A stretch of 38,187 bases of DNA from a virus: positions 1 through 38,187 of the IMG/VR virus record IMGVR_UViG_3300035670_000613; one strand, given 5' to 3'. Below are positions 1 through 38,187 of the stretch, piece after piece. Both the position numbers and the translations under genes were made by a program. The notes beneath the pieces are model-generated. The model did no database searches. It saw only the letters and a list, made by a program, of their open reading frames with translations, and was not told the origin of the DNA. How positions within the stretch are numbered: the first letter of the stretch is position 1; each line of letters starts with the position of its first letter.

Positions 1-102
1 GCAGGTCACCCGGATCTTGTCCGGGAGCGGGTGTTTCAGGTAATCGAAAAAAGCCCTGAGTTCGTCAGTAGCTTGGTTAAGCCATTCTTCGCGTGTCTTC
101 AT
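1..102 (-). CDS. SprT-like putative metallopeptidase, N-terminal part (runs off left edge)
   Basis: Reads leftward from an ATG at 102 and stays open to base 1 (34 codons seen). The start is fixed by a GGAGG site about 8 nt upstream. The visible part, opening MKTREEWLNQA and continuing with a pattern FFDYLKHPLPDKIRV, resembles the start of the SprT-like putative metallopeptidases common in phages of Gram-negative bacteria. The zinc-binding HExxH would lie outside the window, so catalysis cannot be checked. It is the last visible gene of the leftward early operon. The family call rests on the N-terminal pattern only. Confidence 0.6.
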   Translation of the reverse strand, partial: MKTREEWLNQATDELRAFFDYLKHPLPDKIRVTC

Positions 103-127
103 GGTTTGAGCCTCCATATTGTTAGCG

Positions 128-153
128 ATAGTATCACGATTTAAACAATGCAA
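128..153 (-). promoter_or_regulatory. Candidate promoter upstream of the SprT-like gene
   Basis: On the - strand, TTGCAT (153-148) is followed by an extended -10-like TGATACTAT ending at 128, giving a -10 of TACTAT at 133-128. The spacing of 14 nt from TTGCAT is short, so the extended -10 would have to do most of the work. The segment 139-155 matches 15 of 17 bases with the spacer region of the stronger leftward promoter near 3223-3251, including the TTTAAA core. This is a weak call based on that similarity. Confidence 0.25.
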
Positions 154-322
154 GCACAGCATGGTAGAGGTCTGATGCAAGCCCCCTGCCATGGCACTCG
201 CCGGGGATGTACCCGGAGGGGGTCAGGAAGACTTCCCCACAACCTCCCCACCAGTCCAGCAAGACAACAAAAAGCCCTCCGGAGAGGGCTAGATAAAAGA
301 CAGCAATGCCGATGATTCTCAT
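134..322 (-). CDS. Small predicted membrane protein, 62 aa
   Basis: Start ATG at 322 overlaps the stop of the upstream gene as ATGA, with GGAGG 8 nt upstream. Residues about 3-24 (IIGIAVFYLALSGGLFVVLL) form one strongly hydrophobic segment, so the product is probably an inner-membrane peptide or has an uncleaved signal anchor. The rest is short and Gly/Cys-containing with no motif I recognise. Function unknown; membrane location is inferred from hydrophobicity. Confidence 0.6.
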   Translation of the reverse strand: MRIIGIAVFYLALSGGLFVVLLDWWGGCGEVFLTPSGYIPGECHGRGLASDLYHAVLALFKS

Positions 323-702
323 GCGTTTTCCTCCACGTTCTCAATGATTGACTCAGCGATCTCTTTAGTTTTCTTGCGATCGATCTCTTCCCCTCTACGT
401 TTAAACAGACGATCGACAATCTTCCAGTCGTCATCAATCACGTAGACCCCGTTGTCCCAGTTGTCGGTATCAGCGTTGCCGTACTCTTCCCGGTAGACAT
501 TCATGCCCACCGGGTTTTTAAAGAAGGCACGGGCTAGAACCTCCGCTAGGGCGTCCATGCGCTCCCGGTGATCTCCTTCTATCCCCAGGGCCTTAGCAGC
601 CCGTAGGAAGCCCTCTACCGAGGCCCTACCGCCATTCCAGTGGAGATAGATGCAGGGTGCTGTGGGGTGAGTCTTGAATGTAATGACTGCGCGGTTTCCC
701 AT
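319..702 (-). CDS. Conserved phage protein of unknown function (MGNRAVI type), 127 aa
   Basis: Opens MGNRAVITFK and continues with a Trp/His-rich stretch (CIYLHWNGG) and an acidic DNWDNGVYVIDDDW patch near residues 80-93. I recognise this N-terminus from hypothetical proteins in proteobacterial phages, but no function is established that I know of. The C-terminus (about residues 100-127) is charged and probably helical. AAGGAAGG precedes the start. It is coupled to the next gene by ATGA and contains a GTTTAAAC site at 399-406 (codons for LFKR). Confidence 0.75.
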   Translation of the reverse strand: MGNRAVITFKTHPTAPCIYLHWNGGRASVEGFLRAAKALGIEGDHRERMDALAEVLARAFFKNPVGMNVYREEYGNADTDNWDNGVYVIDDDWKIVDRLFKRRGEEIDRKKTKEIAESIIENVEENA

Positions 703-858
703 TTACTTTCCTTCCTTTTGTTTTGTTTTCTCACAATCAAAAAAAGCTTCCCAATCCTGGCGGTCTACCTTGATCCAGAGGGAATCCTCAAACTCCTCCA
801 TGACCTCGGCCTGCTCAAGAATGTCAAAGGCCAGTTCGATTTTTTTAAAGTCGTCCAT
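703..858 (-). CDS. Small acidic hypothetical protein, 51 aa
   Basis: A 51-codon frame from ATG 858 to TAA at 705-703, abutting the ATG of the following gene (702). GGAGG lies 7 nt upstream of the ATG. The product opens MDDFKKIELAFDILEQAE, is rich in Asp and Glu, ends in a Lys-rich tail (KTKQKEGK), and looks like two short amphipathic helices. The fit between neighbours without a gap supports it as real. Function unknown. Confidence 0.7.
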   Translation of the reverse strand: MDDFKKIELAFDILEQAEVMEEFEDSLWIKVDRQDWEAFFDCEKTKQKEGK

Positions 859-860
859 GA

Positions 861-1136
861 TTAAACCTCCGTATTAAAGTGTTTACGAACCAATGCAATT
901 GCCTCGGTGTAAAGAACCAATGCTTCTGCTCTGCGCTTGTTCAACTCCTGTTGAATGGACTTCTGATCCAACCCTAGATCAAGTAATGACCGGGTGGAGG
1001 CATCGTTCACAAAGACCAAGGCTTCGGCGAGTTTGCCGTAGGCAAGGTACTCAAGCGTTATGTCGTTCAGGTATGCGTACCCGTCCTTGACTTCGTTGAC
1101 TGCTTTGTCAGCAAGTTTTTGTGCTTCGGTTTTCAT
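861..1136 (-). CDS. Helical hypothetical protein, 91 aa
   Basis: Start ATG 1136 with GGAGG 8 nt upstream; it ends 2 nt before the next start. The sequence is almost entirely predicted helix with heptad-like Leu spacing (for example SLLDLGLDQKSIQQELNKRRAEALVLYTEAIALV at about 49-82, which exceeds a single helix). No catalytic or metal-binding motif is visible. Its place in the leftward operon suggests an early accessory role; function unknown. Confidence 0.65.
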   Translation of the reverse strand: MKTEAQKLADKAVNEVKDGYAYLNDITLEYLAYGKLAEALVFVNDASTRSLLDLGLDQKSIQQELNKRRAEALVLYTEAIALVRKHFNTEV

Positions 1137-1138
1137 CT

Positions 1139-1483
1139 TTAAGCCTCCAGGTTAAGTTGTTTAGCCAGCGCGGGGTGCAGGTACACCGAAGGTGTAGCGG
1201 GTTTACCAAGGAACGTCCCTACGCAGACGGCGTAGGTATCGGCATCCAGTTCCAGGACAGTCTCTGCCCTTCCGCCGTTGAACTGAGGGGCACCAGTCGA
1301 AGGGATATCCACAGGTCTACCGTCCTGCACCAGGATGTAGCTAGACCGTGAACCGCCATCCCAGTAGGTACCAGAACAGGTAACCCGTTGGGTAACAGTT
1401 ACGATGGTTTTGTGTTTCCGAGAGTTAACACCAGCCTGCTTTAACAGGGTCTGGATGATGGGGTCTTTAGCACTGACGATCAT
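1139..1483 (-). CDS. Hypothetical protein, 114 aa, mainly beta
   Basis: Start ATG 1483 with GAGGAGG 7 nt upstream, overlapping the previous stop as ATGA. The sequence contains a run of short beta-type segments (KTIVTVTQRVTCSGTYW at about 25-41; SSYILVQDGRPVDIPS at about 47-62) and a C-terminal pattern VYLHPALAKQLNL. It may be a small beta-barrel or a phage accessory factor. I do not recognise a family. Confidence 0.65.
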   Translation of the reverse strand: MIVSAKDPIIQTLLKQAGVNSRKHKTIVTVTQRVTCSGTYWDGGSRSSYILVQDGRPVDIPSTGAPQFNGGRAETVLELDADTYAVCVGTFLGKPATPSVYLHPALAKQLNLEA

Positions 1484-1701
1484 TTGTATGCCTCCTCGAT
1501 GGCCTTAGTTGCAACGCGGTTGGGGTTAGGTTCCTCGCAGACGCCCTCACCGATCAGGTGAGAGGCTGTCCTACCGAACCAGCCCTGAAGCTTCCAGGCC
1601 AGTCCGGTATCTATCAGGTACTGCCAAGCTTCGATGACCTGCTCTTCGGATTCGGCTTGCACAAAGCCTTCCGCAATGCCTACTGCGTCAAATGTATTCA
1701 T
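1480..1701 (-). CDS. Small conserved phage protein, 73 aa
   Basis: Start ATG 1701 overlaps the preceding stop (ATGA), and its stop overlaps the next start. The pattern AVGIAEGFVQAESEEQVIEAW followed by YLIDTGLAWKLQGWFGR resembles a short family I have seen in proteobacterial phages (possibly DUF7417, from memory). The core is two helices with a conserved LQGWFGRTA motif near residues 38-46. No biochemical role is known to me. Translational coupling places it inside the early operon. Confidence 0.7.
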   Translation of the reverse strand: MNTFDAVGIAEGFVQAESEEQVIEAWQYLIDTGLAWKLQGWFGRTASHLIGEGVCEEPNPNRVATKAIEEAYK

Positions 1702-1928
1702 GCTGCCTCCTGGGTTTCACGTTTAATTGCATTGATAGCATCTCGCTTGCCGCCATTGCCACTAACACGATTGGTAATGGCGTAGCCGTCACCTTGCGGT
1801 TCGCATTGGGTTGCCTCAAACGAGTAGTAGTACCGAAAACCGTCCATCTTGTTGCCAAGCCGGGATCGGTAAATCGTCACCGACCAGTTTTCATGGACGA
1901 AATGCGCCTCACCGCGAAAGAAATTCAT
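1698..1928 (-). CDS. Hypothetical protein, 76 aa
   Basis: A longer frame opens to 2054, but the ATG at 1928 is preceded by AGGAGG at good spacing and overlaps the upstream stop as ATGA, so 1928 is chosen. The product opens MNFFRGEAHFVHENWSVTIY and has alternating beta-type segments (GFRYYYSFEATQ), then a basic helical tail (KRDAINAIKRETQ). No recognised domain. Function unknown. Confidence 0.65.
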   Translation of the reverse strand: MNFFRGEAHFVHENWSVTIYRSRLGNKMDGFRYYYSFEATQCEPQGDGYAITNRVSGNGGKRDAINAIKRETQEAA

Positions 1929-2209
1929 GCTGCCTCCTGATCTTCTTGCTGCTCCTTGTTGAGTTGCTCCAGCCTCTCGGCAACCAGGGCAAACACCTGG
2001 GAGACGGCCTGCGCCACTTCCACCTGGGTTGCCCCAGGTTTCCAGCCGCCGCAACCGTAGTTCATGCTGATGTCCCGCACCCTGCCCCTGTAAAGCCGCA
2101 CGTTAATAACCGCAACTTCGTCCCAGTGGGTCTGGGGGCTAACGAAACGGTGATGCATAATCCCCGATCCAGTCGGGTCAATACTGCGAACGATGTTTTC
2201 TTGAATCAT
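1925..2209 (-). CDS. Hypothetical protein, 94 aa; first gene after the type I ribozyme
   Basis: Start ATG 2209 with AGGAGG 8 nt upstream. The N-terminal half carries HHRFVSPQTHWDEVAVINVRLYRGRV with a Gly/Cys stretch (MNYGCGGWKPG at about 49-59); the C-terminal half is a helical segment (VSQVFALVAERLEQLNKEQQ). Family not recognised. The hammerhead ribozyme at 2229-2278 cleaves 25 nt upstream of this start, so the processed mRNA would begin with a very short leader carrying only the ribosome site. Confidence 0.65.
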   Translation of the reverse strand: MIQENIVRSIDPTGSGIMHHRFVSPQTHWDEVAVINVRLYRGRVRDISMNYGCGGWKPGATQVEVAQAVSQVFALVAERLEQLNKEQQEDQEAA

Positions 2210-2228
2210 GGTAGAGCCTCCTGTGGTT

Positions 2229-2278
2229 GTCTGAGACCCCCGAAGGGGTTTCGGCTATTGAAGCCTCGTCAGTCAGAC
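2229..2278 (-). ncRNA. Type I hammerhead self-cleaving ribozyme
   Basis: Read on the - strand. Stem I is GUCUGA (2278-2273) with UCAGAC (2234-2229), 6 perfect pairs. The core CUGACGA is 2272-2266. Stem II is GGCU (2265-2262) with AGCC (2256-2253), loop UCAAU. GAAA is 2252-2249, of which the last A pairs with U2236. Stem III is ACCCC (2249-2245) with GGGGU (2240-2236), closed by a UUCG tetraloop. The cleavage nucleotide C17 is 2235 in a canonical GUC, so the cut falls between 2235 and 2234. All invariant hammerhead positions (C3 U4 G5 A6, G8 A9, G12 A13 A14, A15.1-U16.1) are present. Stem I is open, hence type I. The UGA stop of the upstream gene (2275-2273) lies inside stem I. Confidence 0.93.
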
Positions 2279-2476
2279 TGCTTTGGGTTCACCCCCAGTG
2301 CATTTCAAAAGATCGGAGAGAGGAACCATGATGGACTCATAACCTCCGCAATAAATCGATGCACAAGCCGAATGCCCATGCACCGTCTCTGGATGGATGC
2401 AAACGACAAAACCAGCGATGCGCCGGAATGCACCCGGTTTTGTTCGTACCTTGTCGCCTACTTGAATCTCGTTCAT
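2273..2476 (-). CDS. Small SH3/KOW-like hypothetical protein, 67 aa
   Basis: Start ATG 2476 overlaps the stop of the 36-aa gene upstream (ATGA). It opens MNEIQVGDKVRTKPGAFRRI, a pattern typical of small SH3- or KOW-like beta barrels, and ends in SDLLKCTGGEPKAV. Its stop codon sits in the 5' strand of stem I of the type I hammerhead, so ribosomes finishing this gene must open that stem. Fold inferred from the GDxVRxKxG pattern only. Confidence 0.65.
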   Translation of the reverse strand: MNEIQVGDKVRTKPGAFRRIAGFVVCIHPETVHGHSACASIYCGGYESIMVPLSDLLKCTGGEPKAV

Positions 2477-2583
2477 ACAGCCCCCTTCCGGTGTTTTTGT
2501 TTACGGGAATACTTGGTGCGAACGGTATGCCTCCCGGCACCGCAAGAGCGGGAGTGCTTCGCTACGAAATTACGCTGCTTCAT
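2473..2583 (-). CDS. Small basic phage protein (DUF7230-like), 36 aa
   Basis: ATG 2583 is preceded by GGAGG 8 nt upstream, and its stop overlaps the next ATG. The 36-residue product is very basic: MKQRNFVAKHSRS, then HTVRTKYSRKQKHRKG. The N-terminal R-N-x-V-A-K-H and the Arg/Lys/His-rich tail match a short family that recurs in many phages and that I recall as DUF7230. Net charge suggests nucleic-acid binding, but no function is established. Confidence 0.75.
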   Translation of the reverse strand: MKQRNFVAKHSRSCGAGRHTVRTKYSRKQKHRKGAV

Positions 2584-2585
2584 GG

Positions 2586-2660
2586 TCAAACCTCCATTAA
2601 TAGAACGATGCAGATAACTGCTATGTAAAAAGCGACAGCAATCAAAAGAATGTCCATCAT
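2586..2660 (-). CDS. Tiny single-span membrane peptide, 24 aa
   Basis: ATG 2660 (or the adjacent ATG at 2657) with GGAGG 8 nt upstream; the stop TGA at 2588-2586 lies just before the next gene. Nearly the whole peptide is hydrophobic (ILLIAVAFYIAVICIVLLM), i.e. one transmembrane helix with an Asp at residue 3 and a Glu near the end. It sits directly after a second tiny membrane peptide. Role unknown; candidates are membrane remodelling, superinfection exclusion or a holin-like accessory. Confidence 0.6.
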   Translation of the reverse strand: MMDILLIAVAFYIAVICIVLLMEV

Positions 2661-2671
2661 TCTTGAGCCTC

Positions 2672-2743
2672 CTAAAGAAAGAAAAGAATCATGACCTTGG
2701 CAAAGGTCAGCCAACATACTGTTCCGAAAATGAATGCCTGCAT
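2672..2743 (-). CDS. Tiny single-span membrane peptide, 23 aa
   Basis: ATG 2743 with GGAGG 6 nt upstream; TAG at 2674-2672, and the stop codon region itself forms the AGGAGG site of the next peptide gene. The product is hydrophobic and aromatic (MQAFIFGTVCWLTFAKV, then MILFFL), consistent with one membrane helix carrying a single central Lys. Existence is supported by spacing and ribosome site rather than by homology. Confidence 0.55.
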   Translation of the reverse strand: MQAFIFGTVCWLTFAKVMILFFL

Positions 2744-2758
2744 GGTGTTCCTCCCTGT

Positions 2759-2959
2759 TTAAACGATGAAGTCAGGATGGGTATCAATCCCCAAAGAAGA
2801 GGCCAGTGCTAGCATCTCTTCCTGATCCTTCCTGCGTAGTGCTGCCCGGATTGCTGCGGATATGGATCGAGCCGCATATCCCAGAATGTCCTGGTTGCCG
2901 GGGTTGGATTCAACGAACTGTTTTGCGTATCCGCAGACTCTCTGCTGGTGCTTGGTCAT
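2759..2959 (-). CDS. Helical hypothetical protein, 66 aa; first gene of the leftward operon
   Basis: ATG 2959 with AGGAGA about 6 nt upstream. The ribosome site lies just 3' of the type III hammerhead. The product (MTKHQQRVCGYAKQFVE..., then ARSISAAIRAALRRKDQEEM) is helical with alternating charged and small residues, ending at DTHPDFIV. Its stop codon is part of a GTTTAAAC site (2757-2764). Function unknown; it is the promoter-proximal early gene, a position often used for host-takeover proteins. Confidence 0.65.
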   Translation of the reverse strand: MTKHQQRVCGYAKQFVESNPGNQDILGYAARSISAAIRAALRRKDQEEMLALASSLGIDTHPDFIV

Positions 2960-2972
2960 AAAGTCTCCTGGT

Positions 2973-3022
2973 GGGTTTCGCCCTTATGGGCTCGTCAGTA
3001 CCAGTTCTGCACTGGTAGACCC
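2973..3022 (-). ncRNA. Type III hammerhead self-cleaving ribozyme
   Basis: Read on the - strand. GGGU (3022-3019) then C17 (3018), giving the GUC site; cleavage falls between 3018 and 3017. Stem I is UACCAGU (3017-3011) with ACUGGUA, 7 perfect pairs closed by loop GCAGA. The core CUGACGA follows directly, then stem II GCCC/GGGC with loop AUAA, then GAAA (2979-2976). Stem III is GGGU with ACCC (2976-2973), 4 pairs, and is open, hence type III. All invariant core residues are present. The ribosome site of the first leftward gene (start 2959) begins a few nt downstream, so this is a self-cleaving 5' leader; the 3' product would keep a 58-nt leader. Confidence 0.94.
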
Positions 3023-3222
3023 GATTTTGTTCACTAGAGACACATGTCCCTGGTTGGCGGTATTCCCAACCGTTGGAGCCTTCCCCCAACCGAGCCTTTG
3101 TTTAAGCCCCCAAAGTCCAGAGGGCACCCCATTCAACGCTGGGGCACTGCGTCTTCGATTCTGTAGATCCCGGTAGGTAAGTGGTGATCAGGTGAATCGG
3201 TACTGCTTACTGCTTAGACCGA
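3023..3222 (-). promoter_or_regulatory. Long 5' leader of the leftward early operon, no gene
   Basis: About 190 nt between the predicted leftward start site and the type III ribozyme contain no credible ORF on either strand. Several short inverted repeats are visible, for example GGTTGG (3052-3057) with CCAACC eight bases on, CTTTG/CAAAG around a C-rich loop near 3097-3116, and CCCC/GGGG near 3127-3145. I recognise no riboswitch or tRNA. The ribozyme would cut most of this leader off the mRNA. Confidence 0.45.
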
Positions 3223-3251
3223 ATGTTAGTGCCAAAGTTTAAACGATGCAA
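3223..3251 (-). promoter_or_regulatory. Predicted sigma70-like promoter of the leftward operon
   Basis: On the - strand, TTGCAT (3251-3246) and TAACAT (3228-3223) are separated by exactly 17 nt; each matches 4 of 6 consensus bases. Transcription would start near 3216, giving a long leader that ends in the type III hammerhead. A GTTTAAAC palindrome (3237-3244) fills the spacer, a natural place for an operator. This is a pattern call without experimental support. Confidence 0.45.
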
Positions 3252-3480
3252 GCATATTGTCCCACTACCTTTGTCGGGTATTACTAAGTCATTGATAACG
3301 CTAGCAATTAATTGTTGAGTATTTTCTGGGGTTATACCTGGACAGAGGGTTACAGAGGGGTTTCCGGGGATCTTTAGGGGTGTAAACGGGGAGAAGCCGA
3401 AGGCGAGCGGATTACTACATCTAGTACAGAACAGAGGCGATGAGTACTACCGCTAGTAATGAGCTAACAGCAGACAAGGG
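3252..3480. other. Non-coding divergent control region
   Basis: No ORF with a ribosome site is present on either strand. Visible structure includes the 10-bp palindrome CAATTAATTG (3305-3314), a 10-bp-spaced direct repeat ACAGAGGG (3342 and 3352), and a G-rich run on the + strand from about 3325 to 3395. Such divergent regions may hold regulator sites or a replication origin; nothing here proves either. Confidence 0.35.
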
Positions 3481-3545
3481 TTGACGCAGTCCGTTTAAAC
3501 GGTAACCATTCGGGCATTGACGATAGGGTTGCCTACCGTTATCAC
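3481..3545 (+). promoter_or_regulatory. Predicted late promoter(s) upstream of the small terminase gene
   Basis: The best match is TTGACG (3517-3522), a 17-nt spacer, and TATCAC (3540-3545), with a start near 3552 and a leader of about 16 nt. A second TTGACG 36 nt upstream (3481-3486) is followed 17 nt later by the weaker AACCAT; its spacer contains the 12-bp palindrome CCGTTTAAACGG (3491-3502). The arrangement looks like a promoter plus an operator or a tandem promoter, by inference. Confidence 0.45.
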
Positions 3546-3567
3546 TACAAAGGAAGGAGACAGAGAA

Positions 3568-4188
3568 ATGGACAAGGTTTCATTGATAGATGAACTGGAC
3601 TCAGACACAAGCACCGAAGACCAGGACGATGCAAGCACCATCAGCGCGGGGCTAGGTATCAGCGAAGCGATGCGGAAGAAAGCCGCCCAAGTAAAACCAC
3701 ATCGAAGAAAAGATGGAAAAGAGTATGGTCATAAAGAGAGAAGACCAGGAAGACTAACAGAGAGACAGCAGCAGTTCGCAAGCCTTGTAGCTCAAGGGTT
3801 AGCACCCAAGGACGCATACAAGAAGGCATACAACCATAGAACAGACAATGAGGCATCAGCAGTCGCATCTGCCCACAAGCTAATGCGGAATGAGAAGGTG
3901 GCTGCACTTATCGGCTCTGTCTTTGACACCATAAAAGAAAACATCATTGCCGATGCAGTGGCAACAAGGCGTCACGTCATGGAGCAACTGATCAAGCATG
4001 CAGAGGGCGCCAAGCATGAGAGTACCAAGCTCAAGGCCTTGGAACTGATGGGTAAGGCAGTCGGTATGTTCACTGACAGAGTGGAGCAAAAGGTCGAAGA
4101 GGTAAGCACAGAGCGGCTTAAGAAGGAACTGCAGTCAAGCCTCGCTCTGTTAGACAACGTCAGACCTATTGGCAAACGCACTGCCTGA
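3568..4188 (+). CDS. terS: Terminase small subunit
   Basis: Chosen start ATG 3568, 206 aa, with AAGGAGA upstream at good spacing; an upstream TTG at 3517 in frame overlaps the predicted promoter and is rejected. An acidic disordered N-terminus (about 1-30) and a basic linker precede a helix-turn-helix segment from LTERQQQFASLVAQG (63-77) through KDAYKKAY to AHKLMRNEKVAALI (102-115), the pattern of Terminase_2-type small subunits that recognise phage DNA for packaging. The C-terminal half is helical and would oligomerise. It lies upstream of terL, separated by a regulatory gap and a winged-helix gene. Confidence 0.88.
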   Translation: MDKVSLIDELDSDTSTEDQDDASTISAGLGISEAMRKKAAQVKPHRRKDGKEYGHKERRPGRLTERQQQFASLVAQGLAPKDAYKKAYNHRTDNEASAVASAHKLMRNEKVAALIGSVFDTIKENIIADAVATRRHVMEQLIKHAEGAKHESTKLKALELMGKAVGMFTDRVEQKVEEVSTERLKKELQSSLALLDNVRPIGKRTA

Positions 4189-4228
4189 GTTAGGCACTGC
4201 ATGGCCTGGAACCCGCATCCAGCCTGAG

Positions 4229-4257
4229 GCCCCCGGTACCACCCCCCACCGGGGGGC
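4229..4257 (+). terminator. GC-rich hairpin after terS, possible terminator
   Basis: GCCCCCGGT (4229-4237) pairs with ACCGGGGGGC (4248-4257) with one bulged G, loop about 10 nt. It is very stable and sits 40 nt past the terS stop, but no T-run follows, so factor-independent termination is doubtful. It could instead be an mRNA-stabilising hairpin or part of a packaging site. Confidence 0.4.
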
Positions 4258-4464
4258 ACCCCCCTAAACGCCACGCCTGCCCCCTCCTGCCCTATAGCTG
4301 TAATCCCCACATCCGATTTCCATCCCTACTTACCACTGTCTATCCATACACCTGTCTATCTTTACATATGTATGTTTATACAGAAGGGTATCAATTCGTA
4401 CTGAGTTTTCCGACAGCCAGAAAGAACAGGGAATTTTGCGTCCGCACCGTCCGCTTCGTCCTTT

Positions 4465-4480
4465 TGTCGTTTAAACGACA
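4465..4480. promoter_or_regulatory. 16-bp perfect palindrome centred on GTTTAAAC
   Basis: TGTCGTTTAAACGACA is identical to its reverse complement. It lies in the non-coding gap about 190 bp upstream of the winged-helix gene and is the longest extension of the repeated GTTTAAAC motif in the window. The symmetry fits a dimeric DNA-binding protein site; the neighbouring winged-helix protein is an obvious but untested candidate. Confidence 0.45.
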
Positions 4481-4590
4481 GAAGTAGGGTTCCATCGTCT
4501 CCGCCAAAGATAACGCCAGAACTAGCTCTTAAGGCGGCTTGTTCGTTTACATACCATCCAGCATATCGTTAGATCTTTTGTACCCCCCTA

Positions 4591-4621
4591 CCCCCTTCGC
4601 AAAAAGAAGGGGGGGTTGTTT
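4591..4621 (+). terminator. Probable factor-independent terminator before the winged-helix gene
   Basis: CCCCCTTC (4591-4598) pairs with GAAGGGGG (4606-4613), 8 bp with loop GCAAAAA, followed by GGTTGTTT. The T-rich tail is interrupted, so strength is uncertain. It would end transcription coming from terS and separate it from the terL unit, which then has its own candidate promoter. Confidence 0.5.
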
Positions 4622-4643
4622 AAACATACAGTAGTTGTAGAAT
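4616..4643 (+). promoter_or_regulatory. Candidate promoter for the winged-helix/terL unit
   Basis: TTGTTT (4616-4621), 16-nt spacer, TAGAAT (4638-4643; 5 of 6 consensus bases). The -35 half is weak and overlaps a GTTTAAAC site (4618-4625). The position directly after the terminator hairpin and about 30 nt before the ATG at 4672 is suitable. Confidence 0.35.
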
Positions 4644-4671
4644 GCGAGCGATATTCGCTTGGAGTCCCACG

Positions 4672-4911
4672 ATGCTATTCAAAATATCTAAGCCTCAACA
4701 GGAAGTTTATGAGTTTATTAGAGCCTTCATGAAGATCCATGGCTTCCCTCCGACTTACGACGAAATGGAGGAAGCATTGAAGAAAAGCAGAACGACTATC
4801 AATGGACACGTGAAGAGACTGAGAGCCAAAGGATTGTTATCAATCAAGGCTGATGCTGCTAGGGGTATTAGGTTGATTGATAGGTCTGCTAAGGCTGTGG
4901 ATCGACTTTGA
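4672..4911 (+). CDS. LexA-like winged-helix DNA-binding protein, 79 aa
   Basis: ATG 4672 is chosen over an in-frame ATG at 4642 because GGAG lies 7 nt upstream and 4642 overlaps the predicted -10. The pattern KPQQEVYEFIRAFMKIHGFPPTYDE (7-31), then LKKSRTTINGHVKRLRAKGLL (36-56) follows the LexA N-terminal DNA-binding domain closely, including the GFPPTYDEM turn and a recognition helix around TTINGHVKRL. There is no C-terminal self-cleavage domain. The stop overlaps the terL start. The likely role is a phage transcription regulator; a DNA-binding role in packaging is an alternative given its position between terS and terL. Confidence 0.75.
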   Translation: MLFKISKPQQEVYEFIRAFMKIHGFPPTYDEMEEALKKSRTTINGHVKRLRAKGLLSIKADAARGIRLIDRSAKAVDRL

Positions 4912-6413
4912 GCGAACTGTTAACCAGAGAAGAACTGGAAAAATATTCAGTTCTTTTAGAGAACATTCCTGCTAACTCACCACAGGCGGAGAAGGTTTGG
5001 AAGTTACTGAAGGCCCATAAGAGGGCCTTGTGTAGGGAAGGGTTTCTACCGTTTGTGCAGGAGGTCTGGCCTGCCTTTATCGGTGGTAAACACCACAAGA
5101 TCATGGCAGATGCCTTTGAGAGGGTTGCCAGAGGGGAGCTAAAGAGGTTAATCATCAATATGCCTCCCCGCCACACGAAGAGTGAGTTTGCTTCCTATCT
5201 CTTTCCGGCATGGTTTCTGGGGTTATACCCAGAGAAGAAGATCATTCAGACTGCCCACACGGCAGAGCTAGCGGTAGGGTTTGGTAGGAAGGTTAGGAAC
5301 CTGGTTGGTTCTTCTGATTATTCGCCCATCTTTCCGACCCGGCTTTCAGCCGATTCAAAAGCCGCCGGGAGGTGGAACACAAACAAGGGCGGGGATTACT
5401 TTGCTATCGGGGTAGGTGGTGCTGTTACCGGTAAGGGTGCGGATCTTTTGATTATTGACGACCCGCACTCAGAACAAGAAGCTATGCTCGGTAACCCTAC
5501 GGTCTATGACAGGGTCTATGAATGGTATTCCTCAGGTCCCAGACAACGACTGCAGCCTGGAGGATCAATAGTCATCGTTATGACCAGATGGTCAAAGAGA
5601 GACTTAACAGGACAGGTGATTAGCAATTCCGTTGCCAGGGACGGAGATCAGTGGGAAGTAATTGAATTGCCAGCAATACTTCCCTCAGGAAGACCCCTTT
5701 GGCCTGAGTTCTGGAAGCAGTCTGAACTGGAAGCCATTAAGGCTGAGATCCCGGTAGGGAAGTGGGAGGCACAGTATCAGCAGAACCCCACCTCAGAAGA
5801 GGGAGCGATCGTTAAGAGGGATATGTGGAGGATCTGGGAGAAAGATGACCCACCTTCTTGTGACTACATCATCCAGTCCTGGGACACCGCTTTTGAAAAG
5901 CACAACAGGGCAGACTTCTCCGCCTGCACCACCTGGGGGATCTTCTACAAAGAGAATGAGGAAGGGCTTGAGATCGCCAACATCATCCTTTTGGACGCCT
6001 TTAAGGAAAGAATGGAGTTCCCTGACCTTAAGAGAACCGCCATGGAGATGTACAAGGAATGGAACCCAGACACCCTCCTTGTCGAGAAAAAAGCCGCTGG
6101 GGCTCCCTTGATCTATGAAATGCGGAAGATGGGGATTCCTATGTCTGAATATACACCCTCAAAAGGTTCAGATAAGATAGCCCGTGTAAACGCTATATCA
6201 GACCTTTTTGCCTCCGGTCTGGTCTGGTGCCCCAATAAACGATGGGCGGAGGAAGTTATTGAAGAAGTTGCGAGCTTTCCCAACGGAGACCATGACGACC
6301 TTGTGGACTCAACCAGTCAAGCCCTACTGCGGTTTCGACAGGGAGGCTTTATCCGAATCCCGTCAGACGAACCAGAAAATTATGTTCGTCGTAAACGACC
6401 GAGGTACTACTAA
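4908..6413 (+). CDS. terL: Terminase large subunit
   Basis: 501 aa; a TTG start at 4908 overlaps the previous stop. The ATPase domain has a Walker A-like PPRHTKSE (86-93), Walker B LLIIDD (180-185) and a coupling-type MTRWSKRDL motif (225-233). The RNase H-like nuclease domain shows SWDTA (D326), LVEKK (E393) and NGDHDDLVDS (D461-D467), the expected acidic metal-binding residues. It is the motor and nuclease that fills the procapsid with DNA, working with TerS and the portal. The length is normal for the family. The next gene overlaps as TAATG. Confidence 0.96.
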   Translation: MSELLTREELEKYSVLLENIPANSPQAEKVWKLLKAHKRALCREGFLPFVQEVWPAFIGGKHHKIMADAFERVARGELKRLIINMPPRHTKSEFASYLFPAWFLGLYPEKKIIQTAHTAELAVGFGRKVRNLVGSSDYSPIFPTRLSADSKAAGRWNTNKGGDYFAIGVGGAVTGKGADLLIIDDPHSEQEAMLGNPTVYDRVYEWYSSGPRQRLQPGGSIVIVMTRWSKRDLTGQVISNSVARDGDQWEVIELPAILPSGRPLWPEFWKQSELEAIKAEIPVGKWEAQYQQNPTSEEGAIVKRDMWRIWEKDDPPSCDYIIQSWDTAFEKHNRADFSACTTWGIFYKENEEGLEIANIILLDAFKERMEFPDLKRTAMEMYKEWNPDTLLVEKKAAGAPLIYEMRKMGIPMSEYTPSKGSDKIARVNAISDLFASGLVWCPNKRWAEEVIEEVASFPNGDHDDLVDSTSQALLRFRQGGFIRIPSDEPENYVRRKRPRYY

Positions 6414-6997
6414 TGGATAGAAGGGAGTTTCTTCAGCTAACAGCAGCAGCACTTGGAATGGTGCTGATACCCGAATCGTTTGCTGGCGATAATGAGATTA
6501 GGAATGTTAGCGATCTGACCAAATATATCGAAGATCGTTATAAATGCTCCATTGGATCTCCTGGTCCTTTTGTTACAGAGGAAATGAACCTTAAACAAGG
6601 TTTCTGGGGATCTTTTCCCAAAGAGATGCGTTACTCAGTTATCTGCTTTGTGATGGACGAGAAAGATTCAATCCAGGCGGAAAAGGCTCTCTGTCAGTAC
6701 GCCAAGAATGAGTTCTCCAAGATTCCGACCGCAGAGATTATCTGGAGGGTAAAGCCAGAGTTTGAGTCCATGAAGCATTACGAGTTCGGAGAAAAGGTGG
6801 CCTCTTGGGCTGATATTGAGGACGGAAAACCTGTCCCTGAGAACACTGCTTACGACCCGGCAACAGATAACTATCGGGTTGTTTTAAACACCTACCAACT
6901 TAACCGGCTGCGTATGAGGCTAGCGGTTCCAACAGCCCATAACCAGTTTAAACACCTATTTATGCAAGAAGGCTCTGGAAGGGCCATAAGGATCTAA
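6413..6997 (+). CDS. Unknown protein with a Tat-type signal peptide, 194 aa
   Basis: Start ATG overlaps the terL stop (TAATG). Residues 2-8 (DRREFLQ) match the twin-arginine pattern RRxFLx, followed by a hydrophobic stretch LTAAALGMVLIP and a plausible signal peptidase site after SFA (residue 24). The remaining 170 residues form a mixed alpha/beta domain (YSVICFVMDEKDSIQAEKAL, later YRVVLNTYQLNRLRMRL) that I do not recognise. Export by Tat is inferred from the motif; a Tat signal between terminase and portal is unusual. It could also be an internal protein with a fortuitous N-terminus. Confidence 0.65.
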   Translation: MDRREFLQLTAAALGMVLIPESFAGDNEIRNVSDLTKYIEDRYKCSIGSPGPFVTEEMNLKQGFWGSFPKEMRYSVICFVMDEKDSIQAEKALCQYAKNEFSKIPTAEIIWRVKPEFESMKHYEFGEKVASWADIEDGKPVPENTAYDPATDNYRVVLNTYQLNRLRMRLAVPTAHNQFKHLFMQEGSGRAIRI

Positions 6998-6999
6998 CC

Positions 7000-9411
7000 A
7001 TGTCTATTGAAAAATCCCTCTACCAACTACCCAAGGGCGAAGAGCTTGATTCCGCCATCCCGATCGAAATGGAAATTGAGATTGAGAAGGATGAGGAAGA
7101 TGAAGAGCCAACAATCGAGGTTGAGATCAAGATAGCAACATTCGAAGAGAACCTTGCTGAAAGTATTTCTGAGAATGAACTTCTCGGAATTGCTGACGAT
7201 GTCTTGGACTACGTCAGGATTGACCTTGATTCCCGCAAGGAGTGGGAGAGAACCTATGTCAAGGGGATCAAGCTTCTAGGCCTGAGGATGGATGAGAGGA
7301 CAGAGCCCTGGGACGGGGCCTGTGGCGTCTTCCATCCCCTTCTTTCAGAGTCTGTGGTCAAGTTCCAAGCAGAGACAATGCTGGCGACATTCCCTGCTGT
7401 CGGCCCTGTGAAGACCAAGATTATCGGGAAGATCACCAAGGAGAAGGAAGAGTCAGCAAACCGGGTTCGTGAGGACATGAACTATGAACTGACGGAGAAG
7501 ATGGAGGAGTACCGAAGCGAGCATGAGAGGCTTCTGTGGGGTCTTCCCATCGCGGGATCAGCTTTTAAGAAGGTCTACTTTGATCCAGACCTAAACCGCC
7601 CTGTGGCAATGTTTGTACCAGCAGAGGACATCATTGTCTCTTACGGGGCAACCGATCTGTATTCAGCGCCCCGGATCACCCATCGGATGAAAAAGACCGA
7701 AAACGAGATCCGCAAACTGATGGCGGGAGGTTTTTATCTCTCGATAGACCTTCCGGAGCCGGATCGAATCAAGACAGACATCCAAAAGCAAAAAGATGAA
7801 GAAGACGGCATTGATGTCATCAAAGATGATCGGTACACCCTCTACGAATGCCATGTCGAGTATGACCTCCCAGGCTACGAAGACAAGGATGAGAAGGGAA
7901 ATACCACCCAGATAGCCCTCCCGTATGTCATTACGATGCTATCGACAGGGGAGGTGCTAGCGATCCGCAGGAACTACAAGGAAGATGACCCCCTGCGTAA
8001 ACGCAGGATGCACTTCGTTCACTACCCCTACATCGTTGGTTTTGGGTTCTATGGCTTCGGATTGACCCATCTGGCAGGGGGTTACGCAGAATCTGCCACC
8101 TCGATCCTCAGACAACTGGTGGATTCAGGGACCCTTTCCAATCTTCCTGGTGGATTTAAGTCAAAAGATCTGAGAACCAAGGGTGACGACACACCGATAG
8201 CACCAGGGGAGTGGAGAGATGTCGATGTTACCGGGGCCACAATCAAGGATTCCATCGTTCCTCTGCCGTATAAAGAGCCCTCAGCGACCCTCTACAGCCT
8301 CTTAGGGACGATCGTAGAGGAGGGCAGAAGGTTTGCCTCAGCCGCAGACCTAAAGATCGCTGATATGTCTGCCCAATCTCCGGTAGGGACGACCCTGGCG
8401 ATCCTGGAGAGAAACCTAAAGATCATGTCTGCGGTGCAGGCCCGTATTCATGCTGCAATGAAGCATGAGTTCAAGCTGATTGCGTCCCTGATTCGGGACT
8501 ACATGCCCCCGATCTACGGGTATGACAGCGGAGACTTCAAAGCTAAGGCATCGGATTACGAAAATGTCGAGGTAATCCCGGTTTCTGATCCAAACGCCAG
8601 CACTATGGCTCAGAAAGTCGTGACCTATCAGGCCGTTTTCCAGCTTGCACAGTCAGCGCCTGAGATTTATGACCTTCCGTACCTGCACAGACAGATGTTA
8701 GAGGTCATGGGGGTCCAGAACGTCGAGAAAATCATCCCATCAGAGGAGGATTCTGAGCCAAAAGACCCCGTGACTGAGAACATGGATGTCATCAACAGCA
8801 AACCTGTGAGGGCTTTCCAGTACCAGGACCATGAGGCCCATGTGAAAGTCCACATGAACGCCATGCAGGACCCCAAATTGCAGGCAATCATGGGTCAAAA
8901 CCCCAAAGCCCAAGCAATGATGGCGGCAATGCAGGCCCATATCGCGGAGCATGTGGCGTTCCAGTACCGGGTTGAGATCGAAAAAATGCTGGGGGTACCC
9001 CTACCTCCCGCAGAAGAAACACTACCGCCAGAGGTTGAGGTTGAAATCTCCAGAGCGGTTGCCATGGCATCAGACAAACTTCTGCAGAAAGACATCTCAG
9101 AAGCCCAACAGCAGCAAGCCCAACAGCAGGCGCAAGACCCTGTCATGCAGCTTCAAATGAGAGCCCAGGAGCTTAAAGAGGCTGAGTTCCAACACAAGAA
9201 GGCCATGGATGAGTCCAACCTTCAGATCCGTGTTGCCGAGATCCAAAACAAGGCTGCTATTGAAAACAAGCGGATAGATACACACGCAGAGATTGCGGGT
9301 GCCCAGATCGGTGCCAAAAAGACTGATACAGCTTTAGGCATTGCCAGCAAAGAAATGATTGAAGGAGCAAAGATTGGATCTAAAGGAATTTCTCAAAGCA
9401 GAAATCGTTAA
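7000..9411 (+). CDS. Portal protein
   Basis: 803 aa starting 2 nt after the previous stop. An acidic N-terminus (residues 22-45 are mostly Glu/Asp/Ile) is followed by a portal core with ELLGIADDVLDYVR, WDGACGVFHPL and an internal WGLPIAGSAFKKVYFD segment characteristic of large portals of short-tailed phages. Residues about 690-800 are Gln-rich and predicted coiled coil, fitting the long C-terminal barrel of some podovirus portals. It forms the ring at the capsid vertex through which DNA enters and leaves. Family assignment is from pattern and position between terL and scaffold. Confidence 0.88.
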   Translation: MSIEKSLYQLPKGEELDSAIPIEMEIEIEKDEEDEEPTIEVEIKIATFEENLAESISENELLGIADDVLDYVRIDLDSRKEWERTYVKGIKLLGLRMDERTEPWDGACGVFHPLLSESVVKFQAETMLATFPAVGPVKTKIIGKITKEKEESANRVREDMNYELTEKMEEYRSEHERLLWGLPIAGSAFKKVYFDPDLNRPVAMFVPAEDIIVSYGATDLYSAPRITHRMKKTENEIRKLMAGGFYLSIDLPEPDRIKTDIQKQKDEEDGIDVIKDDRYTLYECHVEYDLPGYEDKDEKGNTTQIALPYVITMLSTGEVLAIRRNYKEDDPLRKRRMHFVHYPYIVGFGFYGFGLTHLAGGYAESATSILRQLVDSGTLSNLPGGFKSKDLRTKGDDTPIAPGEWRDVDVTGATIKDSIVPLPYKEPSATLYSLLGTIVEEGRRFASAADLKIADMSAQSPVGTTLAILERNLKIMSAVQARIHAAMKHEFKLIASLIRDYMPPIYGYDSGDFKAKASDYENVEVIPVSDPNASTMAQKVVTYQAVFQLAQSAPEIYDLPYLHRQMLEVMGVQNVEKIIPSEEDSEPKDPVTENMDVINSKPVRAFQYQDHEAHVKVHMNAMQDPKLQAIMGQNPKAQAMMAAMQAHIAEHVAFQYRVEIEKMLGVPLPPAEETLPPEVEVEISRAVAMASDKLLQKDISEAQQQQAQQQAQDPVMQLQMRAQELKEAEFQHKKAMDESNLQIRVAEIQNKAAIENKRIDTHAEIAGAQIGAKKTDTALGIASKEMIEGAKIGSKGISQSRNR

Positions 9412-9547
9412 AGAGCAGAACTCGCTCATTGACGCCATCGCGTTTAAACCCTGCAACGACTACCCAGCTTATCGGGAAGCCGTAGGGGAGATTCGCGGAT
9501 TACAACGTGTTATCAGATACCTAGAGGATCTGCCCGATGATGATTAA
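9374..9547 (+). CDS. Small helical conserved phage protein, 57 aa
   Basis: The frame overlaps the end of the portal gene. A TTG at 9374 has AAGGAG 6 nt upstream and is chosen; an in-frame TTG at 9359 would add five residues but has no ribosome site. The product (MDLKEFLKAEIVKEQ, then YREAVGEIRGLQRVIRYLEDL) is two amphipathic helices. Similar short proteins sit between portal and Cpn10 or scaffold genes in other environmental phages as I recall them. It contains a GTTTAAAC site at 9442 (AFKP codons). Function unknown. Confidence 0.6.
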   Translation: MDLKEFLKAEIVKEQNSLIDAIAFKPCNDYPAYREAVGEIRGLQRVIRYLEDLPDDD

Positions 9548-9887
9548 GTTGCCTGAACCAGTGGGTTACAAGATATTAATTGCGATACCCAAACTGGAAG
9601 ATAAGTTTGAAAACTCCAGCCTTTTAAGACCAGAAGCGTTAGCTAGAAGAGAAGAGATCGCTACCGTTGTCGGCATGGTTATTAAGCTTGGCCCGTTAGC
9701 TTACAAAGACCTAGATAAATTCCCTGAGGGACCCTGGTGTAAGGAAGGGGATTTTGTGCTGATGCGAGCGTTTTCTGGAACCCGATTCAAGATTGCTAAC
9801 GAAGAGGGTGAACAGGAGTTTCGCTTAATTAATGACGATGTCGTGGAAGGCGTTGTCGAAGACCCTCGCGGAATACTCCGCGCCTAA
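9537..9887 (+). CDS. Cpn10/GroES-like co-chaperonin
   Basis: 116 aa, overlapping the preceding gene. Residues 7-20 (EPVGYKILIAIPKL) and the pattern GDFVLMRAFSGT (71-82), then EFRLINDDVVEGVVED (94-109) align well with the beta-barrel signature of GroES (family pattern GDRVLFxxYSGTE, later a hydrophobic strand and an acidic end). Residues 21-38 would be the mobile loop that docks to GroEL. Phages such as T4 supply their own co-chaperonin (gp31) so that GroEL can fold the capsid protein; the position among head genes fits that role. Interaction with host GroEL is inferred. Confidence 0.82.
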   Translation: MMIKLPEPVGYKILIAIPKLEDKFENSSLLRPEALARREEIATVVGMVIKLGPLAYKDLDKFPEGPWCKEGDFVLMRAFSGTRFKIANEEGEQEFRLINDDVVEGVVEDPRGILRA

Positions 9888-9896
9888 GGAGAAATC

Positions 9897-10766
9897 ATGA
9901 ACGAAAAGCAAGAAGAGCAGTTAGAGATTGATATCGATGAAGAGAGGTTTGAGATTATCGATGACACCCCGGAGCAGGATCGAGATAAGGGTGACCCTAT
10001 AGACCCTATTAAAGCTGATATTCCTGACGATGAGATCTCTCAGTACAGCGAAAATGTCCAGAAAAGGATTAAAGACCTAAAAAGGGCCTATCACGACGAG
10101 CGCAGGGCTAAAGAGGCCCGTGAGCGAGAGCGGGAAGAGGCTCTTAATTACGCCAAACAGGTCATTGAGCAGAATAAACTCCTGCAGCAAAAGCTTTCCC
10201 AGGGTGAGCAGGTCCTGGTTGCTAGCCAAAAAGACCGGGTAACAGCCCAGCTATCTCAGGTAGAAAAGGAATACAAAGAGGCTTATGAGGCCGGTGATTC
10301 CGAGAAAATGCTGGAGGCCCAGAAAAAGCTGGCAAAGTTTGTTGCAGAGCAGCGAGAGGTAGAGACTTACCGCCCTGTTTACCAAACCCCTTTACAACCT
10401 CAAAATAATCCTGTACAAATACCCAATGTAGTACCGGATGAACGCACTCGCCGGTGGGTCCAAAGCAACCAATGGTTTGAAACAGACCCAGTAATGAGAG
10501 GCGCCGCTTATGGTATTCACGACTCATTAGTCGCCGCAGGGTATAAAGCAGGAAGTGATGCGTATTTTCAAGAGGTGGATGCGAGAATACGCGAGGCATT
10601 TCCCCACAAATTCAGGCAATCAAAGCCTGCCAACGTAGTCAGTCCAGCTAGCAGGTCTAGCGGTACTGAGAAAATACGGATAACGAAGAGCGCAGTTAAT
10701 ACAGCCAAAAGGCTGGGCGTCCCGTTAGAGGTATACGTTAAAGAAGCTGCAAAGCTTAGTAGCTAA
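9897..10766 (+). CDS. Probable scaffolding protein
   Basis: 289 aa with GGAGA upstream. It has an acidic N-terminus (1-45), a long charged coiled coil at about 50-155 (RIKDLKRAYHDERRAKEAR, then repeated KEYKEAYEAG-type heptads), a Pro/Gln-rich linker around 165-185, and a C-terminal helical part. This composition and the position between portal and capsid genes match phage scaffolding proteins, which guide capsid assembly and then leave. No sequence signature proves it; position and composition are the basis. Confidence 0.7.
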   Translation: MNEKQEEQLEIDIDEERFEIIDDTPEQDRDKGDPIDPIKADIPDDEISQYSENVQKRIKDLKRAYHDERRAKEAREREREEALNYAKQVIEQNKLLQQKLSQGEQVLVASQKDRVTAQLSQVEKEYKEAYEAGDSEKMLEAQKKLAKFVAEQREVETYRPVYQTPLQPQNNPVQIPNVVPDERTRRWVQSNQWFETDPVMRGAAYGIHDSLVAAGYKAGSDAYFQEVDARIREAFPHKFRQSKPANVVSPASRSSGTEKIRITKSAVNTAKRLGVPLEVYVKEAAKLSS

Positions 10767-10784
10767 CATTTGTGGAGAAATGAA

Positions 10785-11228
10785 ATGACAGATCGTATTC
10801 CCCGAGAGCTTGAAACTCGCGCAGTTAAGACTCTGAGACGCTGGCAACCCGCCACGTCACTGCCTGACCCCCAACCGCAAAATGGTTGGAATTTTCGCTG
10901 GATTCGTGTTGCCACCAACGGCAAGACGGATGAGCAGAATTATTCCGCTAAGAGGACGGAAGGATGGGAACCCGTTAGGCCTGAAGATCACCCAGAGGTA
11001 GAGATCTTCTCCGAAGGCCAAAAATCAAATATTGAAATTGGTGGATTGGTCTTATGCAAGACCCCGGCTGAGTTCGTGCAGCAAAGAACTGATCATTATC
11101 AGAAATTTACTGCCGCTCAGACACAGTCTGTAGAAACCAATCTGATGAAAGATAGTGACCCAAGAATGCCAATGTTTAGTGAGCGTAAATCTACGACCAC
11201 ACGTGGCACTGGACTTAATAGGAGCTAG
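10785..11228 (+). CDS. Head-region protein of unknown function, 147 aa
   Basis: ATG 10785 has GGAG 7 nt upstream and is preferred over an upstream in-frame TTG at 10770. The product opens MTDRIPRELETRAVKTLRRW and contains a Trp-rich beta segment (GWNFRWIRVATNGK at about 34-47) and a Gln-rich helix near 100-125. It lies between scaffold and two virion proteins, so a minor head role is likely. Family not recognised. Confidence 0.65.
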   Translation: MTDRIPRELETRAVKTLRRWQPATSLPDPQPQNGWNFRWIRVATNGKTDEQNYSAKRTEGWEPVRPEDHPEVEIFSEGQKSNIEIGGLVLCKTPAEFVQQRTDHYQKFTAAQTQSVETNLMKDSDPRMPMFSERKSTTTRGTGLNRS

Positions 11229-11230
11229 AA

Positions 11231-11893
11231 ATGGCATACCCCACCGTATCAAAGCCTTATGGGCTTATCCCGATCAATCTGATCGGCGGTCAGGTTTATG
11301 CTGGAGCAACCCGGAAGCGTCGAATTGCAAGTGGTTATGGCACTTCGATCTTCTATGGTGATCTGGTTAAGCTGACTACTGACGGAACGATCGTTCTTGC
11401 TGATGAAACCGCTACCGGGCCTTCTACGGGCTTTGCTGGCGTTTTCCTTGGTTGCAACTTTATTAATCCCTCCACCAAACAGCTTCAGTTCCAGCAGTAT
11501 TATCAGGCTAACACTACCGTCCCTGCGGGTACGATTATTGAAGCCATTATCTGCGACGATCCTGATGCCCTGTTTAAAGTGGCTGTCGTTTCCGGAACCA
11601 CGGTTGTTACCGGTGTTCAGTACAGCGCCATTGGCGAAAATGCTGACCTGGTTCAAAACTCTGGTGTAGCTGCAACTGGCAACTCTCAAGTCGCCATTAA
11701 TGCAACTACCGGAACTGCTAGGACTAAACCAATCCGCATCGTGGATGTTGTTCCTGACACCTCTTATGTCGATACTGGAACTGGCAATATTCTGTTCCCT
11801 GAGGTAATCGTCAAGATCAATGCTCCGTCTGTTGATGGCGATGGCGTACCGTCTGGCGGTCATATGTACAACAACCCGCTGGGTATTGCTTAA
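11231..11893 (+). CDS. Probable capsid decoration or minor head protein, 220 aa
   Basis: Starts 2 nt after the previous stop with AGGAG upstream. Opening MAYPTVSKPYGLIPINLIGGQV and a long series of beta segments rich in Thr, Val and Gly (for example AIICDDPDALFKVAV near 98-112) resemble beta-barrel head proteins that are encoded just before major capsid genes. It ends GHMYNNPLGIA. The role is inferred from fold-type composition and neighbourhood. Confidence 0.65.
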   Translation: MAYPTVSKPYGLIPINLIGGQVYAGATRKRRIASGYGTSIFYGDLVKLTTDGTIVLADETATGPSTGFAGVFLGCNFINPSTKQLQFQQYYQANTTVPAGTIIEAIICDDPDALFKVAVVSGTTVVTGVQYSAIGENADLVQNSGVAATGNSQVAINATTGTARTKPIRIVDVVPDTSYVDTGTGNILFPEVIVKINAPSVDGDGVPSGGHMYNNPLGIA

Positions 11894-11904
11894 GGAGCTA
11901 AATC

Positions 11905-12816
11905 ATGGCTGCTATTTCACGCGCACAGATGTTAAAGGAACTCCTCCCAGGGCTTAATGCTCTGTTTGGTCTGGAGTATGCAAAGTATGGAGAAGAGCAC
12001 AAAGAGATTTTCGAAACGGAAACCTCTGAGCGTTCTTTTGAAGAGGAAACCAAGCTGTCCGGTTTTTCTGCCGCTCCGGTAAAGAACGAAGGTGCTGCAA
12101 TTGCGTATGACAACGCGCAAGAGGCATGGACCGCTCGTTATGATCACGAGACCATCTCCCTTGGTTTCTCGATCACCGAAGAGGCAATTGAGGATAACCT
12201 CTATGACAGCCTGTCTTCCCGTTACACCAAGGCCCTGGCTCGTTCTATGGCCTACACCAAGCAGATTAAGGCTGCGAACATCCTGAACAACGGATTTTCG
12301 GCTTCCTTCCCTGGTGGTGACGGTGTATCGCTCTTCAACACCCAGCACCCCTTGGTGTCTGGTGGTGTCAACAGCAACACTCCCGCCACCCCGGCTGACC
12401 TGAATGAGACTTCTCTTGAGAACGCCGTCATTCAGATCTCTCTGTGGACGGATGAGCGTGGTCTGCTGATCGCTGCCAAGCCCAAGAAGCTGATCGTCCC
12501 CACCGGCCTGCGATTCGTTGCCAAGCGTCTGCTTGACACCGAACTGCGTGTTGCAACTGCCGACAACGATTTGAACGCCCTGAAGTCGCTCAATTCGATT
12601 CCTGAAGGCTTTGCAATCAACCACTTCCTGACTGACCCGAATGCCTGGTTCCTGACCACGGATGTTCCCAACGGTATGAAGCACTTTGTGCGGATTCCGC
12701 TGTCGAACTCTATGGACGGGGATTTTGACACCGGTAACGTCCGGTATAAGGCCCGTGAGCGTTATTCCTTCGGATTCTCCGATCCGTTGGGAATGTTTGG
12801 CTCTCCGGGAGCGTAA
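11905..12816 (+). CDS. Major capsid protein
   Basis: 303 aa with AAGGAG 8 nt upstream. It opens MAAISRAQMLKELLPGLNALFG with a helical N-terminus, then ETKLSGFSAAP, ETISLGFSITEEAIEDNLYDSL (81-102), ALARSMAYTKQIKAANILN and QHPLVSGGV, and ends with KARERYSFGFSDPLGMFG; this order matches major head subunits of the HK97-fold type with the E-loop/P-domain pattern. It follows the scaffold and is closed by a strong terminator, as expected for the most abundant virion protein. Confidence 0.87.
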   Translation: MAAISRAQMLKELLPGLNALFGLEYAKYGEEHKEIFETETSERSFEEETKLSGFSAAPVKNEGAAIAYDNAQEAWTARYDHETISLGFSITEEAIEDNLYDSLSSRYTKALARSMAYTKQIKAANILNNGFSASFPGGDGVSLFNTQHPLVSGGVNSNTPATPADLNETSLENAVIQISLWTDERGLLIAAKPKKLIVPTGLRFVAKRLLDTELRVATADNDLNALKSLNSIPEGFAINHFLTDPNAWFLTTDVPNGMKHFVRIPLSNSMDGDFDTGNVRYKARERYSFGFSDPLGMFGSPGA

Positions 12817-12850
12817 AAAGAGGGAACCTTCGGGTTCCCTTTTTTCTTTT
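12815..12850 (+). terminator. Strong factor-independent terminator after the capsid gene
   Basis: GGGAACC (12822-12828), loop TTCG, GGTTCCC (12833-12839), then TTTTTT (12840-12845); A residues before the stem mirror the T-run. This is a textbook terminator placed immediately after the capsid stop codon and would isolate capsid-level expression from the genes downstream. Confidence 0.9.
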
Positions 12851-12953
12851 AAGCGTTTAAACTTGCGTTACTAGGATTTACCACCCGTACCGACTGACCT
12901 AGCAGACATAGTAGAGACAGTACGGGGATGTGCTACTACACGAAAGGATCGTC
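12851..12953 (+). promoter_or_regulatory. Intergenic region with predicted RNA pseudoknot
   Basis: Between the capsid terminator and the next ATG (12954). It carries GTTTAAAC (12855-12862) and two interleaved stems: CCCGTAC (12884-12890) with GTACGGG (12920-12926), and TAGTAG (12909-12914) with CTACTA (12933-12938), an H-type pseudoknot ending about 15 nt before the start codon. A promoter is expected here because of the terminator, but I find no convincing -35/-10 pair. Confidence 0.4.
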
Positions 12954-13649
12954 ATGGCACGTACTACCTTTTCTGGACCAGTCGCGTCCCTAAATGGCTT
13001 TGTAATGGGCACCCCTGAGGCCCCTTATGTAAGCTCTTCTTCGACTACCCCTGGAACCGCAACTCGCGGAGCAACCTTTACCGTTAACCCCACTGGCACA
13101 TTTGGTAGCAATACCGCTACTAATCCCTCTAGTGCCCAGGGTTCTTCTGGTCAGGTTTTCGGTAGCAATCTAGCCTCTACGGCTACCTATTACATCGGTG
13201 CAACAGGTCGTTATCTGATTACCGGCACCAATGCTTCTACCTTTGCCAAGGCTGGTGTGATGGGTGTGGTTGGAAACACCACAACCACCGCTGATGCTGC
13301 TGTTATGGCCTGGATGGACGGTGACGGTGGACTTACCACTGCCCGTGCTGGTTATGCGATCGGTATGACCCAGTCCACAGGTGGCTCTGGATTTGACTAC
13401 GGTATGGACCTTGAACTGCAAGACGCTGTTGGCGGCGGTGGTTCTGTTCAGCCCTACAAGAAAGCAGAGATCCGTGTCTCCAATGATGTTGTCGTTATGA
13501 CTGGCGCAGGTGTCCCTGTTGACGGAACTACCGGCGATAACTTTGCTGGCCCTGGTTCGATGTTTGTAGATGTCACCAACGCTAACCTCTACATTCAGAC
13601 CGGATTGATCACTAGCCCTGTTTGGAAGTTGGTCACCCGCGCAGCTTAA
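12954..13649 (+). CDS. Structural protein, Gly/Thr/Ser-rich, 231 aa
   Basis: ATG 12954 has GAAAGGA upstream; an in-frame GTG at 12930 lies inside the pseudoknot region and is rejected. The N-terminal third is low-complexity Ser/Thr/Gly (for example TFGSNTATNPSSAQGSSG), the middle contains a predicted beta-rich domain (ATYYIGATGRYLITGT), and the C-terminus reads FVDVTNANLYIQTGLITSPVWKL. This end pattern is common in phage head-fibre or tail-type virion proteins. Probably surface exposed; exact role unknown. Confidence 0.65.
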   Translation: MARTTFSGPVASLNGFVMGTPEAPYVSSSSTTPGTATRGATFTVNPTGTFGSNTATNPSSAQGSSGQVFGSNLASTATYYIGATGRYLITGTNASTFAKAGVMGVVGNTTTTADAAVMAWMDGDGGLTTARAGYAIGMTQSTGGSGFDYGMDLELQDAVGGGGSVQPYKKAEIRVSNDVVVMTGAGVPVDGTTGDNFAGPGSMFVDVTNANLYIQTGLITSPVWKLVTRAA

Positions 13650-13661
13650 TAGGAGCCGCTC

Positions 13662-14252
13662 ATGGCGATGCAATATGATGTATGGTCAGTAACGCCAGGG
13701 GAGGATGACGATTTCTATCGTACAGCCGGTCCTATTGCTGTTGCTGGCGTTATCACCCTTGCTGCTACCACTCCCGGAATCAATGGCTATGGTTACAAGG
13801 TAGCCATTGACTCTGATGGAAATGATGCAGGCCTTAACTTCACGATCGTTGGTCACAAGGTTGGGGAGCTAAACAAAGGGCTAACAACAGAGGTTGTTGC
13901 TGGGCCTAATGGAGGTCCAGTCACTTCAACCAATTACTACGCCCAGGTGGTTAGCATCACCGTTAGCGGCACTTCAGCTAACAATGTGAAGATCGGATAT
14001 TCAGGAAGCTTGGCTCTTCCCAGGGTTAGGATCAAGGGTCTTTACTACCTTGCTTCTAATGCACAGGGAAGTATCTCTATTAGCTCTCCGAACTCTCCGA
14101 TCCCGTTGCTGTTTATGGCAACCCCTGCTGATGACACCAAGATCTCCAGTCTTTATATGGCTGCAGAAGGAATCCTGGTCGGCAGAACGGTAGATGACTA
14201 CGCTGTGGTCACCATCACCGATGTTGCTTCGGTGACTCTTATCTGCGGGTAA
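13662..14252 (+). CDS. Probable virion structural protein, beta-rich, 196 aa
   Basis: TAGGAG lies before ATG 13662. It opens MAMQYDVWSVTPGEDDDFYR and contains beta-strand-like runs (AVAGVITLAATTPGI; YYAQVVSITVSGTSANNVKI) and an Ile/Ser-rich stretch (GSISISSPNSPIPLLF). No family recognised. The position between the capsid cluster and the basic small proteins suggests a head or connector protein. Confidence 0.6.
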   Translation: MAMQYDVWSVTPGEDDDFYRTAGPIAVAGVITLAATTPGINGYGYKVAIDSDGNDAGLNFTIVGHKVGELNKGLTTEVVAGPNGGPVTSTNYYAQVVSITVSGTSANNVKIGYSGSLALPRVRIKGLYYLASNAQGSISISSPNSPIPLLFMATPADDTKISSLYMAAEGILVGRTVDDYAVVTITDVASVTLICG

Positions 14253-14254
14253 TC

Positions 14255-14545
14255 ATGGCTAAGGTCTCCAAAAAGGATATGCCCTGCAATAAGCCGAGGG
14301 CTACTCCCGATCATCCAAAGAAGTCTCACATTGTGAAGGCTTGTGAGGGTGGTAAGGAGAAGGTCATTCGGTTTGGTCAGCAAGGCAAAAAGGTTGGAAC
14401 CTTGTCAGGAACCGCAGGTAAACCAAAGGCCGGAGAATCTGAGCGCATGAAAGCCAAGCGCAGGTCGTTTAAAGCCAGACATGCTAAAAACATAGCCAAG
14501 GGCAAGATGTCAGCAGCCTACTGGGCGGATAAGGAAAAATGGTAA
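14255..14545 (+). CDS. Small Lys/Arg-rich phage protein, 96 aa
   Basis: Opens MAKVSKKDMPCNKPRATPDHPKK... and contains IRFGQQGKKVG and the C-terminal signature SFKARHAKNIAKGKMSAAYWADK. The signature is one I recall as conserved in many environmental phages (possibly DUF6321). The strong positive charge and helical tail suggest nucleic-acid binding, possibly with packaged DNA. It begins a run of six basic genes. Confidence 0.7.
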   Translation: MAKVSKKDMPCNKPRATPDHPKKSHIVKACEGGKEKVIRFGQQGKKVGTLSGTAGKPKAGESERMKAKRRSFKARHAKNIAKGKMSAAYWADKEKW

Positions 14546-14548
14546 GCC

Positions 14549-14800
14549 ATGGAAATGATGCTTTGGAATATCGTCCTTTCGGCGATAGTGGGGTTCATGA
14601 TGTTCTTGCTTAAGAACAAGTTCGATGAACTCCAGCGGATCAGCATTCTTTTGAACAAAACAAGAGAAGAAGTCGCTCGGGATCATATTACCCGTGCTGA
14701 AGTAAGAGCAGATCTAGAGAAGATCCGGGATCATTTTGATAACGGGTTTAAACGTCTTGAAGACAAAATTGATGCCTTATCGCAAAGGAGTTCAAAATGA
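14549..14800 (+). CDS. Small membrane-anchored coiled-coil protein, 83 aa
   Basis: One N-terminal membrane helix (residues about 4-21: MLWNIVLSAIVGFMMFLL) is followed by a charged coiled coil (ISILLNKTREEVARDH, then ADLEKIRDHFDNGFKRLEDK). This is the build of several small phage membrane proteins of unknown or lysis-associated function. Its stop overlaps the next start (ATGA). A GTTTAAAC site falls within the codons GFKR near 14746. Confidence 0.6.
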   Translation: MEMMLWNIVLSAIVGFMMFLLKNKFDELQRISILLNKTREEVARDHITRAEVRADLEKIRDHFDNGFKRLEDKIDALSQRSSK

Positions 14801-15441
14801 GCAAGAAACGTAGGGGCCGTGGATTAGGTGGTTTGGCTGCTCTTGGTGGAGCGGCATTGCTGGCTATGAAGCTGGCTAAGGGGGACAGGAAGGATGCTGC
14901 CCCTATTGAAGATGCAACGAAAAGGGACTCTAAGTCTTCAAGTGAAACGAAAAGACTTGCAGAAACTGTTACCGACATGGGTGGTATGAGTCGGGGTACT
15001 ACGGATTCCAGAGGCACCACAGCCCAATCCTCTAAGCCTGCTGATAGGACTGTTACTAGACCCTCCCCTAGGCCTGCTGCTAGACCTGCCGCTCAGGCTC
15101 CTGCTGCTCAAGCACCCGCTGTTGTCCCAAGAGCACCTGCGGTTAGTCGAGCAGAAGGAACTACCGCTTCTGGTTTGCCTCGTGAGGCTCGTGGTGTTCA
15201 ACCATCTACCCCTACTGATGTTTCTTCAATGATGGCTAACATTGGTACTAGGCCAAGTTTTGGCATCACACCGGGAAGAGAAGTTGATCCCCGTGTTTTG
15301 AATGCTATGCAACGGGCTGGAGGTATGAAAAAAGGTGGCGCGGTAAAGAAGAAGATGAAGTCTGGTGGCACGGTTTCCAAAGCCTCTAAACGGGCTGACG
15401 GAATTGCCAAGCGCGGCAGAACTCATTGCAAGATTTGCTGA
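14797..15441 (+). CDS. Ala/Pro-rich basic protein with conserved C-terminal motif, 214 aa
   Basis: Coupled to the previous gene (ATGA); AAGGAG precedes the ATG. It has a basic start (MSKKRRGRG) with a short hydrophobic Ala/Gly/Leu stretch (13-26), a disordered Ser/Thr/Pro/Ala-rich middle (about 60-140), and a C-terminus containing KKGGAVKKKMKSGGTV and the terminal ADGIAKRGRTHCKIC. The ADG-A-K-G-TH pattern recurs in the following gene. I associate the terminal motif with environmental phages but know no function. Confidence 0.65.
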   Translation: MSKKRRGRGLGGLAALGGAALLAMKLAKGDRKDAAPIEDATKRDSKSSSETKRLAETVTDMGGMSRGTTDSRGTTAQSSKPADRTVTRPSPRPAARPAAQAPAAQAPAVVPRAPAVSRAEGTTASGLPREARGVQPSTPTDVSSMMANIGTRPSFGITPGREVDPRVLNAMQRAGGMKKGGAVKKKMKSGGTVSKASKRADGIAKRGRTHCKIC

Positions 15442-15932
15442 TGCCTCCGGTCAGCAAGAAGCAGGAAAGGTTCATGCAGGCTGTGGCGCATTCGCCTAAG
15501 TTTGCAAAGAAGGTAGGTGTCCCACAGTCGGTAGGTCATGAATTCACGAAAGGAAAAGACATGTACAAGAAGGATGCAGATGGAGTTGCTAAGAAGGGCA
15601 AAACCCACACGAAGACTTACGCTTCGGGTGGTTCTGTCGAAGGTAAAATGATGAAGAAAGAGGGCCGTGGTATGGCTAAAGCAGACATGCAAAAGAAGAA
15701 ATCTGGCGGCATGGCAGCACTTAAGAAACACGCCGCTAAACCCGCTAGTGAGGCTCATGCAGGCCTGAAATATGGCGGCAAGGTCAAGAAGATGATGGAC
15801 GGTGGAATGGCCCGTATGCCCTCTCGCGGCGAGCATTCAATCCAGAAGAAATCTACCCGTGGCGCAGAAGATGTCACCATGATGAAGAAGGGCGGTGGCG
15901 TTAAGAGGATGCGTATGGGTGGGAAGTGCTAA
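15441..15932 (+). CDS. Lys-rich repeat protein with GG motifs, 163 aa
   Basis: ATG 15441 overlaps the previous TGA (TGATG) and gives the typical opening MPPVSKKQERFMQAVA; an upstream in-frame TTG at 15426 is not needed. The body is strongly basic with repeated Gly-Gly units (ASGGSV, KSGGMA, YGGKVKKMMDGGMA, MKKGGGVKRMRMGGKC) and an ADGVAKKGKTH segment like the neighbour. Probably a nucleic-acid-associated or virion-internal protein, by composition only. Confidence 0.65.
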   Translation: MPPVSKKQERFMQAVAHSPKFAKKVGVPQSVGHEFTKGKDMYKKDADGVAKKGKTHTKTYASGGSVEGKMMKKEGRGMAKADMQKKKSGGMAALKKHAAKPASEAHAGLKYGGKVKKMMDGGMARMPSRGEHSIQKKSTRGAEDVTMMKKGGGVKRMRMGGKC

Positions 15933-16220
15933 ATGAGGCCCTCCAGGGGGATGGGCGATATTCGTCCATCCAAGATCCCCAAACCCAAGATTAAGAGGCG
16001 CAAAGATGGTGACACGTTCACGGCGTTTAAGAATGGCGGCAAGGTTAAATCTCGCGTTAATGAAGCAGGGGTTTATACAAAACCTGGAATGCGTAAAAGT
16101 CTTTTTGAGCAGATTAAAGCTTCCGCGACTCAAGGGACTGCTGCGGGTGAATGGTCAGCCAGAAAAGCGCAACTCTTAGCCAAGAAGTACAAGGCTAAAG
16201 GTGGCGGGTACCGTGGATGA
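15933..16220 (+). CDS. Small basic protein, 95 aa
   Basis: Directly adjacent to the preceding stop (TAAATG). Opens MRPSRGMGDIRPSKIPKPK, contains FKNGGKV and NEAGVYTKPGMRKSLFEQIKA, and ends WSARKAQLLAKKYKAKGGGY. These blocks look like a family I remember from aquatic phages. Very basic, mixed helix and coil. Function not known; another member of the basic block. Confidence 0.7.
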   Translation: MRPSRGMGDIRPSKIPKPKIKRRKDGDTFTAFKNGGKVKSRVNEAGVYTKPGMRKSLFEQIKASATQGTAAGEWSARKAQLLAKKYKAKGGGYRG

Positions 16221-16450
16221 AGAAGCCTCAGCAAAGTCTTAAGGACTGGACTGCTCAGAAGTGGAGGACCAAGAGTGGCAAGAAATCTTCCGTTACAGGC
16301 GAGCGTTATTTACCAGAGAAAGCGATCCAATCTCTATCTTCAGCAGAGTATGCAGCGACGACTAGAGCGAAAAGAGTTGGTAAAGCTAGTGGAAAACAGT
16401 TCGTCAAACAACCAAAGCGCATTGCAGCAAAAACAAAGGGATTTCGATGA
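16217..16450 (+). CDS. Small basic protein (DUF5872-like), 77 aa
   Basis: ATG 16217 overlaps the previous stop. The pattern SLKDWTAQKWRTKSGKKSSVTGERYLPEKAIQ (in pieces: SLKDWTAQKWRTKSG; GERYLPEKAI) matches a small conserved family that I recall as DUF5872, present in phages and some giant viruses. It ends in a Lys/Arg tail. Likely DNA- or virion-associated; unproven. Confidence 0.65.
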   Translation: MKKPQQSLKDWTAQKWRTKSGKKSSVTGERYLPEKAIQSLSSAEYAATTRAKRVGKASGKQFVKQPKRIAAKTKGFR

Positions 16451-16719
16451 AGACCGTTACTCCTAGATCCGCCAAAGAAGATGAGATGGCTAAAGACCCT
16501 ATTGAGCAACTTAAAAAGGGTAAGACTAAAGTTGTCAAAGCCAAGGAAGGCAAGTGGATACAGTCAGCCATAAAGAAACCTGGCTCCTTGCGTGAATCTC
16601 TTGGTGCCAAAAAGGGCGAGAAGATCCCGGCTAAAAAGCTAGCAGCAGCAGCTAAAAAGCCGGGGAAGATGGGCCAAAGAGCACGGTTAGCGCAGACATT
16701 AAAGGGCTTTAAGAAGTGA
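16447..16719 (+). CDS. Small basic protein, 90 aa
   Basis: ATG 16447 overlaps the previous TGA; a downstream ATG at 16486 is an alternative start. The conserved-looking core WIQSAIKKPGSLRESLGAKKGEK, followed by Ala/Lys repeats (AKKLAAAAKKPGKMG), recurs in other phages, with no function known to me. Its stop overlaps the GTG start of the next gene (GTGA). Confidence 0.65.
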   Translation: MKTVTPRSAKEDEMAKDPIEQLKKGKTKVVKAKEGKWIQSAIKKPGSLRESLGAKKGEKIPAKKLAAAAKKPGKMGQRARLAQTLKGFKK

Positions 16720-17483
16720 CAACCTCTGGCGTTTCAGCCTTTAATCTCGATCTCAATGACATCATTGAGGAAGCCTTTGAGCGCTGTGGTGCAGAGCTTC
16801 GCACGGGCTATGACTTCCGTACCGCTCGTCGATCGCTAAACCTTCTGACTATCGAGTGGGCCAACAGAGGTATCAATCTGTGGACAATCGAAGAAGGTGA
16901 GATCGTCCTGCAGACCGGTGTCCCTACCTATGACCTGCCGGTTGATACGATCGACCTTCTGGAGCATGTAATTCGGACTGGATCTGGAACCCCTTCTCTA
17001 CAGTCTGACCTGACGATTACCCGTATCAGTGTTAGCACTTACGCTACGATTCCCAATAAGCTGATCCAGGGTAGACCAATTCAGGTATGGGTAGACCGTC
17101 AGTCTGGTGCTACCTACCCTCCCGGTGGAAGACCTGTAGGTACAAACCCTAGCACTGGTGTTGACCATCCTAAGATCCATGTCTGGCCTACTCCCAATGA
17201 GCCTGGGGATCAGTACCGTTTTGTTTACTGGCGCATGAGAAGGATTCAGGACGCTGGGGGCGGTGTTGCTACCCAAGATATCCCTTTCAGGTTCTTGAAC
17301 TGCATGATTGCTGGCTTGGCCTACTATCTGTCCTTGAAGATAGCAGCAGTCGATCCTGCTCGTCGTATGGAACTTAAGGCAGCGTATGAGGAGCAGTGGA
17401 AGTTTGCGATCGAAGAGGACCGTGAGAAGGCAGCAATTCGGTTCGTTCCTCGCCGTCAATACATCGGATCGGGGACCTTGTAA
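16716..17483 (+). CDS. Adaptor / tail-tubular-type protein (P22 gp4-like), 255 aa
   Basis: GTG start coupled to the upstream stop. It has an N-terminal helical domain (LDLNDIIEEAFERCGAELRTG at 11-31; then ARRSLNLLTIEWANRGINLW) followed by a beta segment with TYDLPVDTIDLLEHV and a C-terminal helical hairpin (LAYYLSLKIAAVDPARRMELK). This is the typical plan of head-to-tail adaptor proteins of short-tailed phages, which sit below the portal. Assigned by pattern and place. Confidence 0.7.
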   Translation: MTTSGVSAFNLDLNDIIEEAFERCGAELRTGYDFRTARRSLNLLTIEWANRGINLWTIEEGEIVLQTGVPTYDLPVDTIDLLEHVIRTGSGTPSLQSDLTITRISVSTYATIPNKLIQGRPIQVWVDRQSGATYPPGGRPVGTNPSTGVDHPKIHVWPTPNEPGDQYRFVYWRMRRIQDAGGGVATQDIPFRFLNCMIAGLAYYLSLKIAAVDPARRMELKAAYEEQWKFAIEEDREKAAIRFVPRRQYIGSGTL

Positions 17484-17872
17484 TGGGCAACCGTTTTGCC
17501 TCCGGCAAAAATGCGATCTCTGAGTGCGATCGGTGCGGGTTTCAGTACCGTTTAAAGCAGCTTCGTCAGCTTGTCATCAAGACCAAGAACGTCAATATCA
17601 TGGTCTGCCCGGAATGCTGGGAACCAGATCAGCCACAATTGCAGCTTGGAATGTACCCGGTAGATGACCCCCAGGGACTTCGGAACCCTCGTCCTGATAC
17701 TACCTATGTGGTGTCTGGTGTAAACGCCCAGGGAGTCCCTTCAGGGGGCTCCAGGATCATTCAGTGGGGTTGGTATCCCGTAGGTGGTTCCAGAGGCACT
17801 GACGCCGGTTTAACGCCAAATAACCTTGTTTTTGGCATCCAGCTTGGTACAGTTACCGTCAATCCAACATGA
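17483..17872 (+). CDS. Zinc-ribbon-containing virion-region protein, 129 aa
   Basis: ATG overlaps the previous TAA. Two CxxC pairs, CDRCG (residues 15-19) and CPECW (about 42-46), form a probable zinc ribbon separated by about 23 residues. The rest is Pro/Gly-rich beta/coil (GVPSGGSRIIQWGW, WYPVGGSRG). Similar ribbon proteins are found beside adaptor genes in environmental phages. Zinc binding is inferred from cysteine spacing. Confidence 0.65.
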   Translation: MGNRFASGKNAISECDRCGFQYRLKQLRQLVIKTKNVNIMVCPECWEPDQPQLQLGMYPVDDPQGLRNPRPDTTYVVSGVNAQGVPSGGSRIIQWGWYPVGGSRGTDAGLTPNNLVFGIQLGTVTVNPT

Positions 17873-17882
17873 GGAGCAAACC

Positions 17883-18023
17883 ATGGAATACAAGAAACCC
17901 AAACCAGTACCAGTCCCTAACACGGCAGGGTACCCGAACAATGTCCCCAACACCCAGACCGTTAAAACCAGGGGTACCGGTGCTGCTACAAAAGGCACAC
18001 ACTCCAGCAAGACGCTCGCCTAA
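17883..18023 (+). CDS. Small Pro/Thr-rich phage protein, 46 aa
   Basis: ATG 17883 with GGAG 6 nt upstream; the longer frame from 17826 overlaps the preceding gene and lacks a ribosome site. The product, MEYKKPKPVPVPNTAGY, then TQTVKTRGTGAATKGT, belongs to a short recurrent group of phage proteins with a conserved TxGxGAATKGT-like block. Mostly disordered and basic. Role unknown. Confidence 0.65.
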   Translation: MEYKKPKPVPVPNTAGYPNNVPNTQTVKTRGTGAATKGTHSSKTLA

Positions 18024-18767
18024 ATGAACTACCAAGAGCTTTTCGAGACCGTTAAAGGTTATGTGGAAAATGACTTCCCAAACCTTGAGTACGGAGATCC
18101 GACTGCAAATTCTCAGAATTTTACTTCTAAGGAGCAGTTGGATACCTTTATTCGTCAAGCAGAGCAAAGGATTTATAACAGCGTACAGTTTCCTTCGATT
18201 AGGAAAAACGTCACTGGGGTAACGACAAACGGCAATAAGTACTTGTCATCTCCTAGCGACTTTCTGGCTGTTTACTCTATGGCAGTAATTCTGCCTACAG
18301 GTGAATACGAGTACTTGCTCAATAAAGATGTGAACTTCATCAGGGCTGCTTATCCACGCCCAGCCGATACTGGAGTACCCCGGTACTACGCTTTGTTTGG
18401 GCCTACTACCACAAATGACAATCCGCCTCAGTTAACCGATGAGCTAAGTTTTATTCTTGGCCCTACGCCTAACGCTGCCTACGACATAGAGCTTCATTAT
18501 TTCTTCTATCCTGAGTCGATTACAGTAGCCGCTGATGGTAGAACTTGGCTTGGGGACAACTTTGACAGCGTATTGCTGTATGGCACTCTTCTGGAAGCCT
18601 ATACATTTATGAAGGGTGAGCAAGACGTTATCGCCAACTACACCGCAAGGTACAACGAGGCACTGATTCTTGCTAAACGGCTTGGTGATGGTATGGAACG
18701 CAGTGATGCTTACAGGTCGGGGCAGTTCCGTATGCCGAACCTTCCGCAAAATACTGGGGTGCAATAA
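18024..18767 (+). CDS. Adaptor / head-to-tail joining-type protein, 247 aa
   Basis: Starts directly after the previous stop. Pattern MNYQELFETVKGYVEND, FTSKEQLDTFIRQAEQRIYN, LSSPSDFLAVYSMAVIL and a C-terminal LEAYTFMKGEQDVIANYTARYNEA helix resemble the second adaptor-type proteins of short-tailed phages (tail tubular A-like). The order with the gp4-like gene 1.3 kb upstream supports it. The exact family is not certain. Confidence 0.65.
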   Translation: MNYQELFETVKGYVENDFPNLEYGDPTANSQNFTSKEQLDTFIRQAEQRIYNSVQFPSIRKNVTGVTTNGNKYLSSPSDFLAVYSMAVILPTGEYEYLLNKDVNFIRAAYPRPADTGVPRYYALFGPTTTNDNPPQLTDELSFILGPTPNAAYDIELHYFFYPESITVAADGRTWLGDNFDSVLLYGTLLEAYTFMKGEQDVIANYTARYNEALILAKRLGDGMERSDAYRSGQFRMPNLPQNTGVQ

Positions 18768-19184
18768 GTGGCCTTTACCGGGAACTTTCTCTCCGACACA
18801 TTTAAGATCGGTCTGCGTAATGCAGACTTTGATTTTGCGCCTGGAACTACGGATGTTTACAAGATTGCCTTGTATACAAATGCTGCTACCCTGAATGCAA
18901 CAACACCTGCTTATACTACTGATGGTGAGGTAGTGGCTTCTGGTTATACCGCTGGTGGTGAGGTTTTAACGCCTGTGGTTGGGTTTGCTAACGGTGTGTC
19001 GTTTATCACCTTTAATAATGTTTCTTGGTCTGGGGCGTTTACCGCACGGGGCGCTCTGATCTATAAGGATGGTGGTGCTGCTGTCTGTGTCTTGGATTTT
19101 GGTTCAGATAAGACATCTACTACTACCTTTCCTGTGCAGTTCCCCGTGGCAACCAGCGCAGATGCGCTCATTCGTTTTGGATAA
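18768..19184 (+). CDS. Tail-associated structural protein, 138 aa
   Basis: GTG start immediately after the upstream stop. MAFTGNFLSDTFKIGLRNA, then TTDVYKIALYTNAATLN and DGEVVASGYTAGGEVL are blocks I recall from a conserved small phage tail-region family. The sequence is beta-rich with a final PVATSADALIRFG. Probably a virion protein; role unproven. Confidence 0.7.
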   Translation: MAFTGNFLSDTFKIGLRNADFDFAPGTTDVYKIALYTNAATLNATTPAYTTDGEVVASGYTAGGEVLTPVVGFANGVSFITFNNVSWSGAFTARGALIYKDGGAAVCVLDFGSDKTSTTTFPVQFPVATSADALIRFG

Positions 19185-19196
19185 AGGAGTTTGAAA

Positions 19197-19778
19197 ATGC
19201 TTGCAAATAAAGCAATCTCTTCTGATAAAGCCGCTGCAAGCGTCAATATGGGCGGCGACCTTGCTTCTGGTGCCCGTGGAGGCGGCGTATTTCACTTCAA
19301 GTGCTACGACAAAGACGGCAACCTGAAATGGGAAGACAAAGCTCATAACCTTGTGGTTAACGTAGGTCTGGCTGATATGAACGACAAGTACTTTAGTGGG
19401 TCTGGCTATTCTGCCACTTGGTATCTTGGTCTGGTTGATAACAGCCCTTCGCCTTCTTATGCGGCTGGAGACACAATGGCTTCTCATGCTGGCTGGGCTG
19501 AAAACACTGACTACACACAGGCAAACAGACCGACAGTGACGTTTGGTTCTGCAACGGTTGCCGATCCTTCTGTTATTAACAATTCAGGTGCAGTTGATGT
19601 CTTTACCATGAACGCATCGGTGACAATTGCTGGCGCTTTTCTGACTAGCGATAACACCAAGGGTGGCACGGCTGGGATCTTGTTTTCTGCGTCAACCTTT
19701 CAAACCCCCGGCGCTCGTACAGTCGTGTCAGGTGACACATTGAATGTCACCTACGAATTTAGCCTTGATGCTGCTTAA
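19197..19778 (+). CDS. Tail-region structural protein, 193 aa
   Basis: ATG 19197 has AAAGGAG 7 nt upstream; the in-frame TTG at 19191 would abut the ribosome site and is rejected. After a short N-terminus (MLANKAISSDKAAA), a Gly-rich stretch and KCYDKDGNLKWEDKAHNLVV lead into a beta-rich body with FLTSDNTKGGTAG and DTLNVTYEFSLDA at the end. It resembles phage tail-tip or baseplate structural proteins I have seen without known function. Confidence 0.65.
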   Translation: MLANKAISSDKAAASVNMGGDLASGARGGGVFHFKCYDKDGNLKWEDKAHNLVVNVGLADMNDKYFSGSGYSATWYLGLVDNSPSPSYAAGDTMASHAGWAENTDYTQANRPTVTFGSATVADPSVINNSGAVDVFTMNASVTIAGAFLTSDNTKGGTAGILFSASTFQTPGARTVVSGDTLNVTYEFSLDAA

Positions 19779-19788
19779 GGAGCAATAA

Positions 19789-19968
19789 ATGCCTACTACA
19801 TTTACCAAAAACCAAACCGTGCGGCTCAAGGCTATTCTTCCGGAAGGCCCGGTTGTGGCTCTTCGCATGAATGAGGATGGCGAGTTCTTTTACATGATCC
19901 AGTGGACAGATGCTAATGGAAGGTCTCAACAGCGCTGGTTCAAAGAAGAAGAACTAGAAGCCGTTTAA
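19789..19968 (+). CDS. Small SH3-like (YodC/DUF2158-like) protein, 59 aa
   Basis: ATG 19789 with AAGGAG 7 nt upstream; its stop overlaps the next start. Opens MPTTFTKNQTVRLKAILPEG and ends FYMIQWTDANGRSQQRWFKE plus EELEAV. The pattern of a short beta barrel with a final acidic ELE is similar to small YodC-type proteins. Fold inferred; role unknown, and it precedes the repeat-bearing tail protein. Confidence 0.65.
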   Translation: MPTTFTKNQTVRLKAILPEGPVVALRMNEDGEFFYMIQWTDANGRSQQRWFKEEELEAV

Positions 19969-19969
19969 T

Positions 19970-20812
19970 GTGTTTGGGTTTCTGCCATTTGCCACAGCAC
20001 CGTTTTCTTCGCTTGCTGGCAATACGTATGCCGTAACAGTCTCTGAATCAGCGACTGCATCTGATGTTGTCTCTGCTTTAGTTGATTTTCTTTCTTCTTT
20101 GTCGGAGTCTGCTACAGGCTCTGATTCTGTTTCTACTAATGTAATTTTCGTTGTTTTAATACAAGAATCCTCAACGGGTGCTGATGAGGTCTCTGCCGGG
20201 ATTGATTTTTCTAACCAGATCGATGAAAGCGCCACTGGGTCTGAAGAAGTATCTGGAGCGGTGGACTTTGGTGTTGCTATAGATGAATCTGCTACAGGCT
20301 CAGACGAAGTAAGTAGTTTGGTTGATTTTGGTGGGCAGATTGATGAATCAGCTACTGGGGCGGATCAGGTTTCTTCTCTGGCTGATTTTGTGTCCCAGAT
20401 TGATGAGGCGGCTACAGGATCAGAGCAAGTATTCTCAATTGGCACGTTCCAGCATTTAATCCAAGAGTTGGCAACCGGGTCAGATCAGGTATTTGCGGGG
20501 GTTGATTTTATAGTTTTAGTGGTTGAGGCTTCTACTGGATCAGAAGAGGTATCTGGTGCTGTTGATTTTGGAAACCTTATACAGGAAGCCGCAGAAGGCT
20601 CAGAAGTTGTATCTACGTCGATTGATTTTGGTGTCTTAATTCAAGAACTTGCAATTGCTGAAGACAGCCCTCTGGTTAGATTTTTGTGGGAGTTGATTAA
20701 TGACAGCCAATCTGTTACATGGCAAAATGTCCAGAGCGGTGGGAATACAAGTTGGGTGGTGGTTAATACCTCTGAAACAACCAACTGGCAAAACGTCCCC
20801 ACGCTAAATTAA
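19970..20812 (+). CDS. Tail protein with ten 20-residue tandem repeats, 280 aa
   Basis: GTG start coupled to the previous stop. After a 24-residue lead, residues 25-224 consist of ten units of exactly 20 residues with no insertions, consensus E-S/A-ATGS-D/E-x-V-S-x-x-VDF-x-x-x-I. An 11th partial copy follows, then a C-terminal segment with two WQNV motifs. The regular period suggests a beta-solenoid or fibrous tail shaft. Position directly before tail-fibre genes supports a fibre or spike role; no enzymatic motif is seen. Confidence 0.7.
   Translation: MFGFLPFATAPFSSLAGNTYAVTVSESATASDVVSALVDFLSSLSESATGSDSVSTNVIFVVLIQESSTGADEVSAGIDFSNQIDESATGSEEVSGAVDFGVAIDESATGSDEVSSLVDFGGQIDESATGADQVSSLADFVSQIDEAATGSEQVFSIGTFQHLIQELATGSDQVFAGVDFIVLVVEASTGSEEVSGAVDFGNLIQEAAEGSEVVSTSIDFGVLIQELAIAEDSPLVRFLWELINDSQSVTWQNVQSGGNTSWVVVNTSETTNWQNVPTLN
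20042..20641 (+). repeat. Coding tandem repeat, 10 x 60 bp
   Basis: The DNA repeats with a period of exactly 60 bp (20 codons) ten times, with codon-level drift between copies; recognisable core words are gctac(t/a)gg(c/g)tc and g(t/a)tgattttg. Divergence is mostly at third positions and a few surface residues, pointing to old, in-frame duplication under protein-level selection. Confidence 0.85.
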
Positions 20813-20821
20813 GGAGCAAGC

Positions 20822-21478
20822 ATGGCTTTCGTAGTCAAGGACAGGGTAAAAGAAACCACCACCACGACTGGCACGGGCACCATCACGCTTGCTGGTGCTG
20901 TTACGGGGTTTCAGTCTTTCTCCGTAATTGGCAACGGAAACACCACGTATTACACCATCCAAGACGCTCTTTCTGGGGATTGGGAAGTCGGGGTTGGTAC
21001 GTATACGTCCTCTGGTACAACGCTTTCTAGGGATACGGTGCTGGAGTCTAGCAACTCTGGGAACCTCGTTAATTTTGGCGCTGGAGATAAAGATGTCTTT
21101 GTGACCTACCCAGCCGAGCGGTCTGTTGAGGCTGTAGGTTCCGGGGTGCGGTCAGACACGGGTTCGGTCTATATCAACAAGACCACGATGACCGAAGATA
21201 CGGTTATTGATTCTGGCGAGAACGGGTTTGCTGTGGGGCCGCTGACGGTTGCCTCGGGCGTGAGTTTTACGGTTACTGCTGGGCAGACGTTCTACGAGAT
21301 TGGTGGCACGGGTGCTACTGGAGCCGGAGGCGATCAGGTTTTTGTTGAAAACACGCAGACTGTAACGACAAGTTATTCAATCCCAAGTGGTAGAAATGCA
21401 ATGTCAACCGGCCCAATAACGGTGGATTCCGGGGTAACAGTAACAGTTCCAACAGGTTCAAGATGGGTGGTGATCTGA
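20822..21478 (+). CDS. Tail-fibre-type protein, 218 aa
   Basis: AAGGAG before ATG 20822. Opens MAFVVKDRVKETTTTTGTG, then TITLAGAVTGFQSF and VGTYTSSGTTLSRDTV, followed by FVTYPAERS; these blocks are a very frequent tail-fibre N-terminus in uncultured phages. Two beta repeats near the end (GFAVGPLTVASGVSFTV; MSTGPITVDSGVTVTVP) are similar to each other. Probably an adhesion or connector fibre segment. Confidence 0.75.
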   Translation: MAFVVKDRVKETTTTTGTGTITLAGAVTGFQSFSVIGNGNTTYYTIQDALSGDWEVGVGTYTSSGTTLSRDTVLESSNSGNLVNFGAGDKDVFVTYPAERSVEAVGSGVRSDTGSVYINKTTMTEDTVIDSGENGFAVGPLTVASGVSFTVTAGQTFYEIGGTGATGAGGDQVFVENTQTVTTSYSIPSGRNAMSTGPITVDSGVTVTVPTGSRWVVI

Positions 21479-21479
21479 T

Positions 21480-22118
21480 ATGGCAACAACAATAGACGGT
21501 ACTGGACTAATAACTGTTGACGGAACATCTACGACACAGGGCCGTGTTCGCCTTGCAGAAGATACCGACAACGGAACTAATTACATTGAACTGACTGCCC
21601 CCGCGTCGGTGGCAAGTAATAGAACAATTACTTTACCTGATAACACAGGGATGATCATCACTACTGCGTCAACCTTTGCAGGGACTGGGCCAGCGTTTAG
21701 CGCAACAAAAAGCGCCAATCAAACTATTGCAAGTTCTTCTACTTGGACAAAGGTTACTTGGTCTGGAGAGGATTTTGATACGAACAGCAACTTTGCTTCT
21801 GATAGATTTACTCCAACTGTAGCGGGGTATTATTTAATTACTTGTATTTTGATAATAGAAGTATTAGTTGCACAAAATAACACTATGCAGGCTGCCATTT
21901 ATAAAAATGGTTCTTCGTACAGGCAAATTTTTGGCCTCTCTGGACCAAGTGTAAATATGAACATTGGCAATGCAGTTGGGACAAATGGTTCCGCTGTTAT
22001 TTACTTAAATGGAAGCACTGACTACATTGAGATATATGCTTTTCAAACTTATGGCGCAAATGGTGCTCAAGTAAATGCTGGGGCTTCGTTTACTGGTGCT
22101 TTAGTGAGGGCCGCATAA
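21480..22118 (+). CDS. Tail fibre with C1q-like C-terminal domain, 212 aa
   Basis: N-terminal fibre repeats (TIDGTGLITVDGTSTTQGRV, then IELTAPASVASNRTITLPD) lead into a C-terminal jelly-roll-type domain (residues about 75-212) with the C1q/TNF pattern: AFSATKSANQTIASSS at its start, FTPTVAGYYLITCILI, AIYKNGSSYRQ, and SFTGALVRA at the end. Such domains trimerise and can bind host surface ligands. The DNA of the C-terminal domain is clearly more AT-rich than its surroundings. Domain call by pattern. Confidence 0.75.
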   Translation: MATTIDGTGLITVDGTSTTQGRVRLAEDTDNGTNYIELTAPASVASNRTITLPDNTGMIITTASTFAGTGPAFSATKSANQTIASSSTWTKVTWSGEDFDTNSNFASDRFTPTVAGYYLITCILIIEVLVAQNNTMQAAIYKNGSSYRQIFGLSGPSVNMNIGNAVGTNGSAVIYLNGSTDYIEIYAFQTYGANGAQVNAGASFTGALVRAA

Positions 22119-22291
22119 TGACACTTTACGAAAAAATTCTTTCCATCTACCCAGAGTTGGTGGATTTTAACTTTGCTGCTGGCGTCATCATTCTTCAGAA
22201 CGATTCTGACGGTCGCGGTGATTACATTGCCAAGTGGGAGCATCCAACTCTTGCAAGACCCACGCAAGAACAACTCGATTCGCAGGAGTAA
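22118..22291 (+). CDS. Small XkdW-like tail-assembly-type protein, 57 aa
   Basis: ATG overlaps the preceding stop (TAATG). Product MTLYEKILSIYPELVDFNFA, then IILQNDSDGRGDYIAKWEHP, matches the small proteins found after fibre genes (XkdW-type, from memory). Usually considered fibre chaperones or minor tail proteins; not demonstrated here. Ends with Gln/Glu-rich tail. Confidence 0.65.
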   Translation: MTLYEKILSIYPELVDFNFAAGVIILQNDSDGRGDYIAKWEHPTLARPTQEQLDSQE

Positions 22292-22294
22292 CAA

Positions 22295-22864
22295 ATGTCT
22301 AAAGTAGCCATCACGGGCAACGTAAGCGGCACAGGCACGCTGACAATAGCGGCCCCTAATACGAATACTGATTACACGCTGACGCTTCCGACCAACACAG
22401 GGACGATACTGACTAATGCGACTACTACAGGCTTCCCTGCAGGTAGTGTGTTGCAAGTGGTTCAAGCCACAACATCAACTGAAGTATCAACAAGTTCCGC
22501 CGCTCCGACGTATGTAGATACAGGACTTTCTGCTTCTATTACTCCGTCTTCTGCGTCTAGCAAAATTCTTGTTTGTGTAAACCACGGCACAGTAACAAAG
22601 AGTTCAGGAAACGCTAACAACCGACTTTTTATAAGAATTATGCGAGGAAGCACTGAAATATCTTTGTTTGGTAATGGTTTGAACTATACCGCCACAGCCT
22701 TGCAAGTCCGTTCAAGTGCAAGTTTTGCGTATTTAGATTCTCCGGCAACAACATCGTCTACGACTTATAAAACTCAATTTGCAAATGGTGATCCAGCCGC
22801 TGAGGTTCAGGTGCAAACCAACAGTTCAATGTCTTCAATAATTTTAATGGAGATTGCGGCATGA
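22295..22864 (+). CDS. Tail-fibre-type protein, 189 aa
   Basis: CAGGAG precedes ATG 22295. The N-terminus (MSKVAITGNVSGTGTLTIAA, YTLTLPTNTGTILT) has fibre-type beta repeats; from about residue 47 there is a domain with the pattern LQVVQATTSTEVSTSS, SASITPSSASSKILV and FANGDPAAEVQVQTNSS. Probably another receptor-binding or fibre tip protein. The stop overlaps the next start. Confidence 0.7.
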   Translation: MSKVAITGNVSGTGTLTIAAPNTNTDYTLTLPTNTGTILTNATTTGFPAGSVLQVVQATTSTEVSTSSAAPTYVDTGLSASITPSSASSKILVCVNHGTVTKSSGNANNRLFIRIMRGSTEISLFGNGLNYTATALQVRSSASFAYLDSPATTSSTTYKTQFANGDPAAEVQVQTNSSMSSIILMEIAA

Positions 22865-23154
22865 TTAAGAAATCTGATGCTATTCGCTCTTTGCGCCCCA
22901 ACGCCGTATGGGTTCTCCGTGGTGATGAACTAGAGTGGCTCGACCAAAATCAGACACGACCAACTGATGCCGAAATTGACGCAGAGGTTGCAAGGCTGAC
23001 TGCGCTTGAGCCTGCGCGTATTGCGGGCGAAAACCGCAGAGCCGCCTACATTGCCGAGGCAGACCCACTATTCTTCAAAGCACAACGAGGTGAAGCCACG
23101 ATGGAAGAATGGCAAGCTAAAGTAGCTGAGATCAAAGCGAGGTTTCCGAAATGA
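22861..23154 (+). CDS. Tail fibre assembly-type small protein, 97 aa
   Basis: ATG coupled to the previous stop (ATGA), stop coupled to the next start. Opens MIKKSDAIRSLRPNAVWVLRG, with a helical C-terminus (ADPLFFKAQRGEATMEEWQA) typical of small tail-fibre assembly-like proteins that follow fibre genes. Tight coupling on both sides implies co-expression with the fibres. Confidence 0.7.
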   Translation: MIKKSDAIRSLRPNAVWVLRGDELEWLDQNQTRPTDAEIDAEVARLTALEPARIAGENRRAAYIAEADPLFFKAQRGEATMEEWQAKVAEIKARFPK

Positions 23155-24263
23155 GCGTCTTAGCCGTCAACGCAGTAACTGATGCCAACGGTGGTAACAC
23201 CGCCACGATAAACAGCATGACCCCTACTGCGGATAGTTTGCAGGGCTTTCGCAACCGCATCATCAATGGTGACATGAGGATTGACCAGAGGAATGCTGGT
23301 GCTACTATTTCTACTACTGGTTACCCAGTTGATCGTTTTGGTTTGGTAGAACAAACAAGTGCAACTTTTACTGCGGGACAAAGTACAACTGCACCAGCAG
23401 GATTTACAAATTCGTTTTTATTGACTATCGGTACTGGAGCAAGTGCGACTTCAACGCAGTATGCTATTTTGAATCAAAAAATAGAGGGATATAATTCTTC
23501 TGATTTTGGCTTTGGAACGGCAGATGCAAAAAATGCAACCTTATCTTTTTGGGTTCGTTCCAGTGTTTCTGGAATATATTGCGCTTCGTTGAAAAATACA
23601 AATGGAAGTAGAACATATATTAAAGAATATACAATTTCTGCCGCTGATACTTGGGAGTACAAAATAATAACTTTCCCAGGCGATACATCAGGAACTTGGG
23701 GGACAGGTAATGGAGTCGGTCTAAGTGTGTATTTTGATTTTGGTTCTGGCTCAGGAACGCCAACTGGTACGGCAGATAGTTGGATAACAACAAACGCTAC
23801 AAGAACCTCAAATCAAACAGACTTTGTAAACAACTCTGGCGCAACTTGGTACATAACAGGAGCCCAACTAGAAGTCGGTAGTGTCGCCACGCCTTTTGAG
23901 CGCAGACCTTATGGGACTGAGTTAAGTCTGTGTCAGAGGTATGCACTTAAATACAATACTGATGCAATAGTTTATGCCTTTATTGGTGCAGGATATGCTA
24001 CAAGCACAACTAATGCAAATATATCGTTGCCGTTGCCTGTTCAAATGAGAACTGCGCCAACAGCAACCGCTAGTAATTTAATGGTTCAGGATGGAACTAC
24101 GATTACAGCGGTTACTGCAACGGCAGTAGTAACGAACCAAACAAACTCTCTAAATGCTTTTGTTCAGGCTACTGTTGCAAGCGGATTAACCGCATTTAGA
24201 CCTTATCAATTACAAACCAACAACAATACTGCTGGATATTTGTTGTTAAGTGCGGAGTTATAA
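23151..24263 (+). CDS. Tail fibre / receptor-binding protein, paralogue 1, 370 aa
   Basis: Overlaps the previous stop. A short N-terminus, then conserved block 1 (about residues 33-51, [18 protein letters not shown]), a long variable AT-rich middle (about 55-235) and conserved block 2 ([14 protein letters not shown] at about 241-254), then a short variable C-terminus. The middle resembles a carbohydrate-binding-type beta domain. A second gene 1.3 kb downstream has the same design, with block DNA nearly identical. Receptor binding is inferred. Confidence 0.75.
   Translation: MSVLAVNAVTDANGGNTATINSMTPTADSLQGFRNRIINGDMRIDQRNAGATISTTGYPVDRFGLVEQTSATFTAGQSTTAPAGFTNSFLLTIGTGASATSTQYAILNQKIEGYNSSDFGFGTADAKNATLSFWVRSSVSGIYCASLKNTNGSRTYIKEYTISAADTWEYKIITFPGDTSGTWGTGNGVGLSVYFDFGSGSGTPTGTADSWITTNATRTSNQTDFVNNSGATWYITGAQLEVGSVATPFERRPYGTELSLCQRYALKYNTDAIVYAFIGAGYATSTTNANISLPLPVQMRTAPTATASNLMVQDGTTITAVTATAVVTNQTNSLNAFVQATVASGLTAFRPYQLQTNNNTAGYLLLSAEL
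23253..23302 (+). repeat. 50-bp exact repeat, copy 1 (second copy at 24627-24676)
   Basis: The 50 bases are identical at 24627-24676 in the paralogous fibre gene, in the same reading position. They encode the [16 protein letters not shown] block. Sequence on both sides is divergent, so this is a conserved recombination-sized island rather than a plain recent duplication. Confidence 0.92.
23864..23916 (+). repeat. 53-bp near-exact repeat, copy 1 (second copy at 25241-25293)
   Basis: Identical to 25241-25293 except one base (23894 T versus 25271 G). It encodes the [17 protein letters not shown] block that closes the variable central domain of both fibre paralogues. Together with the 50-bp block it brackets the divergent centre. 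Confidence 0.92.
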
Positions 24264-24265
24264 AA

Positions 24266-24430
24266 ATGTATAAATTAGGCAATACAGATAACTTAACACA
24301 ACAACCAATTTGCATTTGGCGTTTATCGGATAACGCATCCATCCCTTTCGACCCCATGAACAGCGATTACGTTGAGTATCTTCGATGGCTCTCTGAAGGC
24401 AACGAACCTTTACCCGCAGACGGAGAATAA
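24266..24430 (+). CDS. Small fibre-associated protein, paralogue 1, 54 aa
   Basis: ATG 24266 just after the first fibre gene; stop at 24430 immediately before the next GTG start. The C-terminal two thirds (RLSDNASIPFDP, then YVEYLRWLSEGNEPLPAD) is clearly related to the gene at 25574-25735. This block is common in short proteins following phage fibres and probably acts as a fibre chaperone or cap. No canonical ribosome site is evident, so it may depend on coupling. Confidence 0.7.
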   Translation: MYKLGNTDNLTQQPICIWRLSDNASIPFDPMNSDYVEYLRWLSEGNEPLPADGE

Positions 24431-24431
24431 C

Positions 24432-25571
24432 GTGGCATCGATAATTAACGCTACAGTGACAAGTCCGGGTGGATTAGTTTCCACCGGGGACAACACGAAC
24501 GAACTAAAGATCCAGACTGGCGAGACCGACGCCGTTACGGTTAACTCTTCTCAAGTCGTAGCGTTTAACAACCCCATAGTGGTCGCTGGCAACACAATCT
24601 CCGCTGACAACAGCCTCGGGTTTAGAAACCGCATCATCAATGGTGACATGAGGATTGACCAGAGGAATGCTGGTGCGGCGGTGACTGCTAACGGTGCGTA
24701 TCCTGTCGATAGGTTTATTGCAAATAATTCAAATGATGGTGCTTATTCAGCACAAAGAGATACGGTAGCACCAACCGGTTTTATAAATTCTTTGAAATGG
24801 ACAACAACAACCGCAGATGGGAGTCTTTCGGCTTCGCAGTATGCCGGAATTGGTCAACTAATTGAAGGTTTTAATACTGCTGATTTAGCGTGGGGTAGTG
24901 CTAATGCCAAAACTGTAACATTTTCATTTTGGGTTCGTTCTAGTTTAACTGGAACATTTGGAGGCGCATTAAGAAATTCTGCGGCAAATCGTTCTTATCC
25001 ATTTACTTATTCAATTTCTGTTGCCGATACATGGGAATATAAAACTGTAACGGTTGCTGGCGATACTAGCGGAACTTGGGTTACTGATAATGGTGTTGGT
25101 ATCCGAGTTTTTTTTGGTTTAGGTGCTGGAACTGATTGGTCTGGAACCGCTGGTGCATGGAACTCAAACAATAACCTTACTGCCACAGGCGCAGTATCAG
25201 TCATCGGCACTCTCAACGCCACTTTCTATGTAACAGGAGTCCAACTAGAAGTCGGTAGTGTCGCCACGCCGTTTGAGCGCAGACCTTATGGGATGGAGTT
25301 GGCGTTGTGTCAGAGGTATTATGAACTGTATGACGGCGGCATTTTGTTTCTTACAAAATTAAGAGAATCAGATAGAAATCGTTACGGCAACTTCTTTCTT
25401 AAAGTAACTAAGAGGGCCTCTGCTACTATAACTTTGATTACATCAAGTACAGATGGCGGTGGGGCTATTAATGCAACAGGTGGCATTGATGGTGGAGTTT
25501 TTAGTAGTTTGTCCACAGCGGATAATCAAGCCCCAAATGTAACAAAATTTAGTGCGTCTGCGGAGTTGTAA
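24432..25571 (+). CDS. Tail fibre / receptor-binding protein, paralogue 2, 379 aa
   Basis: GTG 24432 has GGAG 6 nt upstream; the frame extends to 24372 but that part overlaps the small preceding gene. After an N-terminal beta region ([20 protein letters not shown]) come block 1 ([18 protein letters not shown], about residues 63-81), a variable middle, block 2 ([14 protein letters not shown]) and a C-terminal [10 protein letters not shown] region. The N-terminal part differs from paralogue 1 and resembles that of the S74 fibre at 25728, which suggests domain exchange. Confidence 0.75.
24627..24676 (+). repeat. 50-bp exact repeat, copy 2
   Basis: Identical to 23253-23302 over all 50 bases; encodes the [16 protein letters not shown] block of the second fibre paralogue. 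Confidence 0.92.
25241..25293 (+). repeat. 53-bp near-exact repeat, copy 2
   Basis: One mismatch to 23864-23916; encodes the [17 protein letters not shown] block of the second fibre paralogue. Confidence 0.92.
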
Positions 25572-25573
25572 TT

Positions 25574-25735
25574 ATGTATAAAAAACTAATCAACATATTA
25601 ACAAATCAAGAGGCTCAGGTGGTAAAGCGCCTATCCGACAACGCATTCATCCCCTTCGACCCCGCAAACACAGATTACCAAGAGTATTTAAAATGGTTAG
25701 CAGAAGGAAACCAACCGGAGCCAGCAGATGAGTAG
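25574..25735 (+). CDS. Small fibre-associated protein, paralogue 2, 53 aa
   Basis: Follows the second fibre gene by 2 nt and overlaps the start of the next gene by 8 nt. [20 protein letters not shown], then [15 protein letters not shown], is about two thirds identical to the 54-aa protein after the first fibre, while the N-termini differ after MYK. The repetition of gene pairs indicates duplication of a fibre-plus-partner cassette. Confidence 0.7.
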
Positions 25736-26984
25736 CATATCGGCAGGATTAAGTAACGGCACAGCCTTGGTCTCCACTGGAGACACGACGGGCGAACTTG
25801 TGCTAAAAACCAACGGCGGCACCACTGCGGTCACAATCGGCACAGACCAGTCGGTTACTTTTGCGGCTGGGGTAGTAACAACCTCTCCAACCGTACTGCC
25901 AGCCGGTACAGCCTCAGCCCCCGCCCTCACCACCACAGGCGACACCAACACAGGCATCTTCTTCCCTGCTGCTGACACCATAGCCTTTGCAGAAGGTGGG
26001 GCAGAGGCGATGCGTATCGACTCCAGCGGTATCGTACTGACTGGGCTTTCTTCTGCGCTTACTGTTTCGGGAGCGTCTGCTTGGCAGCAGCAATTAGCTG
26101 GAACAGGGGCAACGGGTTATATTGCTGCAAGGTTTAGTAATAATGCAAACCCGGCTAGGTTTATTGCTGTTAAGTCCCGTGGAGCTTCAATTGGAACAAA
26201 CACAGTTGTTCAAAATGGAGATGAGCTTGGTTCTATAGATTTTGCTGCTGCTGATGGAACAGACTATACAACGGCAGCGAGAATTTCAGGATTTGTAGAT
26301 GGAGCGCCGGGAACCGGAGACCTCCCTACACGGCTTACATTTAATACTGCTGCTGATGGTTCTACTACTCCTACCGAGCGTATGCGTATCGACTCCAGCG
26401 GTAACTTGCTGGTGGGTTACGGTGGTCAAAGCCCAACTGCTTTTACGGCTCCGCAGGGAATGACAATTAGTTCTTTAGATAATGTGGCCCTGCAGTATTA
26501 CTTGCGAAAAGGCAACCAAGTAGAAGCACATATTGGTTTCAAATCAAGCACAGACACAAATTTTTATGTTGGTACTGGCGGTGGCGCAGGCCCTGCTGGT
26601 ATTGGTGCATACGGCACATACCAAACAAACTTAGCTTCTACTTGGACTTCTGTTTCTGATGAGCGTGTTAAGACGGAACTCGTACCAATTGAAAATGCTT
26701 TGCAAAAGGTTGGGGGTGTTCGTGCTGTCACGGGTCGATATACTTATGACGAGGAAAACGGCTCAACAAAGCGCAGGGCTTTTTTGATTGCTCAAGATTT
26801 TGTCAGTGCTCTCCCAGAAGCGGTCGATCAAAACGACCCTGAGAAACTTGGTTTGTCATACTCAGATACGATTGTGTTGGCGTTTGCCGCCATTAAAGAA
26901 CTCAAAGCAGAACTTGACGAAGCAAAAGCCCGTATCGCAACGTTAGAGGGAAACACACCCGAACCCCCAGATCAACCGGAGTAA
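25728..26984 (+). CDS. Tail fibre with S74 intramolecular chaperone domain, 418 aa
   Basis: ATG 25728. The N-terminal region resembles the second fibre paralogue ([18 protein letters not shown]), followed by Thr/Ala-rich beta repeats with two MRIDSSG motifs (95-101, 219-225). From about residue 300 it has the Peptidase_S74 signature: SDERVKTE (S310 and K315 as the Ser/Lys pair), [32 protein letters not shown] and a terminal coiled coil. S74 domains fold trimeric fibres and then cut themselves off. Ser/Lys spacing is intact, so self-cleavage is expected. Confidence 0.85.
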
Positions 26985-26987
26985 ATC

Positions 26988-27983
26988 ATGGCCTCAACAT
27001 ACTCAGACCTCAAGATAGAACTCATTGGTACCGGTGAACAGACTGGATCGTGGGGAAACACAACTAACACAAACCTTGGCACAGCTATTGAAGAGGCCAT
27101 CGTCGGTTCGGCTACCGTCTCTTTCTCAAGCGCTGATGTCACGCTAACGCTGACCAATACCAATGGCACTCAGACTGCTAGGCACCTGCGTTTAAACCTC
27201 ACGGGAACCAGCGGCGGGGCACGTAACCTCATACTAGGTTCTGGGTGCCAGATTGACAAGCCCTACATCATCAACAACGGCCTAGCCGACACAGTTACAG
27301 TTAAGAACACCACGGGCACCGGCATCGCTGTTCCGTCTGGCAAGACTATGTGGGTCTATAACAATGGTACGAATGTTGTGGACGTTACGACTCACATGAC
27401 CTCGTTAACGCTTGGCTCTGCGCTTCCTGCCGGGTCTGGTGGTACTGGGCTAACATCTCCCGGTGCATCTGGCAATGTGCTTACCTCTAACGGAACAGCG
27501 TGGACTTCGGCTGCATTGCCTCCATCATTTGTCACCGGCATGATTCTTCTTTGGTCTGGATCGATTGCATCGATTCCGTCTGGTTGGGCGTTATGTGACG
27601 GAACAAGTGGAACCCCCGACCTTAGAAACCGATTTATTGTAGGCGCTGGTTCTACCTATGCTGTAAATGCTACTGGCGGTTCTGCTGATGCAATCACGGT
27701 ATCCCATACTCACACATTTAGTGGTACTACAAGTAATAAATCTTTAATTGGTCATTTCTATGTAGGCGGCCCTAACCAGGGCCCTGATGGAACAATCTTT
27801 AAAACTCAAATTAATACAGGCGCTCGTCCGGGCCTAGACTTTAATTCTGGTGAGCAGTATCGTCAAAACTTTGATGCTTCACACGACCACACTTTTAGTG
27901 GAACTACGGCATCTTCAGGCTCCAGTGGTACCAACGCTAACCTTCCCCCGTACTATGCCCTGGCATACATAATGAAACTGTGA
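26988..27983 (+). CDS. Tail fibre with phage tail collar domain, 331 aa
   Basis: ATG 26988, 3 nt after the previous stop. The N-terminal part (SDLKIELIGTGEQTGSWGN, TNTNLGTAIEEAI) is a known long-fibre N-terminal pattern in environmental phages. Around residues 180-225 it has the collar signature GMILLWSGSIASIPSGWALC, DGTSGTPDLRNRFIVGAG, then two HTHTFSGTT/HDHTFSGTT beta turns with histidines that can bind metal, and an end NLPPYYALAYIMKL typical of collar-domain fibres. The most confident fibre in the region. Confidence 0.88.
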   Translation: MASTYSDLKIELIGTGEQTGSWGNTTNTNLGTAIEEAIVGSATVSFSSADVTLTLTNTNGTQTARHLRLNLTGTSGGARNLILGSGCQIDKPYIINNGLADTVTVKNTTGTGIAVPSGKTMWVYNNGTNVVDVTTHMTSLTLGSALPAGSGGTGLTSPGASGNVLTSNGTAWTSAALPPSFVTGMILLWSGSIASIPSGWALCDGTSGTPDLRNRFIVGAGSTYAVNATGGSADAITVSHTHTFSGTTSNKSLIGHFYVGGPNQGPDGTIFKTQINTGARPGLDFNSGEQYRQNFDASHDHTFSGTTASSGSSGTNANLPPYYALAYIMKL

Positions 27984-27991
27984 GGTAAACC

Positions 27992-28393
27992 ATGCTTCCC
28001 TTAACCGCAATTTTAGACGTCGGTATGAAGGTGTTGGATAAGTTTATTCCAGACCCAGCAGAAAAAGCCAAGGCGCAACAAGAGTTACTAAAGATGCAAG
28101 CGGAGGGCAGGCTTGCAGAACTACAAGCAGACGTTAAAGAGCAAGAGGAGTTAACTAAACGGCTACAGGCTGATATGGCATCCGATTCATGGTTGTCAAA
28201 AAACATTCGGCCTATGAGTTTAATTGCGATCTTTGCTGGGTATTTTCTCTTTGCCCTCATGTCTGCTTTTGGTCATAACGCTAATGAGGCGTATGTAACT
28301 TTACTAGGCCAGTGGGGTATGTTGTGCTTTTCTTTTTATTTCGGCTCTCGTGGTGCTGAGAAGATCGCTGAGATGTGGAGTAAGAAAAAATGA
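27992..28393 (+). CDS. Holin (3TM-type family), 133 aa
   Basis: An N-terminal helical region (MLPLTAILDVGMKVLDKFIPD, then a charged coil rich in Lys/Glu/Gln at 22-62) is followed by two hydrophobic segments at about 74-93 and 101-118 (MSLIAIFAGYFLFALM; YVTLLGQWGMLCFSF) with charged ends. This is the layout of the Holin_3TMs-like proteins. The endolysin gene overlaps its stop, which makes the lysis pair convincing. It would form the membrane lesion that releases endolysin. Confidence 0.78.
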   Translation: MLPLTAILDVGMKVLDKFIPDPAEKAKAQQELLKMQAEGRLAELQADVKEQEELTKRLQADMASDSWLSKNIRPMSLIAIFAGYFLFALMSAFGHNANEAYVTLLGQWGMLCFSFYFGSRGAEKIAEMWSKKK

Positions 28394-28767
28394 TTAATTG
28401 GGAAAAATACCCCAATTTCAAACCTGCAGAGTTTATATGCACTCACTGCGGAGGTGATGGTATCCAAGAAGGTCTGTTAGATAAGCTCCAGGCCATGAGG
28501 ACGGAGTACGGCAAGCCCATGAAAATCACCTCTGGCTACCGCTGCCCACAACACCCCATAGAAGCCAAAAAGACGGCCCCTGGTGCTCATGCCTTGGGGA
28601 TAGCTGCTGACATCGCCGCTGAGGGTGCAGAGGCCCATAGAATCCTTTCCCTGGCCTTTAAACATGGGTTTACGGGGGTAGGCGTCCAGCAAAAGGGTAC
28701 TGGTAGATTCATTCATGTAGATGTAAGATCAGGTCAGTTACCAACGCCGAGCGTGTGGAGCTATTAA
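28390..28767 (+). CDS. Endolysin, M15-type D-Ala-D-Ala carboxypeptidase, 125 aa
   Basis: ATG overlaps the holin stop (ATGA). It has the M15 pattern: FKPAEFICTHCGG, MKITSGYRCPQHP (45-56), GAHALGIAADI (66-75, zinc-binding H67 and D74) and FIHVDV (108-112, second zinc His H109). It cleaves peptide bonds of peptidoglycan stem peptides. There is no wall-binding domain or signal peptide, as usual for phages of Gram-negative bacteria that rely on a holin. Confidence 0.88.
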   Translation: MINWEKYPNFKPAEFICTHCGGDGIQEGLLDKLQAMRTEYGKPMKITSGYRCPQHPIEAKKTAPGAHALGIAADIAAEGAEAHRILSLAFKHGFTGVGVQQKGTGRFIHVDVRSGQLPTPSVWSY

Positions 28768-30675
28768 ATGCCTTTCCTCAAACTCTTATTTAAGCCTGGA
28801 GTCAATCGGGACGTAACCAATTACGCTGCTGAAGGTGGTTGGTACGACTGCGATAAGGTTCGGTTTTTCTCTGGTTTTCCACAGAAAATAGGTGGCTGGA
28901 TAAGAGCGACTTCAGAAACCTTTTTGGGCACCTGCAGACAACTTTGGAACTGGACTACATCAGCACAAGATAATCTTTTAGGTGTTGGTACGAACCGCAA
29001 GCTTTACCTTGAGGTCGGTGGTGTTTATTACGACATCACCCCGATCCGAGACACCCTTGCTACCCCAGATACAGATGACTGCGTTTACACGACCAACGGC
29101 TCAAATGTGGTTGAGATCCGTGTTACTGGGCATGGTTGTGATACTGGGGCGTTTGTCACTATCTCTGGTGTTACAGGTAATGTTGGTGGTATTCCCGATG
29201 CGGAAATCAATGCTGAACATGAGATAACGGTTATTGACTCTGACACTTTCACTTTTGTAGTAGCTACCAGCGCTACATCTACAGTTTCTGGTGGTGGCGG
29301 TAGCAGCATTGATATTGAGTGTCAGATTAACCCTGGCCCTGCTTCTTTTACTGGAGTGTACGGGTGGGGAACCGGTGCATGGAACGGCAGTTTTGGATGG
29401 GGTCTCTCTAGTCCAGAGCCTGTTTTTATTGAGCAACGTGATTGGTTCATGGACAATTTTGACAACGACTTTGTTGCCAACATCCGTAACGGCCCCATCT
29501 ATTATTGGGAAAGAGACGCCCCTGCGATAAGTATCACAACAGCATTGGCTGATAGAGCGGTGCCTTTGCAAGACATAGCAACAGCAGGTGGATATGACCC
29601 TGATGACGTTCCATCTCAGGTCATGCAGGCTTTAGTTTCGCAGAACGACAAACACCTTGTAGCGTTTGGTGCTGTTCCTTTTGGACAAACTAACCCCAAT
29701 ACATTTGACCCATTGTTAATCCGATGGGCAGATCAGGATAACCCAGGGCAGTGGGAACCTTTACCGACTAACTCTGCTGGGTTTTTAAGGGTTTCTCGTG
29801 GCTCAAAGATTGTCAGGGCGCTACCTACCCGTCAAGAGATTCTGGTTTTTACTGACACCCATCTTTTTAGCTTTCAATTCTTAGGCACCACCGATGTGTT
29901 TAGCTTGCAGGAACTTACAGACAATATCTCTGTAATGAGTCCTCGGTCTATGATTGCTGCTAACAATATTACCTATTGGATGGGTACAGACCGGTTCTAC
30001 ATGTATGACGGTCGAGTGCAACCCTTAGAAACAACCCTTAGGGAATATGTCTTTAAAGACATTAATTTAAATCAATCACCCCAGGTTATTTCCGGTACCA
30101 ATGAAGGTTTTTATGAGATCTGGTGGTTTTATCCCAGTGGTGACTCTGATTGGGTAAACCGGTACGTCATTTACAATTACAAAGAAAATGCTTGGTATTA
30201 CGGTAATCTTCTGAGGACTGCTTGGCTAGACACTCCGTTACGGGAGGTTCCAATCGCTGTTGCTACCGATCAAGATCAAAACCCCGGTATTCTTTATTCT
30301 CATGAAATAGGGGTAAACGATGATACTTTGCCCATGACCTCTTATATTGAAACAGCAGACTTTGATATCGAAGACGGTGAAAAGTTTGCCTTGACCCGCC
30401 GGATGATCCCTGATGTGAATTTCAATGGGTCAACGAACCAGAGCGGGGAAGTTAATTTTGTTATCCGCCCCAGAAACTTCCCTGGTAGCTCATTTAATGA
30501 CCAGCCTAGCAACAGCCAGCGGGTGATCAGGGCGTCAGCCAATCAGTACACAAACCAAGTATTTATTCGTGCTAGAGGGCGTCAGATGGCCTTCAGAATC
30601 GAGTCTGATGATCTAGGGGTTCAGTGGCAGCTTGGCGCTCCTAGGATCGATCTAAGGGTAGATGGGAAGCAGTAA
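28768..30675 (+). CDS. Large tail structural protein (tail tubular B-like), 635 aa
   Basis: Starts directly after the endolysin stop. Opens MPFLKLLFKPGVNRDVTNYA, with GGWYDCDKVRFFSGFPQKIG and WNWTTSAQDNLLGVGTN; a Gly/Ser-rich loop near 170-180 (TVSGGGGSSID) and a C-terminal part with VMSPRSMIAANNITYWMG and FEIRPRN-type beta segments follow. It is long, beta-rich and Trp-rich, typical of the tail-tube or stabilisation proteins of short-tailed phages. Family assignment is by pattern. Confidence 0.7.
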   Translation: MPFLKLLFKPGVNRDVTNYAAEGGWYDCDKVRFFSGFPQKIGGWIRATSETFLGTCRQLWNWTTSAQDNLLGVGTNRKLYLEVGGVYYDITPIRDTLATPDTDDCVYTTNGSNVVEIRVTGHGCDTGAFVTISGVTGNVGGIPDAEINAEHEITVIDSDTFTFVVATSATSTVSGGGGSSIDIECQINPGPASFTGVYGWGTGAWNGSFGWGLSSPEPVFIEQRDWFMDNFDNDFVANIRNGPIYYWERDAPAISITTALADRAVPLQDIATAGGYDPDDVPSQVMQALVSQNDKHLVAFGAVPFGQTNPNTFDPLLIRWADQDNPGQWEPLPTNSAGFLRVSRGSKIVRALPTRQEILVFTDTHLFSFQFLGTTDVFSLQELTDNISVMSPRSMIAANNITYWMGTDRFYMYDGRVQPLETTLREYVFKDINLNQSPQVISGTNEGFYEIWWFYPSGDSDWVNRYVIYNYKENAWYYGNLLRTAWLDTPLREVPIAVATDQDQNPGILYSHEIGVNDDTLPMTSYIETADFDIEDGEKFALTRRMIPDVNFNGSTNQSGEVNFVIRPRNFPGSSFNDQPSNSQRVIRASANQYTNQVFIRARGRQMAFRIESDDLGVQWQLGAPRIDLRVDGKQ

Positions 30676-31349
30676 TGGCCTTTAGGGGATTCCGGGCACC
30701 TGCCCTACCACTAGCCCAGCCGATATATGACCGGCGGCAGATGGATGAGCTTCTTCGTGCTCTGCGGATATATTTCAATGTCTTGGATTCTGAGGTACCA
30801 ATTCAGAGTGAATTATTTATCGGTGGCGGTTGGGGGTTACAGTTTCCGCATATAGCAGCATCTGACTCAACCGACCAGATTGCTACCGGGGATGACACTC
30901 CGACCATCGTGACTTGGAATACCTTGGAGTCTGGAAGTGGGTGGACACTTGCTTCTAATGCTGCAACTGCACAATACGCTGGGGTATACACAATTCGGTA
31001 CAGTCTTCAGTTTATTAACACGGCAAACGCCCAACATTACGTAACAGTTTGGCTCCAAAAAAACGGATCGGACGTAGCCAATTCAGCAACTATTTTTGCT
31101 GTCCCATCCCGTAAGAGTGCTACCCCAGGCGAAGAAGGCTATTTAGCCGCTTATTCTGAAGCTACTTTTACTGTAGACGCTGGAGACGATATAGAACTTT
31201 ATTGGGCTACTGATTTAGCCTATGACCCCGTAACGCCGCTTGATGGGGTTTATATGTTCCATGACGCTGCCCAAGCCTCCCCCTTCGTTAGACCTGCCAT
31301 ACCGTCAGCAATTGGTTCCATCACTTTCGTTTCAGCCCCTGTTGTTTAA
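30675..31349 (+). CDS. Virion protein with C1q-like C-terminal domain, 224 aa
   Basis: ATG overlaps the previous stop (TAATG). The N-terminus MAFRGFRAPALPLAQPIYDR, then a short helical stretch LLRALRIYFNVLDSE, precedes a jelly-roll-type domain from about residue 80 (ATAQYAGVYTIRYSLQF, VTVWLQKNGSDVANS, YSEATFTVDAGDDIELYW). It resembles the C1q-like part of the fibre at 21480. A small tail or fibre-attachment protein is likely. Confidence 0.7.
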   Translation: MAFRGFRAPALPLAQPIYDRRQMDELLRALRIYFNVLDSEVPIQSELFIGGGWGLQFPHIAASDSTDQIATGDDTPTIVTWNTLESGSGWTLASNAATAQYAGVYTIRYSLQFINTANAQHYVTVWLQKNGSDVANSATIFAVPSRKSATPGEEGYLAAYSEATFTVDAGDDIELYWATDLAYDPVTPLDGVYMFHDAAQASPFVRPAIPSAIGSITFVSAPVV

Positions 31350-31368
31350 ACGCATTAGGACATAAAAT
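31342..31368 (+). promoter_or_regulatory. Candidate promoter with GTTTAAAC, upstream of 31375
   Basis: TTGTTT (31342-31347), 15-nt spacer, TAAAAT (31363-31368; 5 of 6 -10 bases). The start codon is only 7 nt after the -10 box, so this would yield a leaderless message or serve only as a weak start; the gene has no good ribosome site. The GTTTAAAC site spans 31344-31351. A weak call. Confidence 0.25.
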
Positions 31369-31374
31369 ACTGCC

Positions 31375-32898
31375 ATGAACACACTACCCCAACTCTCTCA
31401 AGCGCTGGCCTCCCAGGGCCGGTATGGCGACTCCACTCTTGTGCATATGACCCCACAGGAAGTCTCTGGGTTACAGGCACTGGCTAGAAGTCATGGAACA
31501 AGCCTGACTATCAACCCGCAAACCGGGCTACCTGAGGCTTTCAGTCTTAAAAGACTGCTCCCAACCATAATCGGTGCAGGCCTGACTATCGGTTCAGGGG
31601 GGACCCTCTCTCCTCTTATGGCTGGCATGATGACTGGCGCTGGTTATGGTCTGGCTACAGGCGATATCAAACAAGGCCTTATGGCTGGTCTAGGGGCCTA
31701 CGGTGGTGCTGGCCTAGGAGCAGGGTTTAGTGCCGCTGGTGCTACTCCAATGGACCCAACAACTTTCTCAGGGATTAATCCATCTGTTCCTTATGACCCA
31801 GCAACCATGGGATTCGGGGCTGCGCCACCTCCACCAACTATTGGTCAAAACTTTGCTCAGGCTGGCAGAGGATTTTCTAATGTGTTTAGTGGTGGCGATG
31901 TTGGTGCTCAAGCTAGGTCTGCCTTTATGGGATCTCCTGCGGTAGCAGCAGATGCTGCCAAAGGGATTTCTGCTTCTTCTGCTACAGGTGTTGGAGGTCT
32001 TACTGGCCTTGCAAAATATGGTGCCGCTACAGCCGCTCCTATGTTATTTGGCGGGGAAGAGGAAGAAGAAGACCTCAAGCGTCATGAGCACTACCTACGT
32101 CCCTATGATTTAGATATCACTAACGTCTCTGGGACTTACGATCCCCTTGAGTCTTCGCGTGAGCGTGAACAGCTTAGTTATAACTTCCGCGCAAGAGAAC
32201 CGATTCGCATTGCTCAGGGCGGTGCTATTCGTTATCAGGAAGGCGGAGATGTCACCCCAGCAGAAGCTGATGTTTATCGGAACATAGCCAATGTTCAGCA
32301 AATGGCTGGAATAAGACAAATGCCAATGGGTAACGTAATGGCAAGACCACAGTTTACGTCTTACATGGATTACAACCCTGCGACTATGAAGCCTTTCGAA
32401 GCACCACCAATGATGGGTTCTAATGTTGGCAGCAGTTTTAGATCTCAGCAATATGATGTTCCGAGATTTAAACCTGAAGATTCAGTTTCTTTTCGTGATA
32501 TCCAAGAGAAAAAAAGACTTGAGGAGCAAGGTACTTTAAATTCTGACCTTTCTAGTGGTTTTTATGGTGGCGGTTCAGTTAGATACCAAGAAGGCGGATT
32601 AGCAGCAATGATGCGTCCAGAGGAAGCAATGACTCCGCCGATGGACGGAAGGTTTCTTCGTGGCAATGGAGACGGAATGAGCGATGAGATTCCGGCTAGC
32701 ATTGAAGGAGAACAAGACGCTCTTCTCTCGGACGGTGAGTTTGTAATCCCTGCTGATGTTGTTTCTCATATTGGTAACGGTTCTTCAGAGGCTGGTGCAA
32801 AGATCCTTTACCAGATGATGGATCGGGTTCGTAAAGCAAGAACAGGTAAAGAAGAGCAAGCAGAAGAGATCGATGTGGAAGAGTTTCTACCGGTATGA
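31375..32898 (+). CDS. Large Gly-rich virion-type protein with GG motifs, 507 aa
   Basis: No good ribosome site is seen before ATG 31375. It has an N-terminal part (1-50), then a hydrophobic Gly-rich stretch at about 60-120 (LLPTIIGAGLTIGSGG, AGMMTGAGYGLATGD, GLGAYGGAGLGAGFSAAG) that could insert into membranes, and a Pro-rich stretch. The C-terminal half has RYQEGGDV and VRYQEGGLAAMM motifs and a conserved-looking end, DALLSDGEFVIPADVVSHI, then a helix KILYQMMDRVRKART. Probably an internal or tail-ejected protein; inferred from composition and position. Confidence 0.65.
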   Translation: MNTLPQLSQALASQGRYGDSTLVHMTPQEVSGLQALARSHGTSLTINPQTGLPEAFSLKRLLPTIIGAGLTIGSGGTLSPLMAGMMTGAGYGLATGDIKQGLMAGLGAYGGAGLGAGFSAAGATPMDPTTFSGINPSVPYDPATMGFGAAPPPPTIGQNFAQAGRGFSNVFSGGDVGAQARSAFMGSPAVAADAAKGISASSATGVGGLTGLAKYGAATAAPMLFGGEEEEEDLKRHEHYLRPYDLDITNVSGTYDPLESSREREQLSYNFRAREPIRIAQGGAIRYQEGGDVTPAEADVYRNIANVQQMAGIRQMPMGNVMARPQFTSYMDYNPATMKPFEAPPMMGSNVGSSFRSQQYDVPRFKPEDSVSFRDIQEKKRLEEQGTLNSDLSSGFYGGGSVRYQEGGLAAMMRPEEAMTPPMDGRFLRGNGDGMSDEIPASIEGEQDALLSDGEFVIPADVVSHIGNGSSEAGAKILYQMMDRVRKARTGKEEQAEEIDVEEFLPV

Positions 32899-33344
32899 TG
32901 TTTGTTTACGAAGATGTCAATGGATTGGAATTTCTGGATGAACTAGAGAGCATCTTTCCTGAGCATTATGAAGAGCTATGTGTTACCAAAGATTTTCCAC
33001 TTGAGCCTGACTACGAGGCATACAGAAACTTAGGTCGGGCAGGTATGTTGAGATGTATAACCTGTAGAGCAGACGGTATTTTGGTTGGGTACATTGTTTT
33101 TATAGTGCAGCCTCATCTGCATTACAGGTCTTGCAAGACTGCTTTCGAAGACATTTATTACGTGAAGAAAGAGTTTCGCAAGGGTCGTATAGGGATCAAG
33201 CTGTTTCAGTACGCAGAAAAGGTTTTAAAAGAGTTCGGTATCAATCGAATCATCATGCACACGAAGATTCACCTGGATAACTCCAAACTCTTTGAGTATT
33301 TAGGCTATAAGCACACAGACAAGCTTTATACAAAGCTTCTGTAA
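32895..33344 (+). CDS. GNAT-family N-acetyltransferase, 149 aa
   Basis: ATG coupled to the preceding stop (ATGA). Contains the GNAT acetyl-CoA-binding motif A: FEDIYYVKKEFRKGRIGIKL (84-103) with the R-x-x-x-x-G-type pattern RKGRIGIKL, a helix LFQYAEKVLKEFGINRI, and a final DNSKLFEYLGYKHTD (128-142) typical of the family's C-terminal strand and loop. It would transfer an acetyl group to an amine of unknown target: a virion protein, a host protein or a toxin. Its place among tail/ejection genes suggests a virion-linked substrate. Confidence 0.82.
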   Translation: MMFVYEDVNGLEFLDELESIFPEHYEELCVTKDFPLEPDYEAYRNLGRAGMLRCITCRADGILVGYIVFIVQPHLHYRSCKTAFEDIYYVKKEFRKGRIGIKLFQYAEKVLKEFGINRIIMHTKIHLDNSKLFEYLGYKHTDKLYTKLL

Positions 33345-33356
33345 CGGAGATTCGAT

Positions 33357-34328
33357 ATGAGATACAACCACTTTTCAATGCTACCCGAAGAGGCGTTTAA
33401 ACCTCGTAACGGTAGGTATGGCATGACCTTGGAGGGTGGGTCCTCTTCACCCCCTCCACCTACCCAGACCTCTCAGATAAGCATTCCTGAGTATGCACAG
33501 CCTTACATGGAGCGTCTGCTCGGTAAGGCAGAGGCTGCGACTGAAGCCCCTCGTCAAATTTATGGTGGGGAAAGGTTTGCTGGTGCTACCCCTCAACAAG
33601 CTCAAGCAAGATTCGAAGCCTCTCAGATGCAAACCCCAGGTCAATTTGGGGTTGGAACGGGGATGGTTGGTGCAGGTGGACTAAGGAGTCTTGCGTCTGG
33701 GCAAGAATACATGGGGATGGCAACAGACCCTTCTGCTACAGCGGCATTTATGTCTCCTTACATGCAAAATGTCGTTGACATACAAAAGCAAGCTGCGATT
33801 CGTGACGCACAAAAGACACAACTAGGTGCAAATTTAGGTGCAGTCCGTCAGGGTACTTATGGTGGTGCTAGGCAGTTGCTGGCTCAGACCGAACGTGAGC
33901 GAGCTTTAGGTGAACAGTTGGGTGATATTCAAGCTCGTGGATTGCAGTCGGCGTTTGATCAGGCCAGACAGGCACAGCAGTTTGGTGCTGAACTTGGATT
34001 AAAAGGCACCGGGCAAGCAATAGAGGCTGGCAGAGGATTAGCTCAGATCGGTCAGGCAGAACAGGCGGCTGAACTTGAGAGACTAAAGGCACAGGAAGCT
34101 TTTGGAAGTCTGACTCAGGCAGACCGTCAAAAAATGCTAGACCTTCAGTACCAGGACTTCATGGCGCAACAGCAGTTCCCATTTACTCAGTTGAGTTACA
34201 TGGGTGACATTCTTCGTGGCATTCCCGGAAGATCTGTCTACGAGTATCAGCAACAGCCTAGTGGGTTGCAGCAGATGGTAGGTCCTGGACTGTTAGGTCT
34301 CGGGATGTACAGGGAGTTTATGCGATGA
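33357..34328 (+). CDS. Internal/tail protein, Gln/Ala-rich, 323 aa
   Basis: Start ATG 33357, 12 nt after the GNAT stop. Opens MRYNHFSMLPEEAFKP, then a Pro/Ser stretch and IPEYAQPYMERLLGKAEAA; from about residue 120 it is long helical, rich in Gln and Ala (QTERERALGEQLGDIQARG, DQARQAQQFGAELGLKG). It resembles phage ejection or tail-needle-associated coiled-coil proteins. The stop overlaps the next start. Function not proven. Confidence 0.65.
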   Translation: MRYNHFSMLPEEAFKPRNGRYGMTLEGGSSSPPPPTQTSQISIPEYAQPYMERLLGKAEAATEAPRQIYGGERFAGATPQQAQARFEASQMQTPGQFGVGTGMVGAGGLRSLASGQEYMGMATDPSATAAFMSPYMQNVVDIQKQAAIRDAQKTQLGANLGAVRQGTYGGARQLLAQTERERALGEQLGDIQARGLQSAFDQARQAQQFGAELGLKGTGQAIEAGRGLAQIGQAEQAAELERLKAQEAFGSLTQADRQKMLDLQYQDFMAQQQFPFTQLSYMGDILRGIPGRSVYEYQQQPSGLQQMVGPGLLGLGMYREFMR

Positions 34329-35794
34329 ATATCATTCAACTTTCGGAGCAACTGAAGGATGTCCCGGATAACTTTCTCCTTACAGAGGTTCAAAACCCAA
34401 CGGGTTCGTACCCAGCGTATTTGGTTGTATCAGAACTCACACGCCGCAAGAGAATGCGGGAAGGTGCTGTTAAAGAGGCTCCACAAACCACGGTCGTAGA
34501 GGATCTGACAACACCTCAGCAGCCTATGCAGCAGCCTATGCAGCCTGCTGGCCTAGGGGCGCTTGCACAGCCCGGAGAGATGGCTGCTCAAGATGTTGGA
34601 GTGATGGAAGCTCCAGATCCCATGGGGCTTGGTATGCCTATGGATATGCCTATGGAACAGCCTCAGATGATGGCTGGAGGCGGTCTTGTGGCTTTCCGTG
34701 ACGGAGGTGATGTTATTCGTGCTCAGTCTGGAATGTTTGTGGACCCAACCCAGGACGCGACCACATTTGAAGAAGAATTTGAACGTTACCGTCCAACAGG
34801 TCTTTCCCGGTTGATTGGTGGGCCTCAAGGTATCGGTGCTAGCAATGTTCGTTATCAACTCGGTCAGCTTGGCTACTCCAGAGCAGAGATTGACCAGATG
34901 GACCCAGGGATGCAGAGAATGATTGTTGCTAGGGCACAGATCCCTGAGGATTCCCCTGCTGCCCCTGCCCCTGTCGTTGCTGCTGCTCCTCCTGCTGCCG
35001 CTCCTTCAATTGATGAGACCCTATTGCAAGAAAGAACTACCCCCCGTGGTTCTGGTTCCGACTCCAGGATCATGCAAATGATCTCTGGTGGTTCTGCTCC
35101 GATTGCATCATCTGATCGCGCTGCTGGCATAAAGGAGTTAGGCGAAATGCTTCCCGACACTGCTACTCCATTGATGCAGAAGATTATTGATGAGCAACGG
35201 GCAGGGATGGCAGGAAGAAGGGAATCAAACCTCAATATGGCCCTTATACAGGCCGGTTTGGGGATGATGGCATCTCCTGCTACCAGCGGTATTCAAGGGG
35301 TCGCAGAAGGCGGTTTAAGCGGTCTGAAGGCCTATAGAGAGGGTATGTCAGAGATTCAGAAGAGTGAACAACTGATGCAAGCCTCTCAGCTTGAGCTAGC
35401 AAAAGCACAAGACGCTAGGTCTCGTGGTCTGTTTGACCTTCAGCTTAAGATGGAACAGAACGCTGCTCAACTAGCGCATCAGGCTAGGGTAGCTGAACTT
35501 CAGGTCGCTCAGATCCTTGCTACCCTGGAAGCTGCAAGGATTCGTAGCACCAGAAGTCTTGGGGATGTAACTCCAAGCCCTTCCGAGATGAAAGCAGCGG
35601 AAGATCTTGCTGATAAGCGAATTATGGAATTGGTAACCCAAGGGAAAATTAAACCAGCTTCTCCTGATGCTGCTGCTATGAAACAGCAATTTGTACAGCA
35701 ATACCTAATTCAATCAGGTAAGGTTTACATGCCTATGTCTACCAGCGCAGGACCACAACAATTTAATTTTGCTGATTTAATGGCACAACCGTAA
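34325..35794 (+). CDS. Virion-type protein with GG motif and coiled coil, 489 aa
   Basis: ATG coupled to the previous stop (ATGA). A conserved-looking N-terminus (IIQLSEQLKDVPDNFLLTEV, then YPAYLVVSELTRRKRM) is followed by a Met/Pro/Gln low-complexity region (about 60-110) and MMAGGGLVAFRDGGDV (about 115-130), the motif shared with the 31375 protein. The C-terminal region about 330-420 is an Ala/Gln/Leu coiled coil. Probably part of an internal virion or ejection complex; inferred from neighbours and composition. Confidence 0.65.
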   Translation: MNIIQLSEQLKDVPDNFLLTEVQNPTGSYPAYLVVSELTRRKRMREGAVKEAPQTTVVEDLTTPQQPMQQPMQPAGLGALAQPGEMAAQDVGVMEAPDPMGLGMPMDMPMEQPQMMAGGGLVAFRDGGDVIRAQSGMFVDPTQDATTFEEEFERYRPTGLSRLIGGPQGIGASNVRYQLGQLGYSRAEIDQMDPGMQRMIVARAQIPEDSPAAPAPVVAAAPPAAAPSIDETLLQERTTPRGSGSDSRIMQMISGGSAPIASSDRAAGIKELGEMLPDTATPLMQKIIDEQRAGMAGRRESNLNMALIQAGLGMMASPATSGIQGVAEGGLSGLKAYREGMSEIQKSEQLMQASQLELAKAQDARSRGLFDLQLKMEQNAAQLAHQARVAELQVAQILATLEAARIRSTRSLGDVTPSPSEMKAAEDLADKRIMELVTQGKIKPASPDAAAMKQQFVQQYLIQSGKVYMPMSTSAGPQQFNFADLMAQP

Positions 35795-35805
35795 TAGGAC
35801 AATAA

Positions 35806-38187
35806 ATGGCCTATAGTCTTACCCTGCCCAACGGGGCTGTTATCAACAATATTCCCGATAACATTTCCCGTAATCAGGCTATGGACATGCTGAAGGAGAA
35901 GATGCCTGATGCTTTTCCACAACCGCCTGGAGTGCTATCTCAACTTGTAAGGTCTCCAATAGAGATTGGAAAAGGTTTTATTAGAGGGCTAACAACAGAC
36001 CCATTGTCTGGTATTAGTTCTTTGGCCTACACCGGCGCTAGGGCTGCAGGGGCTGAACTGACGCCATTTGAACAAACAGCTTTTGGTCGTGGTCTAGGAG
36101 AAGCACAGACAGCGCTTGCTCCTAGCGACACCGGAATGATTACCCAACTCGCTGGTGGCTTAGGTTCCTTGGCTTCCTTTATCCCCGGCGGTCTTCTCAA
36201 GGGTGGTATCAGACTAGCCACTCTGGGAACTCAGGCCGCTGGTCTTGGTTCTGAAGAAGCTAGGGCACGTGCAGAACAGGCAAGACTAGAAGGTAAAGAG
36301 GTAACACCAGAGCAACAGTTTATTTCTCAAGTAGGTGGCACTGGCATAGGTCTTACTGAGCTAGCACCAGTCGCTAATTTGATTAGGCCTATTGAAGCTG
36401 TTCTTCGGGGAGTCAAGAGAAGCGATGCAGATGCAATTGCACCTGGGCTCTTTAACAGCGCTAGAAGAATTCTGGAGACCGGTGGCATTGAAGCGTTCCA
36501 AGAAGGAATGGCTAACATCATGCAGGATCTGGTCCAAAAGGGTGTCTATGATCCCAACCTTGAGGTTGGTGAATCCGCTCTTGGTGATGCTGCTATGGGT
36601 GGTGCTGTCGGTTCTTTTGCACAGGGTGCCATTGAACTGGTAACTCGTGGGAAACGCCGTGATATCTATGAGCGTTTAAAGGCACAGGAACGTGAACAAG
36701 AACTCCAAGACAGACTTGCAAGGCTCCAGTCAGAAGAGCAAGAGCAAATCGCCAGAACGAAGGCAAACCTCGGGGTACCCGAAGAGACTCTACTGGCTCT
36801 TCCCGCCCCAGCCGCTCCGGTCATTGATGCGCCAACGCAAGACCCGCTGGCAAACCCGCTCGGTAACTTCAGTATCGATGAACTCACCACAGGAATAAGC
36901 GACTTCATCAATGCCAAGAGAAAGAGGGATGGGCAGTCTATTCTTGACTCCTTCTCCATCGAGGACATTGCTGACGCAGGTGCCCCCCAGGCTGAGATCG
37001 ATCGAATCATTGCCGGAAAGCTGTCCCAGCAGGGGGTCAATGTTGAGGAAGGGTTAGCTCAAAACCCTTCAGAGCAGGATGTCAGAAACCTTGCTGAATC
37101 CAAGGGAATCTCTACCGATACCCCTGGGTATAGGCACTTCCTCAGCAGAACCACAGGTGTCGAAGACTACGGCTCTATGAGCCCGATGCAGCGTCTGGCT
37201 GCGTTTACTTCTTTGCAAAATGTCGAGGAGGGCGGAATCCTCCCGCTGGGAACCAACGCAAAGCGGTTCACAGAGCAACAGTACGACAAGGTCAAAACAA
37301 GCATTCCTGACCTCTTTAAGGACTCAGATACCCTGAGTCCAACTAGTGTCGTTGAGAAAGTCAAGAAGATGACTGGCTTGAAGAGCGACCGTGACGCTCG
37401 TTCTCTTCTCGACACTGCCATCCGTAACGGGGAACTTTCGACTGCCGCTACCCCTGTCTATGAGGTCATCAAGGACGGCGTCATTCTCCGGAAGTACAAC
37501 ACCAGGAAAGCGGCGGCAGAGGCTGCTGATCGTTTAAACGCAACAATCAGAAACTCCACGGTCACAGAGTTCGCTCTTCCCGGAACCCTGAAGGAACTCC
37601 CAGGTGGGCCAGATATCCGGGCAGGAAGGTTTGAGGCGGGGGTAGAACCTGCCGGGTTTGATATTAAAGATGCTACCGGCAAGACCCTAGGTGGTGCTGC
37701 TACCCAAGCAGAGGCAGAGGCCAAAGCTACCCGGTTTGCTGCAACGCGACAAGGTGAGGCTAACCGTCTTCAGGAAGAGATCCAGAAGATCAAGGAGGGT
37801 GTTGCTGGAACCCAGCAGAGATTGGAGGCCATGGAGGCTACCGGTCAGGCTGGCACTGTCGGGTTTACCAAACTCCAGGCCGATGCGTTTGCTCAGGCTA
37901 AGGAAGCACAGCGGAAGATTGAGGAGCTATCAGCACAGCAGGCAGCACTTGCAGAGCCTCTCTCTATCAATTCAAAGGGCACTAGACCCGTCAGCAGGGA
38001 AGGCTACACCTTCTTTCAGGACGGACAACCCAGGGGTACCTTCCCGACCAAAGAGGCCGCTGAAGAGGCTGCAATCCAGTCCTATGACGACTCTTTCCTA
38101 GAGAGGATCGCTAACAGTGGAGACCAGCAGCGTGGACTGATGCCTAAGCGTCTGGCTGCTATGGCTAGAAATGAACTAGCCAGAAGG
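35806..38187 (+). CDS. Giant internal virion-type protein, 5' part (794 codons, open at right edge)
   Basis: ATG 35806 with a weak AGGA 6 nt upstream; reads open without a stop through base 38187. The N-terminus reads MAYSLTLPNGAVINNIPDNI, a motif type (NIPD...) I associate with very large phage proteins. Residues about 60-145 are Gly/Ala/Leu-rich with possible membrane-active helices (LAGGLGSLASFIPGGLLKGG). A long charged coiled coil follows from about 280 and again at about 640-725. It is probably the large ejection or polyvalent protein of this phage. The full length and any enzymatic domains lie outside the window. Confidence 0.75.
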   Translation, partial: MAYSLTLPNGAVINNIPDNISRNQAMDMLKEKMPDAFPQPPGVLSQLVRSPIEIGKGFIRGLTTDPLSGISSLAYTGARAAGAELTPFEQTAFGRGLGEAQTALAPSDTGMITQLAGGLGSLASFIPGGLLKGGIRLATLGTQAAGLGSEEARARAEQARLEGKEVTPEQQFISQVGGTGIGLTELAPVANLIRPIEAVLRGVKRSDADAIAPGLFNSARRILETGGIEAFQEGMANIMQDLVQKGVYDPNLEVGESALGDAAMGGAVGSFAQGAIELVTRGKRRDIYERLKAQEREQELQDRLARLQSEEQEQIARTKANLGVPEETLLALPAPAAPVIDAPTQDPLANPLGNFSIDELTTGISDFINAKRKRDGQSILDSFSIEDIADAGAPQAEIDRIIAGKLSQQGVNVEEGLAQNPSEQDVRNLAESKGISTDTPGYRHFLSRTTGVEDYGSMSPMQRLAAFTSLQNVEEGGILPLGTNAKRFTEQQYDKVKTSIPDLFKDSDTLSPTSVVEKVKKMTGLKSDRDARSLLDTAIRNGELSTAATPVYEVIKDGVILRKYNTRKAAAEAADRLNATIRNSTVTEFALPGTLKELPGGPDIRAGRFEAGVEPAGFDIKDATGKTLGGAATQAEAEAKATRFAATRQGEANRLQEEIQKIKEGVAGTQQRLEAMEATGQAGTVGFTKLQADAFAQAKEAQRKIEELSAQQAALAEPLSINSKGTRPVSREGYTFFQDGQPRGTFPTKEAAEEAAIQSYDDSFLERIANSGDQQRGLMPKRLAAMARNELARR

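Follow-up and report, generated by a model that had tools for sequence, protein, structure and literature searches.

An uncultured phage carries a type I hammerhead ribozyme between the stop codon of one gene and the Shine-Dalgarno sequence of the next: a probable role in separating cistrons

What does a self-cleaving RNA do between two small genes of a phage? Prophage hammerheads that flank genes have been proposed to divide long transcripts into mRNAs that span an operon or a single gene (Perreault et al. 2011, PMC3088659). In vitro cleavage was seen for tandem prophage hammerheads, the A. tumefaciens set being active in E. coli as well, and a halovirus hammerhead agrees with a mapped transcript 5' end (PMC3088659). 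A 2017 review still gave the role of phage hammerheads as open (PMC6155905).

The question arises here from an uncultured phage, IMG/VR virus record IMGVR_UViG_3300035670_000613, of which the whole stretch was analyzed (positions 1 to 38,187; here, the window). Another record, IMGVR_UViG_3300036770_001578, is 100% identical to the window over the part compared. The terminase large subunit encoded in the window (phrog_38, E 5e-108) has its closest annotated relatives, at 51-59% identity, in phage 023Pt_psg01, Pelagibacter phages HTVC027P and HTVC023P, and phage DSL-LC04, and a series of small open reading frames (ORFs) lies on the minus strand ahead of the terminase genes. At the DNA level, a search of window positions 1-5000 against phage records gave 0 matches. 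The palindrome GTTTAAAC occurs at 14 sites in the window versus 0.69 expected (for example, at 399, 2757, 3237, 3493, 4469, and 4618) and is present too near the small-gene region of a relative, L008; it is possibly a regulator or modification site. Past the low end of the window, in the same transcription direction, L001 (7100-10282) contains what by eye look like a SprT-type metalloprotease, an AAA+ ATPase, and a VWA-domain protein.

The ribozyme lies on the minus strand at 2278-2229, between ORFs of 67 and 94 amino acids (aa), and lines up as GUCUGA-CUGACGA-GGCUUCAAUAGCC-GAA-ACCCCUUCGGGGGU-C/UCAGAC, the slash marking the predicted cut between 2235 and 2234. Stem I is formed by the 5' strand GUCUGA (2278-2273) and the 3' strand UCAGAC (2234-2229); the core segments CUGACGA (2272-2266) and GAA (2252-2250) enclose the 4-bp stem II (GGCU-UCAAU-AGCC, 2265-2253), and stem III (A-CCCC-UUCG-GGGG-U, an A-U pair plus 4 bp with a UUCG loop, 2249-2236) leads to C17 at 2235. 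All core positions are present in the type I order (C3 U4 G5 A6 N7 G8 A9 / G12 A13 A14, A15.1-U16.1, H17), stem I is open, and loops close stems II and III. The complete type I hammerhead proposed for this site in the initial annotation is thus borne out by direct reading and backed by comparative data, namely a covariance model and compensatory changes in terminase-linked relatives. Its positions for the GUC, the cut, and the TGA all check, as does the distance of 25 nucleotides (nt) from the start of the downstream product to the next ATG (2209). An intrinsic terminator was rejected as a reading of the element: stem III is followed by UCUCAGAC, with no U-run, and a terminator scan lists none there.

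The upstream ORF (2273-2476, minus strand) has no family match in Pfam or PHROG, and its TGA stop (2275-2273) is, as had been claimed, built into the 5' strand of stem I, of which it makes up the 3' half. Downstream, ORF A (1925-2209, minus strand; 94 aa) shows a weak match to phrog_31816 (E 0.008). Its Shine-Dalgarno (SD) sequence, AGGAGG (2217-2222, minus strand), was assigned from sequence and predicted accessibility and lies between the ribozyme and the ATG. ORF B (1698-1928, minus strand) follows with an ATGA overlap with the ORF A stop. The description of the genes flanking the ribozyme as coupled is unsupported, with 63 nt between the ORFs, and their description as early is unsupported as stated. 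A basic ORF of 35 aa (MKQRNFVAKHSRSCGAGRHTVRTKYSRKQKHRKGA; window 2477-2583, minus strand) is found at 67-73% in seven terminase relatives and is kept more widely than most neighbors.

Several controls bear on whether such a motif could arise by chance. CTGANGA cores with stem II and GAAA occur only twice in the window, both strands counted, and both are full ribozymes. The type I descriptor gave 3 matches in 1.9 Mb of first-order Markov sequence versus 184 in real loci, and around cores planted at random sites stems I and III arise in 3%, versus 11 of 11 real cores from terminase relatives and 189 of 196 from the pattern set. Of the matches to the same pattern, 114 of 133 from viral contigs have full type I stems versus just 18 of 119 from cellular genomes, where most matches were therefore rejected as chance.

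Recognition by the Rfam type I covariance model, suggested as a check in the initial annotation, did not materialize: RF00163 (Hammerhead_1; gathering threshold, 34 bits) gives no match to the window ribozyme even at E up to 5. The two have the catalytic core and the open stem I topology in common but differ in that stem I of the window ribozyme is an uninterrupted 6-bp helix. Because Rfam at its cut-offs likewise misses about 25 further hammerheads spread over nine other phage loci, the lack of a match says more about the model than about the RNA and marks a gap in the Rfam model. A covariance model built from phage ribozymes, R1, scores the window ribozyme at 69.8 bits with the window row in its training set, and scores the ribozymes of L004, L005, L008, and L026, absent from training, at 54.6 to 71.1 bits; R1 picks up phage ribozymes that Rfam misses. 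A corresponding type III model, R2, was not used, as its automatic consensus structure gave stem II alone.

Type I hammerheads recur on the strand opposite to the terminase in terminase-related contigs (L004, L005, L008, L026, L043, L054, and, with two each, L061 and L063). When the window ribozyme is aligned with nine of these hammerheads (8 distinct rows), 10 of 15 pairs have double-sided changes and 100% of cells are paired. Among 63 phage sequences a compensatory change is seen in 13 of 15 pairs, partly by selection; alignment A1 was chosen for 6-bp stems, so that its pairing percentage is in part a product of that choice. The identities of the neighboring genes differ among relatives. Downstream of the L008 ribozyme lie homologues of gene A (39%) and gene B (55%), while the gene upstream is a different one. 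L032 has a gene A homologue (40%) without a ribozyme, and the junction reads AACTAAGGAGG...ATG, with the stop directly against the SD sequence, showing that the ribozyme occupies a junction able to exist without it. No such hammerhead was found in the nearest annotated isolates, L203 to L207 (parts of genomes), and hence the ribozyme is dispensable in the group.

The same layout of stop codon, ribozyme, SD sequence, and start codon is present, among the matches listed, in about 150 other phage sequences. The class sample comprises at least 167 distinct phage type I hammerheads and is a pattern sample rather than a census; its statistics carry no correction for relatedness, and the ORF calls behind the layout counts are mechanical, so that single cases may be wrong. 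Among the matches listed, 147 of 167 have a stem I of exactly 6 bp, the stop of the upstream ORF falls between -8 and +20 of stem I in 133 of the 155 cases with a clear upstream ORF (86%, versus 6.6% at random sites), and the distance from cut to start has a median of 25 nt and lies at 20-30 nt in 91 of 152 cases (versus 6.7% at random sites). Within these same listed matches the stop overlaps the ribozyme in 93 of 155 cases, the commonest single case (34) being the UGA within the catalytic core; stops a short way ahead of stem I (at -3, -5, and -7) are common as well, and a stop almost never lies beyond +21.

In this class, the surroundings of stem I covary with loop II. The window has A2279 directly 5' of stem I, AA (2228-2227) directly 3' of it, and a UCAAU loop, all on the minus strand; across the class sample the 5' position is A in 88% of 167 and the two 3' positions are A in 84% and 74%. 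Among the matches listed, a 13-nt stem II hairpin with a UNAAU loop goes with A on both the 5' and the 3' side of stem I in 121 of 126 ribozymes with a 6-bp stem I, and the 12-nt form of stem II usually goes with T or C on the 5' side and T on the 3' side (8 of 10). Because the flanks and the loop II class covary (Fisher p 1.7e-10, uncorrected for relatedness), loop II likely contacts the bases flanking stem I, A2279 and the AA being the putative partners. Stem I of the window does not have the internal loop found in classical type I ribozymes, and the covariation suggests that the base of the open stem takes the place of this loop. Secondary-structure prediction in a context of 100 nt on either side, computed without tertiary contact or cotranscriptional folding, often disfavors stem I across the class, with a median pair probability of 0.10 and about 0.7 for the window.

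The window ribozyme had been described as a second hammerhead besides another one, and the other is real: a type III hammerhead at 3022-2973 (minus strand; cut between 3018 and 3017) opens the same run of genes and is followed by a 66-aa ORF (2759-2959, minus strand). It has the core and topology of RF00008 (Hammerhead_3), yet it resides in a phage operon rather than a satellite RNA or viroid and scores 34.8 bits (E 8e-5) versus a gathering cut-off of 48.5 bits. With small ORFs between them, the two ribozymes form a same-strand array. A genuine type III hammerhead is the 5'-most unit of same-strand type I arrays in the window, L083, L197, L108, L126, L156, and L115, with L089 as an exception; the type III-first order is a trend, several of these arrays being mutually related. 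Some RF00008 matches in arrays were rejected as extra ribozymes, as they overlap with type I units and simply read the same sequence in another way. Dense arrays with six and five type I hammerheads per contig occur in L108 (G008), where they lie between successive small ORFs, and in L147 (G019), respectively. A stable hairpin (z below -1.5) directly precedes 9 of 18 phage type III hammerheads (for example, L137:46-101, L139:195-249, L151:1269-1324, and L160:4087-4141); with it, the upstream product would end in a hairpin at its 3' side, as it does with type I alone.

Known systems share parts of this arrangement. In the prophage tandems of Perreault et al. (PMC3088659), as in the window, different hammerhead types flank single genes or short gene blocks; stop codons have 0 occurrences in the main text of that paper and no fixed start distance is given, whereas here the placement was measured on about 150 phage ribozymes. 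The hammerhead of Pseudomonas phage PaP3, a variant listed there (PMC3088659), is likewise of type I, with a TAA abutting stem I and an SD sequence and GTG start 28 nt after the cut; it differs from the window ribozyme in that its stem II hairpin is longer (20 nt) and its stem III larger, and R1, outside whose training set it falls, scores it at 34 bits (E 6e-6), versus 70 for the window. This GTG (L335, 43976-44012) is in frame with the annotated orf66, 36 nt upstream of the annotated start, and is probably the true orf66 start. HHphage of haloviruses HF1/HF2 also lies shortly (13 nt) before a start codon on a polycistronic phage transcript, and a 5' end has been mapped close to its cut, but it has a variant core, belongs to an archaeal virus, and precedes the first ORF rather than separating two (PMC3088659). 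In Bcep176, for which an A6C-core variant is reported (PMC3088659), a relaxed scan found no hammerhead. The window ribozyme thus belongs to the known phage hammerheads flanking genes, and the stop-ribozyme-SD architecture on the class scale is new here and worth reporting; we found no earlier account of it in the open literature (subscription papers and preprints being outside the search).

We consider it probable that the element is a cis-acting type I hammerhead that splits a polycistronic phage mRNA between two cistrons. In silico support comes from the full core and stems, from conservation with compensatory changes, and from the position exactly between the upstream stop and the downstream SD sequence. 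Because a type I hammerhead cuts at its own 3' edge, both ORFs stay intact, with the stop on the 5' product and the SD sequence and start on the 3' product; such a cut is the most economical separation of cistrons, which accounts for the position of the ribozyme. After transcription and with no ribosome on the UGA, the RNA would fold, loop II (UCAAU) docking on the A and AA flanks of stem I, and would be cut between 2235 and 2234. The upstream mRNA would retain its whole ORF, its stop, and a 3' end of two hairpins with a 2',3'-cyclic phosphate, as the initial annotation had predicted and as follows from type I geometry. The downstream mRNA would begin with a 5'-OH and a 25-nt leader carrying AGGAGG. 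Were the type III ribozyme to cut too, the transcript would yield a trimmed-off leader, a 783-nt piece with the initial small genes, and a 3' piece that opens with genes A and B, and the stability and translation of the pieces could then differ. RNase E is not stimulated by 5'-OH ends as it is by 5'-monophosphates, and a hairpin 3' end slows exonucleases. Both halves may therefore gain independent lifetimes, depending on the nucleases of the host.

Other roles can be weighed against separation of cistrons. While on the stop codon, a ribosome would sit over stem I and some of the core, so that cutting probably follows its release. The competition between termination and folding envisaged in the initial annotation is sterically plausible, and stop overlap recurs across the class. 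Carried further, the ribosome at the stem I UGA would hold the ribozyme open, and cleavage, occurring only without upstream translation, would act as a translation sensor. The frequent overlap of stop and ribozyme, with the core UGA as its commonest form, speaks for this, as does the near absence of stops past +21, meaning that translating ribosomes do not cross the second half of the core or the cut site; however, stops that merely precede stem I are common also, so the overlap may be mere compact packing, and the CUGANGA core gives a UGA in one frame anyway. We regard such a sensor as unlikely. The cut might instead matter mainly by freeing the gene A SD sequence and AUG from pairing with upstream coding RNA. 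For the window locus, the ribosome-site exposure claimed initially is indeed predicted, the unpaired probability rising on cutting from 0.19 to 0.60 for the SD sequence and from 0.02 to 0.43 for the AUG, but it does not extend to the class, where the predicted mean goes from 0.58 uncleaved to 0.62 cleaved (24% gain and 8% lose) and gives no support to exposure as a purpose of the class as a whole. The same pairing would, moreover, be opened by ribosomes translating the upstream ORF, and we hold this account to be quite unlikely.

Release of a 783-nt RNA by cutting at the type III site (5') and the type I site (3'), followed by ligation of its 5'-OH and 2',3'-cyclic phosphate into a circular mRNA, is very improbable. 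The ends are chemically suitable, and the GGGU-C at the 3' terminus of the type I product could pair with the ACCC that the type III core leaves at the 5' end, but this end match is missing from the other III-then-I arrays inspected (L083, L115, and L156), and hammerhead religation to a circular mRNA was rejected. Perreault et al., moreover, sought spliced or circular products and found none (PMC3088659). A chance match or dead relic, for which the failure of Rfam to score the window ribozyme as type I might be cited, is scarcely credible in view of the Markov and planted-core controls, the class layout, the compensatory changes, and the R1 scores of left-out relatives.

We tentatively raise a rather doubtful possibility: that stop codon, hammerhead, SD sequence, and start form a standard punctuation module of phages, in which the 5' strand or core of the ribozyme is shared with the upstream stop, termination gates cleavage, arrays usually open with a type III unit, and the later genes are parted by type I units. 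That the ribozyme, in many phages, exactly fills the interval from a stop codon to the following ribosome-binding site is strong indirect evidence for a separation of cistrons that spares both ORFs, and the question of phage hammerhead function, open since 2011, becomes directly testable.

Follow-up and report, generated by a model that had tools for sequence, protein, structure and literature searches.

The window, a stretch of 38,187 nt from the uncultivated bacterial virus record IMGVR_UViG_3300035670_000613, carries two hammerhead ribozymes on its minus strand, one of type III and one of type I, which probably separate the genes of a leftward, polycistronic phage transcript. Judged by their sequence, both are genuine self-cutting RNA motifs, with cleavage itself being predicted. 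The original prediction had proposed that the pair cuts a defined multigene RNA of 783 nt out of this transcript. The pair is best read as a further case of the widespread and already reported clustering of phage ribozymes between genes, not as a segment-excising machine, and the 783-nt RNA would be no more than the stretch between two gene-separator cassettes. The combination of type III with type I is unusual but lacks conservation. The features of the region, in the direction of transcription, are:

2973 to 3022, minus strand: type III hammerhead, predicted cut at 3018/3017, leader element preceding the first gene in the leftward operon (model R2; RF00008 below threshold)
2960 to 3017, minus strand: predicted processed 5' leader of 58 nt with a 5'-OH, comprising the remainder of the type III hammerhead and the Shine-Dalgarno (SD) sequence of the 66-aa gene (from sequence)
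2759 to 2959, minus strand: gene for a 66-aa protein (open reading frame with SD)
2672 to 2743, minus strand: 23-aa hydrophobic peptide (open reading frame, SD GGGAGG)
2586 to 2660, minus strand: 24-aa hydrophobic peptide (open reading frame, SD GGAGG)
2473 to 2583, minus strand: 36-aa basic protein, DUF7230 (Pfam PF23876, marginal at 28 bits against a cut-off of 27)
2273 to 2476, minus strand: 67-aa protein (open reading frame with SD)
2229 to 2278, minus strand: type I hammerhead, predicted cut at 2235/2234 (model R1; conserved in terminase relatives)
2210 to 2234, minus strand: predicted processed 5' leader of 25 nt, with SD AGGAGG at 2222-2217
1925 to 2209, minus strand: gene for a 94-aa protein directly 3' of the type I hammerhead (homologue in the same place in contig L019, 39% identity, E 5e-18)
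134 to 1928, minus strand: remaining leftward operon, with genes for proteins of 76, 73, 114, 91, 51, 127 and 62 aa

The type III motif, which reads GGGUC^UACCAGU, GCAGA, ACUGGUA, CUGACGA, GCCC, AUAA, GGGC and GAAACCC in order (the caret marks the predicted cut), contains the core CUGANGA...GAAA, an NUH cleavage site and three helices, with stem III open. The same hammerhead core is present in the type I motif, which reads GUCUGA, CUGACGA, GGCU, UCAAU, AGCC, GAAA, CCCC, UUCG, GGGG and UC^UCAGAC and has stem I open and stems II and III closed. Covariance models of phage ribozymes from which the window had been left out detected both, with model R2 scoring the type III motif at 64.3 bits (E 4.1e-16) and model R1 the type I motif at 71.8 bits (E 1.2e-20). 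Neither hammerhead was reported over the window by Rfam at its gathering thresholds: RF00008 reached 34.8 bits (E 3.5e-5) on the type III motif, below its gathering score of 48.5, and the sole Rfam match for the type I motif was RAGATH-1 with an E value of 2.9, far under the cut-off. A motif scan that allowed all standard pairs identified just these two hammerheads in the 38 kb, compared with 0.07 per shuffled strand. The predicted presence of two minus-strand hammerheads of types III and I at 3022-2973 and 2278-2229 is thus borne out by sequence, scan and covariance models, and the 783-nt spacing given for the two predicted cuts is also correct. A secondary R2 match at 2294-2243 was rejected as a true type III hammerhead, since it coincides in part with the core of the type I hammerhead and lacks a proper cleavage triplet.

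In local contexts of up to 250 nt, the ribozyme fold lies 0.0-2.5 kcal/mol from the minimum-energy fold. Compensatory helix changes amounted to 44 double-change cells for type I (10.4 in shuffled alignments) and 62 for type III (16.1 in shuffled alignments), counts that are partly circular since the sequences were gathered partly by pairing. In the positional relatives that were collected via the terminase, stem changes preserve pairing too.

The interval between the two predicted cuts contains five small genes as originally described, each confirmed as a reading frame preceded by an SD. The 36-aa protein is the only one of the five with a Pfam match above cut-off. A family search with the 66-aa protein gave nothing above cut-off, and the SH3-like label earlier attached to the 67-aa protein found no support in family searches. 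The description of the mRNA as early likewise gained no support. The 67-aa gene ends within the type I ribozyme, where its stop codon (2275-2273) makes up the three 3'-terminal nucleotides of the stem I 5' strand. A twin contig of 56.8 kb (L212) is identical to the window across 3 kb around the ribozymes and, separately, across 3083 bp at its left end, and has the same hammerhead pair and no further ones, an extra R2 match there overlapping the type I motif. The leftward operon continues in the twin with genes for an AAA_5/CbbQ_C ATPase and a CobT-like VWA protein. Further along, the twin encodes a tyrosine integrase at 452-1183 on the minus strand, and the phage may therefore be temperate.

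The position of hammerheads relative to neighbouring genes follows a common rule across phages. The type I cut lies 20-31 nt ahead of an SD and ATG in 62 of 70 distinct cases, as compared with 3.6% of random nearby sites, and the type III cut lies 45-80 nt ahead of an SD and ATG in 44 of 53 (9.2% of random nearby sites). Furthermore, in 57/71 type I hammerheads the stop codon of the upstream frame coincides with one of five set positions counted from the core (-7, -6, -1, +3 and +13), where the upstream gene was taken as the longest open frame and some stop assignments may be wrong. On these stop and cut-to-start statistics, each ribozyme appears to form a stop-cut-SD-start cassette that goes with the downstream gene. 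This points to a single gene-separator role for hammerheads of types I and III, and likewise for those of type II in annotated cultured phages.

Each cassette lies behind a stop codon and ahead of the following SD, with the type III hammerhead placed at the operon head before the first gene. The emerging RNA would fold and cut itself, giving the next gene or gene block a fixed mRNA 5' end. Cleavage by the type I ribozyme would leave a short 5'-OH leader of ~25 nt on the downstream RNA, and cleavage by the type III ribozyme a downstream leader that retains the ribozyme hairpins, while the RNA upstream of the type I ribozyme would keep its stop codon and end in ribozyme hairpins and a 2',3'-cyclic phosphate. 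Hammerhead cleavage generates a 2',3'-cyclic phosphate on the upstream RNA and a 5'-OH on the downstream RNA. As 5'-OH ends are poor substrates for the 5'-monophosphate-dependent RNase E and 3' hairpins slow exonucleases, the cassettes would likely be used to uncouple the decay and expression of neighbouring blocks. We infer that cleavage affects mRNA stability or expression in this way, and that it takes place in vivo, the latter because comparable clusters were shown to be active (PMC3088659).

Alternatively, the ribozymes might be regulated switches, in which cleavage answers upstream ribosome traffic or a cellular signal and alters expression during infection. Upstream frames stop within stem I or the core or adjacent to them, so that a ribosome at termination would sit on the ribozyme; however, stops are expected at these places in any compact phage genome, the core itself contains a UGA, and no sensor domain was seen. 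We consider regulation of this kind unlikely. It is likewise conceivable that the separators are gated by ribosomes, because upstream frames terminate at these very sites: ribosomes that finish translating the upstream gene may keep the ribozyme open, such that cleavage would report upstream translation. Although we regard such gating as quite improbable, it would let the translation load of the upstream gene decide what happens to the mRNA of the next one.

Conservation was assessed in 80 relatives that were chosen by terminase similarity, a route independent of hammerheads. Type I hammerheads were identified in eight of these, at ten loci that are all on the leftward strand (L015, L016, L019, L037, L054 and L065, and two each in L072 and L074, which resemble one and the same phage). 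In contrast, the model scan detected a type III hammerhead in 0/80, an absence that is informative only given several kb upstream of the terminase, where many of the 80 contigs are short. The original prediction of a dedicated excision of multigene RNA had named in advance the lack of one of the two ribozymes in related genomes as evidence against it, and the pair is indeed not conserved among the terminase relatives. In comparison with L015, L016 and L019, the ribozyme and its SD are conserved DNA (85-89%) and the flanking genes mostly differ. In L019, homologues of the window's 94-aa (39%) and 76-aa (55%) genes follow the type I hammerhead, a different first gene precedes it, and there is no type III hammerhead. 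Because synteny tracks the downstream gene and not the segment, we do not read the pair as an excision device. Many of the terminase relatives are without a hammerhead in the DNA examined, and the hammerhead therefore appears dispensable, a point against the separator reading. The closest terminases (57-59%) belong to 023Pt_psg01, the Pelagibacter phage HTVC027P and the lake phage DSL-LC04. No credible hammerheads were identified in the fetched stretches of these three phages and HTVC023P, and the window region had no match to the named phages by DNA similarity.

The conservation of the type I hammerhead amid changing neighbour genes in several terminase relatives could also suggest that ribozyme blocks act as recombination linkers, i.e., short conserved blocks that let phages swap small genes without harm to the operon, with cleavage being incidental. 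In addition to the conserved ribozyme DNA between relatives with differing flanking genes, the stop codons that the cassettes carry in several frames would suit this function. However, the invariant catalytic core together with compensating stem changes argues for selection on folding and cleavage, and three topologies (types I, II and III) fill the same niche. A role as mere linkers is accordingly very unlikely in our assessment, and gene separation by cleavage remains the preferred reading.

Same-strand arrays of two to five hammerheads are common in other viral contigs, as found by pattern scans that supplied a set of arrays including near-identical contigs and not a census. Among 62 adjacent same-strand pairs in this set, 54 were I-I, five were III-III and three were III-I, the last being those of the window, its twin L212 and contig L121. 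In L121, an independent type III-then-type I pair (651-999), 348 nt apart, surrounds one 80-aa gene. A mixed III-I pair as a recurrent design was rejected, since such pairs were confined to L121 and to the window and its twin. With two hammerheads on one strand flanking small genes, the window falls among clustered hammerheads, defined by at least two in such an arrangement. The cultured Streptomyces phages Spernnie (L213, NC_054659) and Diane (L214, NC_054663) contain nine type II hammerheads each, all above the Rfam cut-off, in arrays between the small genes of a leftward region. For 14 of these 18 hammerheads, an annotated start codon follows within 30 nt of the ribozyme end. As in the window, the arrays of Spernnie and Diane are on the same strand, between small genes, and most of their ribozymes directly precede the next start codon; they differ in their type II topology, in the nine copies per genome and in the unrelated host. 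No publication on these type II arrays was found among open-access papers. A BLAST search with a short query gave hits in 18 Streptomyces phage records, Spernnie and Diane among them. Cultured phages with nine copies each make the separator role directly testable.

The proposal that the III and I pair exists to release a discrete and possibly circular 783-nt RNA, with its ends ligated by RtcB or through the reverse hammerhead reaction, draws on the established hammerhead chemistry, which yields ligatable ends at both cuts. Furthermore, the 3' end GGGUC>p left by the type I ribozyme matches the substrate arm GGGUC of the type III ribozyme, so that re-docking is conceivable (pairing probability ~5%), and the pair in L121 is an independent instance of the same order. 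However, many type I hammerheads have a GGGUC end, and the ribozyme fold keeps the GGGU end in the UUCG hairpin. The suggested circularisation by an RtcB-type ligase is not backed by gene content, as no RtcB/RNA-ligase family was identified in the window, the twin or the array phages searched, although the records of the phage and its twin could lack part of the genome, and the host might supply a ligase. In the whole-segment fold, the 5' stem I hairpin has a probability of ~25% and the 3' stem III hairpin one of 14%; on account of these values, which weigh against the separator reading, the idea that the 783-nt RNA has stable hairpins at both ends was abandoned. Published tests on prophage clusters (Perreault et al., 2011; PMC3088659) detected neither circular nor spliced products. 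Together with the missing conservation of the pair, we consider excision as its purpose extremely improbable and retain the separator reading.

The statement that no such phage system had been described does not hold in kind, as hammerhead clusters in prophages that flank genes or short gene blocks were published in 2011 (Perreault et al., 2011; PMC3088659). In that study (PMC3088659), cleavage in vitro was shown for three of the clustered arrangements, and for the Agrobacterium set also in E. coli, and processing into operon- or gene-length mRNAs was proposed. The window resembles these clusters in having several close hammerheads that flank small genes or blocks in phage DNA, with gene identities that vary, but, set against the text of that paper (PMC3088659), differs in its mix of type III and type I. 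In addition, the window phage is uncultivated and related by its terminase to DSL-LC04 and HTVC027P, and the stop-cut-SD-start rule was here measured across many phages. The HHphage ribozyme of the haloviruses HF1 and HF2 is similarly placed, with a hammerhead 13 nt upstream of the start codon of an early polycistronic transcript, whose mapped mRNA 5' end lies within three nucleotides of the cut (PMC3088659). Unlike the window pair, this ribozyme stands alone and not in an array, and its atypical core has an insertion near C3 (PMC3088659). In retrozymes and viroid-like circular RNAs, hammerheads likewise bound an RNA of several hundred nucleotides; these are, however, tandem copies of one ribozyme that give circles, whereas the window pair comprises two types around protein-coding sequence. 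A paper from 2023 reported that bacterial ribozymes are enriched near other ribozymes for unknown reasons (PMC10085705). Clusters of phage hammerheads have been known since 2011, and the separator rule proposes one role for them.

Upstream of the type III hammerhead, a sigma-70-like promoter was sought and none was found, which counts against the separator reading. The minus strand at 3050-3150, just upstream of this hammerhead, is strongly structured (fold z of -2.6 for 241 nt including the type III motif) and matches no known family. Type III leaders that share the window's stem I, TACCAGT/ACTGGTA, form a large family among the contigs of the pattern scan (L094, L100, L101, L107, L109, L111, L112 and many others), in which they precede the SD and start codon of differing genes.

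The window contains 14 copies of the 8-bp palindrome GTTTAAAC, compared with 0.76 expected, for example at 2757, 3237, 3493, 4469, 4618, 9442 and 12855. It is present in many of the 80 terminase relatives, including L015, L016 and L019, at roughly 0.6-1.45 per kb, was counted 0 times in the array contigs L002-L010 and is near 0 in the named relatives. By its distribution, GTTTAAAC looks like a clade-specific site and is perhaps a candidate operator. The window also encodes, at 4642-4911 on the plus strand, an 89-aa protein that matches the phage transcriptional repressor family phrog_362 (E 8e-12), which is a candidate reader of this site.

Follow-up and report, generated by a model that had tools for sequence, protein, structure and literature searches.

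Organization of the leftward operon

The window, i.e. the whole stretch of 38,187 nucleotides that was analysed, carries terminase, portal, capsid and tail genes on its rightward side and a leftward unit of small Shine-Dalgarno-led ORFs on the minus strand (Table 1). The latter starts with the ORFs 2959-2759, 2743-2672, 2660-2586, 2583-2473 and 2476-2273, and continues with 2209-1925, 1928-1698, 1701-1480, 1483-1139 and more. The 66-residue product of the first cistron has no match in Pfam or PHROG, and searches of the two databases gave no useful family for the flanking small proteins, except DUF7417 for a 73-residue ORF. This ORF (1480-1701, minus strand) matches DUF7417 (PF24192) and phrog_3908, and its homologues recur in several phages related through the large terminase (TerL). 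Upstream of the first cistron, the predicted leader (3023-3250, minus strand) contains no convincing ORF. The original prediction had termed the operon early; our search for a sigma-70 promoter of the leftward operon found no credible site to back this label.

A palindrome, GTTTAAAC, occurs at 14 sites in the window against 0.7 expected, including positions 399, 2757, 3237, 3493, 4469 and 4618. In the related contigs L137, L138 and L141 it sits just past TTGACA, upstream of the leftward genes, and it may serve as an operator.

Table 1. Features of the leftward operon and its two hammerhead ribozymes
Feature	Position	Strand	Details
Predicted 5' leader, ahead of the type III cleavage site	3023-3250	-	many predicted hairpins
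Type III hammerhead ribozyme	2973-3022	-	intact core, three stems; predicted cleavage between 3018 and 3017
Type III stem III	3022-3019/2976-2973	-	4 bp
Type III stem I	3017-3011/3005-2999	-	7 bp
Type III core CUGACGA	2998-2992	-	
Type III stem II	2991-2988/2983-2980	-	4 bp
Type III GAA	2979-2977	-	A15.1 is 2976, paired with U 3019
First cistron of the operon, 66 aa	2759-2959	-	AGGAG Shine-Dalgarno
Cistron, 67 aa	2273-2476	-	ORF end 2273, type I ribozyme start 2278
Type I hammerhead ribozyme	2229-2278	-	stems I/II/III of 6/4/5 bp, UUCG loop III; predicted cleavage between 2235 and 2234
Cistron following the type I hammerhead, 94 aa	1925-2209	-	AGGAGG Shine-Dalgarno; start 19 nt past the ribozyme

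Architecture of the two hammerhead ribozymes

The segment 3022-2973 of the minus strand reads GGGU-C-UACCAGU-GCAGA-ACUGGUA-CUGACGA-GCCC-AUAA-GGGC-GAA-ACCC, and its sequence is confirmed as that of a complete type III hammerhead, with every element of the original prediction in its place. It possesses a CUGACGA...GAAA core (consensus CUGANGA...GAAA) followed by CCC and then ACCAGGAGACUUUAUG, the A15.1-U16.1 pair and an H17 residue at a GUC^U cleavage site, which maps right after base 3018, where cleavage had been expected. Stem III is open and stems I and II are capped by loops, as in the type III topology, and all 7, 4 and 4 bp of stems I, II and III are of Watson-Crick type. The minimum-energy fold of the isolated RNA is the hammerhead itself. 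Stem II pairs as GCCC/GGGC, against GGCC/GGCC in close relatives, a compensatory difference that amounts essentially to one event and is thus limited evidence. The ATG of the first cistron lies at 2959, leaving 13 nt past the 3' end of the ribozyme, and upstream of the ribozyme there is no credible leftward gene; therefore the type III copy is a leader element, which agrees with its proposed location in the 5' leader of the leftward operon.

When both strands of the whole window were scanned with a descriptor for all three hammerhead topologies, exactly two complete hammerheads emerged, the second of which belongs to type I and is absent from the original prediction. It reads GUCUGA-CUGACGA-GGCU-UCAAU-AGCC-GAA-ACCCC-UUCG-GGGGU-C-UCAGAC from 2278 to 2229 on the minus strand, and contains the core and three helices, with stem I open and stem III capped. 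By eye, its flanking sequences and loops (AG...CAAC, UNAAU loop) are in the style of many phage copies. It occupies the gap between the cistrons 2476-2273 and 2209-1925 of one operon: the UGA stop codon of the former falls within the 5' strand of stem I (GUC-UGA|CUGACGA), and the AGGAGG of the latter follows a few bases 3' of the ribozyme.

Significance of the matches

The same descriptor gave 10 matches in 100 dinucleotide shuffles, mostly weak and one of comparable strength. At the gathering threshold Rfam yielded no match anywhere in the window. The type III copy reached 34.8 bits with RF00008 (Hammerhead_3), short of the gathering score of 48.5 (window-wide E 6.1e-4), and RF00163 (Hammerhead_1) sees the type I copy weakly, at 23.8 bits against a cut-off of 34. 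A score above the Rfam type III threshold was one of the checks that the original prediction had set for itself, so the value of 34.8 bits formally counts against it; however, clear type I and type III hammerheads in the phage contigs L050, L129, L137, L138, L141, L045 and L221 also fall short, and the cut-off is therefore too strict to be informative here. To keep the test free of circularity, two covariance models were trained, one on 12 type I and the other on 12 type III hammerheads, all from other phage contigs; the window and sequences closely related to it were excluded. These models gave 48.7 bits (E about 1.2e-14) for the type III copy and 65.9 bits (E about 1.5e-20) for the type I copy, the E-values of the tool being rough. 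Both ribozymes are the top matches in the window by a wide margin, with the next matches at E of at least 0.4, and each model also weakly touches the other ribozyme. A type II descriptor match in another contig, L012 (score 8.5), was rejected as being at chance level.

Conservation in related phages

Comparison of the large terminase placed 023Pt_psg01, HTVC027P, DSL-LC04 and HTVC023P as the nearest isolated phages, with 51-59% identity. The stretches taken from these four phages contain no hammerhead above chance level, and the leader region shows no DNA similarity to isolated phages. Of the relatives by terminase, 80 with identities of 76-89% were kept. The type I ribozyme is present at the corresponding place, leftward of terS, in L137, L138 and L141, and further type I copies occur in L176, L187, L194/L196 and L159. 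Of the 26 TerL loci that extend 3.5 kb or more upstream of terL, 7 carry a hammerhead there; given this patchy distribution, phages of the group can do without the element. A search of the other TerL relatives yielded no type III copy. A same-virus record (G001, 56.8 kb) matches the window exactly in the ribozymes and at 100% identity in the proteins, and was excluded as independent conservation.

The type I loci of the relatives were fetched by protein and were also found by model R1. Their stem II changes from GGCU/AGCC to GGUC/GACC with pairing kept, and paired changes are also seen in stem I; as the descriptor required pairing, the conservation counts lean towards structure. L141 has a homologue of the 94-residue cistron in the equivalent position. 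On the other side, the upstream genes differ among L137, L138, L141 and the window, and the ribozyme stays. Inspection by eye showed that the upstream stop codon of L138 is positioned as in the window, that of L141 is the UGA of the core, that of L187 is a UAA directly before the core, and that of L137 precedes the ribozyme by about 8 nt.

A further 47 phage stretches, which are partly non-independent and include several near-duplicates, carry near-identical type III copies where two genes meet. These copies comprise 16 distinct sequences with a mean identity of 93%, set in 19 different combinations of upstream and downstream genes, and three gene families lie on the upstream side in one contig and on the downstream side in another.

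A separate feature was noticed in two of the TerL relatives. L187 (about 1530-1480, minus strand) and L159 (about 1715-1670, minus strand) share a similar leader hairpin just before the first leftward gene, consisting of CCGUCAGC...GCUGA and then a UU/UCACUUUCA-like stretch.

Placement of phage hammerheads at gene junctions

A scan of viral contigs with a pattern of hammerhead stem II and core returned at least 120 stretches, in which the descriptor identified at least about 170 hammerheads, frequently lined up on one strand in arrays of as many as seven. We compared the placement of each ribozyme with that on its own antisense strand, calling ORFs by simple rules, for the matches listed and later loci, most of which had been found by motif. 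Among these, a Shine-Dalgarno-led start codon lies within 40 nt downstream of 61 of the 110 type I ribozymes (antisense, 1 of 101), 36 of the 60 type III ribozymes (1 of 59) and 28 of the 38 type II ribozymes (1 of 37). In the same set of listed matches and later loci, an upstream stop codon within -6 to +12 nt of the 5' end accompanies 51 of 110 type I copies against 4 of 101 on the antisense strand. This type I stop codon is the core UGA in 11 cases and the codon just before the core in 10; the core-UGA count alone is no evidence of selection, because an ORF entering the core stops there in one of three frames. Overall, the junctions compared here tend to show a start codon about 20 nt past the ribozyme, a stop codon at the 5' end of type I copies and a strong bias to the coding strand. 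These statistics favour mRNA processing and predict exact RNA ends.

In phage contigs L026 (104-1035, minus strand), L226, L248 and L216, type II hammerheads line up on one strand, with up to four in 1 kb. In the cultured Streptomyces phages Spernnie and phiScoe1, type II copies lie between small genes, some of them above the Rfam cut-off.

Proposed mRNA processing and alternatives

The two hammerheads probably cleave in cis and process the leftward polycistronic mRNA of this tailed phage, which is known from environmental sequence. The type III ribozyme would remove the leader immediately ahead of the first ribosome-binding site, and the type I ribozyme would cut between the cistron ending at 2273 and that starting at 2209, both acting co-transcriptionally. 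Self-trimming of the leader, as originally proposed, is plausible; it is incomplete as a description, since the second hammerhead downstream would bring the number of cuts in the operon to at least two. Hammerheads in general leave a 2',3'-cyclic phosphate and a 5'-hydroxyl. Each cut is thus expected to put the former on the upstream RNA and the latter on the downstream mRNA near its Shine-Dalgarno sequence, and the groups of cistrons would become separate mRNAs that could differ in stability and translation. The anatomy, significance, conservation and coding-strand junctions described above were observed directly; cleavage in vivo, these end structures and an influence of the two ribozymes on mRNA stability are what we infer. 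Points against the scheme are the stem III of only 4 bp in the type III copy and its low folding probability in the full leader, where shuffled leaders behave much alike, together with the patchy occurrence of hammerheads among the TerL relatives and the lack of a type III copy in those searched. A 5'-hydroxyl is not favoured by the 5' sensor of RNase E, and cleavage of a 5'-hydroxylated substrate is reported to be low, with direct entry possible (PMC4191395). Perreault et al. (2011) proposed the same mRNA processing for clustered phage hammerheads, and reported cleavage in vitro for three tandem sets, of which the Agrobacterium tumefaciens triple was also cleaved in E. coli (PMC3088659). Coupling to translation might be added to this scheme, in that a ribosome terminating at the stop codon in stem I or the core UGA would cover the ribozyme and delay or gate its cleavage. 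We regard such coupling as unlikely; if true, cutting of the operon would depend on translation of the upstream gene.

The exchange of genes offers another reading of the same junctions, in which the ribozymes act mainly as conserved punctuation, homologous recombination at near-identical junctions reshuffles accessory genes, and cleavage is secondary. The 16 near-identical type III sequences with their 19 gene combinations in 47 stretches, the three families found on either side of the ribozyme and the changing upstream genes of the type I copy in L137, L138 and L141 are in line with it. However, the core and the pairing are kept with compensatory changes, which recombination would not need, although part of this was required by the descriptor and search patterns. 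As the main role, punctuation appears quite improbable, and it is compatible with mRNA processing. Two hammerheads in one transcript would also yield exactly the ends for RtcB-type ligation, and the coordinates agree with excision of a 783-nt RNA (3017-2235) that bears the intervening cistrons and could be closed into a circular mRNA. Against this, a search of the 56.8-kb G001 record for an RtcB or RNA ligase (PF01139, PF09414) came back empty, so a circle would need the RtcB of the host, and Perreault et al. saw neither circular nor spliced products when they sought them for tandem hammerheads (PMC3088659). This reading seems very unlikely.

The leader itself might act as a switch, turning the type III ribozyme on and off through pairing of GGCUCGGU with the cleavage-site strand AUCGGGUC. 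Indeed, when 2955-3250 is folded at minimum energy, the cleavage strand pairs with the leader, and adding the leader to 3250 lowers the probability of stem III to 0.004-0.025 in thermodynamic folding without tertiary contacts. Yet dinucleotide-shuffled leaders depress stem III to a similar degree, with 62 to 122 of 150 shuffles at or below the observed value across six settings, and no conserved leader is available for covariation. An evolved switch is not supported by these results and seems extremely unlikely. Nor do we give much credence to both copies being decayed or chance hammerhead-like sequences without activity. Their Rfam scores under the curated cut-offs would fit such a view; the perfect cores, the E-values of about 1e-14 and 1e-20 with independent models, the compensatory changes in relatives and the presence of two copies on the coding strand of one operon make it scarcely credible.

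Comparison with known hammerheads

Published work already covers the class, its presence in phages, clusters of mixed types and positions right ahead of a start codon. In the study of Perreault et al. (PMC3088659), clustered phage and prophage hammerheads likewise flank single genes or short blocks in one transcript and are of mixed types; unlike in those clusters, the carrier here is a TerL relative of 023Pt_psg01, HTVC027P and DSL-LC04. The same study describes HHphage of the haloviruses HF1 and HF2, which lies 13 nt before the first-ORF start of a polycistronic unit, as the type III copy does; it is a variant hammerhead from viruses of halophilic archaea, whereas the type III copy of the window has a consensus core. 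A stop codon embedded in stem I or the core, as seen here, goes unmentioned in the passages considered. The present analysis adds a new pair of members and a quantified junction rule with an embedded stop codon, which was not found in the literature searched, the coverage of which is incomplete; the addition is modest.

Compared to RF00008 and RF00163, the two ribozymes of the window share the core, the cleavage site and the order of stems, and differ in loops and stem lengths of a phage style that is poorly covered by the models. Since the Rfam cut-offs miss many phage ribozymes, annotation relying on them under-reports this class. The record stretches shown for the pelagiphages HTVC131P, HTVC019P and Jormungand have no RNA feature annotated at their type I hammerheads, which lie near 1496-1558, upstream of MarR/integrase genes. 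These cultured SAR11 phages resemble the window in stem II, core sequence and layout, and differ in belonging to the Autographiviridae, in a longer stem III and in the genes around it. Comparable ribozymes in cultured phages, such as HTVC019P and the Streptomyces phage Spernnie, make the processing directly testable.
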